Shown piece by piece: positions 1-60,841 of a stretch of DNA of 60,841 nucleotides (position 1 is its first letter; each line of letters opens with the position of its first letter). The stretch is from the NCBI GenBank assembly GCA_035533095.1, contig DATLUM010000103.1:1-60841 (forward strand), written 5' to 3'. A program made the position numbers and the translations under genes. This DNA is from Acidimicrobiales bacterium. Its GTDB lineage: Bacteria > Actinomycetota > Acidimicrobiia > Acidimicrobiales > Palsa-688. Below the pieces are notes generated by a model, which saw only the letters and a list, made by a program, of their open reading frames with translations, made no database searches and was not told where the DNA came from.

Positions 1-906
1 TGCGCCAGCGATGAAGGTGGAGACGATGTAGGTGGCGTGGCGGTCGAGGGAGACCCGGGCCCTGTCGTAGCGCATGGTGGTTCGGGGGTCTGCGTGCGAT
101 GCAGCTTCTTGCACGTCGCGCAGTGGAACGCCGGCGTCCAAGGCGGCGGTGATGAAGGCGTGGCGCAGGGTGTGCGGCCCGATCCGCTTGTTCAGACCTG
201 CCCGTCTTGCGACTTTGCGAACGATTCGGGCGGCGCCGTGTCGGTCGAGCCGGCTCCCGCCAGCAGCGATGAAGATCGGCCCGCAGGTCCGCTCGCCGAT
301 GGCAAGGTCGACCGCTCGAGCGGTACGCGGTGCGAGAGGGATCGTGACGACCTTGCCACCCTTGCGCAGGACGGTGAGGGTGCGATGACCGCGTTCGAGA
401 CCCAGTGATTCGATGTTCGCACCCGTGGCTTCTGAGACGCGCAGGCCGTTGAGGGCCAGAAGAGAAATCAGTGCGTGCTCGATCGCAGCTCCCAGACCTG
501 CCGCTACCAGCAGGGCGCCGACCTCGTTTCGGTCCAAGCCGACCGCGTGAGACTCGTAGTCGAGACGAGGTCGGCGGACGTGAACCGCTGGCGAGACGGA
601 GATGAGGCCTTCTTCTTCGGCGTAGCGGTAGAACCCAGCGACGGTGCACAGTCTCCTGGCGACGGTCGCTCGAGCTAGACCCCGTTCTTCTAGGGAGCGG
701 GCGTAGCACTCGGTGTCTGCCCGACGAACCGAGAACAGCGGCAGCTCGTAGCGGTCGCACCATGTAACGAACTGGCGCAGATCGAGCGAGTACGCCTCGC
801 GGGTGAAGCCGCGGTATCCGGCGAGGAACCCGACTACTGCGAGACGCTCTGCGTCACTGAAGGCGGGGTCGAACACCACCAGCGAAGCAGACGGTGTTGT
901 TTGCAT
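1..906 (-). CDS. Tyrosine recombinase / phage-type integrase (partial, C-terminus off the left edge)
   Basis: The reading frame gives 302 codons with no stop before the window edge. The ATG at 906 follows a strong ribosome site (GGAGGTGACC just upstream). Residues ~20-110 look like the N-terminal SAM-like DNA-binding domain (ends EEEGLISVSPAVHVRRPR); the rest is the catalytic domain. The recombinase residues are all visible: Arg156 in LNGLRVSEA, Lys181 in LRKGGK, His245 and Arg248 in GPHTLRHA, His271 in ASHADPRTT and the nucleophile Tyr280 in TMRYDRAR. It should cut and rejoin DNA at an attachment site, like XerC/D and element integrases. Position next to toxin-antitoxin pairs and an IS remnant suggests it belongs to an integrated element, which is inference. 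The last residues are missing but the catalytic set is complete. Confidence 0.93.
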   Translation of the reverse strand, partial: MQTTPSASLVVFDPAFSDAERLAVVGFLAGYRGFTREAYSLDLRQFVTWCDRYELPLFSVRRADTECYARSLEERGLARATVARRLCTVAGFYRYAEEEGLISVSPAVHVRRPRLDYESHAVGLDRNEVGALLVAAGLGAAIEHALISLLALNGLRVSEATGANIESLGLERGHRTLTVLRKGGKVVTIPLAPRTARAVDLAIGERTCGPIFIAAGGSRLDRHGAARIVRKVARRAGLNKRIGPHTLRHAFITAALDAGVPLRDVQEAASHADPRTTMRYDRARVSLDRHATYIVSTFIAGA

Positions 907-1048
907 TGGTCACCTCCGAGTCGGTGGGACCCGGGGCGTCGAGCCCCACGATTGAGGGCATCGACGCTATGGACCAAAACGGTCAGGGAGCACCCGATAT
1001 CCTGGTCGCTTCCCGCCAGTCCGGCCATACAACGGACCGGGGATGTCA

Positions 1049-1060
1049 TACAATGTGGTC
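1049..1060 (+). promoter_or_regulatory. Predicted leaderless promoter of the AbrB-type antitoxin gene
   Basis: TACAAT at 1049-1054 is a good -10 box. It is followed after 6 nt by the in-frame ATG at 1061, so the transcript probably begins at the start codon. No Shine-Dalgarno sequence precedes that ATG. Confidence 0.45.
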
Positions 1061-1303
1061 ATGTCGATGGGCGAGCATGTGATGACGGTCTCCCAAAACG
1101 GGCAGGTCTCCATTCCAGCCACGACACGGGCCCGGTGGAAGGCCCGTCGGGTCATCGTCGTCGATCTAGGCGATCGAGTTGTGATGCGTCCAGCTTCCGA
1201 TAGTCCGGTGGCCGAGCTCGAAGGAAAGTACAGGGGGCGAGGGCCTGCGTCTGATGAGGCCCGCCGTCAGGCTCGCCGAGCCGATACTGCTCGCAAGCGG
1301 TGA
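1061..1303 (+). CDS. AbrB/SpoVT-type antitoxin of a VapBC pair
   Basis: A protein of about 80 residues. Its N-terminal part (MTVSQNGQVSIPATTRARW, then DLGDRVVMRP) is a swapped-hairpin AbrB DNA-binding fold. The C-terminal half is short, basic and poor in structure, ending RRQARRADTARKR, as in antitoxins that wrap the toxin. It ends in a 4-bp GTGA overlap with the PIN toxin at 1300, the usual antitoxin-toxin arrangement. The start is uncertain: ATGs at 1043, 1061, 1067 and 1082 are in frame. 1061 is preferred because a -10 box lies 6 nt upstream; 1082 would begin exactly at the AbrB fold. It should neutralise the toxin and autorepress the operon (family knowledge). Confidence 0.75.
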   Translation: MSMGEHVMTVSQNGQVSIPATTRARWKARRVIVVDLGDRVVMRPASDSPVAELEGKYRGRGPASDEARRQARRADTARKR

Positions 1304-1740
1304 CAGTCCTCGACGCCTACGCTGTCCTCGCTTTCCTGAAGGGCGAACCCGCGGCCACAGAAGTCCGGGGCCTGCTCGACACCGGCGAGGCAGCCTTGAC
1401 CGCCGTGGGAGTGGCTGAGGTCCTCGACCATCTGGTGCGCCTGGCTGGGGCGGACGAAGAGAACGCAGCCTTGGACTTGGCGCAACTCGGGCTCCTCGAC
1501 GGGATCGTCGTGAACTCAGACCTTGGTGTCGCCGCCGGACGGTTCAGAGCCCGCCGCTATCACCGCAGCCGCCGCGCGATCAGCATGGCTGACTGCATCG
1601 CGGCCGAGGCCGCCCGCCAGGCGGACACGGATCTCGCTACCAGCGATCCCCATTTGCTTGATGCCTGCCGAACGGAGGGCATCGCGACCACTGTGCTCAC
1701 GGCATCCGACGGCACACGATGGGCACCGCCGGCAGGGTGA
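1300..1740 (+). CDS. VapC-like PIN-domain ribonuclease toxin
   Basis: A 146-aa PIN protein starting at a GTG that overlaps the antitoxin stop. The acidic metal-binding residues of the PIN fold are in place: Asp5 (TVLDAYAVLAFLKGE), Glu40 (VGVAEVLDHL), Asp98 (ISMADCIAAEAA) and Asp116 (TSDPHLLDA). PIN toxins cut RNA, typically tRNA or rRNA, when freed from their antitoxin. Length is normal (130-150 aa) and no residue of the site is missing, so it is probably functional. Its RNA target cannot be told from sequence. Confidence 0.88.
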   Translation: MTVLDAYAVLAFLKGEPAATEVRGLLDTGEAALTAVGVAEVLDHLVRLAGADEENAALDLAQLGLLDGIVVNSDLGVAAGRFRARRYHRSRRAISMADCIAAEAARQADTDLATSDPHLLDACRTEGIATTVLTASDGTRWAPPAG

Positions 1741-1812
1741 CGCCTTTGCTCTCGCGATTATGTAGCTAGATATCGGCTCCTACCAGCAGCGTCACAGCGC
1801 TCCGAGCGCCGA

Positions 1813-2301
1813 CTACGAGCGCCCGATCCGCCGCATTCCGTAACTAGAGGCGCTGATGTTCTGCTCGCCTTCTCGAAGGAGGGCCCGGAAGGCAGCATCG
1901 TGGTCATCGGCCACTGGCTCGTCGAGGTCGGTGAGGTAGAAGGCGATGAACGTGCTTTCCGGTCCGGCCTCTTCGAGCAGCCGTCGCCACGACCACAGAT
2001 TGGGGTGCTCCCAGTGGGTAGCCGCCTCGGCCGGTGCTAGGGCGGCCACGGCACAGGTGAAGTCCTTGGTGCTTAGAGGGAAGGTGCCCGTCCGGTTGGT
2101 GTAGCCGCAGTAGGAAGCAAGAACTACAGCGGGAAGGCGGTGCTCACTGGTGGGGTCGTTGACATGACCGAAGGTCAGACGACCGTCGTCCAGGCGAGCG
2201 ACGCTGTAGGCGACGGGTGGCTTGAACCTGGGTATTCGGTCGGCGAAGCGCTGGCGAGCGGCGAGTAGGTCGGCGTCGGTGCCCCATCGTTCCTCGCTCA
2301 C
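1813..2301 (-). CDS. Hypothetical protein, 162 aa
   Basis: I do not recognise the family. The GTG start at 2301 has a good ribosome site (GGAGG about 7 nt upstream). The product looks soluble: it has no membrane segment or signal peptide. It has a folded-protein composition with many Trp and aromatic residues (HWEHPNLWSWRRLLEEAG, FIAFYLTDLDEP). It is convergent with the VapC gene (72 bp apart) and divergent from the MarR frame. It sits inside the accessory region and may be cargo of the element. Confidence 0.6.
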   Translation of the reverse strand: MSEERWGTDADLLAARQRFADRIPRFKPPVAYSVARLDDGRLTFGHVNDPTSEHRLPAVVLASYCGYTNRTGTFPLSTKDFTCAVAALAPAEAATHWEHPNLWSWRRLLEEAGPESTFIAFYLTDLDEPVADDHDAAFRALLREGEQNISASSYGMRRIGRS

Positions 2302-2452
2302 AACATCACCTCCGTGCTACTCGTTGTCACGCTCTCCACATTGACGCGTGCGGCGAGAGGCTGCTGTCGATTTTCGAGTGCACGGCGGCGCTGCCGCGGG
2401 CGCGAGGCGATGGGCCGGGCCGGCGTCGCGGGTCCTGCCAGGATCGAAATAG

Positions 2453-3070
2453 CCGTCGAGGCCTGACCTGAGCTCGCAACCTCCGCACCGGAGAGGTGGC
2501 GCCAAGCGAACGGGCGCCGCCTCGACGCGCCCACCCGAAGCCGAGGCGTTCGAGCGCGAGTACCCCGGAGCCTCGTGGCTGGCTAGCCGGGCGCTGCGCC
2601 AACTCGAAGTAGTCGGTGCCAAAGCCGAAGCCCTCGTCGCACGCGTAGCCCGCCGCTACGGGCTGTCTCACGCCGCCCTCAATGCGCTGGCCGTCATCGA
2701 AGGCCAAGGTGGACCCATCCCGGTAGGAGAAGTCAGCGCGCGGATGCACATCACCAGCGGGACCATGACCACCGTGCTCGACACACTCGAACGCAACAGC
2801 CTCGTCCGGCGCCTCGCCGACCCGGGAGACCGCCGTCGCGTCCTAGTCGATATCACCCCAGCCGCCACCCCCGTGCTCGACCGGATGCTCCCAGAAGTCC
2901 AACAGGTAGCCACCGCTGTCATGGGAGCCCTCGACGATGACGACCTACTAGCTCTTCTCGACACCTTGGCCGTCCTAGACGCCGCTATCGCCGCGGTATC
3001 GGCGGAACTGCCGGCCCCGGCTCCCCGCCGGACACCCCGTCACCTCCGCCGCAACCCAGACTCCCCCTAA
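2453..3070 (+). CDS. MarR-family transcriptional regulator, start codon unresolved
   Basis: The frame is clearly coding from about 2540. It reads ASWLASRALRQLE, then a recognition-helix region (VGEVSARMHITSGTMTTVL), a wing (LADPGDRRRVLVDITP) and a C-terminal dimerisation helix. This is a typical winged-helix MarR repressor. However, between the in-frame TAG at 2450 and the first ATG at 2744 there is no ATG, GTG or TTG. Starting at 2744 would remove the N-terminal dimerisation helix and half the DNA-binding domain. Options are a rare CTG start (2468), a frameshift upstream, or 5' truncation. The proline-rich C-terminal tail is probably disordered. Confidence 0.65.
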   Translation, partial: PSRPDLSSQPPHRRGGAKRTGAASTRPPEAEAFEREYPGASWLASRALRQLEVVGAKAEALVARVARRYGLSHAALNALAVIEGQGGPIPVGEVSARMHITSGTMTTVLDTLERNSLVRRLADPGDRRRVLVDITPAATPVLDRMLPEVQQVATAVMGALDDDDLLALLDTLAVLDAAIAAVSAELPAPAPRRTPRHLRRNPDSP

Positions 3071-3234
3071 CCCGCCACCAGGTAGTCAGCTCTCACCCTC
3101 CAAATCTGCTCGTAGCAAGGTGAGACGCGCACAGAACAACGCCGGCACCTTCGGTCGAGAGGCTCGCTAAATCGGCGCGCCTCCTCGGTGGTCCCGACGC
3201 CGGTCGGATTGTGCGCCCGAAGGTTCAGGTCATC

Positions 3235-3474
3235 CGCGGCGGCGAAGTCGGGTCGGGGGCGGCGCGACCGACGACGGGGCGGTCGGGGGGAACAAGGACG
3301 TCTCCAACGCCACGTCGTCGACGTCGTCGGGCAGCGGCCAGGAAAGCCCAGCCAATGTCGCCCGTCGGATGCAACCCACACCGTCATGACCGGCACACCA
3401 GTCGCCGCGGCGACCTGGCGGCGCGACCGCCCTTCCCCAAAAGTGAGACGCAGAACTTCTCGGATCTTGCGCAT
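3235..3474 (-). pseudogene. istA: IS21-family transposase istA, 5' fragment with frameshift
   Basis: From the ATG at 3474 the product begins MRKIREVLRLTFGEGRSRRQ and continues VAAATGVPVMTV, the helix-turn-helix start of IS21 IstA. It then shifts frame: the expected continuation (RRATLAGLSWPLPDDVDD, then VALETSLFPPTAPSSVA) is found in another frame of the same strand down to about 3235. The DDE catalytic core and the partner ATPase gene istB are absent. The fragment lies inside the repeats at 3652-3718, as the left end of an IS21 element would be arranged. It is a dead remnant. Confidence 0.8.
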
Positions 3475-3651
3475 GTCGCAGCGGGGTCTGGGCACCGGGT
3501 CGCCTCGAACAGTCGGGAACAGTTCGAGGCAGGGTTGACACCGACTCTTCGCCAGGTGGTGGACCCGAACCCGGGCACCCCAAGCTCACAGCCAGGCAAC
3601 CAACCGGCTGCCCTCCTCACCTCACGCCAGCACTACAAGCCTCCCCGACAC

Positions 3652-3718
3652 GGTGTACGAAACACCGGAATCGCTGTACGAAAACGATCGGAATAGGTGT
3701 ACGAAAACCGCCGGAATC
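3652..3718. repeat. Three terminal direct repeats of the IS21 remnant
   Basis: Three adjacent copies of a 21-23 nt unit with core TGTACGAAA...CGGAAT lie at 3652-3672, 3673-3695 and 3696-3718. IS21-family ends carry several such internal repeats bound by IstA. The broken istA begins about 180 bp inside them and reads away, so this is the element's left end. Only one end is present in this window. Confidence 0.75.
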
Positions 3719-3776
3719 CGCAGGCAGGCCGTCATCGACTCGGATGTGCGCAAGATCGAACATTACGATCACCCCT

Positions 3777-3938
3777 GTGGCAGCACATCTAGCTCCGAGA
3801 GCGTTTGTTCTGCTGGGGCTCATCGGTGCTCTGGTTGCCTACAGCAAAGGCAGGTCGCTTCTCGGCTGGATCGCCTTGGGCTTGCTGTTCGGTCCGTTCG
3901 CCTTGGTGGCGTCGATCATCGGCCGGCGTCGCAGTTAG
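3777..3938 (+). CDS. Small two-helix membrane protein (53 aa)
   Basis: Two hydrophobic segments (AFVLLGLIGALVAY and LGWIALGLLFGPFALVASII) are joined by a short basic loop (SKGRSL), and the protein ends in IGRRRS. This is a compact membrane hairpin, probably with both ends inside. The GTG at 3777 is preferred because TACGAT at 3764-3769 is a -10 box placed for a leaderless transcript; an ATG at 3744 would add 11 residues. The gene starts about 60 bp beyond the IS21 end. Function is unknown. Confidence 0.55.
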   Translation: MAAHLAPRAFVLLGLIGALVAYSKGRSLLGWIALGLLFGPFALVASIIGRRRS

Positions 3939-4052
3939 GCGCTTATCGCCGATTTAGCGTCTCCGGTCAAGCTGTCGACCTAATCGGATGCGCTCGCGTT
4001 CGGCGCTTACTTCCTGGCCGCAGACGTCGTCCGACGAGCGGCGACGTCGAGT

Positions 4053-4069
4053 GTAGCACCACGTGCTAC
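4053..4069. promoter_or_regulatory. Palindromic operator of the Phd/VapC operon
   Basis: GTAGCAC-CAC-GTGCTAC is a perfect 7-bp inverted repeat ending 9 bp before the antitoxin ATG. It overlaps a -10-like TGCTACGCT. Antitoxins of this type normally bind such a palindrome to repress their own operon, so this is the likely autoregulatory site. Confidence 0.7.
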
Positions 4070-4078
4070 GCTGCCGGT

Positions 4079-4333
4079 ATGGCCAGAGAGATCACTCAGC
4101 GGGAGCTGCGCAACGACAGTGGGGAGATCATGCGACAGCTCGACGAGGGCGAGTCTTTCATCGTGACTCGCAACGGAGTCCCCGTTGGCGAACTGTCACC
4201 GCTTCGCCGGCACCGCTTCGTTCGCTCCGACACCGCTGTGGCACTGTTCCGCCACGCCCCCGCAGTCGATCTGGACAAGCTGCGTGACGACCTCGACCGA
4301 GTGGTCTCTCAGGACCTGAGCCCACGTGGTTGA
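4079..4333 (+). CDS. Phd/YefM-family antitoxin
   Basis: An 84-aa protein. The N-terminus (REITQRELRNDSGEIMRQLD, then EGESFIVTRNGVPVGELSPL) is the Phd fold that dimerises and binds DNA. The C-terminal tail (VDLDKLRDDLDRVVSQ) is a helix of the kind that covers the toxin's active site. The ATG is 10 nt from the -10-like box, so the mRNA is probably leaderless. It overlaps the toxin GTG by 8 bp. The toxin partner is a PIN protein, a combination common in actinobacteria. Confidence 0.88.
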   Translation: MAREITQRELRNDSGEIMRQLDEGESFIVTRNGVPVGELSPLRRHRFVRSDTAVALFRHAPAVDLDKLRDDLDRVVSQDLSPRG

Positions 4334-4742
4334 AACCACGACTCGCCCCCCGAGGGGACTCATCGACACATCGGTAGTCATCGATTTGGAAGAACTCGAC
4401 TCAGCGGACCTGCCTGTCGAGGTGGCCATCAGTTCCCTCACGCTGGCCGAGCTGGCTGCCGGTCCCCACGCCACCGACGACGCCGAGGAACGCGCTCGTA
4501 GACAAGACCGGCTGCAGCGCACCGAGGCGGCGTTCGACCCGTTGCCATTCGACGCCGAGGCTGCTCGATCCTACGGACGGATCTACTCTGCCGTCTCGGC
4601 CTCCGGCCGCAAAGCTCGCGGTCCTCGGGCCGTGGACCTGCTCATCGCTGCCACCGCCCACGCATCGTCACTGCCGCTATACACCCGCAACCCCGAGGAC
4701 TTCCGAGGCCTTGAGCAGCTCCTGCAAGTCGTCACCATCTGA
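4326..4742 (+). CDS. VapC-like PIN-domain ribonuclease toxin
   Basis: A 138-aa PIN toxin with GTG start inside the 3' end of the antitoxin gene. Site residues are present: Asp14 (GLIDTSVVIDLE), Glu42 (SLTLAELAAGPH), Asp104 (RAVDLLIAATAH) and the RNPEDF segment near the C-terminus. This arrangement resembles the Phd-partnered actinobacterial PIN toxins. It should cleave RNA when unbound. It is a second, unrelated pair from the one at 1061-1740, as the sequences share little beyond the fold. Confidence 0.88.
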   Translation: MVETTTRPPRGLIDTSVVIDLEELDSADLPVEVAISSLTLAELAAGPHATDDAEERARRQDRLQRTEAAFDPLPFDAEAARSYGRIYSAVSASGRKARGPRAVDLLIAATAHASSLPLYTRNPEDFRGLEQLLQVVTI

Positions 4743-4895
4743 GGGCGCCGATCTGCGACGCGAATCGCTGACTCAACCAGCCCCCGAAACCATTCGGTAT
4801 CGCCGACTCGGTCGCGCGTGACCCAACAGCATGCGGTGTCTGGTGGCGACCAAGAGGGACTGTTATGGCGCCGCCCCGGCCTGCGGCTGGATGGG

Positions 4896-5792
4896 TCAGC
4901 CTGCGGTGGGGAGTCGGGAGCCGTCGCGTGGGCGGGTGCCCCTAGAGCCTGGTTTCGTTCCCACGATGCAGCGGGCCACGCCTGGGACGCGGACCTGGCC
5001 GTCCTTCTCGAACTCCCTCACCTTCGCAATGGCGTTTACCCGTATTCGCTCCCGCGCCGACCCCTCGACCCGCTGAAGCGCCGCCGCAGCGAGTGAGACG
5101 TGCTCGCTGATCATTTCCCAGTACTGCTCGGGAGATCGGGTCACCAGTTCAACGCCGACGTCCCACTCGACAACATCGCGGAACCCCGTGCTCTCGTAGA
5201 GGGCAGTGACCAATCCCCGAGCTGCAAACCGATACATACCCGGCTGGTCCGGATCGGGTGACGGCAATGCCGCCTCGGTCGCGATTGCCTGCATGACAAT
5301 CGTCGTCCACGGATTTTCCTCGGGCTTGACCCACACCGACGAGCAGATACGTCCGCCCGGCTTGAGCACCCGGGAGAACTCGGCCGTCGCCTTGGCCACG
5401 TCGGGAAAGAACATGTACCCAAAGCGCACGGAGACACTGTCGAATGCGGCATCGTTGAACGGCAGGTCATCGGCGCTGCAGACCTTCGTCTCGATATTGG
5501 CGACCCCCAGCGCGCTGGCTCGCCGTGCCGCTACGTCGAGCATCTCCGCCGAGAGGTCGGTGAGCACGACGCGTCCCCTGGGCGAGAGTCTGGCGATGCT
5601 CAGACCGGGCTCACCCGTGCCCGCGGCAATGTCGAGATGCTGCTGATCTTCAGCGACGCCGAGACATTCGATGATCGCTGCGCCGACCGGGCCCAGTTGG
5701 TCCATGATGACCGAATCCCACTTCTCCCAGCTAGCGGAAAGACCAGCCCACGTCGCTCGCTGAACGTCTCGGATCTCATCTGCGCCCGGCAT
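4896..5792 (-). CDS. SAM-dependent class I methyltransferase
   Basis: About 298 aa from the ATG at 5792; an in-frame ATG at 5822 would add 10 residues of non-conserved sequence. Motif I (LDIAAGTGEPGLSIA) binds SAM. The acidic motif II end (VVLTDLSAEMLDVA) and motifs LPFNDAAFDSV and FSRVLKPGGRI complete a UbiE/Methyltransf_11 fold. The C-terminal ~20 residues after CIVGTKP look non-conserved, as if the stop was lost and reading runs on. Substrate is not predictable. It stands alone, convergent with the toxin gene. Confidence 0.82.
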   Translation of the reverse strand: MPGADEIRDVQRATWAGLSASWEKWDSVIMDQLGPVGAAIIECLGVAEDQQHLDIAAGTGEPGLSIARLSPRGRVVLTDLSAEMLDVAARRASALGVANIETKVCSADDLPFNDAAFDSVSVRFGYMFFPDVAKATAEFSRVLKPGGRICSSVWVKPEENPWTTIVMQAIATEAALPSPDPDQPGMYRFAARGLVTALYESTGFRDVVEWDVGVELVTRSPEQYWEMISEHVSLAAAALQRVEGSARERIRVNAIAKVREFEKDGQVRVPGVARCIVGTKPGSRGTRPRDGSRLPTAG

Positions 5793-5858
5793 CGGCCCTC
5801 CCATCCGCCGACACGATGGCACTTACCGTCGGGAGTGCACAATGCCTGATCCTCGGAC

Positions 5859-6164
5859 TGAACCGCGATTGCACCGCGGCTCATTGCCGCCTACGCCGCT
5901 CTCGCCGCCACCCCGGGCAGCCTCGAGGCGCTCCAGCGCACGATCGACATCTGCGACGAGGCGTTTCTGTCTCGCGGCGGCAGAACGGACGACGGCTGGA
6001 CCGCGCTCGCTGCCAAACACGGACAACTGCTTGGCCGGCTCGTCCCGGCCCGCTGCCGCATGAGCGGGAAACTCGACGAGGACGGTAACCCGGTGCCCGT
6101 CCGGCGACACCACCCAGACACGCCACAGCGCACCCGGCGCCGCCGGTTCGCGCTCGAACCATGA
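5859..6164 (+). pseudogene. Coding remnant without a start codon
   Basis: Immediately after a TGA at about 5856-5858 an open frame reads LIAAYAALAATPGSLEALQR, TIDICDEAFLSRGG, TALAAKHGQLLGRL, KLDEDGNPVPVRRHHPDTPQ and ends RRRRFALEP. Codon third positions are strongly G/C, as in real genes here. No ATG, GTG or TTG opens it, so it looks like the 3' part of a disrupted gene. I do not recognise the family. It lies in the decayed accessory stretch. Confidence 0.4.
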
Positions 6165-6192
6165 AGACACCCAAGCGAGGCACGGTCGAACC

Positions 6193-6330
6193 GTGCGCGC
6201 GGCAGGCTTCCTCGACGCTCGGCGGTCCGCCGCCGGTGGCGAGGAACTGCGCTTACATGCCCTGAGCGAGCGGTTGTCCGAGCGTGTTGAAGCGGCACTT
6301 CTACGACAGTCCCACGCCGACAGCGGATGA
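6193..6330 (+). other. Short open frame, possible gene remnant (45 aa)
   Basis: From a GTG at 6193 the frame reads VRAAGFLDARRSAAGGEELR then LHALSERLSERVEAALL and stops at 6330. The second half could form an amphipathic helix. It has no clear ribosome site. It may be a further piece of the remnant upstream or chance. The 180 bp between here and the next gene show nothing else. Confidence 0.25.
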
Positions 6331-6518
6331 GGTTTAGCTGTCGCAGCAGGAGGCTCGCCGTTGGATACGAGGTTGGCAAGTCGCCTGCACGCGCGTCCGG
6401 GCCGCCACCAGCCACGGCGGTGTCGACGCCGAGGTATGTGCGGGGATTGACCTTGAGGCCTTTCGGCTCTGGTCACAACGCCTGCCATGCGGTATTGGTG
6501 GGAGTCGAGGTGATCACG

Positions 6519-7556
6519 ATGATCGGGCCATTGGTTCTTCTGCTCGTTGTCGGAGCAGTGGTCGCTGGGATCGCCGCCTGGATGAGACAGCATCGGCCCG
6601 AACTGCCAGCTTCGGCGGCGGCCGAGGAGGCGCAACCACGGCGGATCTCGCTGCTGACGGAGGCGATCGGCTACATCGGCACGATCCTGGTGCTTGCCGG
6701 CGCCTTCGCCTTCGCACAGCAGCACTGGACGGACATCACCGAAGGGGGACGGTTCGCGATCCTCGCGGTCGCCACCGCGGTGTTCCTCGGCATCGGCGCG
6801 TTCGTGCTGTCATCTACCGAGCCGGCGCTGCGACGCCTGGCCGCGGTGACCTGGGCCGTTTCGGTAGCGGCGTTCGCGGGTTCGGCCGGAATGGTCAACT
6901 TGCTGCTCGACACAAGTGGGAAGACGCCGTTCCTGACGATTGCGACATCGACCGCGGCGTACGCCGTCATCCTGTGGGTGCTGCATCGTCATGGCGTCCA
7001 GCAGGCGGTTGCGTTCGGCGCCTCATGCGTCGGCCTAGCCTCGATCGTCAACTACGTGATCACCGACGCGAGCGGCTGGATGATCGTTGTACCGCTGTGG
7101 GCGATGGGAATCGCCTGGGCGGCAGCCGGATGGTGGCGTCGCGTCGCCCCGTGGTTCGTAGCGTTTCCCCTCGGGCTTCTCGTGGCGCTCATCGCGCCGG
7201 CGACGATCGACCAGCCGAGCGGACTTCGATTCGCGCTAGGGATCGCCACCGCCACGACGGTAATGACGTTGGCCGTCGTCGCGAAGTTCACGCCCGCTCT
7301 GACCCTGGGCTCGGTGGCCGAGCTCGGCTACGTCATCGGCGCCGTGACCTACTACTTCGGCGACACGCTGGGCGTGCCGGCGTCGCTCGCGATCTCCGGG
7401 CTTCTGATCCTCTTGATGGCTGCCGCAGCGGCGCGCTGGCACTGGTTCGGCCGCCGTCAGCAGCCGCCGCCATCGCCGCCACCCGAGGATGTCGGTCCCA
7501 CGGACCAGTCGCGCGCGCCATCTGGGCCGGGGACCGCTCTGCGGTCTGCGCGGTGA
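6519..7556 (+). CDS. Multi-pass membrane protein, DUF2157-like
   Basis: About 345 aa, with a GAGG ribosome site just before the ATG (a GTG at 6510 is also possible). It opens with a transmembrane helix (GPLVLLLVVGAVVAGIAAW). A cytoplasmic stretch with the conserved-looking RRISLLTEAIGYIGTILVL follows, then about eight further hydrophobic helices. The C-terminus is a basic, proline-rich tail. The pattern 'LTEALGYLGA.. ..A..W..L...R' is typical of the DUF2157 family of unknown function. No partner gene is evident nearby. Confidence 0.7.
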   Translation: MIGPLVLLLVVGAVVAGIAAWMRQHRPELPASAAAEEAQPRRISLLTEAIGYIGTILVLAGAFAFAQQHWTDITEGGRFAILAVATAVFLGIGAFVLSSTEPALRRLAAVTWAVSVAAFAGSAGMVNLLLDTSGKTPFLTIATSTAAYAVILWVLHRHGVQQAVAFGASCVGLASIVNYVITDASGWMIVVPLWAMGIAWAAAGWWRRVAPWFVAFPLGLLVALIAPATIDQPSGLRFALGIATATTVMTLAVVAKFTPALTLGSVAELGYVIGAVTYYFGDTLGVPASLAISGLLILLMAAAAARWHWFGRRQQPPPSPPPEDVGPTDQSRAPSGPGTALRSAR

Positions 7557-7750
7557 CCGGGACAGCGGCACTACATCGCGGTCGGACCTCGCAGCGACCG
7601 CCGCTCGGAGCATCGTGATGTAGGCATGCCGCCTTCTTCGAGGCTAGCCGTCCTCATTGCTCTCGACCCGTTCAGCATCGCCGTCGGATGCCCGCTCAAG
7701 CCGTGCACACGGTCTCTTGGATCAATCGTCGGGACTTCCTCGGGGCCGAA

Positions 7751-8038
7751 TCAGCGCGCTGCCTTGCCGCCCGCAGGTCCGACGGACCGGCGTGGCGGCG
7801 AAGCGTTCCCAAGCCACGTCCGTACGACCATGCCGATGACGAAAGCCGGCGTGCTGAGCCCGACGATGCTCCCCATCAACGTGCCCACGAACACATCGGA
7901 GCGGCTCACCGGCTCACCGCTGTCGTTGACGGCCGTAAGCGGGTCGTAGCCGATGATGGCCACGCTGATCGTGAGAACGGGCAACAAGACAGCGGCTGCG
8001 AAGAGGAACCACTCTGCCCAGGAGGGCCGCCAGAACAT
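7751..8038 (-). CDS. Small membrane protein (95 aa), unknown
   Basis: The ATG at 8038 gives MFWRPSWAEWFLFAAAVLLP and a first helix (FLFAAAVLLPVLTISVAIIG). A polar loop (DPLTAVNDSGEPVSRSD) and a second helix (VGTLMGSIVGLSTPAFVIGM) follow, then a basic tail. No ribosome site is visible; the ORF extends 25 residues upstream without hydrophobic or conserved character. Not recognised. About 190 bp to its right before the DUF2157 stop carries nothing I can name. Confidence 0.5.
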   Translation of the reverse strand: MFWRPSWAEWFLFAAAVLLPVLTISVAIIGYDPLTAVNDSGEPVSRSDVFVGTLMGSIVGLSTPAFVIGMVVRTWLGNASPPRRSVGPAGGKAAR

Positions 8039-8161
8039 AATCGGCCGCCTGACAAACTGGACCGGGTGGGGTTCCTGCTCGAGGCAAACTCGCTGCGCTG
8101 ACGACCACCGCACCGCCGGGAGCGAGAGACCCTGGCCCGCGGCTTGCGTCCTCCCTGGACG

Positions 8162-8467
8162 CTAACCGCAGGCTTCGGCGAGGATCCGTTCGGCAGCCAG
8201 GACCAAATCGTCCACGACAGTTGTCGGCAGAGGCGGTAGCTCCATTTGCCCCTGACTTGTCACCTCTAGCACCACCTTCACCTTCCTGGAGCTGCCGTTC
8301 CGGGCGGTCTCCATCTTCGGTCCGGTGTTGCGTAGGGTCGCCTGCAAGAGGGGGTGGCGGTGCTTGCTGCGGGCGCAGTCGAACGCCACCCGCAGGGACC
8401 CCAGGGGTCCGTTGCGGCGGTGCCTGCTCATCACGTAGCACCAGCGACAGACGGGCTCGGCGGACAT
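8162..8467 (-). CDS. Hypothetical protein (101 aa)
   Basis: Opens MSAEPVCRWCYVMSRHRRNG with a Cys-x2-Cys pair near the N-terminus. A basic middle (FDCARSKHRHPLLQATL) and an acidic helical C-terminus (TVVDDLVLAAERILAEACG) follow. An internal ATG (8431) is an alternative start. The codon pattern is GC-rich at third positions. I know no family for it. It could be a nucleic-acid-binding protein on its basic character, but that is only composition. Confidence 0.45.
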   Translation of the reverse strand: MSAEPVCRWCYVMSRHRRNGPLGSLRVAFDCARSKHRHPLLQATLRNTGPKMETARNGSSRKVKVVLEVTSQGQMELPPLPTTVVDDLVLAAERILAEACG

Positions 8468-8549
8468 GTCAGATGCCTACCCCGATCCGGCGGTTTTGAC
8501 GCGCTGCCAAACGACCGCCGTTCCGAGATGAATCGCGGCCAGCGGGTAT

Positions 8550-8708
8550 ATGCAGCCGATGAAGAGATCACGCGGCGCCGTGACCCCGGAGCGCCAAGTC
8601 GAGCTGTGGGAGGCGTTCGTCGATTCGTATACCTCGTCGCGGACCCGCACGGCCGTGGACCTATTCCTGCGGGCGCTGATCGGCGGTCCTCGCCGCCAAG
8701 AGGACTAG
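8550..8708 (+). CDS. Possible small protein (52 aa)
   Basis: ATG at 8550 gives MQPMKRSRGAVTPERQVELW then EAFVDSYTSSRTRTAVDLFL and ends GGPRRQED. The middle could form an amphipathic helix. No ribosome site is seen and the family is unknown, so it may be a chance frame. The rest of 8468-8851 shows no other candidate. Confidence 0.3.
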   Translation: MQPMKRSRGAVTPERQVELWEAFVDSYTSSRTRTAVDLFLRALIGGPRRQED

Positions 8709-8851
8709 GCCGTCGCCTAGAAGACGGTATGCCCGAATGGCGGCTGGCCGGCCTCCCGGTAGCGGTCGGAGAGAAGTGAACGGATCAAGACTCTGCCCAC
8801 CTTGGCTCCACCACCTGCGTAACACGTCTCGCGCAGGACGAGAATGGTGCC

Positions 8852-9382
8852 ATGACTGACTCATGGGTCGCGCCGGCCATGGACCGAGCCGAGCCGGAAC
8901 TCGTGTCCGGCGAACGAACCAGCCTCGAGCAATGGCTCGACTACCACCGGGCCACCTTGCTGATGAAATGCGCAGGCCTGACTGCCGAGCAGCTGAAGCA
9001 GCGGGCGATCCCGCCGTCGAGGCTCTCGTTGCTCGGTCTCGTCCGACATATGGTCGAAGTGGAGCGCTGGTGGTTCCGGATGCACGCTGGGCGAGAGGAC
9101 ATCGGCTTCCCGTACGACCCGGACGCAGTCGGGCTCGACTTCGAGGAAGTGGAGCAGGCCGACGCCAAGGCGGACTTGGAGGCATTCGTGAAGGAGTGCG
9201 AGGCGGCCGGGGCCGCCGTTGCCGGACGGCCGCTCGACGAGGTAGTACCCAGCAGGGGGGACCACCCGGAGAGGGTGCGGGACATCCGGTGGATCTTCGT
9301 CCACATGATCGAGGAGTACGCGCGGCACAACGGGCACGCCGACCTTCTGCGCGAAGTGATCGACGGAACGACCGGCGAATGA
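8852..9382 (+). CDS. DinB/DUF664-family protein
   Basis: A 176-aa four-helix-bundle protein of the DinB superfamily. The metal-binding histidines are visible in LVRHMVEVERWWFR and FVHMIEEYARHNGHADLLRE, three His as expected. The stretch PPSRLSLLGLVRHM is the usual DUF664 signature. Members in actinobacteria are thought to be thiol (mycothiol or bacillithiol) dependent enzymes, mostly uncharacterised. It overlaps the next gene by 4 bp (ATGA), so the two are translated together. Confidence 0.87.
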   Translation: MTDSWVAPAMDRAEPELVSGERTSLEQWLDYHRATLLMKCAGLTAEQLKQRAIPPSRLSLLGLVRHMVEVERWWFRMHAGREDIGFPYDPDAVGLDFEEVEQADAKADLEAFVKECEAAGAAVAGRPLDEVVPSRGDHPERVRDIRWIFVHMIEEYARHNGHADLLREVIDGTTGE

Positions 9383-10092
9383 TCTCACCGGCCGCCCACC
9401 GGGACACCCGCGAGGCGCTCCATAGCGTAGCGGCCCACGTGCTCGCCCGGCGCCGCTACGAGTCGGCAGGCCGGTTCGGTCTGCGGGCCACCCCGGGCGG
9501 TTTCGGAACGCCGACGTTCGGTCTGCAGTTCGAGGTGGTCCGTACAGCGGGCCGCGCGCTCGTCCACGAGGTGGGCGGCAAGGTTCGGACCATGCCGATC
9601 AACGGATCGACGCTCCGGCAGCTGTCGTCGTTCGTGGGAACCGACCTTGAGGCCGAGTTCTCCGCCGGCGGCGGCACGCCGGCGCTCGGGGATGCCGACG
9701 GCGAGATTCGCCTCGATTCGGGCGCCGCCAGCCGAATGGCCGAGTGGTTCGCCCTCGGTTGGAAGGTGCTCGACGGATTCATCTTCGGACTCGGGCCCGA
9801 GGCTGATGCCGCCACAATCCAGCTGTGGCCCGAACACTTCGACGCCGGCTCGAATGTCGCGTTGCCGACCGGGTCACGGGCCAACATCGGTTTCTCACCG
9901 GGGGACGCGTTCGAACCCGAGCCCTATGCCTACTTCGGGCCGTGGGGAAATGAACGCCCAGGTGACCCGTCTTACTGGAATGCCCCCTTCGGAGCGCTGA
10001 TCAGGTCATCCGAGATCCTCAAGGCCGACAACCCCATCCAACGGGCGGTCGACTTCCTGAACGAAGGAGCACGCAACACGGCCGGCTCCTGA
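9379..10092 (+). CDS. Conserved hypothetical protein (237 aa)
   Basis: Begins MISPAAHRDTREALHSVAAH at an ATG overlapping the DinB stop. No signal peptide or membrane segment. Segments such as FGTPTFGLQFEVVRTAGRAL, TIQLWPEHFDAGSNVAL and EPYAYFGPWG suggest a conserved soluble fold with a likely active-site pocket. I recall similar uncharacterised actinobacterial proteins but no function. Tight coupling to the DinB gene implies a shared process. It is convergent with the GMC gene 19 bp away. Confidence 0.7.
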   Translation: MISPAAHRDTREALHSVAAHVLARRRYESAGRFGLRATPGGFGTPTFGLQFEVVRTAGRALVHEVGGKVRTMPINGSTLRQLSSFVGTDLEAEFSAGGGTPALGDADGEIRLDSGAASRMAEWFALGWKVLDGFIFGLGPEADAATIQLWPEHFDAGSNVALPTGSRANIGFSPGDAFEPEPYAYFGPWGNERPGDPSYWNAPFGALIRSSEILKADNPIQRAVDFLNEGARNTAGS

Positions 10093-10110
10093 CGCGATAC
10101 AGCAGCACCC

Positions 10111-11796
10111 CTACACCCAACGCCGGGAGTTTCTCAGCGCCGTCGCCATGATCGTCAGAGTCGGGTTGTGACCCCCCGACGTCGGGAACACGCTCCCGTC
10201 CGCGACGAAGAGGTTGTCCAGTTGGTGATAGCGACCGACCGCGTCTGTGCAGCTCACCGTCTCGTCGGTACCCATGCGCAGTCCACCCATCACGTGCTGC
10301 GTCGACGGGACCGCGTTGCCGGCGACGGGTGTCTCGCTGGACTCGGCGTTGGACACGGCTGTCGCGTAGGTGGCTCCCGCCTCGCGCATGATCTGGGCGA
10401 TCCGAGGCATGTAGAAGCGTTGGGCGGCGAGCTCGTGTGCACCGGGGCTGTAGGTGATCCTGGCGACCGGGACACCGGCGAAGTCGCGAACCTTGGGGTC
10501 CAGATCGACCGTATTGGTCCTGTAGGGCAGGTCCTCGCCCATCATCGATATCCCGCACAGCCGGTTGCGCAGGATGCTCGCCCTCATCAGCCGCTTGAAC
10601 TCGGCGCCGAACGGCTTCGAGGGGGAGATGATCGGCATCAAGCCCCGGTAGGTCGAAGCCTCGTCGAGGAGGCTCTGCGATCCGCCGAGCTCCATGCCGC
10701 CCCCCCGGAAATAGGGAAGCCCCGCCGCTCTGGCTGCCTCGCGCGCTCCCGGGTAGTCCGGGTCCGCGAAGTCGTCGCAATCGTGGGTGATGGAACGACC
10801 CCGCTCCGCGCCGGGCGAGTAGTCGAGGAAAATGCCGGTGCCGTCTGTGAACCAGTGCATCATCAGGCAGGTTCCGACCGTCGCGTGCGGATCGGGCAGG
10901 TTCGAGAGCTTCGCGAGGCGTGACGACTCGATCGCCATGGCGGCCAGCACGACGATGTCCGCTGCCTCGGTGTGGGTCCCGCCGTTGTCGTCCGCCCAAC
11001 GGACGCCGGTCACCTTCCGCCCGGAGGTGAGCACCCCTACGGCCCGGGCGAGCGGTCGCACTTCGGCGCCGGCGAGGACGGCCTTGCGCAGCGGGGCGAG
11101 AGCACCGGAGCGAGCATTTATTGGACAGCCGTACCCTGAGCAGAAGTTGCAGTTGTTGCACACCGGCCTGCCGTCGTAGGGGCGGCTGTTGATCGCCATG
11201 GGAACGGGGAAGGGATGCAGGCCGAATCGCGAGCAGCCCACGGCAGCCAGGGCGGAGGAATACTGCGCCGGACCCGCCGGCATCGGAAGCGGCCTGTCGC
11301 GTGGGGCGTGCCTCAACACGAGCTCAGGGAGGGAGCTGACGTCTCCCGCAACCCCGATCAGTTCCTCGACTTCGTCATAGAAGGGCGCGATCTCCGCGTA
11401 GGTGAACGGCCAGTTGGAGATCTCCGCGCCCGGGGCCGGACCCAGAAGCGAGAGCTTCTCGAAGTCGATGTCCCAGTACCGCGGCGTGTCGGCTCCCCAG
11501 TGGACCGTTCCTCCGCCGACAGTCTGCAGGAGGCTCTGCACCTCCCCGACGTGACGCGGTTCCTTGTCCCTGGCGGTCCATCTGTACGTCCGTGGATCCG
11601 AGTCGGGGTCCGGGCGGGCAAAGGCACGGTTCCGTTTGAGGTCGTCGTTGGAGAACCTGGTCCGGGGGTCACTCTTGGCGAGATCGTCGAACCAGCTGTC
11701 ACCCTTCTCCAATACGACGACATCCAGTCCTCGTTGCGCGAGCGTCATGGCAGCGACGGACCCGCCGGCTCCGCTTCCGACGACTATGGCCTTCAC
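10111..11796 (-). CDS. GMC-family FAD-dependent sugar/alcohol dehydrogenase, catalytic subunit
   Basis: A 561-aa GMC oxidoreductase. The N-terminal Rossmann fingerprint (VVGSGAGGSVAAMTLAQRG) binds FAD; the C-terminal HNPTLTIMATALRNS carries the catalytic His-Asn pair. A cysteine-rich insert (VCNNCNFCSGYGCPINARSG, around residue 210-230) resembles the Fe-S-binding cysteines of FAD glucose dehydrogenase alpha subunits. It is translationally coupled (4-bp overlap) downstream of the Tat-lipoprotein subunit, which likely carries it across the membrane. The substrate (gluconate, glucose or a sugar alcohol) is not predictable. Confidence 0.88.
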   Translation of the reverse strand: MKAIVVGSGAGGSVAAMTLAQRGLDVVVLEKGDSWFDDLAKSDPRTRFSNDDLKRNRAFARPDPDSDPRTYRWTARDKEPRHVGEVQSLLQTVGGGTVHWGADTPRYWDIDFEKLSLLGPAPGAEISNWPFTYAEIAPFYDEVEELIGVAGDVSSLPELVLRHAPRDRPLPMPAGPAQYSSALAAVGCSRFGLHPFPVPMAINSRPYDGRPVCNNCNFCSGYGCPINARSGALAPLRKAVLAGAEVRPLARAVGVLTSGRKVTGVRWADDNGGTHTEAADIVVLAAMAIESSRLAKLSNLPDPHATVGTCLMMHWFTDGTGIFLDYSPGAERGRSITHDCDDFADPDYPGAREAARAAGLPYFRGGGMELGGSQSLLDEASTYRGLMPIISPSKPFGAEFKRLMRASILRNRLCGISMMGEDLPYRTNTVDLDPKVRDFAGVPVARITYSPGAHELAAQRFYMPRIAQIMREAGATYATAVSNAESSETPVAGNAVPSTQHVMGGLRMGTDETVSCTDAVGRYHQLDNLFVADGSVFPTSGGHNPTLTIMATALRNSRRWV

Positions 11797-12581
11797 GGTG
11801 CGTGCATCGGTGGAGGCGAGGTGGCACTCAGTATCTCGAGGAGGGCTGCTACGGCTGGGCCCGGCACGAGCCTGGTGTCATTGAGGGGCGCGGATACCTC
11901 CTCCGCCGTGTACCCGCGGGGTTGCATGTCTCCGCGGAACCCGACATCCCTCCAGCCGGCGAGCCCATGGTTCCCTCCGTACTCGGGAGCGCTGTAGGTG
12001 CCCTCGATGGAGTGGTGGAAGAGCATGTCGGTGAAGCCCGAGAACTCGCCCGGCAACCGGGCGACCTTGAAGTTGGTGGCGAGGACACGATCCTTCGCTG
12101 CCGCCTCGAGGGTCAGGAAGTCCGCGACCCCGACCGTGCGCGCTCTGCGATCCAGTTCGGCCAGGCCCGTCATGTAGCTGTCACGGATGGCCGCCAGGCG
12201 GTCGCGCCACGCGCTCCTGGTGGTGCGGCTGGGCGTCAGGAAGTCGGCCATGTCGTCATGCGCAGCCCCGGATCGGTTCGAGAAGGGGCCGCCGGCGTAC
12301 ACGCGCGGAGGGTTGTAGGCCAAGGCGCCGACGAGGGTGGCGATGTATCTGGCAGCGTCCGCTTCCCGCGCGCCGGGATGACCCAGTTCGGCCGGGTCGT
12401 CCTGCGGGCCCGGTATGAGGCGCGCGGTTGACTCGGTGAGCAGCGACATCTGATGGTCGCTGAACGGGTTGGGCGGGGGGTTCGTCCCGCATGCCGCGAG
12501 GATCTCGGCAGGGATCAGGGTTGCGAGGCCTACGGCGCCCCCGCCGCGCAGTAACGCCCGGCGGGTGAGTTGCGCCGCCAC
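11793..12581 (-). CDS. Gluconate-2-dehydrogenase subunit 3-like Tat lipoprotein
   Basis: 262 aa. The N-terminus has a twin-arginine signal (LTRRALLRGGGAVGLATLIP) ending in a lipobox (ILAACG), so the protein is probably exported folded and lipid-anchored. The mature part matches the subunit 3 family (LLTESTARLIPGPQDDPAEL near the N-terminus), the small 'hitch-hiker' subunit that escorts the FAD subunit through the Tat pore. It directly precedes the GMC gene with a 4-bp overlap. Only 9 bp separate its start from the stop of the next gene upstream. Confidence 0.85.
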   Translation of the reverse strand: MAAQLTRRALLRGGGAVGLATLIPAEILAACGTNPPPNPFSDHQMSLLTESTARLIPGPQDDPAELGHPGAREADAARYIATLVGALAYNPPRVYAGGPFSNRSGAAHDDMADFLTPSRTTRSAWRDRLAAIRDSYMTGLAELDRRARTVGVADFLTLEAAAKDRVLATNFKVARLPGEFSGFTDMLFHHSIEGTYSAPEYGGNHGLAGWRDVGFRGDMQPRGYTAEEVSAPLNDTRLVPGPAVAALLEILSATSPPPMHAP

Positions 12582-12590
12582 GGAAAAGGT

Positions 12591-12902
12591 CTAGAGGTCG
12601 CCCAGGCTGTAGTCGCCTGCCGGTGCACCGGCATCGGCGTCCGTAGTGGTGGTGTTCGCGGTGGCGACGGGCCCTTGTGCCGCCACGTGCTCGTCGACGG
12701 CCGCGAGTGCCTTGGCCACGTCGTCAGCGGGGCCGCCCTGCCTCTCAACCGCGTAGTACGCGGCGCCGAGGTCGCGGAAGAGAGCGTCGATCTGGCGCTT
12801 CGCTTGTACCTCGTCGAGTTTTGCCTGTCCCTGCGCCACGCCCTGCTGGGCCTTGCTCAGCGCCTGCTCCGCTTGCTGCTTGACCTTGTCCATTAGGCCC
12901 AT
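12591..12902 (-). CDS. Small conserved coiled-coil protein (103 aa)
   Basis: Begins MGLMDKVKQQAEQALSKAQQ and is mostly a charged alpha-helical coiled coil (QGQAKLDEVQAKRQIDALFR then DLGAAYYAVERQG). The C-terminal tail is rich in Thr, Ala and Gly and probably disordered. The ribosome site AGGAGGTAAC, 8 nt before the ATG, is the strongest in the window, suggesting high expression. Similar small proteins are widespread in actinobacteria without known role. It lies between the AIM24 gene and the dehydrogenase pair and may be co-transcribed with both. Confidence 0.65.
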   Translation of the reverse strand: MGLMDKVKQQAEQALSKAQQGVAQGQAKLDEVQAKRQIDALFRDLGAAYYAVERQGGPADDVAKALAAVDEHVAAQGPVATANTTTTDADAGAPAGDYSLGDL

Positions 12903-12953
12903 GCCTGTTACCTCCTGAATCGTGTGTTCATGCGCGGTCCGTCGGGTTGGGGA

Positions 12954-13748
12954 TCACAGACGTCCCTCCAGGATCCCGCCCAACCCCCCTTTGCGCTCCT
13001 CGCCTGGCGCAACCATGTGCTGTTGCAGCGCGTGGGCCAGCGCCTCGATCGTCACGGACTGCAGCAGGACCACACCGTCGCCCTCGAGGGTCACCAGGTT
13101 GATCCCCTCAGCGCCGAACAGAGCCGTCATCGCTGTCTGCGCGCTAAGACCCCCGACGCGCTCCACGCCGAAGGTGAGGCAGTCCTGGAACGCGGCCACG
13201 CACCCGGCGTGGACCTGGATCTTCCCGCCGTACTTCGCCGGGTTGAGCTCGATGAAGTTGCCCGCGGCTGCTATGAGTAGGGTTCCCTGGCCGGTGAACT
13301 TCTCCAGCACGAAACCCTGCCCGGACCGCAGGCCGGTGCGCAGCCCGTTCAGCGCAATGTCGAAGTTCACGGACGCCTCGGCGGCGACGAAGGTGCCACG
13401 CTCGGTGAGCCATCCGGACGAGCCGTCGAGCTCAAGAGCTCGGACCTCCCCCGGCATCACGCCCGCGAAGGTCACCAATCCGCTCCCGCCCACCGGCGTG
13501 AAGTACTGGAAGGCGAGGTGCTCCCCGGCCAGCACCCGCTTTCCGACATCCATCGCCTTCTGCAGGAATCCCGATTTGGCGGCGGGTCCGCCCGCCTGGT
13601 TGCCAGCGGGCGTCGTGAGCCTGGTCTCAAGGGTTACGTTCGGCGTCTTCCAGAGGAACTTCCCAGGTTCTCCGTAGACGGTCTGTCCTGCCTCGACCTG
13701 GCAGACAACCTGCTGCATTGCGTTTCCGACGATCTTGTGGGCGAGCAC
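12954..13748 (-). CDS. AIM24-family (TIGR00266) protein
   Basis: About 264 aa. The GTG at 13748 is chosen because the family typically opens 'M..H.I.G', as in VLAHKIVGNAMQQVVCQVEA. Family features follow: QTVYGEPGKFLWKTPNV, a glycine-rich core (FTPVGGSGLVTFAGVMPGEV), FVLEKFTGQGTLLIAAAGNF and DCLTFGVERVGG. The fold is a trimeric beta-structure; bacterial members have no firm role. A longer frame (ATG 13838) would overlap the promoter of the divergent GGDEF gene and adds arginine-rich sequence without conservation. Confidence 0.8.
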   Translation of the reverse strand: MLAHKIVGNAMQQVVCQVEAGQTVYGEPGKFLWKTPNVTLETRLTTPAGNQAGGPAAKSGFLQKAMDVGKRVLAGEHLAFQYFTPVGGSGLVTFAGVMPGEVRALELDGSSGWLTERGTFVAAEASVNFDIALNGLRTGLRSGQGFVLEKFTGQGTLLIAAAGNFIELNPAKYGGKIQVHAGCVAAFQDCLTFGVERVGGLSAQTAMTALFGAEGINLVTLEGDGVVLLQSVTIEALAHALQQHMVAPGEERKGGLGGILEGRL

Positions 13749-13866
13749 GCGTCGAAACCTAGATCGACCGGCTCGGATGAAAGACCAGAAATGTTCGAAG
13801 AACCATCTCAAGGCGTGCCGCCACGTTGCCGATACCACGCGAAGGGCGACGTGGAGGGGAGCTCGC

Positions 13867-15360
13867 TTGGACGACTTCGAGTTGTTCGCTCAGGCCGTGG
13901 TCGAACACGGCGAGGTGGCGGTTCTCCTTGTGGCCGACGACCTGCAGGTCCGATGGGCTACTCCGGCAGCACGCCAGCTGTTCGACGGCGCCCACGGCGC
14001 CTTGCCCGACCTGATCGATATTGCCGACGCCGCGGCGGCGGCGTCTTTTCTCGACCGAGTGGGCAACTCCGGCGGCTCGCCGGTTCGTTTCGTGTGCTCC
14101 GTGCCGGTTGACGGCTCCGCGCCGCGCCGTGTCGAGATGGTGGGCCATGACAAGAGGGACATTCCGGAGCTGGACGGCTACGTGGTGGTCGTCCACGACG
14201 TGACGACGTGGGCCGAGCGCGAAAGCCAATCCCAGAACCTGCTCTATTCGGACGGGTTGACCGGGCTGAGCAATCGGTTCAGCCTCCTCGAACGGCTCGC
14301 GCAAGCGGTGGGATCAGCTTCCCTGGACGGCCCGAGACCAGCGGTGCTCTCGCTAGACCTCGACGCGTTCAAGCGGGTCAACGACGGTCACGGGCATCAC
14401 GCCGGCGACACGGTCCTGCGTTTGGTAGCGACGAGGATGGCAGGGGTGGTGGGCGGGGCGGGGACGTCGTTTCGGGTCGGGGGAGACGAGTTCGCTGTCC
14501 TGCTCGACCGGACCTCCGCTGACGAGGCGTCGAGGATCGCGGAGAGGATCCTGGAGTCGGTTAGCGAGCCGATCCACCTCGGCATGTCCCAGGTGCAGAT
14601 ATCCGCATCTATCGGTGTCGCGGTCCTGCGCGACCGCCGGCGGCCTGAGGGCGTCCTCCGCGACGGCGACGCGGCCATGTACCGAGCGAAAGCATCGGGA
14701 GGCGGCCGGGTGGTGCTCTACTGCGAGGAGTTCGACGACTGGGCACTCGTCCGTAAACGCGAGGCGGACGTCCTGGCGATGCGGTTGGGAGTCCTCAGGC
14801 AGGAGAACGAGGCGCTCGCCGAGGCCGCCACGGTCGACGCCCGAACCGGCCTTCCGAACTGCGCCGCCTTCGAGGACGATCACGCCTCACTTCACGCCCG
14901 GTTCGTCGAGATGGGGGAGCCGTACGCGCTCATGCTGATCGACATCGACCGGTTCCACGGCTACAACAGCCGCTACTTGTATCTCGCGGGCAATCGGGCG
15001 ATCCGCGCCGTTGCCGACACCATATCCGCGACCATCCGGCAGGAAGACCGCGCCTACCGGTACGGAGGCGAGGAGTTCACCGTTCTGCTTCCGGGAGCGA
15101 GTGCGGAGGAGGGGACGTCAGTTGCCGAGCGCATCCGTGTGAAGGTGCAGGGCCTTCGCATCGAGCACCTCAACAACCGCCCCGGAGTCGTGACGATCAC
15201 GGCCGGTGTCATCGGATCCGACGCGCGCTACACGACCGCCGACGCGGCGTTCGAGGCCGCGAACCACCTGCTGCTGCGCGGCAAGGAGGCGGGCAGGAAC
15301 CAGGTGGTCGGACCGAGCCGGTTCAGGTCGTCAGCCGCTCGCGGTCCCGTCAGGCGGTGA
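13867..15360 (+). CDS. Tandem-GGDEF protein with PAS-like sensor (putative cyclic-dinucleotide synthase)
   Basis: A TTG start with a strong ribosome site (GGAGGGGAG) gives 497 aa. Residues 1-120 look like a PAS-type sensor. The first GGDEF domain (~125-285) is canonical: DLDAFKRVNDGHGHHAGD then RVGGDEF (motif 205-209). The second (~320-475) keeps the motif (GGEEF, 400-404), and RQED at 391-394 fits an inhibitory I-site. Its nucleotide-binding segment, however, reads DIDRFHGYNSRYLYLAGN, with Asn where the usual GD aspartate contacts guanine. No membrane helix, so cytosolic. One or both domains may make cyclic di-GMP; the second may bind a different nucleotide or act as a regulator. It overlaps the convergent oxidase gene by 30 bp. 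Confidence 0.87.
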   Translation: MDDFELFAQAVVEHGEVAVLLVADDLQVRWATPAARQLFDGAHGALPDLIDIADAAAAASFLDRVGNSGGSPVRFVCSVPVDGSAPRRVEMVGHDKRDIPELDGYVVVVHDVTTWAERESQSQNLLYSDGLTGLSNRFSLLERLAQAVGSASLDGPRPAVLSLDLDAFKRVNDGHGHHAGDTVLRLVATRMAGVVGGAGTSFRVGGDEFAVLLDRTSADEASRIAERILESVSEPIHLGMSQVQISASIGVAVLRDRRRPEGVLRDGDAAMYRAKASGGGRVVLYCEEFDDWALVRKREADVLAMRLGVLRQENEALAEAATVDARTGLPNCAAFEDDHASLHARFVEMGEPYALMLIDIDRFHGYNSRYLYLAGNRAIRAVADTISATIRQEDRAYRYGGEEFTVLLPGASAEEGTSVAERIRVKVQGLRIEHLNNRPGVVTITAGVIGSDARYTTADAAFEAANHLLLRGKEAGRNQVVGPSRFRSSAARGPVRR

Positions 15361-16656
15361 GCCGAGAACGGTGTCGAGGTAGGAGTTGGTGAACACTCCG
15401 GTCGGGTCGAGCGAATCGCGGATAGCGACGAACTCATCAAAGCGCGGGTAGCGCTGCCGGAGGGTTTCGGCGTCGAGGGTGTGAAGCTTCCCCCAATGAG
15501 GGCGGCCGCTGTAGCCGTCGAGGATCCGGCCGACCAGCGCGAAGTAGTCGCGGTGGTCGACCCCGGCCGGCACGTGGAACGCAATGTAAGCGGAGTCCCT
15601 GCCCGACGCCGTGGACAACGGGATGTCGTCGCCGGCGGCCACGCGAAGTTCTACGGGAAACGAGATGTTCATGCCGCTCGAATCCACTGCGGACACCACT
15701 TCCGTGATGGCTTGGATCGCGACCTCGCGCGGTATGGCGTATTCCATCTCGCAGAAACGCACTCGCCGCGGTGAGGTGAACACCTTGTAGGAGAGGTCGG
15801 TGAACGTGCGGGAGCCGAGGGCCTTCGATGCGATCCGGTTCGCCGGGCGGATCAGCGAGGCACGTCGTCGCCCAGCGGCGATCGTCCAGCCGAAGACCGT
15901 GTTCGAGAGGAACTCGTCGTCCAGCCACTCCTTCCATTTCGGCAGAGGCTCGAGGCCCTGCTGAAGTGGCCTCCGGGTGTTGCGTTTGGTCAGGGTCGAA
16001 GTCGTGTGGGGGAACCAGTACGCCTCGAAGTGGTCGTACTCCTCGGCCAGTTCGTCGAAGCGGGAAAGCAGCTCGTCGAGTGGCATCGGACCCTCTTCGG
16101 CACGCAGGGCGAAGAGCGGGACGGTCTGGAGGGTGATGGCGGTGATCACACCGAGCGCTCCCAGACCGACGCGTGCTGCGGACCAGAGATCGGGTCGTTG
16201 GGTAGGGGAGCAGGTGAGGACCGAGCCGTCGGCTGCCACGATCTCCAGGCCAACGACCTGGGTGGCGATCCCGCCGAACCGGCTCCCGGTGCCGTGTGTG
16301 CCCGTGGAGACCGCCCCGGCGATCGTCTGCACATCGATGTCGCCGAGGTTCGTCATGGCGAGCCCCTCGCCGGCGAGCAACTCGTTGAGCCGGTGCAAGC
16401 GGGTGCCCGCTTCGACGGTCACCGCTCCCGAGGCCCTGTCGACCGAGCGGAGGCCGGTCAGGTTGTCGAGGACCAGTTGTGTGCCTTCCGGCCTGCCGAT
16501 CGCCGTGAACGAATGGCCGGCCCCTATCGGCTTGACCCGCTGCTTTGCACCGGCCGCTCGGCGGACGGCTTCCGCTACTTCCTCGGTACTGCGGGGATTG
16601 ACGACGGTAACCCCGTCGGCCGATTGGTTCCCGGCCCAGTTGGACCACCTTGCCAT
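15331..16656 (-). CDS. FAD-linked oxidase, L-gulonolactone/D-arabinono-lactone oxidase family
   Basis: 441 aa from ATG 16656. The N-terminal VAO-type FAD domain shows RVKPIGAGHSFTAIG, where His48 is the usual covalent FAD site, and GDIDVQTIAGAVSTGTHGTG. The C-terminal domain ends with GRPHWGKLH, the ALO family HWGK motif thought to act in catalysis. It oxidises a sugar lactone or alditol. It follows the enoyl-CoA hydratase by 10 bp, so may be in the same transcript, though its chemistry does not obviously belong there. The last 30 bp overlap the GGDEF gene tail to tail. Confidence 0.88.
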   Translation of the reverse strand: MARWSNWAGNQSADGVTVVNPRSTEEVAEAVRRAAGAKQRVKPIGAGHSFTAIGRPEGTQLVLDNLTGLRSVDRASGAVTVEAGTRLHRLNELLAGEGLAMTNLGDIDVQTIAGAVSTGTHGTGSRFGGIATQVVGLEIVAADGSVLTCSPTQRPDLWSAARVGLGALGVITAITLQTVPLFALRAEEGPMPLDELLSRFDELAEEYDHFEAYWFPHTTSTLTKRNTRRPLQQGLEPLPKWKEWLDDEFLSNTVFGWTIAAGRRRASLIRPANRIASKALGSRTFTDLSYKVFTSPRRVRFCEMEYAIPREVAIQAITEVVSAVDSSGMNISFPVELRVAAGDDIPLSTASGRDSAYIAFHVPAGVDHRDYFALVGRILDGYSGRPHWGKLHTLDAETLRQRYPRFDEFVAIRDSLDPTGVFTNSYLDTVLGSPPDGTASG

Positions 16657-16666
16657 CCGCGGGACC

Positions 16667-17428
16667 CTAGCCGTCGGCAGGAACCCATGACGGCGAGCGC
16701 TTCTCGCGGAACGCGGCCATTCCTTCGGCCGCCTCGGCCGAGGCGAACAGGTCACGCGAGATGGCGGCCGTCATCTCGAACGCCTCCGCTCGACCACGGC
16801 CTGGAACTTCGAAGACCAACCGCTTGGCAGCCGCGAGAGCGCCAGGTCCGCCGGCGAGCAGCTTGGACACGAGGGTGTCCGTCGCCGCGTCCAAACCCTC
16901 GCTGCCGGCGACGTCGGTGATCAGCCCGGCGTCCGCCGCTCGCGCGGCGCTGATCCTCTCTCCGGTCAGGAACAACTCGAGGGCGTCTCCTCGACGCATC
17001 TTCGGCAGGCAGACGACGGAGATGATCGCGGGCGCAGCCCCTATGCGGACCTCGGTGAATCCGAACTTCACGTCGGGCGCGGCTATCGACAGGTCGCAAG
17101 CCGCTGCGAGGCCGACCCCACCGCCCATGCAGTGGCCGGCGATGCGGGCCACGACCGGCTTCGGAGAGTCCTGGATAGCGGTGAGTATCGACGGCAGGTC
17201 GTGACGTGCTGGGGCGAGGCCGCCGCCCTTGAGATCAGCCCCCGCACAGAACGCCGGGCCCGTGTTGGTGAGCACCACGACCCGGACGGAACTGTCGCGC
17301 ACGGCCGCATCGAGCCCGTCTCCGAGACCGTCGAGGAGGGCGGGGGTGAGGGCGTTGCGGTTGTCGGGTTGGGCGAGGGTGAGCCTGGCCACGCCGGCGG
17401 CGATGTCGTAGAGGACGGCGTCGCTCAC
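16667..17428 (-). CDS. Enoyl-CoA hydratase/isomerase (crotonase), AtuE/LiuC-like
   Basis: 253 aa from a GTG overlapping the AtuA stop by 4 bp. Crotonase signatures: GPAFCAGADLKGGG (oxyanion hole) and HCMGGGVGLAAACDLSIA. FGFTEVRIGAAPA carries the second catalytic Glu, while the first Glu position is Gly. That pattern fits hydratases of methylglutaconyl-CoA or isohexenylglutaconyl-CoA rather than standard beta-oxidation. It comes last of the acyl-CoA genes, matching the step after carboxylation. Family is sure; substrate is inference from context. Confidence 0.87.
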   Translation of the reverse strand: MSDAVLYDIAAGVARLTLAQPDNRNALTPALLDGLGDGLDAAVRDSSVRVVVLTNTGPAFCAGADLKGGGLAPARHDLPSILTAIQDSPKPVVARIAGHCMGGGVGLAAACDLSIAAPDVKFGFTEVRIGAAPAIISVVCLPKMRRGDALELFLTGERISAARAADAGLITDVAGSEGLDAATDTLVSKLLAGGPGALAAAKRLVFEVPGRGRAEAFEMTAAISRDLFASAEAAEGMAAFREKRSPSWVPADG

Positions 17429-19209
17429 CTGAGCAGCTCCTCGGGGATGTCGGCGTGGCGCGCCCGGAGCCACTCGCCGAGGCTCTTGGCCTGGGCGTCG
17501 AGACGGGTGCTGGACGCGACTCCTTCGCCGAGGATTCCGTGGACGACGAAGTTGATCGCCAGGATGTTGGGAAGCGGGTGGCGATCCACTGTCAGCGGCG
17601 CCGTCTCAGGCAGGAGCTCCTTCAGCCGTTCGGTGGTGAGGAACCCGTCGAGCCATTCGTAAGCGGCTTCCGAGCGGGCCCACACACCGAGGTTGGCGTT
17701 TCCACCCTTGTCACCCGATCGCGCGCCGACGACGCGCCCGAGCGGCACCCGCCGCCTGGCCGAGGCCGGCGGGTGGTCGGCGGAGACCGCCGGTGTCAAG
17801 CCGGCGGGGGGGTCCCCGGCCGGACAGGAACCGCCGGCCGGACCCGGCGCGGCGGGCGGCAGAACGGGCTCGACGAGCGTACGCTCGCCGGCGATCACCA
17901 CCTCTTGCCAGACGAGATCGGCGGGAACGAGCGCCGGCCAGTACACCCCGTACGCCTGCGCGCCGGCGGTCAGCCCGCCTCCGAACAGGCCGGGGTAAGA
18001 CGCGAGCGCCAACTCGGTGATCTTCGACGAGAAGGCGCGGCCGACCTTGCGTTCGTCGCTGTCCTTGACGGTTATGCGCAGTTGCGCAACGGCCTCCTCG
18101 TTGGTGGCCGGGTCGTCCTTGTCCGTGCGGAGCAGTTGGACGTCGACACCGGCGAACGAACCCTTCGACACCTCGGACCAGAGGGCCCTCTCCACGAGAG
18201 CGGCCTTTTCCTCGATGTCAAGGCCCGTCAGGTACAAGACGGTGGTCGACCTCCAGCCGCCCTGGTAGTTGAGCGCCACCTTCGCCGTCGCCGGCGGCGG
18301 CTCGCCCTTCACCCCCGTGATCCGTACCCGGTCCGGTCCCTCCTGGTCCAGCTGAATCGTGTCGAAGCGGGCTGTGACGTCCGGGTTGGCGTAGTCCGGT
18401 CCGCCGATCTCGTAGAGCAGCTGCGCCGTCACCGTCCCGACCGACACCGTGCCGCCTTGGTCGGGGTGCTTGGTGATGACCGACGATCCGTCGGAGTGCA
18501 CCTCGGCGATCGGGAACCCTGGGTGCTCGAGGCCACGGATCTCCCCGAAGAAGGAGTAGTTGCCGCCCGTGGCCTGCGTGCCGCACTCGATGACGTGGCC
18601 GGCGACGACTGCGCCGGCGAGTGCGTCCCAGTCGTCGCGGGACCAACCGTGCCGCCATGCCCCCGGCCCGACGGTCAAGGCTGCGTCGGTGACCCGTCCG
18701 GTGACCACGATGTCGGCACCTCGAGCGAGTGCCTCTGCGATACCCCAGCCGCCGAGGTAGGCATTGGCTGTCATGACCTGCCGGTCCCCGAGCGGTTCCC
18801 CGGTATCCATGTTGGAAAAGACCACGCCCGCGGCCTTCAACTCCTCCATCCGGGGGACCAGGTCGTCGCCCTCCACGTAGGCGATGACCGGGTCGAGGCC
18901 GAGCTTCTCGGCGACTTCGGCTACCGCGCCGGCGCATCCACGCGGGGAGAGTCCGCCCGCATTGGACACGACCTTGATACCGCGATCCATGCAGCTGCCC
19001 ATCACCTGCTCCATCTGGGTGACGAACGTCCGCGCGTAGCCGGAGGCGGGATCGCGCAGCATGTTCTTGGCGAGGATGAGCATCGTCAACTCGGCGAGCC
19101 AGTCCCCTGTCAGCACGTCAATCGGGCCGCCGTCGACCATCTCCCGAGCGGCCGACAGGCGGTCGCCGTAGAACCCGCTGCAGTTGGCGATCCTGATCGG
19201 CTCGCTCAT
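17425..19209 (-). CDS. AtuA-family (DUF1446) acyclic terpene utilisation protein
   Basis: 594 aa from ATG 19209, overlapping the carboxylase stop. The N-terminal DUF1446 domain begins IRIANCSGFYGDRLSAAREM and includes VVSNAGGLSPRGCA, TANAYLGGWGIAEAL and VVTGRVTDAALTVGP. A proline/glycine linker near residue 460 leads to the C-terminal AtuA ferredoxin-like domain (LGRVVGARSGDKGGNANLGV). AtuA is needed for citronellol/geraniol breakdown in Pseudomonas but its reaction is unknown. Here it lies between an acyl-CoA carboxylase and a hydratase with overlaps at both ends. Long upstream frame beyond 19209 is antisense-like noise. Confidence 0.9.
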   Translation of the reverse strand: MSEPIRIANCSGFYGDRLSAAREMVDGGPIDVLTGDWLAELTMLILAKNMLRDPASGYARTFVTQMEQVMGSCMDRGIKVVSNAGGLSPRGCAGAVAEVAEKLGLDPVIAYVEGDDLVPRMEELKAAGVVFSNMDTGEPLGDRQVMTANAYLGGWGIAEALARGADIVVTGRVTDAALTVGPGAWRHGWSRDDWDALAGAVVAGHVIECGTQATGGNYSFFGEIRGLEHPGFPIAEVHSDGSSVITKHPDQGGTVSVGTVTAQLLYEIGGPDYANPDVTARFDTIQLDQEGPDRVRITGVKGEPPPATAKVALNYQGGWRSTTVLYLTGLDIEEKAALVERALWSEVSKGSFAGVDVQLLRTDKDDPATNEEAVAQLRITVKDSDERKVGRAFSSKITELALASYPGLFGGGLTAGAQAYGVYWPALVPADLVWQEVVIAGERTLVEPVLPPAAPGPAGGSCPAGDPPAGLTPAVSADHPPASARRRVPLGRVVGARSGDKGGNANLGVWARSEAAYEWLDGFLTTERLKELLPETAPLTVDRHPLPNILAINFVVHGILGEGVASSTRLDAQAKSLGEWLRARHADIPEELLR

Positions 19210-21128
19210 TCGATGACCGCCAGCAGGCTGCCGGCGTCGACCTGGTCGCCGGCACGGGCGTGGAGGTCGACGACCTTTCCGGCGCTCGGAGCCACGACGC
19301 GGTGCTCCATCTTCATTGCCTCCACGATCATCAGCAGGTCTCCCGTCTCCACGTCTTGGCCTTCTTCGACGGAGACGAAGACCACCTTGCCCGGCATGGG
19401 TGCGACGAGCCCGCCGGGCACGTCCGACTCCCTCGCGGCGTCCGGAAAACGAGGACGCTCCGTGAGCCGCGCGTCCCCATCGGGTCCCTGGACCCAGAAG
19501 CTCGCCCCGCGCCGGAAGACGTGGAGGTGGTGGCGGTCCCGGCTGTCCTCGAAGTCGACCCACCCGCTCTCGACTCCCCGAACGCGGACGACGCGATCTC
19601 CGAAATCCAGGGTCCCATCCGGCTCGGTGCGGTAGGTGACTTCGAGTTCCTCACCTGCGTGCTCGAAGACGCGGCGCTCCGGGGGCATCACCGAGTTGCG
19701 CCACCCCGGCTGGATGGATCGGAGCACCCGGCGCGCCTTAGTCGCTTCATCTCGATCGGCGAGGGCTGCCGCGATGGCGGCTGTGCGAAGTTCCTCCGGG
19801 CCGGGTGTCCGGACCGGCGCCACGCCGCTCTCGTCGATAAACGACGTGGTCGTGTCGCCTGCCAGGAAGCGCGTGTGGCGGAGCGTGGCGACCAGGAAGT
19901 CCCGGTTGGTCGTCAGTCCCCGGATACGGCTTCGCTCCAGCGCGAGAGCGAGTCTCCGGGCTGCCTCGTCGCGCGTCGGTGCGTGAGAGATCACCTTGGC
20001 CAGCATCGGGTCGAACTCGACCCCCACCTCGGAGCCGGTCTCGACGCCAGAGTCCCACCTGACCGCAGGATCGGCCGCCGGTGCCCAGTCGACCAGCGAG
20101 CCGGTCGCGGGCAGGAACCCGGCGGCAGGATCCTCCGCGTACAGGCGGGCCTCGATCGAGTACCCGTCGATCGAAAGATCGCCCTGGGTGACCGACAGGG
20201 GGAGCCCTTGAGCGACCAGTAGCTGCTCGCGCACCAGGTCCAGACCGGTCACTGCTTCGGTGACGGGGTGCTCGACCTGCAGCCGGGTGTTCACCTCGAG
20301 GAAGAAGAAATCGCCGCCGGGCTCCAGGACGAACTCCACCGTTCCGGCGTTGACGTACCCGACGGCTTTCGCCGCGGCGAGCGCCGCCTCGCCCATCCGA
20401 TCGCGCAGGGAATCGTCGACCGCAGGCGAGGGGGACTCCTCGATGACCTTCTGGTGCCGGCGCTGGATCGAGCACTCGCGCTCGAAGCAATGGATGGTAT
20501 TTCCGTGCGAGTCGGCGAGGATCTGGATCTCGACGTGGCGGGCTCGGGTCAGGTAGTGCTCGAGGAACACGGTGCCGTCGCCGAAGGCCGCCTCGGCTTC
20601 GCGCGCGGCCGCGGCGACGGCGTCCGCGAGCTCTGCACTGGAGGTCACGACCCGCATGCCCTTGCCGCCGCCGCCGGCGGCCGCCTTCACGAGAATCGGG
20701 AAGGCGATGTCGCCGTCGTCGGCCTCCCATGTCGGCAGAACGGGCACGCCGGCGCCGGCCATGAGCCGCTTCGCCGCGAGCTTGTCTCCCATCAGCTCGA
20801 TGACGTTCGGGGGTGGGCCCACCCACGTCAGGCCGGCATCCTGGACTGCCTGCGCGAACGCCGCCCGCTCCGAAAGGAAGCCGTAGCCCGGGTGAACAGC
20901 GTCGGCGCCGCTCGATGCCGCGGCTTCGAGCAGAGCCTCGATGTTGAGATAGGTGTCGGCGGCGGTCCTGCCCTTCAGCGGCACCGCCGCGCCAGCCTCG
21001 TTGACGAACGGGACCCCACCGTCCCCCTCCGCGTAGACGGCGACCGTCGTGATCCCCATGGAGTGTGCCGTCCGGGCCACACGGCGTGCTATCTCGCCCC
21101 GGTTCGCGATCAGCAGACGCGTGATCAC
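19206..21128 (-). CDS. Acyl-CoA carboxylase alpha subunit (biotin carboxylase + biotin carrier)
   Basis: 640 aa from a GTG at 21128 overlapping the beta-subunit stop. Domains: biotin carboxylase N-terminal (RLLIANRGEIARRVARTA), ATP-grasp (KAAAGGGGKGMRVV, ECSIQRRHQKVIEESPSPAV, NTRLQVEHPVTEAV) and C-terminal domain (YSIEARLYAEDP). A linker and a biotinyl domain follow, with the biotinylation lysine in VEAMKMEHRVV. It carboxylates biotin using bicarbonate and ATP, passing CO2 to the beta subunit. Architecture matches methylcrotonyl-CoA and geranyl-CoA carboxylase alpha chains. Confidence 0.95.
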   Translation of the reverse strand: MITRLLIANRGEIARRVARTAHSMGITTVAVYAEGDGGVPFVNEAGAAVPLKGRTAADTYLNIEALLEAAASSGADAVHPGYGFLSERAAFAQAVQDAGLTWVGPPPNVIELMGDKLAAKRLMAGAGVPVLPTWEADDGDIAFPILVKAAAGGGGKGMRVVTSSAELADAVAAAAREAEAAFGDGTVFLEHYLTRARHVEIQILADSHGNTIHCFERECSIQRRHQKVIEESPSPAVDDSLRDRMGEAALAAAKAVGYVNAGTVEFVLEPGGDFFFLEVNTRLQVEHPVTEAVTGLDLVREQLLVAQGLPLSVTQGDLSIDGYSIEARLYAEDPAAGFLPATGSLVDWAPAADPAVRWDSGVETGSEVGVEFDPMLAKVISHAPTRDEAARRLALALERSRIRGLTTNRDFLVATLRHTRFLAGDTTTSFIDESGVAPVRTPGPEELRTAAIAAALADRDEATKARRVLRSIQPGWRNSVMPPERRVFEHAGEELEVTYRTEPDGTLDFGDRVVRVRGVESGWVDFEDSRDRHHLHVFRRGASFWVQGPDGDARLTERPRFPDAARESDVPGGLVAPMPGKVVFVSVEEGQDVETGDLLMIVEAMKMEHRVVAPSAGKVVDLHARAGDQVDAGSLLAVIE

Positions 21129-22768
21129 AGGCGGAACACCCCAAACCCGGCTGCCCCTTCTACCGGAGCGCTGTGGCAAGCGGACAGGGCCATAGCGACG
21201 ACGGTGCGAGTGTCGCGCGGATCGATGATCCCGTCGTCGGCGACCCGGCCGGTCGCGTAGAGGCCGAGAGACTGGGATTCGGCGAAGTCCTCTACCGCCT
21301 TGGTGATCGCCGCCTCCAGGTTCTCGTCGACGGGTTGGCCTCTCCTGGCCGCCTGCTCCCGCCGGACGATCGACATCACGCCGGCCATCTGCTTCGGGCC
21401 CATGATCGCGATCTTCGCCGTCGGCCAGAGGAACACGAAGCGGGTGTCGAAAGCCCGGCCCCCCATGCCGTAGTTGCCGGCTCCGTAGCTCGCTCCCATG
21501 ATCACGGTGATGTGCGGGACCGTGGAGTTGGACAGGGCGTTGATCATCTGGCTGCCGTGCTTGACGATCCCGCCGCGCTCGTAGTCCCGGCCCACTATGT
21601 AACCGGTGATGTGCTGCAGGAACAGCAGCGGTGTCGAGGTCTGATTGCACAGCTGGATGAACTGCGCGGCCTTTTGTGCAGAGTCGGAGAAGAGCACGCC
21701 GTTGTTGGCGAGGATCCCGACGGGGAAGCCGTGAACGTGCGCCCAGCCGGTGACCAGCGTGGGGCCGTAGCGAGGCTTGAACTCCTCGAAACGACTGCCG
21801 TCGACGACCCGTGCGATTATCTCCCTCGCATCGACCGGCGCTTTCAGATCCACCGGCATGAGGCCCAGCAGCTCATCAGCGTTGTACAGCGGCGGTTCGG
21901 GGTCGTCGGTCACCGGACCAGGCCCGAGCTTCCGCCAGTGGAGGTGCGCGACGACGTCGCGCGCCATGCGGATCGCTTCGAACTCGTCCTCTGCCAGGTA
22001 GTCGGCGAGGCCACTGGCGGACGCGTGCATCTCCGCGCCACCGAGCTCCTCGTCCCCGGCGTCTTCGCCCGTCGCGACCTTCACCAGTGGCGGCCCGCCG
22101 AGGAACACCTTGGCGCCGCCTCGCACGAAAATGTTGTAGTCCGAGAGCCCGGGCTGGTAGGCGCCGCCGGCGGTGGAGCTACCGAATACGACAGAGATGG
22201 TCGGGATGCCGCGGGCGGACAGCTCGGTTATGTCGTGAAACATCCGCCCGCTTTCCGCGAAGTGGGTGAGGTTGCGCCTCATCACCGCCTCGGGGTCCTC
22301 GCCCGAGGTCAGGCCGCGGAGGTCTCCGCCGGCGGATTCCACGAACTGTATGTACGGCATGTGGTTGAGCCGGGCGATCTCCAGGGCGCGCATCAGCTTC
22401 TGGATCGACACGGCGGTCATGGCCCCGCCGAGATCGGTGGGGTCGTTGGCGAGGATCACGCACTCGGTCCCTTCGACGACGCCGATGCCGAGCACCATGC
22501 CGCCGCCGACGTTGAAGTCGGTCATGTAGCCGGCGAGCGGGCTTATCTCCAGGAACGCGCTGTCGGGGTCCAGCAGGAGCGCCACCCTTTCGCGCGCGAG
22601 GAGCTTGCCCCGGCTGCGGTGCCGGTCTATCGCCCTGGGACCGCCGCCTTGTGATGCCTGCTGGAGGAGGCGGTCGATCTCGGCCAGCAGCTCGAGCATC
22701 CCGGACCGGTTGGACCGAAACGCAGGGTCGCGCGTGTCGACGACGGTGCGAAGCGGAGGGGCTGCCAT
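21125..22768 (-). CDS. Acyl-CoA carboxylase beta subunit (carboxyltransferase)
   Basis: 547 aa. N- and C-terminal crotonase-like carboxyltransferase domains with GMVLGIGVVEGTECVILAND, FVESAGGDLRGL, GSSTAGGAYQPGLSDYNIFV and the second-domain stretch HGSQMINALSNSTVPHITVI then GASYGAGNYGMGGRAFDTRF. Length and motifs fit the methylcrotonyl/geranyl-CoA carboxylase group better than propionyl-CoA carboxylase. The gene starts 3 bp after the TIGR03084 stop and overlaps the alpha subunit, so the two chains are made together. Confidence 0.93.
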   Translation of the reverse strand: MAAPPLRTVVDTRDPAFRSNRSGMLELLAEIDRLLQQASQGGGPRAIDRHRSRGKLLARERVALLLDPDSAFLEISPLAGYMTDFNVGGGMVLGIGVVEGTECVILANDPTDLGGAMTAVSIQKLMRALEIARLNHMPYIQFVESAGGDLRGLTSGEDPEAVMRRNLTHFAESGRMFHDITELSARGIPTISVVFGSSTAGGAYQPGLSDYNIFVRGGAKVFLGGPPLVKVATGEDAGDEELGGAEMHASASGLADYLAEDEFEAIRMARDVVAHLHWRKLGPGPVTDDPEPPLYNADELLGLMPVDLKAPVDAREIIARVVDGSRFEEFKPRYGPTLVTGWAHVHGFPVGILANNGVLFSDSAQKAAQFIQLCNQTSTPLLFLQHITGYIVGRDYERGGIVKHGSQMINALSNSTVPHITVIMGASYGAGNYGMGGRAFDTRFVFLWPTAKIAIMGPKQMAGVMSIVRREQAARRGQPVDENLEAAITKAVEDFAESQSLGLYATGRVADDGIIDPRDTRTVVAMALSACHSAPVEGAAGFGVFRL

Positions 22769-22771
22769 GGC

Positions 22772-23581
22772 TCAGCGACCCTCGGGCGTGACGGTCGGCG
22801 GCCCGGCGAAGGCCTGCGCGATCGAGACCCACCGCGCGGCCGTCGGCCCTGTGACCTTCACGCCGGTGCGGGACGGATGCCGGCGCTGGGTGAACACCAG
22901 CGCGATGTCGAGCGCGCTCCCCGTGATCACATTCGCAACTTCGTCCGCTGGCGGACCCCAGGTCCACGTGCCGCCGCCGGGGGCCTCGACGACCATGGCC
23001 ACCGGATCGCCGGGGTCCTCGACACCGTGTACGGCAAAGGCAAACGTGCGAGCCCCGTAGGCCAGGTGGCAGATGTGCTTCAGGCGCACTGTCGCCGACG
23101 ACTCGAGCGGTTCGCCGAGCGCGTCGCGGATGTCTGCGCCGTGCGCCCAGGTCTCCATGATCCTCGCGCTGATGAAGCTGGCCAAGCTCATGGGAGGCCC
23201 ATACCACGCGATGCGTGGTGGTGCGCCGCCGGCGTCCTCGCTGGCCCTGAGTGCCCGCCTGATCAGTGCCGACCTCGAGTTTCGCCACCGTTCGAGGACG
23301 GCGGCGCCTTCGATCCCTCGCCCGATCGCCACGTCAGGCTCCTCGCCTGCGGACGCCGAGGCGATCAGCCCTGACTTGTGCTCCTCGAACGCCGGCGGGT
23401 CATCGATCGCGAGAGTCGCCTGCTCGTCGAAGAAGATGAGGTGGCTGACCGTGTCGCGCACGTCCCACCCGGCTGCGGGTGTCGGCGTGGACCAACCGGC
23501 TTCGTCGAGGTTCGCGACGATGGCGTCGAGGGAGGCATGCTCGGCGGCAAGGTCGTTGCAGAGGTCTTCGATGTCGGGCAT
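22772..23581 (-). CDS. TIGR03084-family DinB-like metal-binding protein
   Basis: 269 aa from ATG 23581 (MPDIEDLCNDLAAEHASLDA). N-terminal mycothiol-dependent maleylpyruvate-isomerase-type bundle: AGWDVRDTVSHLIFFDEQAT and ARIMETWAHGADIRDALG give the His, Glu and His ligands. A C-terminal domain follows (GGGTWTWGPPADEVANVI). The family is often found in acyl-CoA catabolic operons of actinobacteria; its reaction is unknown. It lies between the dehydrogenase (5 bp) and carboxylase (3 bp), which implies a role in the pathway. Confidence 0.88.
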   Translation of the reverse strand: MPDIEDLCNDLAAEHASLDAIVANLDEAGWSTPTPAAGWDVRDTVSHLIFFDEQATLAIDDPPAFEEHKSGLIASASAGEEPDVAIGRGIEGAAVLERWRNSRSALIRRALRASEDAGGAPPRIAWYGPPMSLASFISARIMETWAHGADIRDALGEPLESSATVRLKHICHLAYGARTFAFAVHGVEDPGDPVAMVVEAPGGGTWTWGPPADEVANVITGSALDIALVFTQRRHPSRTGVKVTGPTAARWVSIAQAFAGPPTVTPEGR

Positions 23582-23586
23582 CGGGT

Positions 23587-24732
23587 TCAGGCGGTGAAGC
23601 CGTCGAGCTTGGACAGGACGTGAAGCATGACCTCGTCGGCACCGCCTCCGATGGACATCAGCCGCCCATCCCGGAAGTAGCGCGACACCCAGGTCTCCGC
23701 CATGTAGCCCATACCGCCGTGGAACTGGAGGCACCAGTCGGCGATCTCGCGCTGGAGGCGGCCAGCCTTGAACTTGGCGATGGTCGCGAACCGTGTGGTG
23801 TCCTCACCGCGCATGTAAGCCTCCGCGCAGGCGTAGTTGTAGTGGCGCAGCACGTCCACCTCGGCTGAGAGCTCGGCCAGTTTGAACTGGATGAACTGCT
23901 TCGAAAGCAACGGCTTTCCGAACACCTTTCGCTCGCGCAGGTAGTCGGCGGTCCGCTTCAGGGCACCGTCCATGCCGCCGGCAGCGGTGTAAGTGGCGAT
24001 CATCCGCTCGTTTTGGAACTGGGCCATCTGCTGCTGGAAGCCCTGGCCGACCGATCCGATCGTGTTGGCGACAGGAACCCGGGCGTCGACGAAAGACAGT
24101 TCGGCGGTGTCCGACGCGTGATTGCCCAGCTTCTTCAACTTCTTGCTGACCGAGAAGCCCGGCGTGTCGGTCGGGAACACGATCTGCGACATACCCTTGT
24201 AGCCGCCCTCGTCGCTCGTCCTGGCGAGCAGGCAGAGCCAGTCGGCCTGGGTGCCGTTGGTGATGAAAGTCTTGGACCCGTTGACCACCCACTCGTCGCC
24301 GTCGCGCACGGCACGCGTCCTGATCCCCGCGACGTCGGAGCCGGCATCGGGCTCGCTCACCGCTATGGACGTCACCACCTCTCCTCTGAGCGCCGGCTCC
24401 AGGTAACGCCTCTTCAGTTCGGGCGACCCAAAACGATGCAACGACGGCGTCGCCATATCCGTCTGCACGGAAATCGCCATCGCGACGCCTGCACAACCCA
24501 TCCGGCCGAGCTCCTCGCCCAGGATGACTGTGTAGGCGTGGTCCGCTCCTTGGCCACCGAACTCCGGGTCGTACTCGAGCCCGAACAGGCCCGCGGACCC
24601 GAGCGCCTTGAACACCTGGTGGGCCGGGAAGATCTCGGCCTCCTCCCATTCGTCGAAGTGGGGGACCACCTCGCGCTCGAGCACACCCCTCACGGCCTGG
24701 CGAAACGCTTCGTGGTCCTCGGTAAAGAGCAT
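23587..24732 (-). CDS. Acyl-CoA dehydrogenase (IVD/citronellyl-CoA dehydrogenase-like)
   Basis: 381 aa from ATG 24732, with AGGGGG as ribosome site. Motifs: VSEPDAGSDVAGIRTRAV, WVVNGSKTFITNGTQADW and QFHGGMGYMAETWVSRYFRD. The usual C-terminal catalytic Glu position carries Gly (SIGGGADEV), whereas FQNERMIAT supplies Glu242 in the position used by isovaleryl-CoA and long-chain dehydrogenases. It should desaturate a beta-methyl-branched acyl-CoA before carboxylation. First gene of the minus-strand operon; its promoter region holds the palindrome at 24779. Confidence 0.92.
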   Translation of the reverse strand: MLFTEDHEAFRQAVRGVLEREVVPHFDEWEEAEIFPAHQVFKALGSAGLFGLEYDPEFGGQGADHAYTVILGEELGRMGCAGVAMAISVQTDMATPSLHRFGSPELKRRYLEPALRGEVVTSIAVSEPDAGSDVAGIRTRAVRDGDEWVVNGSKTFITNGTQADWLCLLARTSDEGGYKGMSQIVFPTDTPGFSVSKKLKKLGNHASDTAELSFVDARVPVANTIGSVGQGFQQQMAQFQNERMIATYTAAGGMDGALKRTADYLRERKVFGKPLLSKQFIQFKLAELSAEVDVLRHYNYACAEAYMRGEDTTRFATIAKFKAGRLQREIADWCLQFHGGMGYMAETWVSRYFRDGRLMSIGGGADEVMLHVLSKLDGFTA

Positions 24733-24778
24733 GTTCCCCCTGACTGGCCGGCCCAGCAGTACTGAAGCCGGCAGAAAC

Positions 24779-24794
24779 TTGAATCTGGATTCAA
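24779..24794. promoter_or_regulatory. Palindromic operator between divergent acyl-CoA dehydrogenase genes
   Basis: TTGAATC-TG-GATTCAA is a perfect 16-bp inverted repeat, midway between the two divergent starts (24732 and 24854). TTGAAT could serve as a -35 for the plus-strand genes, with CATACT at 24803-24808 as -10 (18 bp spacing). A bound repressor would then block that promoter. The TetR regulator encoded at 26040 is the natural candidate. Confidence 0.7.
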
Positions 24795-24853
24795 CTCGAA
24801 ACCATACTGATGGGGCCGCACCTGCGCAAGGGCGCGCGGCAGAGGGAGGGACC

Positions 24854-26038
24854 GTGGACTTCGAGTTGCCGGGAGAGGACGACCCCCGCCGCGAGGAACT
24901 GCGCGCGTGGCTCGCCGAGCACCCCTCGCCCACGTGGCGCCAGCTTGCAGAGGCCGGTCTCGTCGTCCCGCACTGGCCGCACCCCTACGGTCTCGGCGCG
25001 GACCCTGTTCACCAGCTGATCGTCGACGACGAGCTGCGCCGCGCAGGAGTGAGCCGCCCGACCAACCCGATCGGTATCGGCTGGGCCGCGCCGACGATCC
25101 TCATGGCCGGCACAGAGGAACAGAAGGAGCGTTACCTGTGGCCGGCGCTCGCCGGCGAGGAGTTCTGGTGCCAGCTCTTCTCGGAGCCCGACGCCGGTTC
25201 CGACCTGGCGTCGCTGACGACGCGCGCCGAGCGCGACGGCGACCGGTGGGTGATCAACGGGTCCAAGATCTGGACCAGCGGCGCCCACCTCGCCAAGTTC
25301 GGCATCCTCCTGGCACGGACCAACCCGACTGCGCCCAAGCGCAAGGGCATCTCGTATTTCATCTGCGCGATGGACACACCGGGGATCACGATGACGCCGA
25401 TCGTCGACATGACGGGAGCCCACTCGTTCAACCAGGTGTTCTTCGACAATGCCCGGCTCCCGGCCGACTGCCTGGTCGGCGAGGTTGACGAAGGGTGGAG
25501 GTTGGCTAAGGCGACGCTGGCGAACGAACGGGTGTCCTTGTCGAGCGGGGGCGCGCTGTGGGGGAGCGGCCCATCCGTGCAGGATCTGGTTGACCTGGTG
25601 AAGAAAGACGGCCCCGTCCCTGATTCGGTCCTGCGACAGCGTCTCGTCAAGACGTGGATCGAGGGAGAGGTCCTGCGCCTCATCAGGCTGCGAACCCTGT
25701 CTGCACGCCTCGCAGGTAGAACGCCGGGACCCGAGGCGTCGGTTCAGAAGCTTCTAGCGGACGAGCACGGTCAGCACGTGATGGAAGTGGCGAAAGACCT
25801 CGCCGGCACGTCCGGCCTGCTCGCCGGGTCGGGACCGCGAGGCGAGCTGCCAGGTTCCCTTCGCGGCGGCGCCACCGAGATCCGCTTCGCGGACGATCTG
25901 ATGCCGGGCGTCGAGAAGGTGTGGCACTACGGCTACCTGTTCGCTCCCGCGCTGACCATCGGCGGTGGCACCTGGGCGGTGCAGCGCAACATCATCGCCG
26001 AATGGGTTCTCGGGCTCCCGAGGGACCCCGGGGCCTGA
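24854..26038 (+). CDS. Acyl-CoA dehydrogenase (FadE type)
   Basis: 394 aa from the GTG at 24854 (VDFELPGEDDPRREELRAWL), preceded by GGAGGG. Motifs: LFSEPDAGSDLASLTTRA, WVINGSKIWTSGAHLAKFGI and the C-terminal IGGGTWAVQRNIIAEWVLGL. Members of this branch act on acyl-CoA esters of larger or unusual substrates, including sterol side chains, but the substrate is not defined here. It starts the plus-strand arm and is followed 1 bp later by the TetR gene. Confidence 0.92.
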   Translation: MDFELPGEDDPRREELRAWLAEHPSPTWRQLAEAGLVVPHWPHPYGLGADPVHQLIVDDELRRAGVSRPTNPIGIGWAAPTILMAGTEEQKERYLWPALAGEEFWCQLFSEPDAGSDLASLTTRAERDGDRWVINGSKIWTSGAHLAKFGILLARTNPTAPKRKGISYFICAMDTPGITMTPIVDMTGAHSFNQVFFDNARLPADCLVGEVDEGWRLAKATLANERVSLSSGGALWGSGPSVQDLVDLVKKDGPVPDSVLRQRLVKTWIEGEVLRLIRLRTLSARLAGRTPGPEASVQKLLADEHGQHVMEVAKDLAGTSGLLAGSGPRGELPGSLRGGATEIRFADDLMPGVEKVWHYGYLFAPALTIGGGTWAVQRNIIAEWVLGLPRDPGA

Positions 26039-26039
26039 C

Positions 26040-26657
26040 GTGGCTGGCGGGGCGGCGGCTCCGGCGACCCCCGCCACGGCGAGGGGCCAGAGGACGAAGT
26101 CCGCCCTGGTGCACGCCGCGGCGCGGGTCTTCGAACGTGACGGCTTCCTCGACGCGCGCATCGCCGATATTGCCGCCGAGGCCGGCGTGGCGACCGGGAG
26201 CTTCTACACCTACTTCGATTCCAAGGAGGCCATCTTCCGCGAAGTCGTGGACGAGCTGATCGACGAGCTCTACCAGCAGTCACACGTGGGGGACGTGGTC
26301 GGTCCGGATCCGGTCGCGCGGATCGCGGCGGCGAACCGGCTGTACGTGGAGTCGTTTGCGCGTCATGCCGCGCTGTATGCGGTGGTGGTGCAGGTGGCGT
26401 CGTTCAGCCCCGAGTTCAGGGCGCGCCGGCAGAAGTCGCGCTTGGCGTTCGTCGAGAGGGCGGAGAGGGGCATCCGCTCCATGCAAAAGGCCGGCCAGGC
26501 TGATCGCTCGCTGGACCCGACGTTGACCGCTGCGATGCTCTGCGGGATGGTGGAGAACTTCGCAGAGGTGAGGCACCTCCTCGGCCAGTCTTTTGACGAC
26601 GAGGAGGCGGTCGCCGCGATGACCGGGATCTGGGCGAAGGCGATCGGATTGAGATAA
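26040..26657 (+). CDS. TetR-family transcriptional regulator
   Basis: 205 aa from a GTG one base after the dehydrogenase stop. The N-terminal HTH is clear: KSALVHAAARVFERDGFLDA then IADIAAEAGVATGSFYTYFD. The rest is a helical ligand-binding domain ending AVAAMTGIWAKAIGLR. Ligands of such catabolic TetR proteins are usually acyl-CoA thioesters that release the repressor. The palindrome at 24779-24794 is its probable operator, so it would control both arms. Coupling to the dehydrogenase gene means it represses itself. Confidence 0.9.
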   Translation: MAGGAAAPATPATARGQRTKSALVHAAARVFERDGFLDARIADIAAEAGVATGSFYTYFDSKEAIFREVVDELIDELYQQSHVGDVVGPDPVARIAAANRLYVESFARHAALYAVVVQVASFSPEFRARRQKSRLAFVERAERGIRSMQKAGQADRSLDPTLTAAMLCGMVENFAEVRHLLGQSFDDEEAVAAMTGIWAKAIGLR

Positions 26658-26668
26658 GACTCCCCGCC

Positions 26669-27871
26669 ATGGCACAGCCGCATCCGCCGGGCGGTCCGTT
26701 GGACCTTCTCGAAGGTTCCTTCTACGTCAACAACCCGTACCCGACCTACGCATGGCTCCGCGAGAACGCCCCGTTCTACTGGGACGGCACCAACGAGCTG
26801 TGGGGCGTCTCGCGCTACGACGACATCGTCGAGATAGAGACCCGCAAGGACGTCTTCATCAGCTCTGACCAGGTCAAGGGTGGTTACCGGCCGAACATGC
26901 CGGCAGACCCGGCGATCATCGGGCTCGACGACCCGCTGCACCAGAAGCGGCGAAACCTGGTCGCGCGGCGGTTCACCCCCAAAGCCGTCACCGGGCGCGA
27001 GGAGCATGTCCGCCAGACGGTCACCCGGCTGCTCGACGCAGTCGAGGCCAAAGGCGGCACGGCCGAGATCGTCAACGAACTCGCGTCGCCCCTTCCGGCC
27101 ATGACGATCGCCTGGCTGCTCGGCTTCCCGGAGGAACGCTGGCCGGACCTGGCGGCGTGGTCGGAGCGGACGATCATGCTCGGCGGCGGTCCCCGCTACC
27201 GCAACGACGACGGCTACGCGGCAGTCGAGGAGTTCGGCACCGCAGCCTGGGGCCTCTACATGGAGCGCAAGGAGTGCCCGGCCGACGACGTGATGTCGAT
27301 ATGGACCGCGGCCGAGGTAGACGGCGTTGCGCTCGACATAGAGACGGTCGTCGCAGACTGCCTGTTGCTGCTCGACGGCGGGGCGGAGACGACAAGGACC
27401 GTTATCGCCCGGACACTTCTCAACCTCCTCGAGCACCCGGAACAGTGGTCGCTGCTTCGTGCGGGAGCCGACGCCGGCGTCGCGGCCGAGGAGTTCGTCC
27501 GATACGTCACGCCTATACACAACATGTGCCGGGTCGCCGCCGTGGACACAGAGGTCTCTGGTCATCCGATCGCGAAGGGCCAGCAGGTCGTGATGATGTA
27601 CCCGGCGGCGAACAGGGATCCGGCGCACTTCGAGGACCCCGAGAGCTTGGACGTGAGGCGCAATCCCAACCGGCACCTGTCGTTTGGGTTCGGTACGCAC
27701 TTCTGTCTCGGCGCGGCGCTCGCACGCATGGAGATCCGAGTGTTCTTCGAGGAGCTCGCCAGGCGAGTCCAGGCGTTCCGCGTCGTGCCGGGAACGGCGC
27801 CGGTGGAGATGGCGAACTCGTTCGTCTACGGACTCAAAGAGGCGCACCTCGAGTTCCGCTTCGCATCTTGA
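26669..27871 (+). CDS. Cytochrome P450
   Basis: 400 aa, the usual length of soluble bacterial P450s. I-helix LLLLDGGAETTRTVIA (oxygen activation), K-helix ExxR in EEFVRYVTP, and haem loop FGFGTHFCLGAALARMEIRV with the axial Cys. ERR-triad sequence NPNRHLSF lies just before it. It needs an external ferredoxin and reductase, none of which lie nearby. Placed 11 bp after the TetR gene, it probably hydroxylates the pathway substrate before CoA activation. CYP125/142-type sterol side-chain or terpene hydroxylation are options. Confidence 0.93.
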   Translation: MAQPHPPGGPLDLLEGSFYVNNPYPTYAWLRENAPFYWDGTNELWGVSRYDDIVEIETRKDVFISSDQVKGGYRPNMPADPAIIGLDDPLHQKRRNLVARRFTPKAVTGREEHVRQTVTRLLDAVEAKGGTAEIVNELASPLPAMTIAWLLGFPEERWPDLAAWSERTIMLGGGPRYRNDDGYAAVEEFGTAAWGLYMERKECPADDVMSIWTAAEVDGVALDIETVVADCLLLLDGGAETTRTVIARTLLNLLEHPEQWSLLRAGADAGVAAEEFVRYVTPIHNMCRVAAVDTEVSGHPIAKGQQVVMMYPAANRDPAHFEDPESLDVRRNPNRHLSFGFGTHFCLGAALARMEIRVFFEELARRVQAFRVVPGTAPVEMANSFVYGLKEAHLEFRFAS

Positions 27872-27973
27872 GCCTCGAAGGAGGGTCGGGGTCCTCTCCA
27901 CCGTGCCGAGCGGCGCGACTGGGATGAGGCGTGCGAAGATGCATGCCCACGCATCTCCCGGGGAGTGAAATAC

Positions 27974-29599
27974 ATGCAGGGCCTGATGCAACCCACGCCG
28001 CTCACCCTCGACACGGTTTTCAACCGTGCCGAATCCCTGTGGTCCACCAAGACGTTGGTGACCTCGACGCCGGCGGGACTGGAGAGGATCGACTACCGGA
28101 CCTGGTCCGACCGGACACGCCGGCTCGGGGGGGTTCTCGACAACCTGGGGATCAGCCCGGATGGACGGGTGGCAACATTCGCCTGGAACAACACCCGCCA
28201 CCTCGAGCTGTACTTCGCCGCTCCCTGCAGTGGTCGGGTGCTTCACACCTTGAACATCCGGCTCTTCGCCGACCAGCTCGTGTACATCGCCAACCACGCG
28301 GGGGACGAGGTGGTGTTCGTGGATCGGAGCCTGCTTCCGATCCTGTGGCCGTTGATCGACGACTTCAAGACCGTTCGCCATGTAGTCGTCATGAACGACA
28401 CGGGCAAGGGGGGGCCGGACATCCCCGACGACCCACGGATCTCGGACTACGAGGAGTTGCTGGCAGCCGCGGATGCGCACTCTTTTTCCGTCGTCAAGGA
28501 CGAGAACGTCGCGGCATCGATGTGCTACACGAGCGGGACGACCGGCGACCCGAAGGGTGTCGTGTATTCGCACAGATCGGTGGTGCTGCACACGATGGCC
28601 GCGATGATGACCGACACGATCGCCATCAGCGAGGCGGACGTGATCGTGCCCGTGGTTCCGATGTTCCACGCTAACGCCTGGGGGCTGTGCCAGGCGGGTG
28701 TCATGGCCGGTTCGACGATCGTGTTCCCCGGTGCGGACCTCTCGCCGGAGGCGGTCGTATCGCTCATCACCGGAGAGAAGGTGACGGTGGCCGCCGGGGT
28801 ACCGACCATCTGGATGGGAGCGAGGTCGCTGCTGGCCGGCCGGGAGCACCAACTGCGCGTCGTGCTGTGCGGAGGTTCCGCGGTGCCCAAGGCGCTCGCC
28901 GAGGCCTACCGGACCGAGATCGGCGTCCCGATCCTGCAGGCATGGGGCATGACCGAGACCAGCCCGCTGGCGAGCGTGGCGCGGGTGCGCAGCGAGCGCG
29001 CCGCGCACTGCTCCGACGCCGAGCTTGCAGACGTGCGCGCGACCCAGGGCATCCCCGTGCCCGGCGTCGAGCTGCGCATAGCCGACCCGTCGACCGGCGA
29101 GGAGCTGCCCTGGGATGACGAGATGTCCGGCGAGGTACAGGTGCGGGGGCCCTGGATCGCCCGCGAGTACTACAACGACCCGCGCGGCGACTCGTCGTTC
29201 ACGCCCGACGGCTGGCTGAAGACCGGTGATGTTGCAGCTGTCAGCCCCGACGGCTACATCCGCCTGGTCGACCGGACCAAGGACCTCATCAAGTCGGGCG
29301 GAGAATGGATCTCCTCGGTCGAGCTCGAGAACCACCTGATGGCTCACCCGTCGGTGGCGGAGGCCGCGGTGATCGCGGTTCCCAGCGACCGGTGGATGGA
29401 GAGGCCGATGGCGTGCGTGGTGGTCAAGCAGGGCGAGTCGCTTACCAAGGAAGACGTGCTCGAATGGCTGAAGCCGCGTGTCGCCAAGTGGTGGCTGCCC
29501 GACGACGTCGAGTTCATAGACGCGGTCCCGAAGACGTCCGTCGGGAAGTTCTCGAAGAAGGACCTGCGCGTGCGGTTTTCCGACCGAAAGGTGCCCTGA
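27974..29599 (+). CDS. Fatty-acid/acyl-CoA ligase (FadD-type, AMP-forming)
   Basis: 541 aa from ATG 27974, GGGGAG 9 nt upstream (a GTG at 27965 is also possible). ATP-binding loop YTSGTTGDPKGVVYSHRS, then QAWGMTETSPL, GWLKTGDVA, RTKDLIKSGGEWIS and the catalytic lysine region PKTSVGKFSKKDLR. It resembles medium/long-chain acyl-CoA synthetases. The 100 bp before it holds only a weak 6-bp inverted repeat (AGATGC...GCATCT), so it is likely read from the upstream promoter. It ends TGATG over the next start. Confidence 0.93.
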   Translation: MQGLMQPTPLTLDTVFNRAESLWSTKTLVTSTPAGLERIDYRTWSDRTRRLGGVLDNLGISPDGRVATFAWNNTRHLELYFAAPCSGRVLHTLNIRLFADQLVYIANHAGDEVVFVDRSLLPILWPLIDDFKTVRHVVVMNDTGKGGPDIPDDPRISDYEELLAAADAHSFSVVKDENVAASMCYTSGTTGDPKGVVYSHRSVVLHTMAAMMTDTIAISEADVIVPVVPMFHANAWGLCQAGVMAGSTIVFPGADLSPEAVVSLITGEKVTVAAGVPTIWMGARSLLAGREHQLRVVLCGGSAVPKALAEAYRTEIGVPILQAWGMTETSPLASVARVRSERAAHCSDAELADVRATQGIPVPGVELRIADPSTGEELPWDDEMSGEVQVRGPWIAREYYNDPRGDSSFTPDGWLKTGDVAAVSPDGYIRLVDRTKDLIKSGGEWISSVELENHLMAHPSVAEAAVIAVPSDRWMERPMACVVVKQGESLTKEDVLEWLKPRVAKWWLPDDVEFIDAVPKTSVGKFSKKDLRVRFSDRKVP

Positions 29600-31128
29600 T
29601 GGATCTTCTGGCCATGTACGCATCGCAGCAGCCGGACAAGCCTGCAGTCATCGATGACCGGCCCGGGCAGCCCGTCGTGACCTGGAGCTTCGCCGAGCTC
29701 GACCGGCGGGCCAACCAGCTCGGCAACTATCTGCTCGGACTCGGCGTCGATGCGGCGACGAAAGTCGTGTGGTGCGGTCAGAACTCCGCGGGCCTCATGG
29801 CGATGATCCACGCCATCCGCAAGGTGGGGGCGGTCGGCGTACCTCTCAACTATCGCCTCGCTGCCGACGAGGCCGCCTATGTGATCGACAACTGCGACGC
29901 GAAGGTCGTCTACGTCGACGCCGAATACGAGGTCCTGATCGATGGGATCCGGGATCGGCTGCCCAAGGTGACGGATGTCCTCGTCTTCGACGGTGACGGC
30001 TCGCTCGAGGCGAAGGTCGCCGCGTGCCCGGACTCGGCGCCGGCGGAAGCCACGGGCGACGAGGTCGGCCTGGCCACGACGATGATCTACACGTCGGGCA
30101 CTACCGGCAAGCCGAAAGGTGCCGTGCGTTCGGGTGCGCTGGATCCCGCGACCGCCGGGTCTTTGATCGCGTTGATCGGCTACGTGCCCGATGACGTGTA
30201 CCTCACCACCGGACCGCTCTACCACTCGGGACCGGGTGGGTTCGCCGGCGTGGCGCACGCTCTCGGCAACACCGTCGTGGTCCAGCACAAGTTCGACCCC
30301 GAAGACTGGCTGCGGCTGGTGCAGACCTACAAGGTGACCACCACCTTCACCGCGCCGACGCCGATCCGGATGGTCTGCAGCCTCCCCCGAGAGGTGAAGG
30401 ACAGCTACGACCGCACGTCGATGAAGCGGCTGATCGCGAATGCCGCGCCGTGGACGCTGGCCCTGAAGAGGATGTACTTGGCGGACTTCCCGCCAGAGTC
30501 GCTGTGGGAGGTGTACGGCTCTACCGAACTCGGTGTCGACACGGTGCTCGCGCCGGAGGATCACCTCCGCAAGCCGGGCTCGTGCGGGAAGCCGGCGCCC
30601 GGCATCGAGATCAAGCTCTTCGACGTGGATGGCCATGAAGTCACCGAACCCCACCAGACCGGAGAGCTGTACGTGCGGGCGAAGTCCGTGTTCTCCACCT
30701 ACTACAAGGCTGAGGAGAAGTACGAGGCGGCGACGCGCGGTGATTTTCATACCGTCGGCGACATCGCCTATTTCGACGAGGACGGCTACTTCTACATAGC
30801 CGACCGCAAGAACGACATGATCATCTCGGGCGGCATGAACATCTACCCGGCTGAGATCGAGGCAGCCCTGGACGCCGACCCGGACATCTATGAGGTGGCG
30901 GTGTTCGGGATCCCCAACGAGCAGTGGGGGGAAGCCGTGCACGCGGTGGTGGTGCCGGCCCGGCTGGGCGTTGCCGCCGAGGACGTGATGGCGTTCGCCC
31001 GGGAGCATCTGGCTGGCTACAAGATGCCACGCTCGGTGAGTTTCGTGGAGGAGTTGCCCAAGACGGGGTCGGGCAAGGTGCTGAAGCGGGAACTGAAAGC
31101 GCCCTTCTGGGCGGCTGCGGGGTCCTAA
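29599..31128 (+). CDS. Second acyl-CoA synthetase (AMP-forming)
   Basis: 509 aa, starting at an ATG that shares bases with the preceding stop (TGATG). Core motifs: MIYTSGTTGKPKGAVRSGAL, EVYGSTELGVDT, FHTVGDIAYFDEDGYFYIAD and KTGSGKVLKREL with the C-terminal lysine. It differs from its neighbour through most of its length, so the two probably activate different intermediates. GC-rich frames on the other strand and upstream frame (from 29305) are shadows. Last gene of the plus-strand operon, followed by two hairpins. Confidence 0.93.
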   Translation: MDLLAMYASQQPDKPAVIDDRPGQPVVTWSFAELDRRANQLGNYLLGLGVDAATKVVWCGQNSAGLMAMIHAIRKVGAVGVPLNYRLAADEAAYVIDNCDAKVVYVDAEYEVLIDGIRDRLPKVTDVLVFDGDGSLEAKVAACPDSAPAEATGDEVGLATTMIYTSGTTGKPKGAVRSGALDPATAGSLIALIGYVPDDVYLTTGPLYHSGPGGFAGVAHALGNTVVVQHKFDPEDWLRLVQTYKVTTTFTAPTPIRMVCSLPREVKDSYDRTSMKRLIANAAPWTLALKRMYLADFPPESLWEVYGSTELGVDTVLAPEDHLRKPGSCGKPAPGIEIKLFDVDGHEVTEPHQTGELYVRAKSVFSTYYKAEEKYEAATRGDFHTVGDIAYFDEDGYFYIADRKNDMIISGGMNIYPAEIEAALDADPDIYEVAVFGIPNEQWGEAVHAVVVPARLGVAAEDVMAFAREHLAGYKMPRSVSFVEELPKTGSGKVLKRELKAPFWAAAGS

Positions 31129-31132
31129 GAGC

Positions 31133-31167
31133 GGCCGATGGGTCGGGGGCCGCCGGGCCCATCGGTC
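31133..31167 (+). terminator. Hairpin just after the acyl-CoA synthetase operon
   Basis: CCGATGGG (31135-31142) pairs with CCCATCGG (31158-31165), extended by a wobble pair, five bases after the stop. There is no T-run, so it may be a weak terminator or 3' stabiliser. Confidence 0.4.
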
Positions 31168-31276
31168 CTGCAGATGCTCGGCATCTCGTAAAACTGTTTG
31201 CCTGATAGGTCTCGATGGCCGATACTGGAGTCAACGCTCCGGCCGGTACCCCCCCACCGGACCGTGAGCGGCTATC

Positions 31277-31330
31277 CGAAGGGCCTGGTCCCCCCCTCCA
31301 GGCCCTTCGTCGCGCCCGGGGGCATTTTTT
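31277..31330 (+). terminator. Strong 12-bp hairpin with downstream T-run
   Basis: CGAAGGGCCTGG (31277-31288) and CCAGGCCCTTCG (31298-31309) form a perfect 12-bp stem with a 9-nt T-C7-T loop. Six Ts follow at 31325-31330, 15 nt beyond the stem. It lies just before the aldose epimerase start (31349), so it could also act as a leader structure for that gene. Confidence 0.5.
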
Positions 31331-31348
31331 CGAAGCCGGCTCGGGCGT

Positions 31349-32293
31349 GTGAGGATGGGCCCGGTGGCCGGTTTCGTTCCCTCGGGTGAGCAGCACCGCC
31401 TGGTGCACGAGGACCAGGACCTGCTGGTGGTGGAGGTCGGCGGGGGTATCAGGTCGTACCGCCGGGGCGGCACCGACGTGATCGACGGTTACGGCGCCGG
31501 CGAGATGTGCGACGGTGGCAGGGGCCAGATCCTCGCCCCCTGGCCGAACCGCGTGGGAGACGGCCGGTTCTCCTGGGAGGGCCGCTGGTGCCAGCTCGCC
31601 CTGAACGAACCGGAGCGCTCGAACGCCATCCATGGCCTCGTCAGGTGGTTGCCCTGGGCGCTCGAGGACCGGTCCGAGTCTGGATTGAGGATGGGTTGCC
31701 ATCTGCTCCCGCAGCCGGGATGGCCGTGGCCGCTGCGGTTGTCCGTCTCGTATTCGCTCGACGCCGAGGGGTTGGAGACCGTGATCTCCGTGACCAACGA
31801 GGGGGGCGCCGGAGCTTGCCCGTTCGGCCTGGGTTGGCACCCCTACCTGGCGGCCTTCGGGGGTGTAGTCGACGACGTGGTCCTGCAGCTTCCGGCCAGT
31901 TCGGTGTACAGCAGCGACGACCGCGGGCTTCCCGCGTCGGTGGGTCCGGTGGAGGGCACGGCCATGGACTTTCGTGACGGCCGGACCATCGGCGAGGCCC
32001 GCTTGGACGTCGCGTTCACAGGGTTGACGCGCGGTGGCAATGGGCGGGCGATCGTCGAGTTCCGCAGTGGGTCGGGCGGCGAGGTCGTGCGGATGTGGAT
32101 GGACGGCGCGTTCACCCATCTGATGGTGTACACAGGCGACACTCTCGGTGACGAGAGCAGGCGCCGGCGCGGTTTGGCGGTGGAGCCGATGACCTGCGCG
32201 CCGGACATGCTTCGCAACCGGGACGGACTGCTCAGGTTGGAGGAAGGCCAGAGTTTTCAAGCCTCTTGGGGGCTGCAGAGCCTCAAGTTCTGA
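31349..32293 (+). CDS. Aldose 1-epimerase (galactose mutarotase family)
   Basis: 314 aa; GTG 31349 or ATG 31355 are possible starts. The beta-sandwich family motifs are visible: ILAPWPNRVGDGRFSWEG (substrate Arg), NAIHGLVRWLPW (catalytic His) and FGLGWHPYLAAF (second His). EPMTCAPDMLRNRDGLLRLE carries the catalytic Glu near the end. It interconverts alpha and beta sugar anomers or a related hexose-6-phosphate. It stands alone, with no sugar operon nearby. Confidence 0.87.
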   Translation: MRMGPVAGFVPSGEQHRLVHEDQDLLVVEVGGGIRSYRRGGTDVIDGYGAGEMCDGGRGQILAPWPNRVGDGRFSWEGRWCQLALNEPERSNAIHGLVRWLPWALEDRSESGLRMGCHLLPQPGWPWPLRLSVSYSLDAEGLETVISVTNEGGAGACPFGLGWHPYLAAFGGVVDDVVLQLPASSVYSSDDRGLPASVGPVEGTAMDFRDGRTIGEARLDVAFTGLTRGGNGRAIVEFRSGSGGEVVRMWMDGAFTHLMVYTGDTLGDESRRRRGLAVEPMTCAPDMLRNRDGLLRLEEGQSFQASWGLQSLKF

Positions 32294-32317
32294 ACGCCCG
32301 GTGCCGAGTCCAATGAT

Positions 32318-32644
32318 ATGGAGAAGGTCCCGCCGCAGCTTCAACTTCGGGAGTTGATCCCGCTCGCGGACGGCACCGAGGTGGCGGTCGGTCACGGAAC
32401 GGGTGGGCAATATCTCGTCATGTCCATCAGCGGTCGTGCAGGTGCGTGCTGGGTGTGCGCGCCGGCGAGCGACCGTGCCGTCGAGTGTGTGCGAGAAGGC
32501 CTCGCGTCGCCTTGGTCGGTCATCCATCACAGCGCGACGGGCACGGTCGACGTGTACCGCAGCCACGTGGACGGCTCACTCTACGAGTCGGTGGTGCTCT
32601 GCTCCGCCCTGCCCGTCGGGCGCGGAGTTCTCGCCGCGGCCTAG
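32318..32644 (+). CDS. Hypothetical protein (108 aa)
   Basis: Begins MEKVPPQLQLRELIPLADGT. Reads like a small alpha/beta protein (GTVDVYRSHVDGSLYESVVL) with no membrane segment. No family recognised. A DGS.YES.V pattern near the C-terminus may bind something, but this is not diagnostic. It lies 24 bp after the epimerase gene on the same strand and convergent with the hydrolase gene. Confidence 0.55.
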   Translation: MEKVPPQLQLRELIPLADGTEVAVGHGTGGQYLVMSISGRAGACWVCAPASDRAVECVREGLASPWSVIHHSATGTVDVYRSHVDGSLYESVVLCSALPVGRGVLAAA

Positions 32645-32657
32645 AGACGGAACCTCT

Positions 32658-33446
32658 CTAGGCGGCCTGTAGCAGACGTTCCCTCAAGAAGCCGAGCACC
32701 TTGTCGAGGGCCTCGCGCGTCGGCGTGCCCGGCCGGTCGTCCAAATGCTCGGTGAGAACCGAATGGGCGTTGGCCGGATGCCCGTACGGGTTCCCCTTCG
32801 ACGAGTCGAGCTCGACGGCGATGAAGCGATCACCGAGTTTCTCGCGAAGGAGCTTGAACCTCTCCGGTGGGACGGCGCGGTCGCCCGTGAACCTCAGACC
32901 GATGACACAGAGATCCGCTCGCGCTTGAATGGTCTGCCATTCCGCCGGTGAAACCTGGATGTCCGACCGCCGCGATCTGGTGACGGCGAACGGTAGGGAC
33001 GGCTGGCTGAGCACCGGGGCGACGACCGAATCGTCGACCGCCATCGCGAGGCCGAAACCGCCCGTGTAGCACATGCCAACCACACCGACGCCCGGGCCGC
33101 CGCAGCGCTCGTGCTCGGCGCGGGCGAGCGCGCGCAGCCACGACATGACTGGGCCGGCGCGCCCCAGTGCCATGCCGGCGAACTCCTTCGACACGCACAG
33201 CCTGGCGATGGTCTCGAAGACGTAGGCCGTCGAAGGCGGTTGGCCGGGCACGCCGAACAGGTGCGGGAGGACGGCGGTGCAGCCGAGGTCGCGCACGCGC
33301 TCCGCGAACCCGATGACGTTCGGCGTCATACCCGGGATCTCCGAGATGACGATCACGGCGGGGCCGGTTCCCGAACGGTAGATGTCGTGGCTGATGGATC
33401 CGGCGGTGAACTCTTCGCGCTCGAATCCTGCCAACAGGTCTGACAT
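32658..33446 (-). CDS. Dienelactone hydrolase family protein
   Basis: 262 aa alpha/beta hydrolase. The nucleophile is Cys in VGMCYTGGFGLAMA, the family's usual residue in place of Ser. The Asp lies near FTGDRAVPPERF and the His in PANAHSVLTEHL; the N-terminal IVISEIPGMTPNV carries the Glu that activates Cys. It may cleave a dienelactone or another cyclic ester. No chlorocatechol genes are nearby, so the natural substrate is open. Ends six bases from the lipoprotein gene on its left-hand side. Confidence 0.87.
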   Translation of the reverse strand: MSDLLAGFEREEFTAGSISHDIYRSGTGPAVIVISEIPGMTPNVIGFAERVRDLGCTAVLPHLFGVPGQPPSTAYVFETIARLCVSKEFAGMALGRAGPVMSWLRALARAEHERCGGPGVGVVGMCYTGGFGLAMAVDDSVVAPVLSQPSLPFAVTRSRRSDIQVSPAEWQTIQARADLCVIGLRFTGDRAVPPERFKLLREKLGDRFIAVELDSSKGNPYGHPANAHSVLTEHLDDRPGTPTREALDKVLGFLRERLLQAA

Positions 33447-33452
33447 GGCGGG

Positions 33453-33917
33453 CTAGCCGGCCACGTACCACTTGCCGTTGACGCGCTGGCAAGGAGTGGT
33501 CGGGTCGCTCTGATTGTTCTGGGTGGCAGAGTAGGCGGCGTCGAAGGTGGTCGAGCCGGTTGGCAGGCCTTTGGACGGGTTGGTGTTGCTGAGGCACTGG
33601 TTCTGGATGCAGTACTTCGGGGACATCACCACGACAAGAGCCTTGTCACCGCTCACGGCTGTGTGGCCGATCGTGACCGAACCAGTCGTGGAGGGCAGTT
33701 GGGTGCCGCGGCACAGCGACTGCTCTGCGGGCACGAAGTACCCGCACGCGGCGTTGGTGTCGTGGGCGGCGAGCCCTCGGATGAGCCCCATGACCGCAGC
33801 TTGAGGCGAGCCGTGGCCCGGCGCCGGCGTGGAACCGGACGAGCCGCCATTGCCGCACGACGCGAGAGTCAGTGCGCCAGCCGCGGCCAGTGCTGCCCAC
33901 AACGGCGTCTTGTTCAC
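33453..33917 (-). CDS. Secreted lipoprotein, unknown function (154 aa)
   Basis: GTG start at 33917 gives VNKTPLWAALAAAGALTLAS then CGNGGSSGS: a signal peptide with lipobox LASC, so the protein is anchored outside the membrane. The mature part starts with a Gly/Ser linker. A small domain with four cysteines that may form disulfides follows (NAACGYF, SLCRGTQ, YCIQNQCLS) and it ends CQRVNGKWYVAG. The WYV ending is typical of NTF2-like lipoproteins of actinobacteria. Role unknown. Confidence 0.75.
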   Translation of the reverse strand: MNKTPLWAALAAAGALTLASCGNGGSSGSTPAPGHGSPQAAVMGLIRGLAAHDTNAACGYFVPAEQSLCRGTQLPSTTGSVTIGHTAVSGDKALVVVMSPKYCIQNQCLSNTNPSKGLPTGSTTFDAAYSATQNNQSDPTTPCQRVNGKWYVAG

Positions 33918-34000
33918 GGATGTACCTCCCCGGAGAAGTCTGGGCACGCTAGCGCACAGGGCATGCCCGGCCGGCGCCACGGCCCGGCCCGCCCGCAGCG

Positions 34001-35305
34001 TCAGTGCGCTTCGAACTGCGCTTCTTCGGTCGACCCGGCGAGGGCCAGCGTGGAGGACTTGCCACCGCTCAGGGTGGTCATGACGTCGTCGAAGTAGCCG
34101 GCGCCCACCTCGCGCTGGTGGCGGGTGGCGGTGTAGCCCTCATCCTCCAAGGCGAACTCGCGCTGCTGGAGCTCGACGTAGGCGCTCATGCCGCGCCGGG
34201 CGTAGCCGTGTGCAAGCTCGAAGGTCGACTCGTTGAGGGCGTGCCAACCGGCAAGCGTTACGAACTGGAACGCGTAACCCATCGCGCCGAGCTCCTTCTG
34301 GAAGCGGGCAATGGTCTGGTCGTCGAGGTGCTTCCTCCAGTTGAACGACGGAGAGCAGTTGTACGCCAGCATCTTGTCCGGGTACTCGGCCTTGATGCGC
34401 TCGGCGAAGGTGCGTGCCTCGTCGAGGTCCGGAGTCGACGTCTCGCACCAGATCAGGTCGGCGTACGGTGCGTAGGCGAGGCCGCGGGCGACCGCGATGT
34501 CCATCCCGGCCCGTACGTAGTAGAAGCCCTCCGGCGAGCGCTCGCCAGTGCAGAACTCCTGGTCGCGCTCGTCCACGTCGCTCGTGAGCAGGGTCGCGCC
34601 CAGCGAGTCGGTGCGGGCGACGATCAACGTCGGAACCCCGCAGACGTCGGATGCCAACCGGGCGGAAGCGAGGGTGCGGATGTGCTGCGCGGTCGGGACG
34701 AGGACCTTGCCGCCCATGTGGCCGCACTTCTTCTCCGAGGACAGCTGGTCCTCCCAGTGGACGCCGGCGGCGCCCGCCTCGATCATCGACTTCATCAGCT
34801 CGAAGACGTTGAGCGCGCCGCCGAAGCCGGCCTCGGCGTCGGCGACGATCGGCACCAGCCAGTGCCGCTGCTCGGAGCCGGGCTTCCCACCGGCTTCCGC
34901 CCACTCGATCTGATCGGCGCGGCGCAGAGCGTTGTTGATCCGGCGGACGACCGTCGGGACGCTGTTGACCGCGTACAGGCTCTGGTCGGGGTAGACCTGC
35001 TCCGAGAGGTTGGCGTCAGCGGCGACTTGCCAGCCCGACAGGTAGATCGCCTTGAGGCCCGCCTTCACCATCTCGACGGCTTGGCCCCCGGTCATGGCGC
35101 CGAGCGCGTTGATGTAGTCCTCGTCGCGGAGGAGCGACCAGAGCCTCTCCGCACCCTGGCGCGCCAGGCTGTACTCGATCTGCACCGAGCCGCGCAGGCG
35201 CACGACGTCTGCCGCGCTGTAGGGGCGCTCTACTCCCTTCCAACGGGGGTCGGACGCCCATTGGCGCTCGAGCTCGTTGACTGCGCTGTCGAAGGGGGTG
35301 GTCAT
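34001..35305 (-). CDS. aceA: Isocitrate lyase
   Basis: 434 aa with the catalytic signature [10 protein letters not shown] (Cys is the acid/base), the Mg site motif [10 protein letters not shown], and [20 protein letters not shown]. It splits isocitrate into succinate and glyoxylate, the first step of the glyoxylate shunt that allows growth on acetate and fatty acids. It lies 33 bp downstream of the malate synthase gene on the same strand, so they form aceB-aceA. AAAGGA about 12 nt before the ATG may be the ribosome site. It fits the many acyl-CoA genes to the left. Confidence 0.97.
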
Positions 35306-35338
35306 GACGTTCGATGGTCCTTTCGGGATCTCGAGGTT

Positions 35339-36913
35339 CTAAGGGAGTAACTCGTACGCGGGCAGGGTGAGGAAGGTGGGGAAGTCGTCGGCGAGGGACA
35401 CCTGCTCGAAGACGGAGCGGGCGTTCTTGACGACCTCGGGGTCGTACCCACCGTCGGCCAACTCCTTTTCCGTGTCGTCGAGCATCGAGCGGACGAGCTC
35501 CGCTGTCACCAAGGTGCGCTCGGGTCCGGCGAGGGTCACGCGGTGGTGCACCCACTGCCAGACCTGCGCCCGGCTGATCTCGGCCGTCGCAGCGTCCTCC
35601 ATGAGGTCGTCGATTGCCGCGGCACCGGTGCCCGACAGCCAGGACACCAGGTAGCGCATGCCCACGGAGATGTTGGTGTGCAGTCCGGCCATGGTGATGC
35701 TTTCGCGGGAACGGTCCACGGTGAGCAGCCGTCCCGGGCCGACGGCCACCTCGGGACGCTGTCGATCGAGCTGGTTCGGCCGGTCGCCGAGCACGGCGTC
35801 GAACTCGGCCATCGCCGTCTCGACCAGATCGGGGTGCGCGACCCAGGTCCCGTCGAAGCCGTCGCCGGCCTCGCGCCGCTTGTCCTCGGTGACTTTCGCC
35901 AGCGCGGCTTCGGTCACCTCGGGCTTGCGGCGATTGGGGATGAAAGCCGCCATGCCGCCGATGGCGTGCGCCCCGCGACGGTGGCACGTCTTCACCAGCA
36001 GCTCGGTGTACGCGCGCATGAAGGGGGTCGTCATCGTCACCTGCGAGCGGTCCGGCAGCACGAACGCGGGGTCGAGGTGGAAGCGCTTGGCGACGCTGAA
36101 GATGTAGTCCCATCGGCCGGCGTTGAGGCCGCAGATGTGGTCTTTGAGCTCGCAGAGGATCTCGTCCATCTCGAACGCGGCGGTGATGGTCTCGATAAGC
36201 ACGGTCGCCCGGATCGAACCGCGATCCAGACCGAGGAGGTCCTCGGCGGCCAACATCACGTCGTTCCAGAGGCGGGCTTCGAGATGACCTTCGAGCTTCG
36301 GGAGGTAGTAGTAGGGACCGAAGCCGCGCGAGAGGCTCTCGCGACCGTTGTGGAACACGTACAGCCCGAAGTCGAAGAGGCTCGCGGAGACGCTCTGGCC
36401 GTTGACGGTGAAGTGCTTCTCCTGGAGGTGCCAGCCGCGGGGGCGCACGACGAGGGTGGCTGTTTCGTCGTTGAGGCGGTAGCTCTTGTCCGGGGTGGTG
36501 AGCTCGATCGTCCCGCGCACGGCGTCCTGCAGGTTGGCCTGGCCCTCGATGCAGTTGTCCCAGGTGGGCGAGTTGGCGTCCTCGAAGTCGGCCATGAAGA
36601 CCTTGGCGCCCGAGTTGAGGGCGTTGATCATCATCTTGCGCTCAACCGGGCCGGTGATCTCGACCCGCCGGTCGGCGAGGGCCTTGGGCGCCTCGGGGAC
36701 GGTCCAGCCGCCGAGGCGGACCGACTCGGTCTCGGGAAGGAAATCGGGCCGCTCGCCGGCGTCGAAGCGGGCCTGCCGCTCGACCCGGGCGGCGAGGAGC
36801 TCCCGCCGGCGGGAATCGAACCGTTCGTGCAGCTCAGCGACGAAATCGATGGCCTCGGCCGTGAGGACCCGGTCCGCCTGCGGGTGGGGCGTGAAGCTGA
36901 TTTCGCGGGGCAC
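35339..36913 (-). CDS. aceB: Malate synthase A
   Basis: 524 aa, starting at a GTG. Conserved stretches include [20 protein letters not shown] (substrate binding), [33 protein letters not shown] and [12 protein letters not shown]. It condenses glyoxylate and acetyl-CoA to malate. Length matches the A type (about 530 aa) rather than the 720-aa G type. A predicted leaderless promoter ends exactly at the GTG; aceA follows in the same transcript. Confidence 0.96.
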
Positions 36914-36919
36914 AACCTG

Positions 36920-36948
36920 ATTATGTAAAAAACCGGCCGTCTTGTCGA
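36920..36948 (-). promoter_or_regulatory. Predicted promoter of aceB-aceA
   Basis: On the minus strand TCGACA (36948-36943), 17 nt spacer, CATAAT (36925-36920), then 6 nt to the GTG at 36913. This places transcription start on the start codon itself (leaderless). Confidence 0.55.
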
Positions 36949-36991
36949 ATCGAATATCGCCAGGGCTTGCACTAACTGTGAAGAAGTGAGA

Positions 36992-37005
36992 AACTTATCA
37001 AAGTT
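36992..37005. promoter_or_regulatory. Inverted repeat before the RamB-like regulator gene
   Basis: AACTT-ATCA-AAGTT is a perfect 5-bp repeat ending on the base before ATG 37006. RamB sites contain AAACTTTGC-like sequence, so this may be an autoregulatory site. It overlaps the translation start region. Confidence 0.45.
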
Positions 37006-38529
37006 ATGGGCTCGGAAACGCTGGATCCGCTGGTCTTCGGGCACCGCCTGCGGCACTTCCGCCGCCAGGCCGGGCTCACCCTAGAGGCGCTCGGGGAGGC
37101 GGTCGGCCGGCCGGCCTCCTACCTGTCCCAGCTCGAGAACGGTCACCGGGAGCCACGGCTCTCGACGGTCAGCCAGCTGGCCGGTGCGCTCGGTTGCCGG
37201 CCGAGCGATCTGCTGGCGTCGGGCGCGCCCAACCGCCGGGCCGAGCTCGAGGTCGCCCTGGCGCACATGCAGGACGATCCGCGGTACAAGGCGTTGCGCC
37301 TGCCGTACCTGAAGCCGAGCGCGCGGCTCGACGACGCGGCGCTCCAGCACCTGGTCGGGTTGTTCGAGCGGGTGCGGGAGCTGTCGGCAGCGGGTTCCGG
37401 CGCGAGCGGTGGCCAGGCGGACGGCGGCCGCTTCGACGAGGACTCGCCGGGAGCCCGCGCCGCGAACGCTGCGATGCGCGACGAGATGCGCAAGAGGGAC
37501 AACTACTTCGAGGAGATCGAAAGAGTCGCCGGCGACGCGCTGTTGGCAGTCGGGTACGGCGGCTCTGGCGCCGTGTCCGAGCGCAACCTGACGGATCTAG
37601 CCGCTTACTTCGGCTTCGCCATCTCGAGGGTCCAGGACCTACCGCCGTCCACGAGGTCGATCAGCGACCTGCGGCACCGGGTCATCTACGTCCCGCAGCG
37701 CAACTTGACCGGGGGAATGCGCTCCGCTCGTTCCGTGATCGCCCAGACCCTGGGACGGTTCGCACTGGGACATCGCGACCCGACTGATTTCGAGTCCTAC
37801 GTCCGCCAGCGTGTCGAGGCCAACTACTTCGCCGGCGCTCTTCTGGCGCCCGAACGTGCCGTCGTGCGGGTGCTCGCGGAGGCCAAGGCGAGGGAGGACA
37901 TCTCCGTCGAGGACCTCAACGAGATGTTCTACATCTCTTACGAGATGGCGGCGCACAGGCTGACCAACCTGATCACCCGGCACTTCGGGATCCCTGTCCA
38001 CTTCCAGCGATCCGACCCGGAGGGCCTCCTGTGGAAGGCCTACGAAAACGACGGCGTTCTCCTGCCCTCCGACGTCGACGGCACCATCGAGGGTCAGCGG
38101 CTGTGCCGTTGGTGGTCGAGCCGGCAGGCCTTCGAGTCCGAGGACTCCTATGCGCTGCACTACCAGTACACAGAAACCGTCTCGGGCGAGTTCTGGTGTG
38201 CGACACACATCGGTGTGGAGCGCGAGCGCGGCGACGCCGTCACGATCGGCACCGTTGCGGACGAGGCGCACTGGTTCAGGGGGAGCGAGACGACCCGCCG
38301 CGCGGTATCGGGCTGCCCGGACCCTTCGTGCTGCCGGCGGCCTCCGGCGGACGCAGTCCGGCGCTGGGAGGGAGTCGCCTGGCCGTCCGCTCGGGACCAC
38401 AGCCACTTCGTGTCCGGCCTGCCCACCGACACCGTGGTGTTCTCGGCGCATCCGGGGGTGGATCTCACAGACGTGTACTCGTTTTTGGACCGGCACTCGG
38501 GAGGACTGGGAACCCCGTCACGGGGCTGA
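37006..38529 (+). CDS. RamB/ScfR-type regulator (XRE HTH + short-chain fatty-acyl regulator domain)
   Basis: 507 aa. Residues ~10-65 form an XRE helix-turn-helix (LTLEALGEAVGRPASYLSQL then ENGHREPRLSTVSQLAGAL). The middle has an IrrE-like region (RHRVIYVPQRN to ALGHRDPTDFESYVRQ) lacking the HExxH metal motif. The C-terminal ScfR domain holds a Cys cluster (GCPDPSCCRRP). RamB in corynebacteria represses aceA, aceB and acetate activation genes and its mycobacterial homologue controls icl. Divergence from aceBA here supports the same role. The lone Cys cluster suggests redox or metal sensing (inference). Confidence 0.88.
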   Translation: MGSETLDPLVFGHRLRHFRRQAGLTLEALGEAVGRPASYLSQLENGHREPRLSTVSQLAGALGCRPSDLLASGAPNRRAELEVALAHMQDDPRYKALRLPYLKPSARLDDAALQHLVGLFERVRELSAAGSGASGGQADGGRFDEDSPGARAANAAMRDEMRKRDNYFEEIERVAGDALLAVGYGGSGAVSERNLTDLAAYFGFAISRVQDLPPSTRSISDLRHRVIYVPQRNLTGGMRSARSVIAQTLGRFALGHRDPTDFESYVRQRVEANYFAGALLAPERAVVRVLAEAKAREDISVEDLNEMFYISYEMAAHRLTNLITRHFGIPVHFQRSDPEGLLWKAYENDGVLLPSDVDGTIEGQRLCRWWSSRQAFESEDSYALHYQYTETVSGEFWCATHIGVERERGDAVTIGTVADEAHWFRGSETTRRAVSGCPDPSCCRRPPADAVRRWEGVAWPSARDHSHFVSGLPTDTVVFSAHPGVDLTDVYSFLDRHSGGLGTPSRG

Positions 38530-38571
38530 GCGAACTTCTCTAGCTGGGAAGTCCAGGTGGGCAACGGCTAT

Positions 38572-38612
38572 GGTGACCCGTCGCTGTTCGCCGCCTGACA
38601 GCGGGCGTCACC
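38572..38612 (+). terminator. Imperfect hairpin between regulator and Fe-S protein genes
   Basis: GGTGAC...CGCTG pairs with CAGCG...GTCACC across an internal loop. It lies 43 bp after the RamB-like gene and 37 bp before the next start. No T-run; it may end the first transcript or shape the leader of the second. Confidence 0.35.
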
Positions 38613-38648
38613 GGTATCGCGGAGCCCGGGCGGCGGAGGAGGAACCAC

Positions 38649-40745
38649 GTGACCGTAAGAATCGTCATCGGACTCGTAATAAGCGGACTGGGGCTCCTCC
38701 TGGTCCTGCAGCGATCCTGGTTCCTCTTCCGGTTGATCTCCAACGGCAAGCCGGCGCCCGGGCGGATGAAGGACGTGGGAGCTCAACTCAAAGCGGAGAT
38801 CCTCGACGTGTTCGCGCAGCGCAAGCTGCTGCGCAGGAGCATCCCCGGACTGGCCCACTTCTTCACGTTCTGGGGATTCATCATCCTGTTCTTCACCATC
38901 ATCGAGGCATACGGCGACCTGTTCGACAAGAAGTTCGCCATCCCCGGCTTCGGCACGAGCCACGCGCTCGGTTTTGTCGAGGACCTCATCGCCACCGCCG
39001 TGCTGCTGGCGATCATCACCTTCAGCGTCATCCGGATCAAGCAGAACCCTGCGCGCAAGGACCGCAAGAGCCGTTTTTACGGGTCGCACACGAAGGCGGC
39101 GTGGTTCACGCTGTTCATGATCTTCATGGTGATCGCCACGCTCTTCCTGTACCGGGGTGCACAGGTCAACACCCACGACTTCCCCTACGACAAGAGCTGG
39201 TGGGCCTTCGGTTCACGGCTCATCGGAGGCGCCTTCTCAGGGTTCAGCTACCAGACGAACCTCAACATCGAGACCGCGTTCATCCTCGGGCAGATCCTCG
39301 TGCTTTGGGGATTCTTCGTGTTCGTCTTGAACTCGAAGCACATGCACATCTTCGTCTCCGAGCCGAACGTCCTCTTCTCCCGTCGCCCCAAGGCCCTGGG
39401 GCCGCTCGGGAGCACCCTGGACCTCGACCCGGAGAACATGGCCGAGGACGCGTCGTTCGGCGCCGGCCAGATCATGGACCTCAGCTGGAAGCAGCGCCTG
39501 GACCTGATCAGCTGCACCGAGTGTGGTCGTTGTCAGGACCAGTGCCCGGCGTGGGCCACCGACAAGCCCCTCTCGCCGAAGCTCCTCATCATGGACCTGC
39601 GCGAGCACATGTTCGCCTCGTCGGGCGAGCTGCTTTCGGGCAACGGTGTACCCGAGGACGGTGTCGCCGCCAAGATGCTCGTCCCGAACGTCATCGCCGA
39701 CGACGTGCTCTGGTCGTGCACGACCTGTGGCGCCTGCGTCGAGCAGTGCCCCGTGGACATCGAGCATGTCGACACCATCGTCGACATGCGCCGCTACGAG
39801 GTGCTCATGGAGTCGCGCTTCCCGAGCGAGGCTGGGCTCATGCTGCGCAACATCGAGAACCAGGGGGACCCCTGGGGTCTCGGTCAGTCGCAGCGTCTTA
39901 CCTGGACCGAGGGACTCGACTTCGAGATCCCCGTGGTAACCGGGACCATTCCAGACGAGGTGGAGTACCTCTTCTGGGTAGGTTGCGCCGGTGCCCTTGA
40001 CGAGCGGGCCAGGCGCACCACGCAGAGCATCGCGAAGCTGCTGCACAGGGCGGGTGTGTCGTTTGCCGTGCTCGGGCCGAAGGAGTCCTGCACGGGCGAC
40101 CCGGCCCGCCGGCTCGGCAACGAGTACCTGTACCAGATGCAGGCGCAGGCCAACATCGAGACCCTGAAGTCGGCGGGGGTCCGCAAGGTGGTCGCGTCCT
40201 GCCCGCATTGCTTCAACTCGATCGCCCGGGAATACCCGGCGCTCGGCGGCGACTTCGAGGTGGTGCACCACACCCAGTTGCTCGAGAAGCTGCTGTCGGA
40301 GGGCCAGTTGAAGCCGGAGACTCCCGTGGAGGCGAAGGTCACCTATCACGACCCCTGCTACCTCGGCCGGCACAACGAGGTCTACGACGAGCCCCGTGGC
40401 GTGCTCGGGCAGGTGCCCGGTGTAGCCGTGACGGAGATGCACCGCCACAAGCGGACCGGCTTCTGCTGCGGCGCCGGCGGCGCGCGCATGTGGATGGAGG
40501 AGAAGATCGGCTCGCGGATCAACGTCAACCGCACGGACGAGGCGCTCGCCACCGGCGCCGACGTGATCTCCACGGCATGCCCGTACTGCCTGATCATGCT
40601 CGACGACGCCACCAAGAGCCGCCAAGCGGAGGGCAGCGCGCCCGAGTCGGTCAAGGTGCTCGACGTGGCGCAGGTGCTGGAGCAGTCGCTGGCGCCGGCA
40701 TCGGCCTCGGCTGTGGCGCAGCATCCCTCCCCGGTCGAGGAGTAG
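38649..40745 (+). CDS. Membrane heterodisulfide-reductase-like Fe-S oxidoreductase
   Basis: 698 aa, GTG start behind GGAGGAGGAA. The N-terminal ~260 residues hold five or so transmembrane helices, with His residues suited to b haem (FFTFWGFIILFFTIIEA, HMHIFVSEP). Two [4Fe-4S] motifs follow (CTECGRCQDQCP and CTTCGACVEQCP). Two CCG domains close the protein: GKESCTG/CPHCFNS and CYLGRH/FCCGAGGARMWM. It is like mycobacterial Rv0338c and the HdrD/GlpC group that pass electrons between a cytoplasmic donor and the quinone pool. Context beside aceBA suggests a link to acyl-CoA or lactate/glycolate oxidation. Confidence 0.9.
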   Translation: MTVRIVIGLVISGLGLLLVLQRSWFLFRLISNGKPAPGRMKDVGAQLKAEILDVFAQRKLLRRSIPGLAHFFTFWGFIILFFTIIEAYGDLFDKKFAIPGFGTSHALGFVEDLIATAVLLAIITFSVIRIKQNPARKDRKSRFYGSHTKAAWFTLFMIFMVIATLFLYRGAQVNTHDFPYDKSWWAFGSRLIGGAFSGFSYQTNLNIETAFILGQILVLWGFFVFVLNSKHMHIFVSEPNVLFSRRPKALGPLGSTLDLDPENMAEDASFGAGQIMDLSWKQRLDLISCTECGRCQDQCPAWATDKPLSPKLLIMDLREHMFASSGELLSGNGVPEDGVAAKMLVPNVIADDVLWSCTTCGACVEQCPVDIEHVDTIVDMRRYEVLMESRFPSEAGLMLRNIENQGDPWGLGQSQRLTWTEGLDFEIPVVTGTIPDEVEYLFWVGCAGALDERARRTTQSIAKLLHRAGVSFAVLGPKESCTGDPARRLGNEYLYQMQAQANIETLKSAGVRKVVASCPHCFNSIAREYPALGGDFEVVHHTQLLEKLLSEGQLKPETPVEAKVTYHDPCYLGRHNEVYDEPRGVLGQVPGVAVTEMHRHKRTGFCCGAGGARMWMEEKIGSRINVNRTDEALATGADVISTACPYCLIMLDDATKSRQAEGSAPESVKVLDVAQVLEQSLAPASASAVAQHPSPVEE

Positions 40746-40790
40746 AGGGCCGGCGCTTGCTGAGGGCCTGCCGCTCCGACGGCGGGCCGT

Positions 40791-40826
40791 CTTGGGACCT
40801 CGAGTGGGTCTTGGGTCCTCAAGTGG
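40791..40826. repeat. Imperfect tandem direct repeat
   Basis: CTTGGGACCTCGAGTGG (40791-40807) and CTTGGGTCCTCAAGTGG (40810-40826) differ at two of 17 positions. They lie in the 257-bp gap after the Fe-S gene, with a GACAGGG...CCCTGTC repeat just downstream. I see no gene in this gap. Confidence 0.5.
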
Positions 40827-41002
40827 ACAGGGTTGAGTCTCCAGATCGGAAGTGCAACGCCTTCCCTGTCCTCTAGCGACGCTCAGAATGGCCGGGAAGC
40901 GGACGAGGCTCGAGACCGCTAATCGTCGGCGCGGCTGTTTCTGTGTCCCCTTGGCGAAGGTGGCTCGGGCTGACCAGGCCGGCTCGCCCGTAGGATCCCG
41001 GC

Positions 41003-41518
41003 ATGTCCGTCGACGCTGATCCTCCGGTTGCCGGCGCGGCGTACATCCGCGCGGGTGGGGGCATCCCGGTCAACACCCGGCGGTTGGCCGGCGTCCTCGT
41101 GTGGCTGCTCGTGGCCGCACTGCTGGGGCTCGCCATCTACCTGGCCGTCTCGGCGGCCGGACAGGACTCGCGCCTGGCGCTGCTTCGCGGCAGGGGTGTG
41201 CCGGTGGAGGCCAGGGTAACGGGATGCACGGCCGTCAGCTCGGGAGTCGGCATGGGCATCGAGTATTGGAACTGCCGGGCCTCCTACACCGTCGACGGCC
41301 GCACGTTCACGGCGCCGCTCGGGGGGAACCGCAAGCTGGTCGACGCCGGCGCGAGGCTGCCGGCAGTCGCCGTCCCGGGTCATCCGGACCTCCTATGGAC
41401 TGCGGCGGGCGTCAGGCAGGGACGATCGTCCACGGTGGGATACGCGGCCGCGGGGGTGTTTGCAGGCGTGGGTTTGCTCGTCGGAGCGGCCCGGGTCCTG
41501 GTGGGCCGCCGGCGCTAG
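41003..41518 (+). CDS. DUF3592-like membrane protein (171 aa)
   Basis: Begins MSVDADPPVAGAAYIRAGGG. Helix 1 (LAGVLVWLLVAALLGLAIYLAV) and helix 2 (GYAAAGVFAGVGLLVGAARV) flank an external beta domain. That domain has LLRGRGVPVEARVTGC and NCRASYTVDGRTFTAPLGGN, the pattern of DUF3592 proteins. Function unknown. The stop overlaps the convergent cNMP-binding gene by 4 bp. Confidence 0.65.
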   Translation: MSVDADPPVAGAAYIRAGGGIPVNTRRLAGVLVWLLVAALLGLAIYLAVSAAGQDSRLALLRGRGVPVEARVTGCTAVSSGVGMGIEYWNCRASYTVDGRTFTAPLGGNRKLVDAGARLPAVAVPGHPDLLWTAAGVRQGRSSTVGYAAAGVFAGVGLLVGAARVLVGRRR

Positions 41519-41940
41519 TGCGAGACGGCTTTGGTGTCCGCTTCTCGAAGACGGGTTGCCATGCTCACAAGCAACTTGTGCGATAGCGCCGGCACCTGGT
41601 CGAGCAGGCCCATGAACTCCCGCTGCCCCAGCACGGCGAGCTTCAGATCGCTGCCGGCGACGATGGTGGCTGACCGCGGCCCGCGATCCAGAAGAGCCAG
41701 CTCCCCGAAGTAGTTGCCGGGGCCCAGCGTGGCGATCTTGCGTCCGCCCCGCTTCACCACGGCCTCGCCATCGAGGATCAGGAAGAACTCGTGACCGGTA
41801 CTGCCCTCGGTCACGATCTCGGAGCCCGCATCCACGGTGACAACGTCGACGGCCCTCGCCACCAGCGACAGCTCCTTCCGGTTGAGGGAGGAGAACATAC
41901 GGACGTTGGCGAGGTGCTCCAGCTTGCGGTCAGCGGCCAT
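41515..41940 (-). CDS. Cyclic-nucleotide-binding domain protein
   Basis: 141 aa from ATG 41940: nearly only a cNMP-binding beta barrel. The phosphate-binding cassette reads GNYFGELALLDRGPRSATIV with the Glu and Arg that hold the cyclic phosphate. No DNA-binding HTH follows, so it is not a CRP-type regulator. A C-terminal helix (LLVSMATRLREADTKAVSH) may contact a partner. Stand-alone sensors of this kind occur often in actinobacteria. It is divergent from amt. Confidence 0.87.
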   Translation of the reverse strand: MAADRKLEHLANVRMFSSLNRKELSLVARAVDVVTVDAGSEIVTEGSTGHEFFLILDGEAVVKRGGRKIATLGPGNYFGELALLDRGPRSATIVAGSDLKLAVLGQREFMGLLDQVPALSHKLLVSMATRLREADTKAVSH

Positions 41941-42083
41941 GGCCGGAACTGTACTTACCGGGCTTGGGCCCCGGTGGAAATTGTCCGGTTTCATTTAACG
42001 CTGGCGCAACAAAGCGGTCGAAGGGCGGAAACAGTCGCTCCCTACCCTCCTGCAAACACTTCCGGCTCAGGAGGGCCCATCCC

Positions 42084-43990
<1,907 letters not shown>

Positions 43991-43996
43991 TCCCCA

Positions 43997-44032
43997 GAAG
44001 GGTGGCGCCGCCGGCAGGCGGCGCCACCCTTC
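43997..44032. terminator. Perfect 16-bp stem-loop after glnK
   Basis: GAAGGGTGGCGCCGCC (43997-44012) pairs with GGCGGCGCCACCCTTC (44017-44032) through a GGCA loop. It begins 6 nt after the glnK stop. No T-run follows, so it may be a GC-type terminator or an mRNA 3' stabiliser. Confidence 0.65.
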
Positions 44033-44051
44033 GATGCCTAGGATCGCGGCT

Positions 44052-44270
44052 GTGCCGAAGGATGGATGGCAGCTCGAGGATTCCCGCTCGATCCGTTCGG
44101 TGTGGATATGGCGGGCGTTCCTGCTGCTGTCCCTGGTCGCAGTGGGGATCGTGATCATCTTCGCTACCAACGGCAAGACCGCCTACGCGGCCGCGTGGGG
44201 TGTGATCGCGTTCGGTTGGTTCGCCATCTCCATGTGGCTCTGGAGGAAGCATTCGAGCCTCAGCGATTGA
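44052..44270 (+). CDS. Small membrane protein (72 aa)
   Basis: GTG 44052 gives VPKDGWQLEDSRSIRSVWIW. Two hydrophobic helices follow (RAFLLLSLVAVGIVIIFA and YAAAWGVIAFGWFAISMWLW), then a basic end. A -10 box TAGGAT (44039-44044) 7 nt before suggests a leaderless transcript. An in-frame ATG at 44034 lies within the hairpin's edge and is less likely. Unknown function; trapped between glnK and glnD, it may belong to nitrogen control or simply be a neighbour. Confidence 0.5.
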   Translation: MPKDGWQLEDSRSIRSVWIWRAFLLLSLVAVGIVIIFATNGKTAYAAAWGVIAFGWFAISMWLWRKHSSLSD

Positions 44271-44279
44271 CGGCGACGC

Positions 44280-46592
44280 TCAGAGCGCCCCGCGCACCTC
44301 GTCCACGATCCGCGCTTGATCGCCGGGGTCCGTCAGTTTCTTTCCTCCCACAGTCTGCACGTAGAAGACGTCGACGGCCTCGGCCCCCAGCGTGCTCACC
44401 AGCGCGCACGAGATCGTGAGACCGCACGCGGTCAGAGCGCTGGTGACTCTGTAGAGGACCGGGCCCCGGTCCGGGGCGCGGACCTCTACGACGGAGGACT
44501 CCGCGGAGGCGTCATTGTCGATGAGGACGGCGACCTCTGGTGCCTGGGCCGCGGTCTGCCTGCGGTTCCTGGAGTAGTGGGCCTCTCTTTCCTCGAGCAG
44601 AGCGCCGACCGACAGACGACCGTCGAGTCCGGCGTCGAGATCGTGCCTCAGGCGGTCCCAATCGGGGAGACGGTCGAATGCCGGGACTACGTCGAAGCGG
44701 AGCAGCGCCATCGACGTGGCAGGGTCCGACATCGTCGTGGCGGAGCGTACGGCCAACCCCGCGAGGGTGAGGACGCCGGCGACCGTGGCGAGCAGTCCCG
44801 CCCGGTCGGGTGCTGCGATGCTCAAGCGGCCTCCGTCGGCCACCAACTGCAGTGTCCGGGTCGCCAGAAGCGCTCGCTCCTCCGCCCCGATGTCAGCACC
44901 GCGGGGGTCGGGCGGCGGGCGGCCTTCGAGGACAGCGGCTGTGCGCTCCACGAGCCGGGCCACCAATCCCGCCTTCCAGGACCCCCACGCCGACGGGCCG
45001 GTCGCGATGCTGTCCGCTTCCGTCAGAGCAGATAGGAGCTCCAGTACGAGTCGATCGCCGACGGCGGACGCGACAGCCTCGGTCGTGGCAGGGTCGTCCA
45101 GGTCCCGCCTGGTCGCAACGTCGGGCAGCAACAGGTGGTACCGCACCACCGCTACCAGGACGTCCACGTCCGCGGGCAGCAGACCCAGGCGCGGTCCGAG
45201 CGACTGCACCACTTCTATGCCCATCTCGGTGTGGTCGCCGCCGCGGCCCTTGCCGATGTCGTGCAACAGCGCGCCGAGCAGCAACAGATCGGGTCGCGAC
45301 ACCCGGACCTGCAACGCCGCGGCGCCGGCGGCCGTTTCGACCAGGTGCCGGTCGACGGTGAAGCGGTGGTACGCGTTGCGCTGCGGGCGGTTCCTGACCG
45401 GTTCCCACTCGGGCAGGTAGCGCACCCACAGACCGCGCTGGTCGAGGGCTTCGATCGCAGCAACAGCGGGCCGGCCGGCTCCGAGAAGGCGCAGCAAGGC
45501 ATGGAGGACTTCCGGCGGCCACACGCCGGCGGGAACCGCAGCCTTCGAGCCGATGCGGTCGAGCGTGGAGGGGGCGATGGGGGCATCCAGCTCCGCGGAC
45601 ACTGCGGCGACGCGCAATGCCAGGGACGGATCGCCTCCGACCTCAGCGCCGGCGGCCAGCGCGATCTCGCCGTCGCGCATCACGATGCCTGTTTCGAGCG
45701 GACGGTCTCCCCCGCCTCCGCGACCGCTGGGTCCGGCGAGCCAGGACTCGACGCGCCGCCAACCGTCGTCGCTGGCCCATGCGATGGCGCGGCCCGCCTC
45801 GGCCGCGGCGGCCATCAACGCGTCGGCGTCGGTGTAGGCAAGCGCCGACGCGACCGCGTCCTGGTCCTGCAACGTGAGGACGTTCGCGGGACGGCCGGTG
45901 AGCCGGTGAAGCTCTACCCGCGCCGCTGTCAGTACCTCGCCGGCGGCGGACAGGTCAGAGTCCTCCATCACGCCCGACAGGACCGGCACGACCTTCGAGA
46001 GGGTGCGCAGCTGCGAGACGTCACGAAGCCCGCCACGCGCATCTTTGAGGTCTGGCTCCAACAAGAACGCGAGATCGCCGAATCGCTGATGCCTTGACCG
46101 GACCGCCCCGTCGACATCCCGCAACCAACGAGCGGCCCGGGTCGACCACATATCCACCGCTCTGGCGAGCACCTCCGACGCGAGCTTGTCGTCTCCGGCC
46201 ACCAGCCGTCCGTCGAGAAGTCCGAGCGCCACCTTGATGTCGGAGTCCATCGCCGACCGGACTTCCTTGGCCGTCCTCACGCTGTGATCCAACGAGACAC
46301 CGGTGTCCCAGATCGGGTACCACAGGGCGTCGGCGATCGGGCCGATCTTTCGCTTGCCGTTGTGGACGAGCACCAGGTCCACGTCGCTTCCGGGGGCCAG
46401 CGACCGGCGCCCGTACCCGCCGACCGCCAGCAGCGCCAAACCGGTCAGGTCGCCGCCGGCGGCCTCCGCCAACAGCGACCCCAGCCACTCGTCCCAAGTT
46501 CGCGCGTACCGCTCGCACCATTCGCTGCCCGACAGCGAGCAGTCGCCCACCAGCGCGGAGCGCGCCGCCTTCAACTCGGCTGGCGCGGGCAA
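44280..46592 (-). CDS. glnD: PII uridylyltransferase / uridylyl-removing enzyme
   Basis: 770 aa. N-terminal nucleotidyltransferase: LLAVGGYGRRSLAPGSDVDL (catalytic GG and Asp pair). The central domain with GALLHDIGKGRGGDHTEMG is the HD phosphohydrolase that removes the group. Two C-terminal ACT domains (SIAAPDRAGLLATVAGVLTL and VEVRAPDRGPVLYRVTSAL) sense glutamine. It modifies GlnK on Tyr51. In actinobacteria the transferred group is often AMP (GlnD acting as adenylyltransferase). Length is below the ~890 of E. coli, as in other actinobacteria. The stop is 10 bp from the small membrane protein gene. Confidence 0.95.
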   Translation of the reverse strand: MPAPAELKAARSALVGDCSLSGSEWCERYARTWDEWLGSLLAEAAGGDLTGLALLAVGGYGRRSLAPGSDVDLVLVHNGKRKIGPIADALWYPIWDTGVSLDHSVRTAKEVRSAMDSDIKVALGLLDGRLVAGDDKLASEVLARAVDMWSTRAARWLRDVDGAVRSRHQRFGDLAFLLEPDLKDARGGLRDVSQLRTLSKVVPVLSGVMEDSDLSAAGEVLTAARVELHRLTGRPANVLTLQDQDAVASALAYTDADALMAAAAEAGRAIAWASDDGWRRVESWLAGPSGRGGGGDRPLETGIVMRDGEIALAAGAEVGGDPSLALRVAAVSAELDAPIAPSTLDRIGSKAAVPAGVWPPEVLHALLRLLGAGRPAVAAIEALDQRGLWVRYLPEWEPVRNRPQRNAYHRFTVDRHLVETAAGAAALQVRVSRPDLLLLGALLHDIGKGRGGDHTEMGIEVVQSLGPRLGLLPADVDVLVAVVRYHLLLPDVATRRDLDDPATTEAVASAVGDRLVLELLSALTEADSIATGPSAWGSWKAGLVARLVERTAAVLEGRPPPDPRGADIGAEERALLATRTLQLVADGGRLSIAAPDRAGLLATVAGVLTLAGLAVRSATTMSDPATSMALLRFDVVPAFDRLPDWDRLRHDLDAGLDGRLSVGALLEEREAHYSRNRRQTAAQAPEVAVLIDNDASAESSVVEVRAPDRGPVLYRVTSALTACGLTISCALVSTLGAEAVDVFYVQTVGGKKLTDPGDQARIVDEVRGAL

Positions 46593-46599
46593 CCCGGTC

Positions 46600-47343
46600 C
46601 TACCGGTCGCCCTGGGCCCGAACGGCCGCAGCGGCGGCGGCTATCGCCGCCGGGTCGCCCAACTCGCGCTTCGACACGACCGAAAACTCGGCGTCGAGCT
46701 CGTAGACGATCGGCACGCCGGTCGGTATCTCGAGCTCGGTGATGTCGTCGTCGGAGATCGACTCGAGATGCTTGATCAGAGCGCGGAGACTGTTGCCGTG
46801 GGCGACCACGAGGACGGTGGCACCGGCACGCAGTGCCGGTGCGATCGCGTCGTGCCAGTACGGCAGCATCCGCACCACCACGTCCGCCAGGCATTCGGTC
46901 GCCGGGACGATGTCGGGGGGGTAGGGGGCGTAGCGGGGGTCCGACCGCACGTCGAACTCGTGGCCGGCGGGCATGGGCGGCGGAGGGGTCGCGTAGCCGC
47001 GCCGCCAAGCCATGAACTGCTCCTCGCCGTAGCGCGTGTTGGTCTCTGCCTTGTCCAGGCCGGTGAGAGCGCCGTAGTGGCGCTCGTTGAGCCGCCAGTG
47101 GTTGTGCACCGGAACCCAGAGCCGGCCCATCTCCTCCAGCGCCAGGTGCAGGGACTTGATGGCACGGGTAAGCACCGACGTGTGGGCCTCATCGACGAGC
47201 AGGCCCGCTTCGGCGAGCAGAGCCCCGGCGGAGGCGGCCTCGTCTTTCCCGAGGTTGGAGAGCCCGATGTCCCACCAGCCGGTGAAGCGGTTCTCGAGGT
47301 TCCACTGGCTCTGGCCGTGGCGCACAAGGGCGAGGGTTCCCAC
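46600..47343 (-). CDS. gpmA: 2,3-bisphosphoglycerate-dependent phosphoglycerate mutase
   Basis: 247 aa from GTG 47343. Active-site motif [20 protein letters not shown] carries the phospho-histidine; [16 protein letters not shown] and [16 protein letters not shown] hold the second His and partner residues. It interconverts 3- and 2-phosphoglycerate in glycolysis and gluconeogenesis. The open frame continues 370 codons further upstream on this strand, but that part is antisense to dnaK and is not coding. It stops 7 bp before the glnD start. Confidence 0.95.
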
Positions 47344-47389
47344 CTCGCCAAGCGTAGCCGGGCAGGTCAAAGGTCGATATGGAAGATTT

Positions 47390-47410
47390 CTTGAGCGTCT
47401 TACACTCAAG
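47390..47410. promoter_or_regulatory. HAIR element (HspR operator) of the dnaK operon
   Basis: CTTGAGC-N7-ACTCAAG matches the actinobacterial HspR-associated inverted repeat (CTTGAGT-N7-ACTCAAG) at 13 of 14 arm positions. Its left arm overlaps a likely -35 (TTGAGC, 47391-47396), with GGTAAC at 47414-47419 as -10, so HspR binding would block the promoter. The dnaK ATG is about 50 bp downstream. Confidence 0.9.
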
Positions 47411-47460
47411 TCTGGTAACCTGAGGGTCGACCCAAACGATTTGACACGGAGGCAACCCCC

Positions 47461-49310
<1,850 letters not shown>

Positions 49311-49314
<4 letters not shown>

Positions 49315-49919
49315 GTGCTGATGGCGACTTCGATCGGAGGCCGCCAACCGATCTCGGAGGCGCTCCTGCCGGCGGCCCGCCTGGAGGCGGGCAGCGACCG
49401 GCCGAATCGACCTCCGAGCCGGCTGCCGACCCTTCGAGCGAAACGCTTGGCACGGAAGCCTCGCCGATGGAGCCCGGTACGCCTGTAGAGGAAGCCGACC
49501 CGCTACGTCGAGCGGAGGCGGAGCGGGACGAGTACCGGGATGCGCTGATACGTCTGCAGGCTGACTTCGAGAACTACAAGAAGCGCATGATGAAGCAGCA
49601 GACCGAGCATCTCGAGCGTGCAGCCGCGTCGTTGGTGGACAAGTTGCTGCCGGTGCTCGACACCGCCGACCTGGCGCTGGCACACGGCGGCGGCGAGGAC
49701 GTCAAGCAGATCACGGGCAGCCTCATGGGTGCCCTGGAGAAAGAAGGGCTCGAGCGCATAGCCGGCGAGGGTGCGCCCTTCGACCCAACCTTGCACGACG
49801 CTGTCGTGCACGAACCCGGAGACGGTAACGGCGAGCAGGTCGTCGTCGAAGTGCTTCGAGCCGGTTACCGGTGGAAGGGCCGCGTGCTGCGGCCGGCGAT
49901 GGTGAAAGTAAGAGGTTGA
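49311..49919 (+). CDS. grpE: Nucleotide exchange factor GrpE
   Basis: 202 aa from a GTG overlapping the dnaK stop by 4 bp. A long, poorly ordered N-terminus ([20 protein letters not shown]) precedes a coiled coil ([20 protein letters not shown]) and the beta-wing domain ([20 protein letters not shown] to [11 protein letters not shown]). It releases ADP from DnaK. The N-terminal extension of about 60 residues is longer than usual but is seen in other actinobacteria. Confidence 0.93.
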
Positions 49920-49926
49920 TCCGTAG

Positions 49927-51069
49927 ATGGCGCCCCAGCGCGAGTGGTTCGAGAAGGACTACTACAAGGTGCTTGGCGTGGCCGACACCGCCACTGCCAA
50001 GGAGATAGGGCGCGCTTACAGGAAGCTCGCGAAGCAGTACCACCCGGACGCCAACCCCGGTTCGGAGGACAGGTTCAAGGAGATCTCCGCCGCGTACGAC
50101 GTGCTCGGCGACGAGGCGAAACGCAAGGAGTACGACGAGGTCCGCAGGCTCGGGCCGGCAGGCAACATGTTCGGTGGCGCGCCCGGACCCGGCGGTGCAG
50201 GCGGATTCACGGGCGGATTCCGAGTCGACGATCTAGGAGATCTGCTCGGCAACATCTTCGGCCGCGGTGGCCGCACGAGAAGCGGTCGCGCCGGGGGAGG
50301 GGGCTCCGGCGCGTTCGGCCCGCAGCGAGGGCAGGACCTGGAGGCCACGCTGCACCTGTCGTTTATGGATGCGGTGAACGGGATCACCACGACCGTCAAC
50401 GTGACGTCGGAGGTGGCCTGCCACACCTGCGGCGGAAGTGGAGCCGCGCCGGGAACCGCCCCGACCACCTGCGCGGTATGTGGCGGAAGAGGCGTGGTGA
50501 GCGACAATCAGGGGCTCTTCTCGTTCAGCCAGCCGTGCCAGGCGTGCGCGGGAACGGGTACGCGCATCGACACTCCGTGCCCCACCTGCCGCGGTGCCGG
50601 CGTGGAGTACGCCGCGCGCGACGTCAAGGTCCGCATCCCGGCCGGAGTGGAGGACGGGCAGCGGATCCGGGTGAAGGGCCGCGGCGGGGCAGGACGAGGC
50701 GGGGGTCCCGCTGGCAACCTCTACGTGGTCGTGCACGTTGGGCGTCACCCGGTGTTCGGCCGGCGGGGCAAGGACCTGACCTTGACGGCGCCCGTTACCT
50801 TCCCGGAGGCGGCTCTCGGCACCACGCTCTCGGTGCCCACGTTGGACCGGCCGGTCACTCTGAAGGTACCCGCGGGAACGAAATCCGGGCGGGTCTTGCG
50901 CGTCAGAGGCCGTGGCGTGCCTGCCGCGTCCGGTGCCGGCGACCTTCTGGTCACCGTAGAGGTGGCGGTACCGACCTCGCTGAGCGACGCGGAGCACGAA
51001 GCCGTGCAGGCCCTCGGCGATCTCATGAAGGGCGACTCGTTGAGAGACCACCTCTGGGGTGAACCGTGA
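49927..51069 (+). CDS. dnaJ: Chaperone DnaJ
   Basis: 380 aa. J domain with the HPD motif ([20 protein letters not shown]), a Gly/Phe-rich region, and four zinc-finger repeats ([32 protein letters not shown]). A substrate-binding C-terminal domain follows ([19 protein letters not shown]). It delivers clients to DnaK and stimulates its ATPase. It begins 7 bp after grpE and overlaps hspR by 4 bp. Confidence 0.97.
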
Positions 51070-51449
51070 GAGAACCAGAGGGCCACCTGACGAGAGCCGT
51101 TTACGTGATATCCGTGGCCGCCGAGCTGACAGGGGTTCACCCACAGACACTGCGCATCTACGAGCGGAAGGGTCTGCTCGACCCTGCCCGCACAGTCGGG
51201 GGTAGCCGGCGATACAGCGAGCGCGACCTGGAGAGGCTGCGCCGCATCCAGGATCTGACCAACGCGGGCCTGAACCTCGAAGGTGTGCGGCGGGTGATGG
51301 AACTCGAAGCCGAGGTGGCGCGCCTGCGCGCTGAGCTGGCGGAGGCGAAGCGCCAAGCGGCCGCGCAGGCGGCGCAGATCCACCGCCAGTACCGGCGGGA
51401 CCTGGTGCCGGTCAAGAACTCGCCCGAGCGATGGGTGCCCGGGCGTTGA
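51066..51449 (+). CDS. hspR: Heat-shock repressor HspR (MerR family)
   Basis: 127 aa from a GTG inside the dnaJ stop. The MerR winged helix reads [20 protein letters not shown] then [21 protein letters not shown] leucine-rich coiled coil follows ([20 protein letters not shown]). HspR binds the HAIR site with help from DnaK and represses the operon until heat draws DnaK away. It ends the operon; a T-run terminator follows. Confidence 0.93.
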
Positions 51450-51457
51450 CAACGCAG

Positions 51458-51485
51458 GCTGCCGGCGCGACGGCAGCGTCTTTTT
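51458..51485 (+). terminator. Rho-independent terminator after hspR
   Basis: GCTGCCG (51458-51464) pairs with CGGCAGC (51471-51477) through GCGCGA, then GTC and TTTTT (51481-51485). It separates the dnaK operon from clpB. Confidence 0.85.
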
Positions 51486-51518
51486 CCCGAATCCGAAGCT
51501 GTAGATAGGAGAGCCCCG

Positions 51519-54086
51519 GTGGCACTCGACCCCAATCGATGGACTGCAAAGACCCAAGAAGTCCTGCGCGCCGCCGCCTCGGACGCCGGCGCACGCAACA
51601 ACCCGGAGATCACACCGGAGCATCTGCTGGCGGCCATGCTCGGCCAGGACGGGACGATCACCCTGCCCGTGCTCGAGCGCGTCGGCGTGGCGCCGTTGAG
51701 CGTGCGCAACCGGATGCAGGACCTACTGTCGAAGCTGCCGCGCAACTTCGGCGGCGCGCCGGGAAGCGAGCCGCAACTCGGCCGCGGCGCGCTGGACGCT
51801 TTCAATCGCGCCGACGAGGAACGGCAGTCGCTCAACGACGAGTACCTGTCGGTGGAGCACCTGTTGCTGGCGCTGTCCGGGCTGGTCGGCGCGAACCGCG
51901 AGCAGCTGCTGGGTGCGCTGCGTGAAGTGCGGGGCAGTCACCGTGTGACGAGCCAGGACCCTGAGGAGCAGTACCAGGCACTCGAGAAGTACGGGCGTGA
52001 CCTGACCGCTGACGCGCGTGCCGGCAAGCTCGACCCCGTAATCGGCCGGGACGAAGAGATCCGCCGGGTCATCCAGGTGCTCTCGCGGCGCACCAAGAAC
52101 AATCCGGTCCTCATCGGTGAGCCCGGCGTCGGCAAGACGGCGATCGTCGAAGGATTGGCGCTTCGCATCGTCGCCGGCGACGTCCCCGATTCTTTGAAGG
52201 GCAAGAGGGTCCTTGCGCTCGACCTTGGTTCGATGGTCGCCGGCGCCAAGTACCGGGGCGAGTTCGAGGAACGGCTCAAGGCGGTCCTGAAGGAGATCGC
52301 CGACGCGGGCGGCGAGGTGATCACGTTCGTGGACGAGCTGCATACCATCGTCGGAGCCGGCGCTGCGGAAGGCGCGATGGACGCCGGCAACATGATCAAG
52401 CCGATGCTCGCGCGTGGCGAGCTGCGGCTGATCGGCGCGACGACCCTCGACGAGTACCGCAAGCACGTCGAGAAGGATCCGGCGTTGGAGCGCCGGTTCC
52501 AGCAGGTGTTCGTCGGGGAGCCGACGGTGGAGGACACCATCGCGATCCTGCGCGGCCTGAAGGAGCGCTACGAGGTCCACCACGGCGTTCGCATTCAGGA
52601 TGCCGCGCTCGTCGCTGCAGCCGTGCTCTCGAACCGCTACATCACATCGCGGTTCCTTCCCGACAAGGCGATCGATCTCGTCGATGAGGCCGCGAGCCGC
52701 CTTCGTATCGAGAAGGAGTCGAAGCCGACTGAGATCGACGTCGTTGATAGGCGGATCGCGCAGCTCGAGATCGAGCAGATCGCTCTGAAGAAGGAGACGG
52801 ACGAGGTTTCGCGAGAGCGACTCGCCAAGCTCGAAGCGGAGCTCGCCGACCTCAAAGAACAGTCGAACGCGCTGACCGCAAGGTGGCGCAACGAGAAGGA
52901 GTCCGCCGACCTGATCGGGTCCCTCCAGGAGCAACTGGAGGCGCGGCGCGGCGAGGCGGACCGTTACGAGCGCGACGGCGAGCTCGCGAAGGCCGCCGAG
53001 ATCCGCTACGGGCAGATACCGGAGTTGCAGCGGCAGCTCGACGAAGCCGACGAGAAGCTGAAATCACTCCAGGGCGAGCAGAAGATGCTCAAGCAGGAGG
53101 TCGACGAGGAGGACGTCGCGGAAGTCGTGTCCAAGTGGACCGGCGTTCCGGTGTCCCGGTTGCTCGAAGGAGAAGTTACGAAGCTCGTGCGAATGGAGGA
53201 CCTGCTTCACGGGCGGGTGGTGGGCCAGGACGAGGCGGTTGTAGCCGTCGCGAACGCGATCCGGCGTTCGAGGAGCGGGCTCGGTGACCCCAACCGGCCG
53301 ATCGGCAGCTTCTTGTTCCTCGGCCCGACGGGCGTCGGCAAGACCGAGCTGGCTCGAGCGCTCGCGGAGTTCCTGTTCGACAACGAGAGAGCCATGGTGC
53401 GCATTGATATGTCCGAGTACATGGAGAAGCACTCGGTGGCACGGTTGCTCGGAGCTCCTCCCGGTTACGTCGGCTACGACGAGGGAGGCCAGCTGACAGA
53501 GGCGGTCCGCCGGCGGCCCTACAGCGTCGTGCTGCTCGACGAGATCGAGAAGGCGCACCCTGACGTGTTCAATGTTCTCCTGCAGGTGCTGGACGACGGG
53601 CGCCTCACCGACGGGCAGGGCCGCACGGTCGACTTCTCCAACACCGTCGTGATCATGACCTCCAACCACCACGGCGATCTCGCGCTGGCCTTCAAACCGG
53701 AGTTCCTGAACCGCATCGACGAGATCGTGCGCTTCCGCTCGCTGACCGAGAAGGATCTCGAAGGTGTCGTAGAGATACAGCTGCGCGGTCTGGCCGAGCG
53801 CCTGTTGTCGTCACGGAGGTTGCAGCTCGAGGTCACACCCGCAGCGCGCGAGTGGCTGGCCCGGCGCGGATACGACCCGGCGTACGGGGCCCGTCCGCTC
53901 AAGCGTCTCATCCAGCGCGAGATCAGCGACCCGCTGGCGCTCGCGCTGCTGGAGGGGCGTTACGCCGACGGCGACACGGTGACCGTCGACGCGCCCCTGG
54001 AGGGCGTACCGGTCCTCACCGGTGCCGGGCTGACCGAGCCGGACTCGGGGTCCGGGCCGGGCGCCGGCGGGCTCGTCCTCCGGTAG
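51519..54086 (+). CDS. clpB: ATP-dependent disaggregase ClpB
   Basis: 855 aa from a GTG with AGGAG upstream. N-terminal Clp repeats ([27 protein letters not shown]), first AAA+ ([15 protein letters not shown], Walker [16 protein letters not shown]), coiled-coil M domain, second AAA+ ([16 protein letters not shown]) and arginine-finger region. It pulls apart aggregates with DnaK. The segment after the second AAA+ Walker B is unusually short: [20 protein letters not shown] lacks roughly 9 residues compared with M. tuberculosis ClpB and more than 20 compared with E. coli. It has its own start after a terminator and no HAIR element that I could see. Confidence 0.96.
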
Positions 54087-54156
54087 GGCAGGGGCCGGAA
54101 GCGGTGCGGAGCGGTGCCGATGCGGGCGCATCGCAGGCTGGCTAGGTTGATCAATC

Positions 54157-54668
54157 GTGGACGGAACCGGCCCGAGGATCGCTCCCGCTGACGACGCGCC
54201 GGAAGGCTTGCCGCCGCTGAACATCTTCGCCACCCTTGCCAAGTACCCCGAGCTTCTCGACCGATTCAACCGGTTCGGAGGGTTCCTGCTGTTCAAGGGA
54301 CTCGTCCAGGCGCGCGAAAGAGAGATCGTCATCCTGCGGGTCGGCTGGAGGTCGGGTTCGGTCTACGAGTTCGGCCAGCACACTGTCATCGGCATGGGGG
54401 CAGGCATCACCGACGAGGAGGTCCGCCGCCTCGTGGTAGAGAGCACGGACGGTTGGGCTGATGGCGACCGCGACCTCGTGGAGCTCGCCGACCAGCTCTG
54501 CTTGACCAACTCCGTTGACGACGACCTGTGGGCGCGGCTCTCCGCCAGATGGAACGAGCAGGAGTTGATCGAGCTTCTCATCGTCGCGGGTTTCTACCGG
54601 TTGGTGTCGGGCTTCTTGAACGCGACGGGTGTGCAGTTGGAGGCAGGCACCCCGGGATGGCCGCAAGC

Positions 54669-54672
<4 letters not shown>
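54157..54672 (+). CDS. Carboxymuconolactone decarboxylase family protein
   Basis: 171 aa, GTG start preceded by TAGGTT 8 nt upstream (likely leaderless). The helical family core is VQAREREIVILRVGWRSGSV then YEFGQHTVIGMGAG, with the conserved E..Y..H residues. There is no CxxC, so it is not an AhpD-type peroxidase partner. Such proteins often act on small carbonyl substrates but this one cannot be assigned. It overlaps the SDR gene by 4 bp, suggesting a two-step reaction. Confidence 0.85.
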
Positions 54673-56760
<2,088 letters not shown>

Positions 56761-56777
56761 TGTCCCCACGCGGGCGG

Positions 56778-58022
56778 ATGCGGGTTTGCGTAGTCGGGTC
56801 AGGCGGGCGCGAGCACGCCCTCGCCGAGGCGCTCGGGCGGACGGCGGACGTCGTGGTGTGCCCGGGGAACGCTGGCATGGCGGCGCTCGGTGTGACGTGC
56901 AAGGGCGGCCCCCCTGAACACGTGGACGCCGACCTGTTCGTGATCGGACCGGAGCAGCCGCTGGTGGACGGGTTGGCCGACAGGCTCCGCGCGGCTGGCC
57001 GGCTGGTCTTCGGCCCCGGTGCCGATGGAGCACGGCTGGAGGGCTCCAAGGCGTGGATGAAGGACGTGTTGGCGCAGGCCGGTGTCCCCACGGCGGCGTA
57101 CGGCATCTTCGACGAGGTCGCCCCGGCGATCGAGTTCCTCAAGTCGCTGCCGCCGCCGTGGGTAGTGAAGACGGATGGCCTCGCTGCAGGAAAAGGTGTG
57201 CTCGTGACCGACGACCTCGATGCGGCCTGCGTGGACGTGGAAGCGAAGCTCGCCGGTGTCGCGTTCGGCGAGGCCGGCCGGCGCGTCGTGGTCGAGGAGG
57301 GATTGAACGGGACGGAGCTGTCGCTGATGGCGGTGTGCGACGGCAAACGCGCCGTGGCGCTGGCGCCCGCGCAGGACTTCAAACGGGCGCTGGACCACGA
57401 CCTCGGCCCGAACACCGGCGGCATGGGCTCGTACTCGCCTGTGCCCGTCGCGGGGCCGGGAGTCGTCGAGGCGGTGATGGCCGGGGCGGTGGAGCCGACG
57501 CTGTCATGGTTGTCGGAGCACCGCATCGACTTCAGAGGGGTGCTGTACGCCGGCCTCATGCTCACCCCGGAAGGACCGAAGGTGCTCGAGTTCAACGTGC
57601 GATTCGGCGACCCCGAGACGCAGGTGCTGATGCCGAGGTGGGAGGGGGACGTCGCGGCCGTGCTCGCTGCGGCCGCCGGCGGGAGCCTGGACCAGGCGGG
57701 AGCGCCCGCGTTCGGCGGCGGCGCTGCCGTATGCGTGGTGGCGGCCGCGCCGGGCTACCCCGAAGCGGCGCGGACCGGCGCCCCGATCGAGGGACTCAAG
57801 AACCCGCTGGGTATCCCCGGTGTCCACGTGTTCGCCGCCGGCGTCGGCGAGGGTCTGACGACCTCGGGCGGGCGCGTCCTCGGCTTGACGGGCACGGGAG
57901 CCTCGTTGCGCGAGGCCCGCACGAGAGCGTACGCGGCTGTCGGCGAAGTCTCGTTCCCCGGCATGCAGTTCCGGACCGACATAGCTGCGCAGGCAGCCGA
58001 GCAGGAGGAGGGAAAGAGATGA
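56778..58022 (+). CDS. purD: Phosphoribosylamine-glycine ligase (GARS)
   Basis: About 414 aa. [20 protein letters not shown] is the family's usual opening, so ATG 56778 is preferred; a GTG at 56760 shares its first base with the last base of the purA stop and is possible. ATP-grasp motifs [19 protein letters not shown] and [17 protein letters not shown] are present. It ligates glycine to phosphoribosylamine. Its stop overlaps the purE start by 3 bp (ATGA). Confidence 0.95.
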
Positions 58023-58468
58023 AGAGGGTTGCGATACTCATGGGCTCTGCCAACGACCAGCCGAAGATGGCTGCCGCCGCCGAGACCCTGGGATCGTTCG
58101 GCGTGGAGGCCGTGGAACACGTCATGTCCGCCCACCGCACACCGGCGAAGGTGGCGGAGTTCGCGTCCGGCGCGCGCGATGCCGGTTACGGGGTGATCAT
58201 CTGCGCCGCCGGCATGGCGGCCCACCTCGCTGGTGCGGTCGCGGCCCAGACAACCCTCCCGGTGATAGGAGTGCCTCTGTCTGGAGGGGCCATCGGTGGC
58301 ATCGACGCGTTGTACTCGACAGTGCAGATGCCCCGGGGAATGCCGGTCGCGACCGTTGCCATCGACGGAGCAGTGAACGCCGGCCTACTGGCGATCGAGA
58401 TCCTCGCTGTCACTGACGAGGAGCTGGCGAAGCGCCTGGCCGAGTACCGGGCGGAGTGGACCAAGTGA
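58019..58468 (+). CDS. purE: N5-carboxyaminoimidazole ribonucleotide mutase
   Basis: 149 aa class I Pur[34 protein letters not shown] (catalytic His) and [20 protein letters not shown]. Moves the carboxyl group to make CAIR. It normally needs PurK, whose gene is not in this window. Overlaps purD and purC by 4 bp each. Confidence 0.95.
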
Positions 58469-59349
58469 GCTCCGGCGTGAAGCTGCCGCACCTTGCGTCG
58501 GGCAAGGTCCGCGACATCTACGAGCTCGACGACAAGCACCTGTTGTTCGTGACGTCCGATCGGATGTCGGCTTTCGACGTCGTCATGGCCGAGCCGATCC
58601 CCGACAAAGGCCGGGTTCTGACTGCGATCACAGCATTCTGGTTGGAACAGCTCTCGGGCGTGGCCCCCAACCACCTGGTCAGCCTCGATGTGCCCGCCGT
58701 CGCAGGCGACGTCCCCGATCTCGAGGGGCGCGTGATGGTGGTGCGCCGTGCCGAGATGCTCCCGGTCGAGTGCATAGTGCGGGGATACCTCTCCGGCTCG
58801 GCGTGGGCCGAATACAAGAAGTCCCAGACGATGCACGGCCAGCCTCTTCCCAGGGGGCTCAGGCAGTCGGAGAGACTTCCCGAGCCGGTGTTCACGCCGT
58901 CGACCAAGGCGACGTCTGGTCACGACGAGAACATCAGCTTCGAAGCCGCAGCGGATCTGATCGGTCGCGAACCGGCCGAAGAGGTGAGGCGGATCAGCTT
59001 GGCCGCCTACCAGCGCGGGGCCGAGCTGGCCGCAGAGCGCGGGATCATCATCGCCGACACCAAGTTCGAGCTGGGCATGATCGATGGGCGGATCGCGCTG
59101 TGCGACGAGGTCCTGACCCCCGACTCGTCGAGGTTCTGGCCGGCGGACGAGTGGGAGCCCGGTACGACGCCACCGTCGTTCGACAAGCAGCCGCTGCGCG
59201 ACTGGTTGGAGGAGACCGGCTGGGGTAAGACCCCGCCGCCTCCGGCCCTCCCTGACGAGGTCGTGGCGGCGACGAGGAATCGCTATATCCAGGCGTACGA
59301 GCGGCTTACCGGGCTCCGTTTTGCCGATTGGCCGGGGGTGAGCAGTTGA
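58465..59349 (+). CDS. purC: SAICAR synthetase
   Basis: 294 aa from a GTG overlapping pur[57 protein letters not shown] and [11 protein letters not shown] are the family marks. It joins CAIR with aspartate. The length (about 295) fits the longer actinobacterial/eukaryote-like form. Its stop overlaps the purS TTG. Confidence 0.95.
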
Positions 59350-59603
59350 AGCGTTTCTCCGCCCTGGTGGAGGTGATGCTCCGTCCGGGCATCGCCGACC
59401 CGCAGGGGACCACGATCGAAAGGGCCCTGCCGGCTCTCGGCTTCGAGACGATCTCGGGCGTTCGGGCAGGCAAGTCCTTTCGGTTCGAGGTGGAGGCGAC
59501 GGACGAGGAGGCAGCACGGCGGGAGGTCGACGAGCTGTGCCGCCGCTTCCTCACCAACCCGGTGATCGAGAATTCGAACGTCACCTTGGAGCCAGTACCG
59601 TGA
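59346..59603 (+). CDS. purS: FGAM synthase subunit PurS
   Basis: 85 aa from a TTG (59346) inside the purC stop, behind a GGGGGTGA ribosome site. [40 protein letters not shown] and [15 protein letters not shown] match PurS. It links PurQ and PurL in the small-subunit type FGAM synthase. Overlaps purQ by 4 bp. Confidence 0.93.
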
Positions 59604-60295
59604 CCGTCCGTGTCGGGGTGGTGATGTTCCCCGGTTCGAACTGCGAGCATGACGTCGCCGAGGCGGTCGAATCGCTCGGCGGCGAAGCCTCGATCGTGTG
59701 GCACGGCGACCGGTCGGTTGGGCCGATCGACGCGATCGTGCTGCCCGGCGGGTTCGCACACGGCGACTACCTGCGCCCCGGCGCCATCGCCCGGTTCTCG
59801 CCGATCATGCAGGCGGTGGAGGCGTTCGCGGCCAACGGCGGGCCAGTGGTCGGCATCTGCAACGGGTTCCAGATCCTGACCGAGGCGCACCTGCTTCCGG
59901 GGGCTCTCCAGAAGAACCGCGGCCTCACCTTCCTCTGCGAAACCGTGGAGATCGAGGTGGTCACGGATCGTTCGGTGCTCACGTCCGGGGTCACGCCCGG
60001 AACGAAGTTGCGAATCCCGATCAACCACTTCGAAGGCAACTACACCTGCGACGAGGCAACACTGGCCCGGCTGCGGGAGGAGGATCGCATCGTGTTCCGC
60101 TATGTCGCCAACCCGAACGGGTCGGTCGGCGACATAGCCGGTATCTGCAACGCGGCGGGCAACGTGGTGGGGATGATGCCGCACCCCGAACGCGCTAGCG
60201 ACGAGTTGCTCGGGTCTTCCGACGGGAGGGTTCTGCTCCGTTCGCTGCTCGCTAGCGCGGGCGCGACGGCGCAGACAGCTGGAGCTGCCCGCTGA
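59600..60295 (+). CDS. purQ: FGAM synthase glutaminase subunit PurQ
   Basis: 231 aa from GTG 59600. Class I amidotransferase with nucleophile Cys in VGICNGFQILTEAHLLPG, and MMPHPERASDELLG carrying the His-Glu of the triad. It yields ammonia from glutamine for PurL, which is not in the window. The purine run stops here, interrupted by the minus-strand gene at 60310. Confidence 0.96.
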   Translation: MTVRVGVVMFPGSNCEHDVAEAVESLGGEASIVWHGDRSVGPIDAIVLPGGFAHGDYLRPGAIARFSPIMQAVEAFAANGGPVVGICNGFQILTEAHLLPGALQKNRGLTFLCETVEIEVVTDRSVLTSGVTPGTKLRIPINHFEGNYTCDEATLARLREEDRIVFRYVANPNGSVGDIAGICNAAGNVVGMMPHPERASDELLGSSDGRVLLRSLLASAGATAQTAGAAR

Positions 60296-60309
60296 GTGGT
60301 CCGGCCCGA

Positions 60310-60747
60310 TCAGCCCCGCGTGCGGGGGATACCGGCCTTGCGGAGGATGTTGGCGTCAACCCCGGCTGCCCGCCAAGCCGCGTAGGTGATCCCTTTGCGC
60401 TCGCCGTAGCTCCGGGCTGCCTTCACAAATCCCTTTTCGAGGGCCCCTAGGTCGACCGTTTCACCCTTGTTCGCGAGCTCGGACTGGAGGTTCATCCGCT
60501 CCTGAACGAGGTGCACACGTGTCAATGGGTCCGCAGAGGACATTTTCGAATCGATAGCCCGCAAACGGGCCTGGATTCCTTCAGTTGTCCGCTTGCGTCC
60601 CCGCTTCGGCTTGTGGGCTTCGATGGCTTCGAGATAGCGACGAACTGCCCGGCTCTCCTCACGTCCCACGGCAAGTGCTTGCTTGTGTTCAGCCGACATA
60701 GCCGGCTTCGATTGCCGCGCCTTCCGGGGGGTGGACTTAGTTGGCAT
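60310..60747 (-). CDS. Conserved hypothetical protein (145 aa), basic
   Basis: Lys/Arg-rich N-terminus (MPTKSTPRKARQSKPAMSAE), a central coiled coil (LTRVHLVQERMNLQSELANK) and a C-terminal GITYAAWRAAGVDANILRKA motif. The last part resembles short helical DNA-binding tails (AAWR..GV....L..AGI), as in small nucleoid proteins, but I cannot name the family. It is convergent with purQ and divergent from the gene at 60825; AT-rich sequence lies upstream of its start. Confidence 0.6.
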   Translation of the reverse strand: MPTKSTPRKARQSKPAMSAEHKQALAVGREESRAVRRYLEAIEAHKPKRGRKRTTEGIQARLRAIDSKMSSADPLTRVHLVQERMNLQSELANKGETVDLGALEKGFVKAARSYGERKGITYAAWRAAGVDANILRKAGIPRTRG

Positions 60748-60824
60748 ACAACGAGTATTTCACAAAATATCGACGAGCATTGCGAGCATCTGAGTAAAAG
60801 ACGCTCCCCGCTAGGCTGTAGGTC

Positions 60825-60841
60825 ATGGAAGGCGACATCCA
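60825..60841 (+). CDS. Start of a gene cut by the window edge
   Basis: ATG at 60825 (MEGDI...) follows TAGGCT (60812-60817) with 7 nt between, the leaderless promoter pattern seen elsewhere here. The product cannot be identified from five codons. purL or purF would be expected in a purine cluster, but that is only a guess. Confidence 0.35.

Follow-up and report, generated by a model that had tools for sequence, protein, structure and literature searches.

The window analysed here, i.e., the whole stretch of 60,841 nucleotides of contig DATLUM010000103.1 from an Acidimicrobiales bacterium, contains at 13867–15360 on the + strand an open reading frame of 497 amino acids, which was confirmed and which starts with a TTG codon; inspection by eye found GGAGGGGAG directly upstream of this start. 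The encoded protein comprises, in this order, a PAS-like region, a first GGDEF domain (D1), a linker and a second GGDEF domain (D2). The presence of two GGDEF domains with both GG[DE]EF motifs intact, claimed earlier from the letters alone, was confirmed from the sequence and by Pfam, in which the protein as a whole scored E = 5.5e-70 against the GGDEF family (PF00990), over two stretches. This architecture is directly evident from the sequence, as are the residue changes and their conservation described below. The features of the gene are:

13867–14220, + strand: PAS-like N-terminal sensor region, residues 1 to ~118 (PAS_4 matches of homologues, low-confidence model)
14248–14715, + strand: D1, residues 128–283 (Pfam PF00990, residue table)
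14479–14493, + strand: GGDEF motif of D1 (sequence)
14716–14835, + strand: linker between D1 and D2, its second part helical (helix 2–29 of the modelled fragment starting at 14740)
14836–15309, + strand: D2, residues 324–481, non-canonical (alignments A1, A2 and A5, model, Foldseek)
15037–15048, + strand: primary I-site of D2, RQED (alignment A1, which excludes L027 and L009, shows no variation at R391, D394 and R422 across its 15 rows)
15064–15078, + strand: GGEEF motif of D2 (sequence)

The window protein itself gave no Pfam match for a PAS domain. PAS_4 matched the N-terminal region of four homologues, over the cut-off in L018 (E = 1.6e-7) and below it in L019, L020 and L064, and the strand/helix order of a PAS-like region is seen in the low-confidence full-length model. 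On one side, the gene is flanked by genes for AIM24, gluconate dehydrogenase subunit 3 and a GMC oxidoreductase, on the other side by those for a lactone oxidase, located on the opposite strand and overlapping the tandem gene tail-to-tail by 30 bases (15331–15360), and an enoyl-CoA hydratase. When nine other proteins of the window were sought by tblastn in the surroundings (5.5 to 11.5 kb) of seven homologues, none was found. Further along the window (17425–21650, - strand), an AtuA-family gene adjoins a biotin carboxylase gene (MCC-alpha BT domain), a pair which suggests breakdown of acyclic terpenes or leucine.

The sequence-only reading had singled out the change of a guanine-contact Asp to Asn in D2. 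The string given for this region, YNSRYLYLAGN, is correct letter for letter and ends in N376 (14992–14994, AAT), which is aligned to D344 of PleD. PleD numbering is used in the following (the offset of window residues from PleD is + 32 as far as R390, and + 31 at the C-terminal lysine; DgcR number + 153 gives the PleD number, by which D435 and Y439 were obtained). The Asn at position 344 is, however, only a part of the change in D2. Overlooked were the changes of NR to NC, FK to FH, ND to NS, GH to LY, D435 to N, Y439 to L and DxLT to DxRT, and likewise the lack of an RxxD I-site in D1. The replaced positions of D2, followed by retained phosphate ligands, are given below with their occurrence in nine GGEEF-bearing D2s and, where stated, in 142 other tabulated GGDEF domains, a comparison set that was gathered by similarity and is not random:

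14842–14844, + strand: R326 for the Leu of the DxLT turn (PleD L294); Arg in 9/9 D2s and 0/142 others
14860–14862, + strand: C332 for the cross-dimer Arg (PleD R300); Arg in 0/9 D2s
14956–14958, + strand: H364 for PleD K332; His in 9/9 D2s and 0/142 others
14968–14970, + strand: S368 for PleD D336, a dimer contact; Asp in 0/9 D2s
14980–14982, + strand: Y372 for PleD H340, a dimer contact; Tyr in 8/9 D2s and 0/142 others
14992–14994, + strand: N376 for the guanine-binding Asp (PleD D344); Asn in 7 and His in 2 of 9 D2s
15262–15264, + strand: N466 for PleD D435, a dimer contact; Asn in 7/9 D2s
15274–15276, + strand: L470 for PleD Y439, a dimer contact; Leu in 7/9 D2s, Tyr in 0/9
15283–15297, + strand: K473 to R477, gamma-phosphate ligands (PleD K442, R446), kept; Lys and Arg invariant in the 9 rows of alignment A5

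Homologues were sought in the own genome, in a set of 61 genomes, of which 31, not counting the own one, belong to the same family, in the family (32 genomes) and, more widely, in 397 genomes of the order, 395 of the class and 396 of the phylum. The nine GGEEF-bearing D2s come from seven genomes, one of which belongs to another class. Seven of them are the second domains of own-family tandem proteins, namely the window protein, those of G018, G017 and G026 (L022, which ends at a contig edge) and three copies in G003; the latter genome carries three paralogous PAS-GGDEF-GGDEF genes, on C14, C15 and C23. The eighth, L066 (G027, own family), occurs without a D1, and the ninth, L129 (G746), is part of a tandem protein from the other class. 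In L066 / L167 (G027:C178), the conserved D2 closely follows a co-directional Fic/DOC gene. Among the matches listed in the order search (E ≤ 1e-36), all that covered both domains were from the own family, and no second example was found in 66 genomes of the class of G746 (E up to 1e-43). A search of the phylum with a D2 profile returned the window and G746 as the two best matches; at the 18 places fetched from the 26 others listed, Asp344 is present and the pocket and cross-dimer sets are complete. A search of genome contigs led to 17 distant loci, and of the GGDEF domains read there none was D2-like. A plasmid search with linker and D2 yielded 2139 records, all below 60% identity, the best 30 of which mostly carry a GGDEF or cyclase annotation.

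At position 344, Asp is absent from all nine GGEEF-bearing D2s, while the 142 similarity-gathered and thus non-random comparison domains have Asp in 139 and Asn in three cases. The alignment of homologues that had been proposed as a check on the Asn shows this position to be restricted in D2s keeping GGEEF (seven Asn, two His), and free variation is ruled out for this set. The three comparison domains with Asn344 belong to GGDEF-EAL proteins, two in the own genome (L006, C131:7997-8686, + strand; L010, C37:38448-38951, - strand) and one in G036 (L041). They combine GH..GN with a GGDEF motif and are canonical at every scored pocket and cross-dimer position, and going by their sequences they make clearer candidates than the window protein for a changed base contact. 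At the position of the cross-dimer Arg, a His is found in the same-phylum GGEEF domains L136, L137, L144, L148, L149, L157 and L160, six of which are grouped with L146 (Ser) with support in the tree, L136 standing apart.

The DgcR study distinguishes residues that bind nucleotide and metal within one subunit (D174, N182, D191, E217, E218, K289, and R293) from residues projecting to the other subunit (R147, K179, D183, H187, D282, and Y286), the latter based on a model (PMC8041772). In the same study, PleD K332 is proposed to act on the alpha-phosphate of the opposing substrate (PMC8041772). Scoring of the in-subunit (pocket) set, defined as seven columns excluding the base Asp, gave 7/7 in all nine GGEEF-bearing D2s, whereas R300, K332, D336, H340, and Y439 of the cross-dimer set are kept in none of them and D435 in one. 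Of the D1s of the eight conserved tandems, all eight have the full pocket, Asp344, R300, K332, D336, H340, and Y439, and six have D435. D1 of the window is canonical in NR..ND..GH..GD, with 7/7 pocket residues, Asp344 and the cross-dimer string RKDHDY. D2 of the window, with Asn at 344 and the cross-dimer string CHSYNL, deviates from the sequence of an active diguanylate cyclase. In a non-random background set, compiled from similarity searches to the window protein or by best PF00990 score (in two of the searches, including that of the order, three candidates were scored per genome), 124 of 126 domains have the full pocket, and of these 124, 121 carry Asp344 and three Asn; the cross-dimer set is complete in 106, 5/6 in 17 and 3/6 in one.

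It could be argued that D2 goes on working as a normal diguanylate cyclase despite N376 and the other substitutions, considering that GGEEF, N335, K442, and R446 are intact and that D344N occurs in the three domains from GGDEF-EAL proteins mentioned above, which are canonical otherwise. However, six cross-dimer residues are changed together in D2, and at least five of the six are kept in 123 of the 124 other full-pocket domains of the non-random set, and we regard this explanation as quite improbable. More generally, the absence of the residues acting across the catalytic dimer makes homodimeric synthesis by D2 from any base less likely.

The earlier reading had compared the Asn with the change underlying the Hypr enzymes. 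According to the work on these enzymes, Ser/Thr at position 344 occurs only together with GGDE[F/Y], a Ser/GGEEF mutant was inactive, and the cross-dimer Arg is a second specificity determinant that is often lost in Hypr (PMC6456294). D2 and the Hypr enzymes GacA and GSU1658 resemble each other in that Asp344 is replaced and the cross-dimer Arg, whose replacement is a usual but not a strict Hypr trait, is lost (Cys in the window, Arg in 0/9 D2s). In contrast to Hypr, where Ser/Thr is combined with GGDEF, D2 combines Asn or His with GGEEF, is the second domain of a tandem and has further cross-dimer residues gone. Since Ser/Thr goes only with GGDE[F/Y], the parallel is not accepted, and membership of D2 in Hypr was rejected on position 344 and GGEEF in nine of nine D2s, D2 and Hypr being set apart here by published motif rules. 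The loss of the cross-dimer Arg keeps a changed base conceivable, but the rest of the cross-dimer set is lost as well. A Hypr-like or base-switched D2, the homodimer of which takes ATP (or ATP and GTP) and yields cGAMP or c-di-AMP, might find further backing in the fact that both published specificity positions are changed in 9/9 D2s with a complete pocket; furthermore, Asn is similar to Asp in length and would presumably suit GGEEF under the Goldilocks distance rule. Nevertheless, apart from the Hypr motif rule (PMC6456294), from which D2 deviates, K332, D336, H340, and Y439, which the DgcR model ties to the productive dimer, are absent in 9/9 D2s, and no Rfam family was matched at gathering score within the window. 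We therefore judge such a base switch to be unlikely.

A structure model of both domains, likewise proposed as a check, was only partly obtained. The model of D2, built with 13 sequences, was good (mean pLDDT 90.9) and has the ordinary GGDEF fold plus a helix at its N-terminus; among solved structures, Foldseek matched it best to DgcB, SiaD, 3ign, PleD, and DgcR, and a comparison with 3ign (VIA) gave Z 26.3 and an rmsd of 1.9 over 166 residues. The full-length model was poor (pLDDT 68.7, pTM 0.45), so no claim is made on the placement of D1 and D2 relative to each other. It might be imagined that D1 and D2 of one chain form an asymmetric catalytic dimer in which GTP on D1 is joined to another nucleotide on D2, given that D1 has all residues reaching the substrate of the partner and that D2 offers a pocket with a non-acidic base contact. 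This arrangement appears very improbable, as no sign of D1-D2 pairing was seen, the modelled helix preceding D2 seems to resemble an ordinary dimer stalk and one D2 exists without D1.

In addition to the conserved D2s, nine D2s with a degenerate motif were found (L021, L023 to L029, and L009), which have mostly lost the in-subunit set, L021 keeping part of it. R359, D362, and R390 of the I-site are kept in all nine and all four I-site residues including R313 in two. Among the D1s of the eight tandems with a degenerate D2, R300 is kept in one, K332 in one, D336 in two and H340 in none; three have lost the GGDEF motif and five keep it along with Asp344 and the in-subunit set. These eroded domains suggest that some relatives have a D1 which is no cyclase, and the recurrence in them of a kept pocket with lost cross-dimer residues favors nucleotide binding without a productive dimer. 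L009 (C71:48733-49275, - strand), located in the own genome, is an open frame of 237 amino acids in which a helical stretch accompanies a degenerate D2; it has no D1, keeps the I-site and is possibly a stand-alone c-di-GMP receptor.

The degenerate D2s, in which most of the pocket is lost and the I-site persists, would fit the assumption that D2 is generally a decaying second copy with a functionless pocket, of which the I-site alone matters. Against this, the nine GGEEF-bearing D2s have complete pockets in two classes as well as new fixed residues, namely Arg at 294, His at 332 and Tyr at 340, positions 300 and 336 being variable. Furthermore, D2 is more conserved than D1, with a mean identity of 0.641 compared to 0.556 over 21 pairs that are not independent and of 0.538 compared to 0.489 over the 11 likewise non-independent between-genus pairs, D2 being higher in nine of the 11, which argues that D2 is not simply decaying. 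For these reasons, simple decay of D2 is considered improbable.

A tree was calculated from 156 of 160 domains, leaving out four short degenerate D2s, with the bootstrap not settled. In this tree, the D2s form one group (100/97) that includes L129 and L009 and within which the five degenerate D2s of the tree fall. The own-family D1s form a separate group (98/99) elsewhere, to which D1 of L129 does not belong. The group adjoining D2 (98/75, below the star of the tool) consists of ten domains with canonical pocket, base, and cross-dimer positions, and a receiver domain is present in 5/5 scanned proteins of this group. The position of D2 beside receiver-GGEEF proteins suggests that it probably descended from a receiver-GGEEF cyclase. 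D2 also resembles the receiver-GGEEF proteins PleD and DgcR in fold, Mg-nucleotide residues, and I-site; in contrast to its neighbouring group, it has neither Asp344 nor the six cross-dimer residues. Judging from these distributions, base contact and cross-dimer residues were probably changed early, with the pocket being kept in two classes and lost in one branch.

The earlier suggestion that the RQED I-site of D2 could give product feedback fits the distribution of the I-site residues. Of these, R359, D362, and R390 are complemented by R313 from the neighbour (PMC12943098), and all four are present in eight of nine GGEEF-bearing D2s including that of the window, as opposed to one of eight D1s (the Arg and Asp of RxxD are likewise kept in one of these eight), a pattern that would be consistent with feedback through D2. 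The odd one is L129 of the other class, with D2 lacking RxxD and D1 carrying all four residues. As it keeps the D2 pocket and similar changes without a D2 I-site, the I-site is not the sole conserved feature of D2.

Since D2 keeps the pocket and a product-sensing site while the residues working in the dimer are changed, it probably serves the protein as an internal sensor and brake. We give somewhat better than even chances to a PAS-GGDEF-GGDEF protein with divided labour, in which D1 would be the cyclase and D2 a regulatory domain sensing c-di-GMP and perhaps a nucleotide. According to this reading, D1 would act as a homodimeric diguanylate cyclase without a product-inhibition site of its own. 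D2, with its base contact and partner-substrate residues replaced, would hold Mg and triphosphate within one subunit and retain the four I-site residues. c-di-GMP produced by D1 would bind a pair of D2s at their I-sites and thereby cross-link them, and the cross-linked pair would act via the helical linker to stop synthesis by D1, with a nucleotide in the D2 pocket tuning the brake. Lacking the acidic group of Asp, an Asn or His at position 344 would not be expected to select guanine in the same way, so that this nucleotide might be ATP or unselected. The activity of D1, the binding of c-di-GMP by D2, the binding of a nucleotide and its base, and the coupling of D1 and D2 are what we infer from the residue patterns.

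Several observations speak against the brake, among them the D2 of L129, which keeps its pocket without an I-site, and the eroded D1s of the tandems with a degenerate D2. R294, H332, and Y340 are fixed, as a new catalytic face would show, and could mean that the dimer face is re-tooled rather than erased; moreover, the D2 of L066 stands without a D1. One might accordingly think of a separate GGDEF lineage with the signature DxRTGL, FHx[YF]N, L.G[NH], and GGEEF, whose nucleotide would not be GTP and which, either through a re-tooled dimer or by pairing with D1, would make a signal other than c-di-GMP with non-Hypr residues, but we see only a small chance of this.

Known non-synthesizing domains offer partial likenesses to the favored sensor-and-brake reading of D2. 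PopA and SgmT, which are I-site receptors, share with it the GGDEF fold, an intact I-site, and lost or doubtful catalysis, with the difference that their A-site is degenerate (GGGVF in SgmT; PMC3509222), whereas GGEEF and the residues that bind metal and phosphate are all present in D2. The A-site motif of the window D2 is intact; it is degenerate solely in the other nine D2s. FimX, CC_3396 (GTP), and YybT (ATPase) have GGDEF domains that do not synthesize, engage a nucleotide and adjoin an output domain (PMC8846402, PMC12943098), as is proposed for D2. Their neighbour is an EAL or DHH-DHHA1 domain, whereas that of D2 is a GGDEF domain and its GGEEF is intact. In searches of the open-access literature, no paper was found on a two-GGDEF protein of such kind; "tandem GGDEF" denotes GGDEF-EAL there (papers including PMC9587094, PMC8846402, and PMC12943098).

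The second domain described here amounts to a natural experiment, in which the in-subunit residues are kept and the cross-dimer residues exchanged beside a canonical domain in the same chain. The roles proposed for the cross-dimer residues, which are partly model-based in the DgcR and GacA papers, thereby become directly testable. It also implies that a lone change of the guanine contact should not lead to a Hypr call without a check of the cross-dimer set and of the D/E of the motif. The findings also point to a cyclase whose product brake may be a separate domain.
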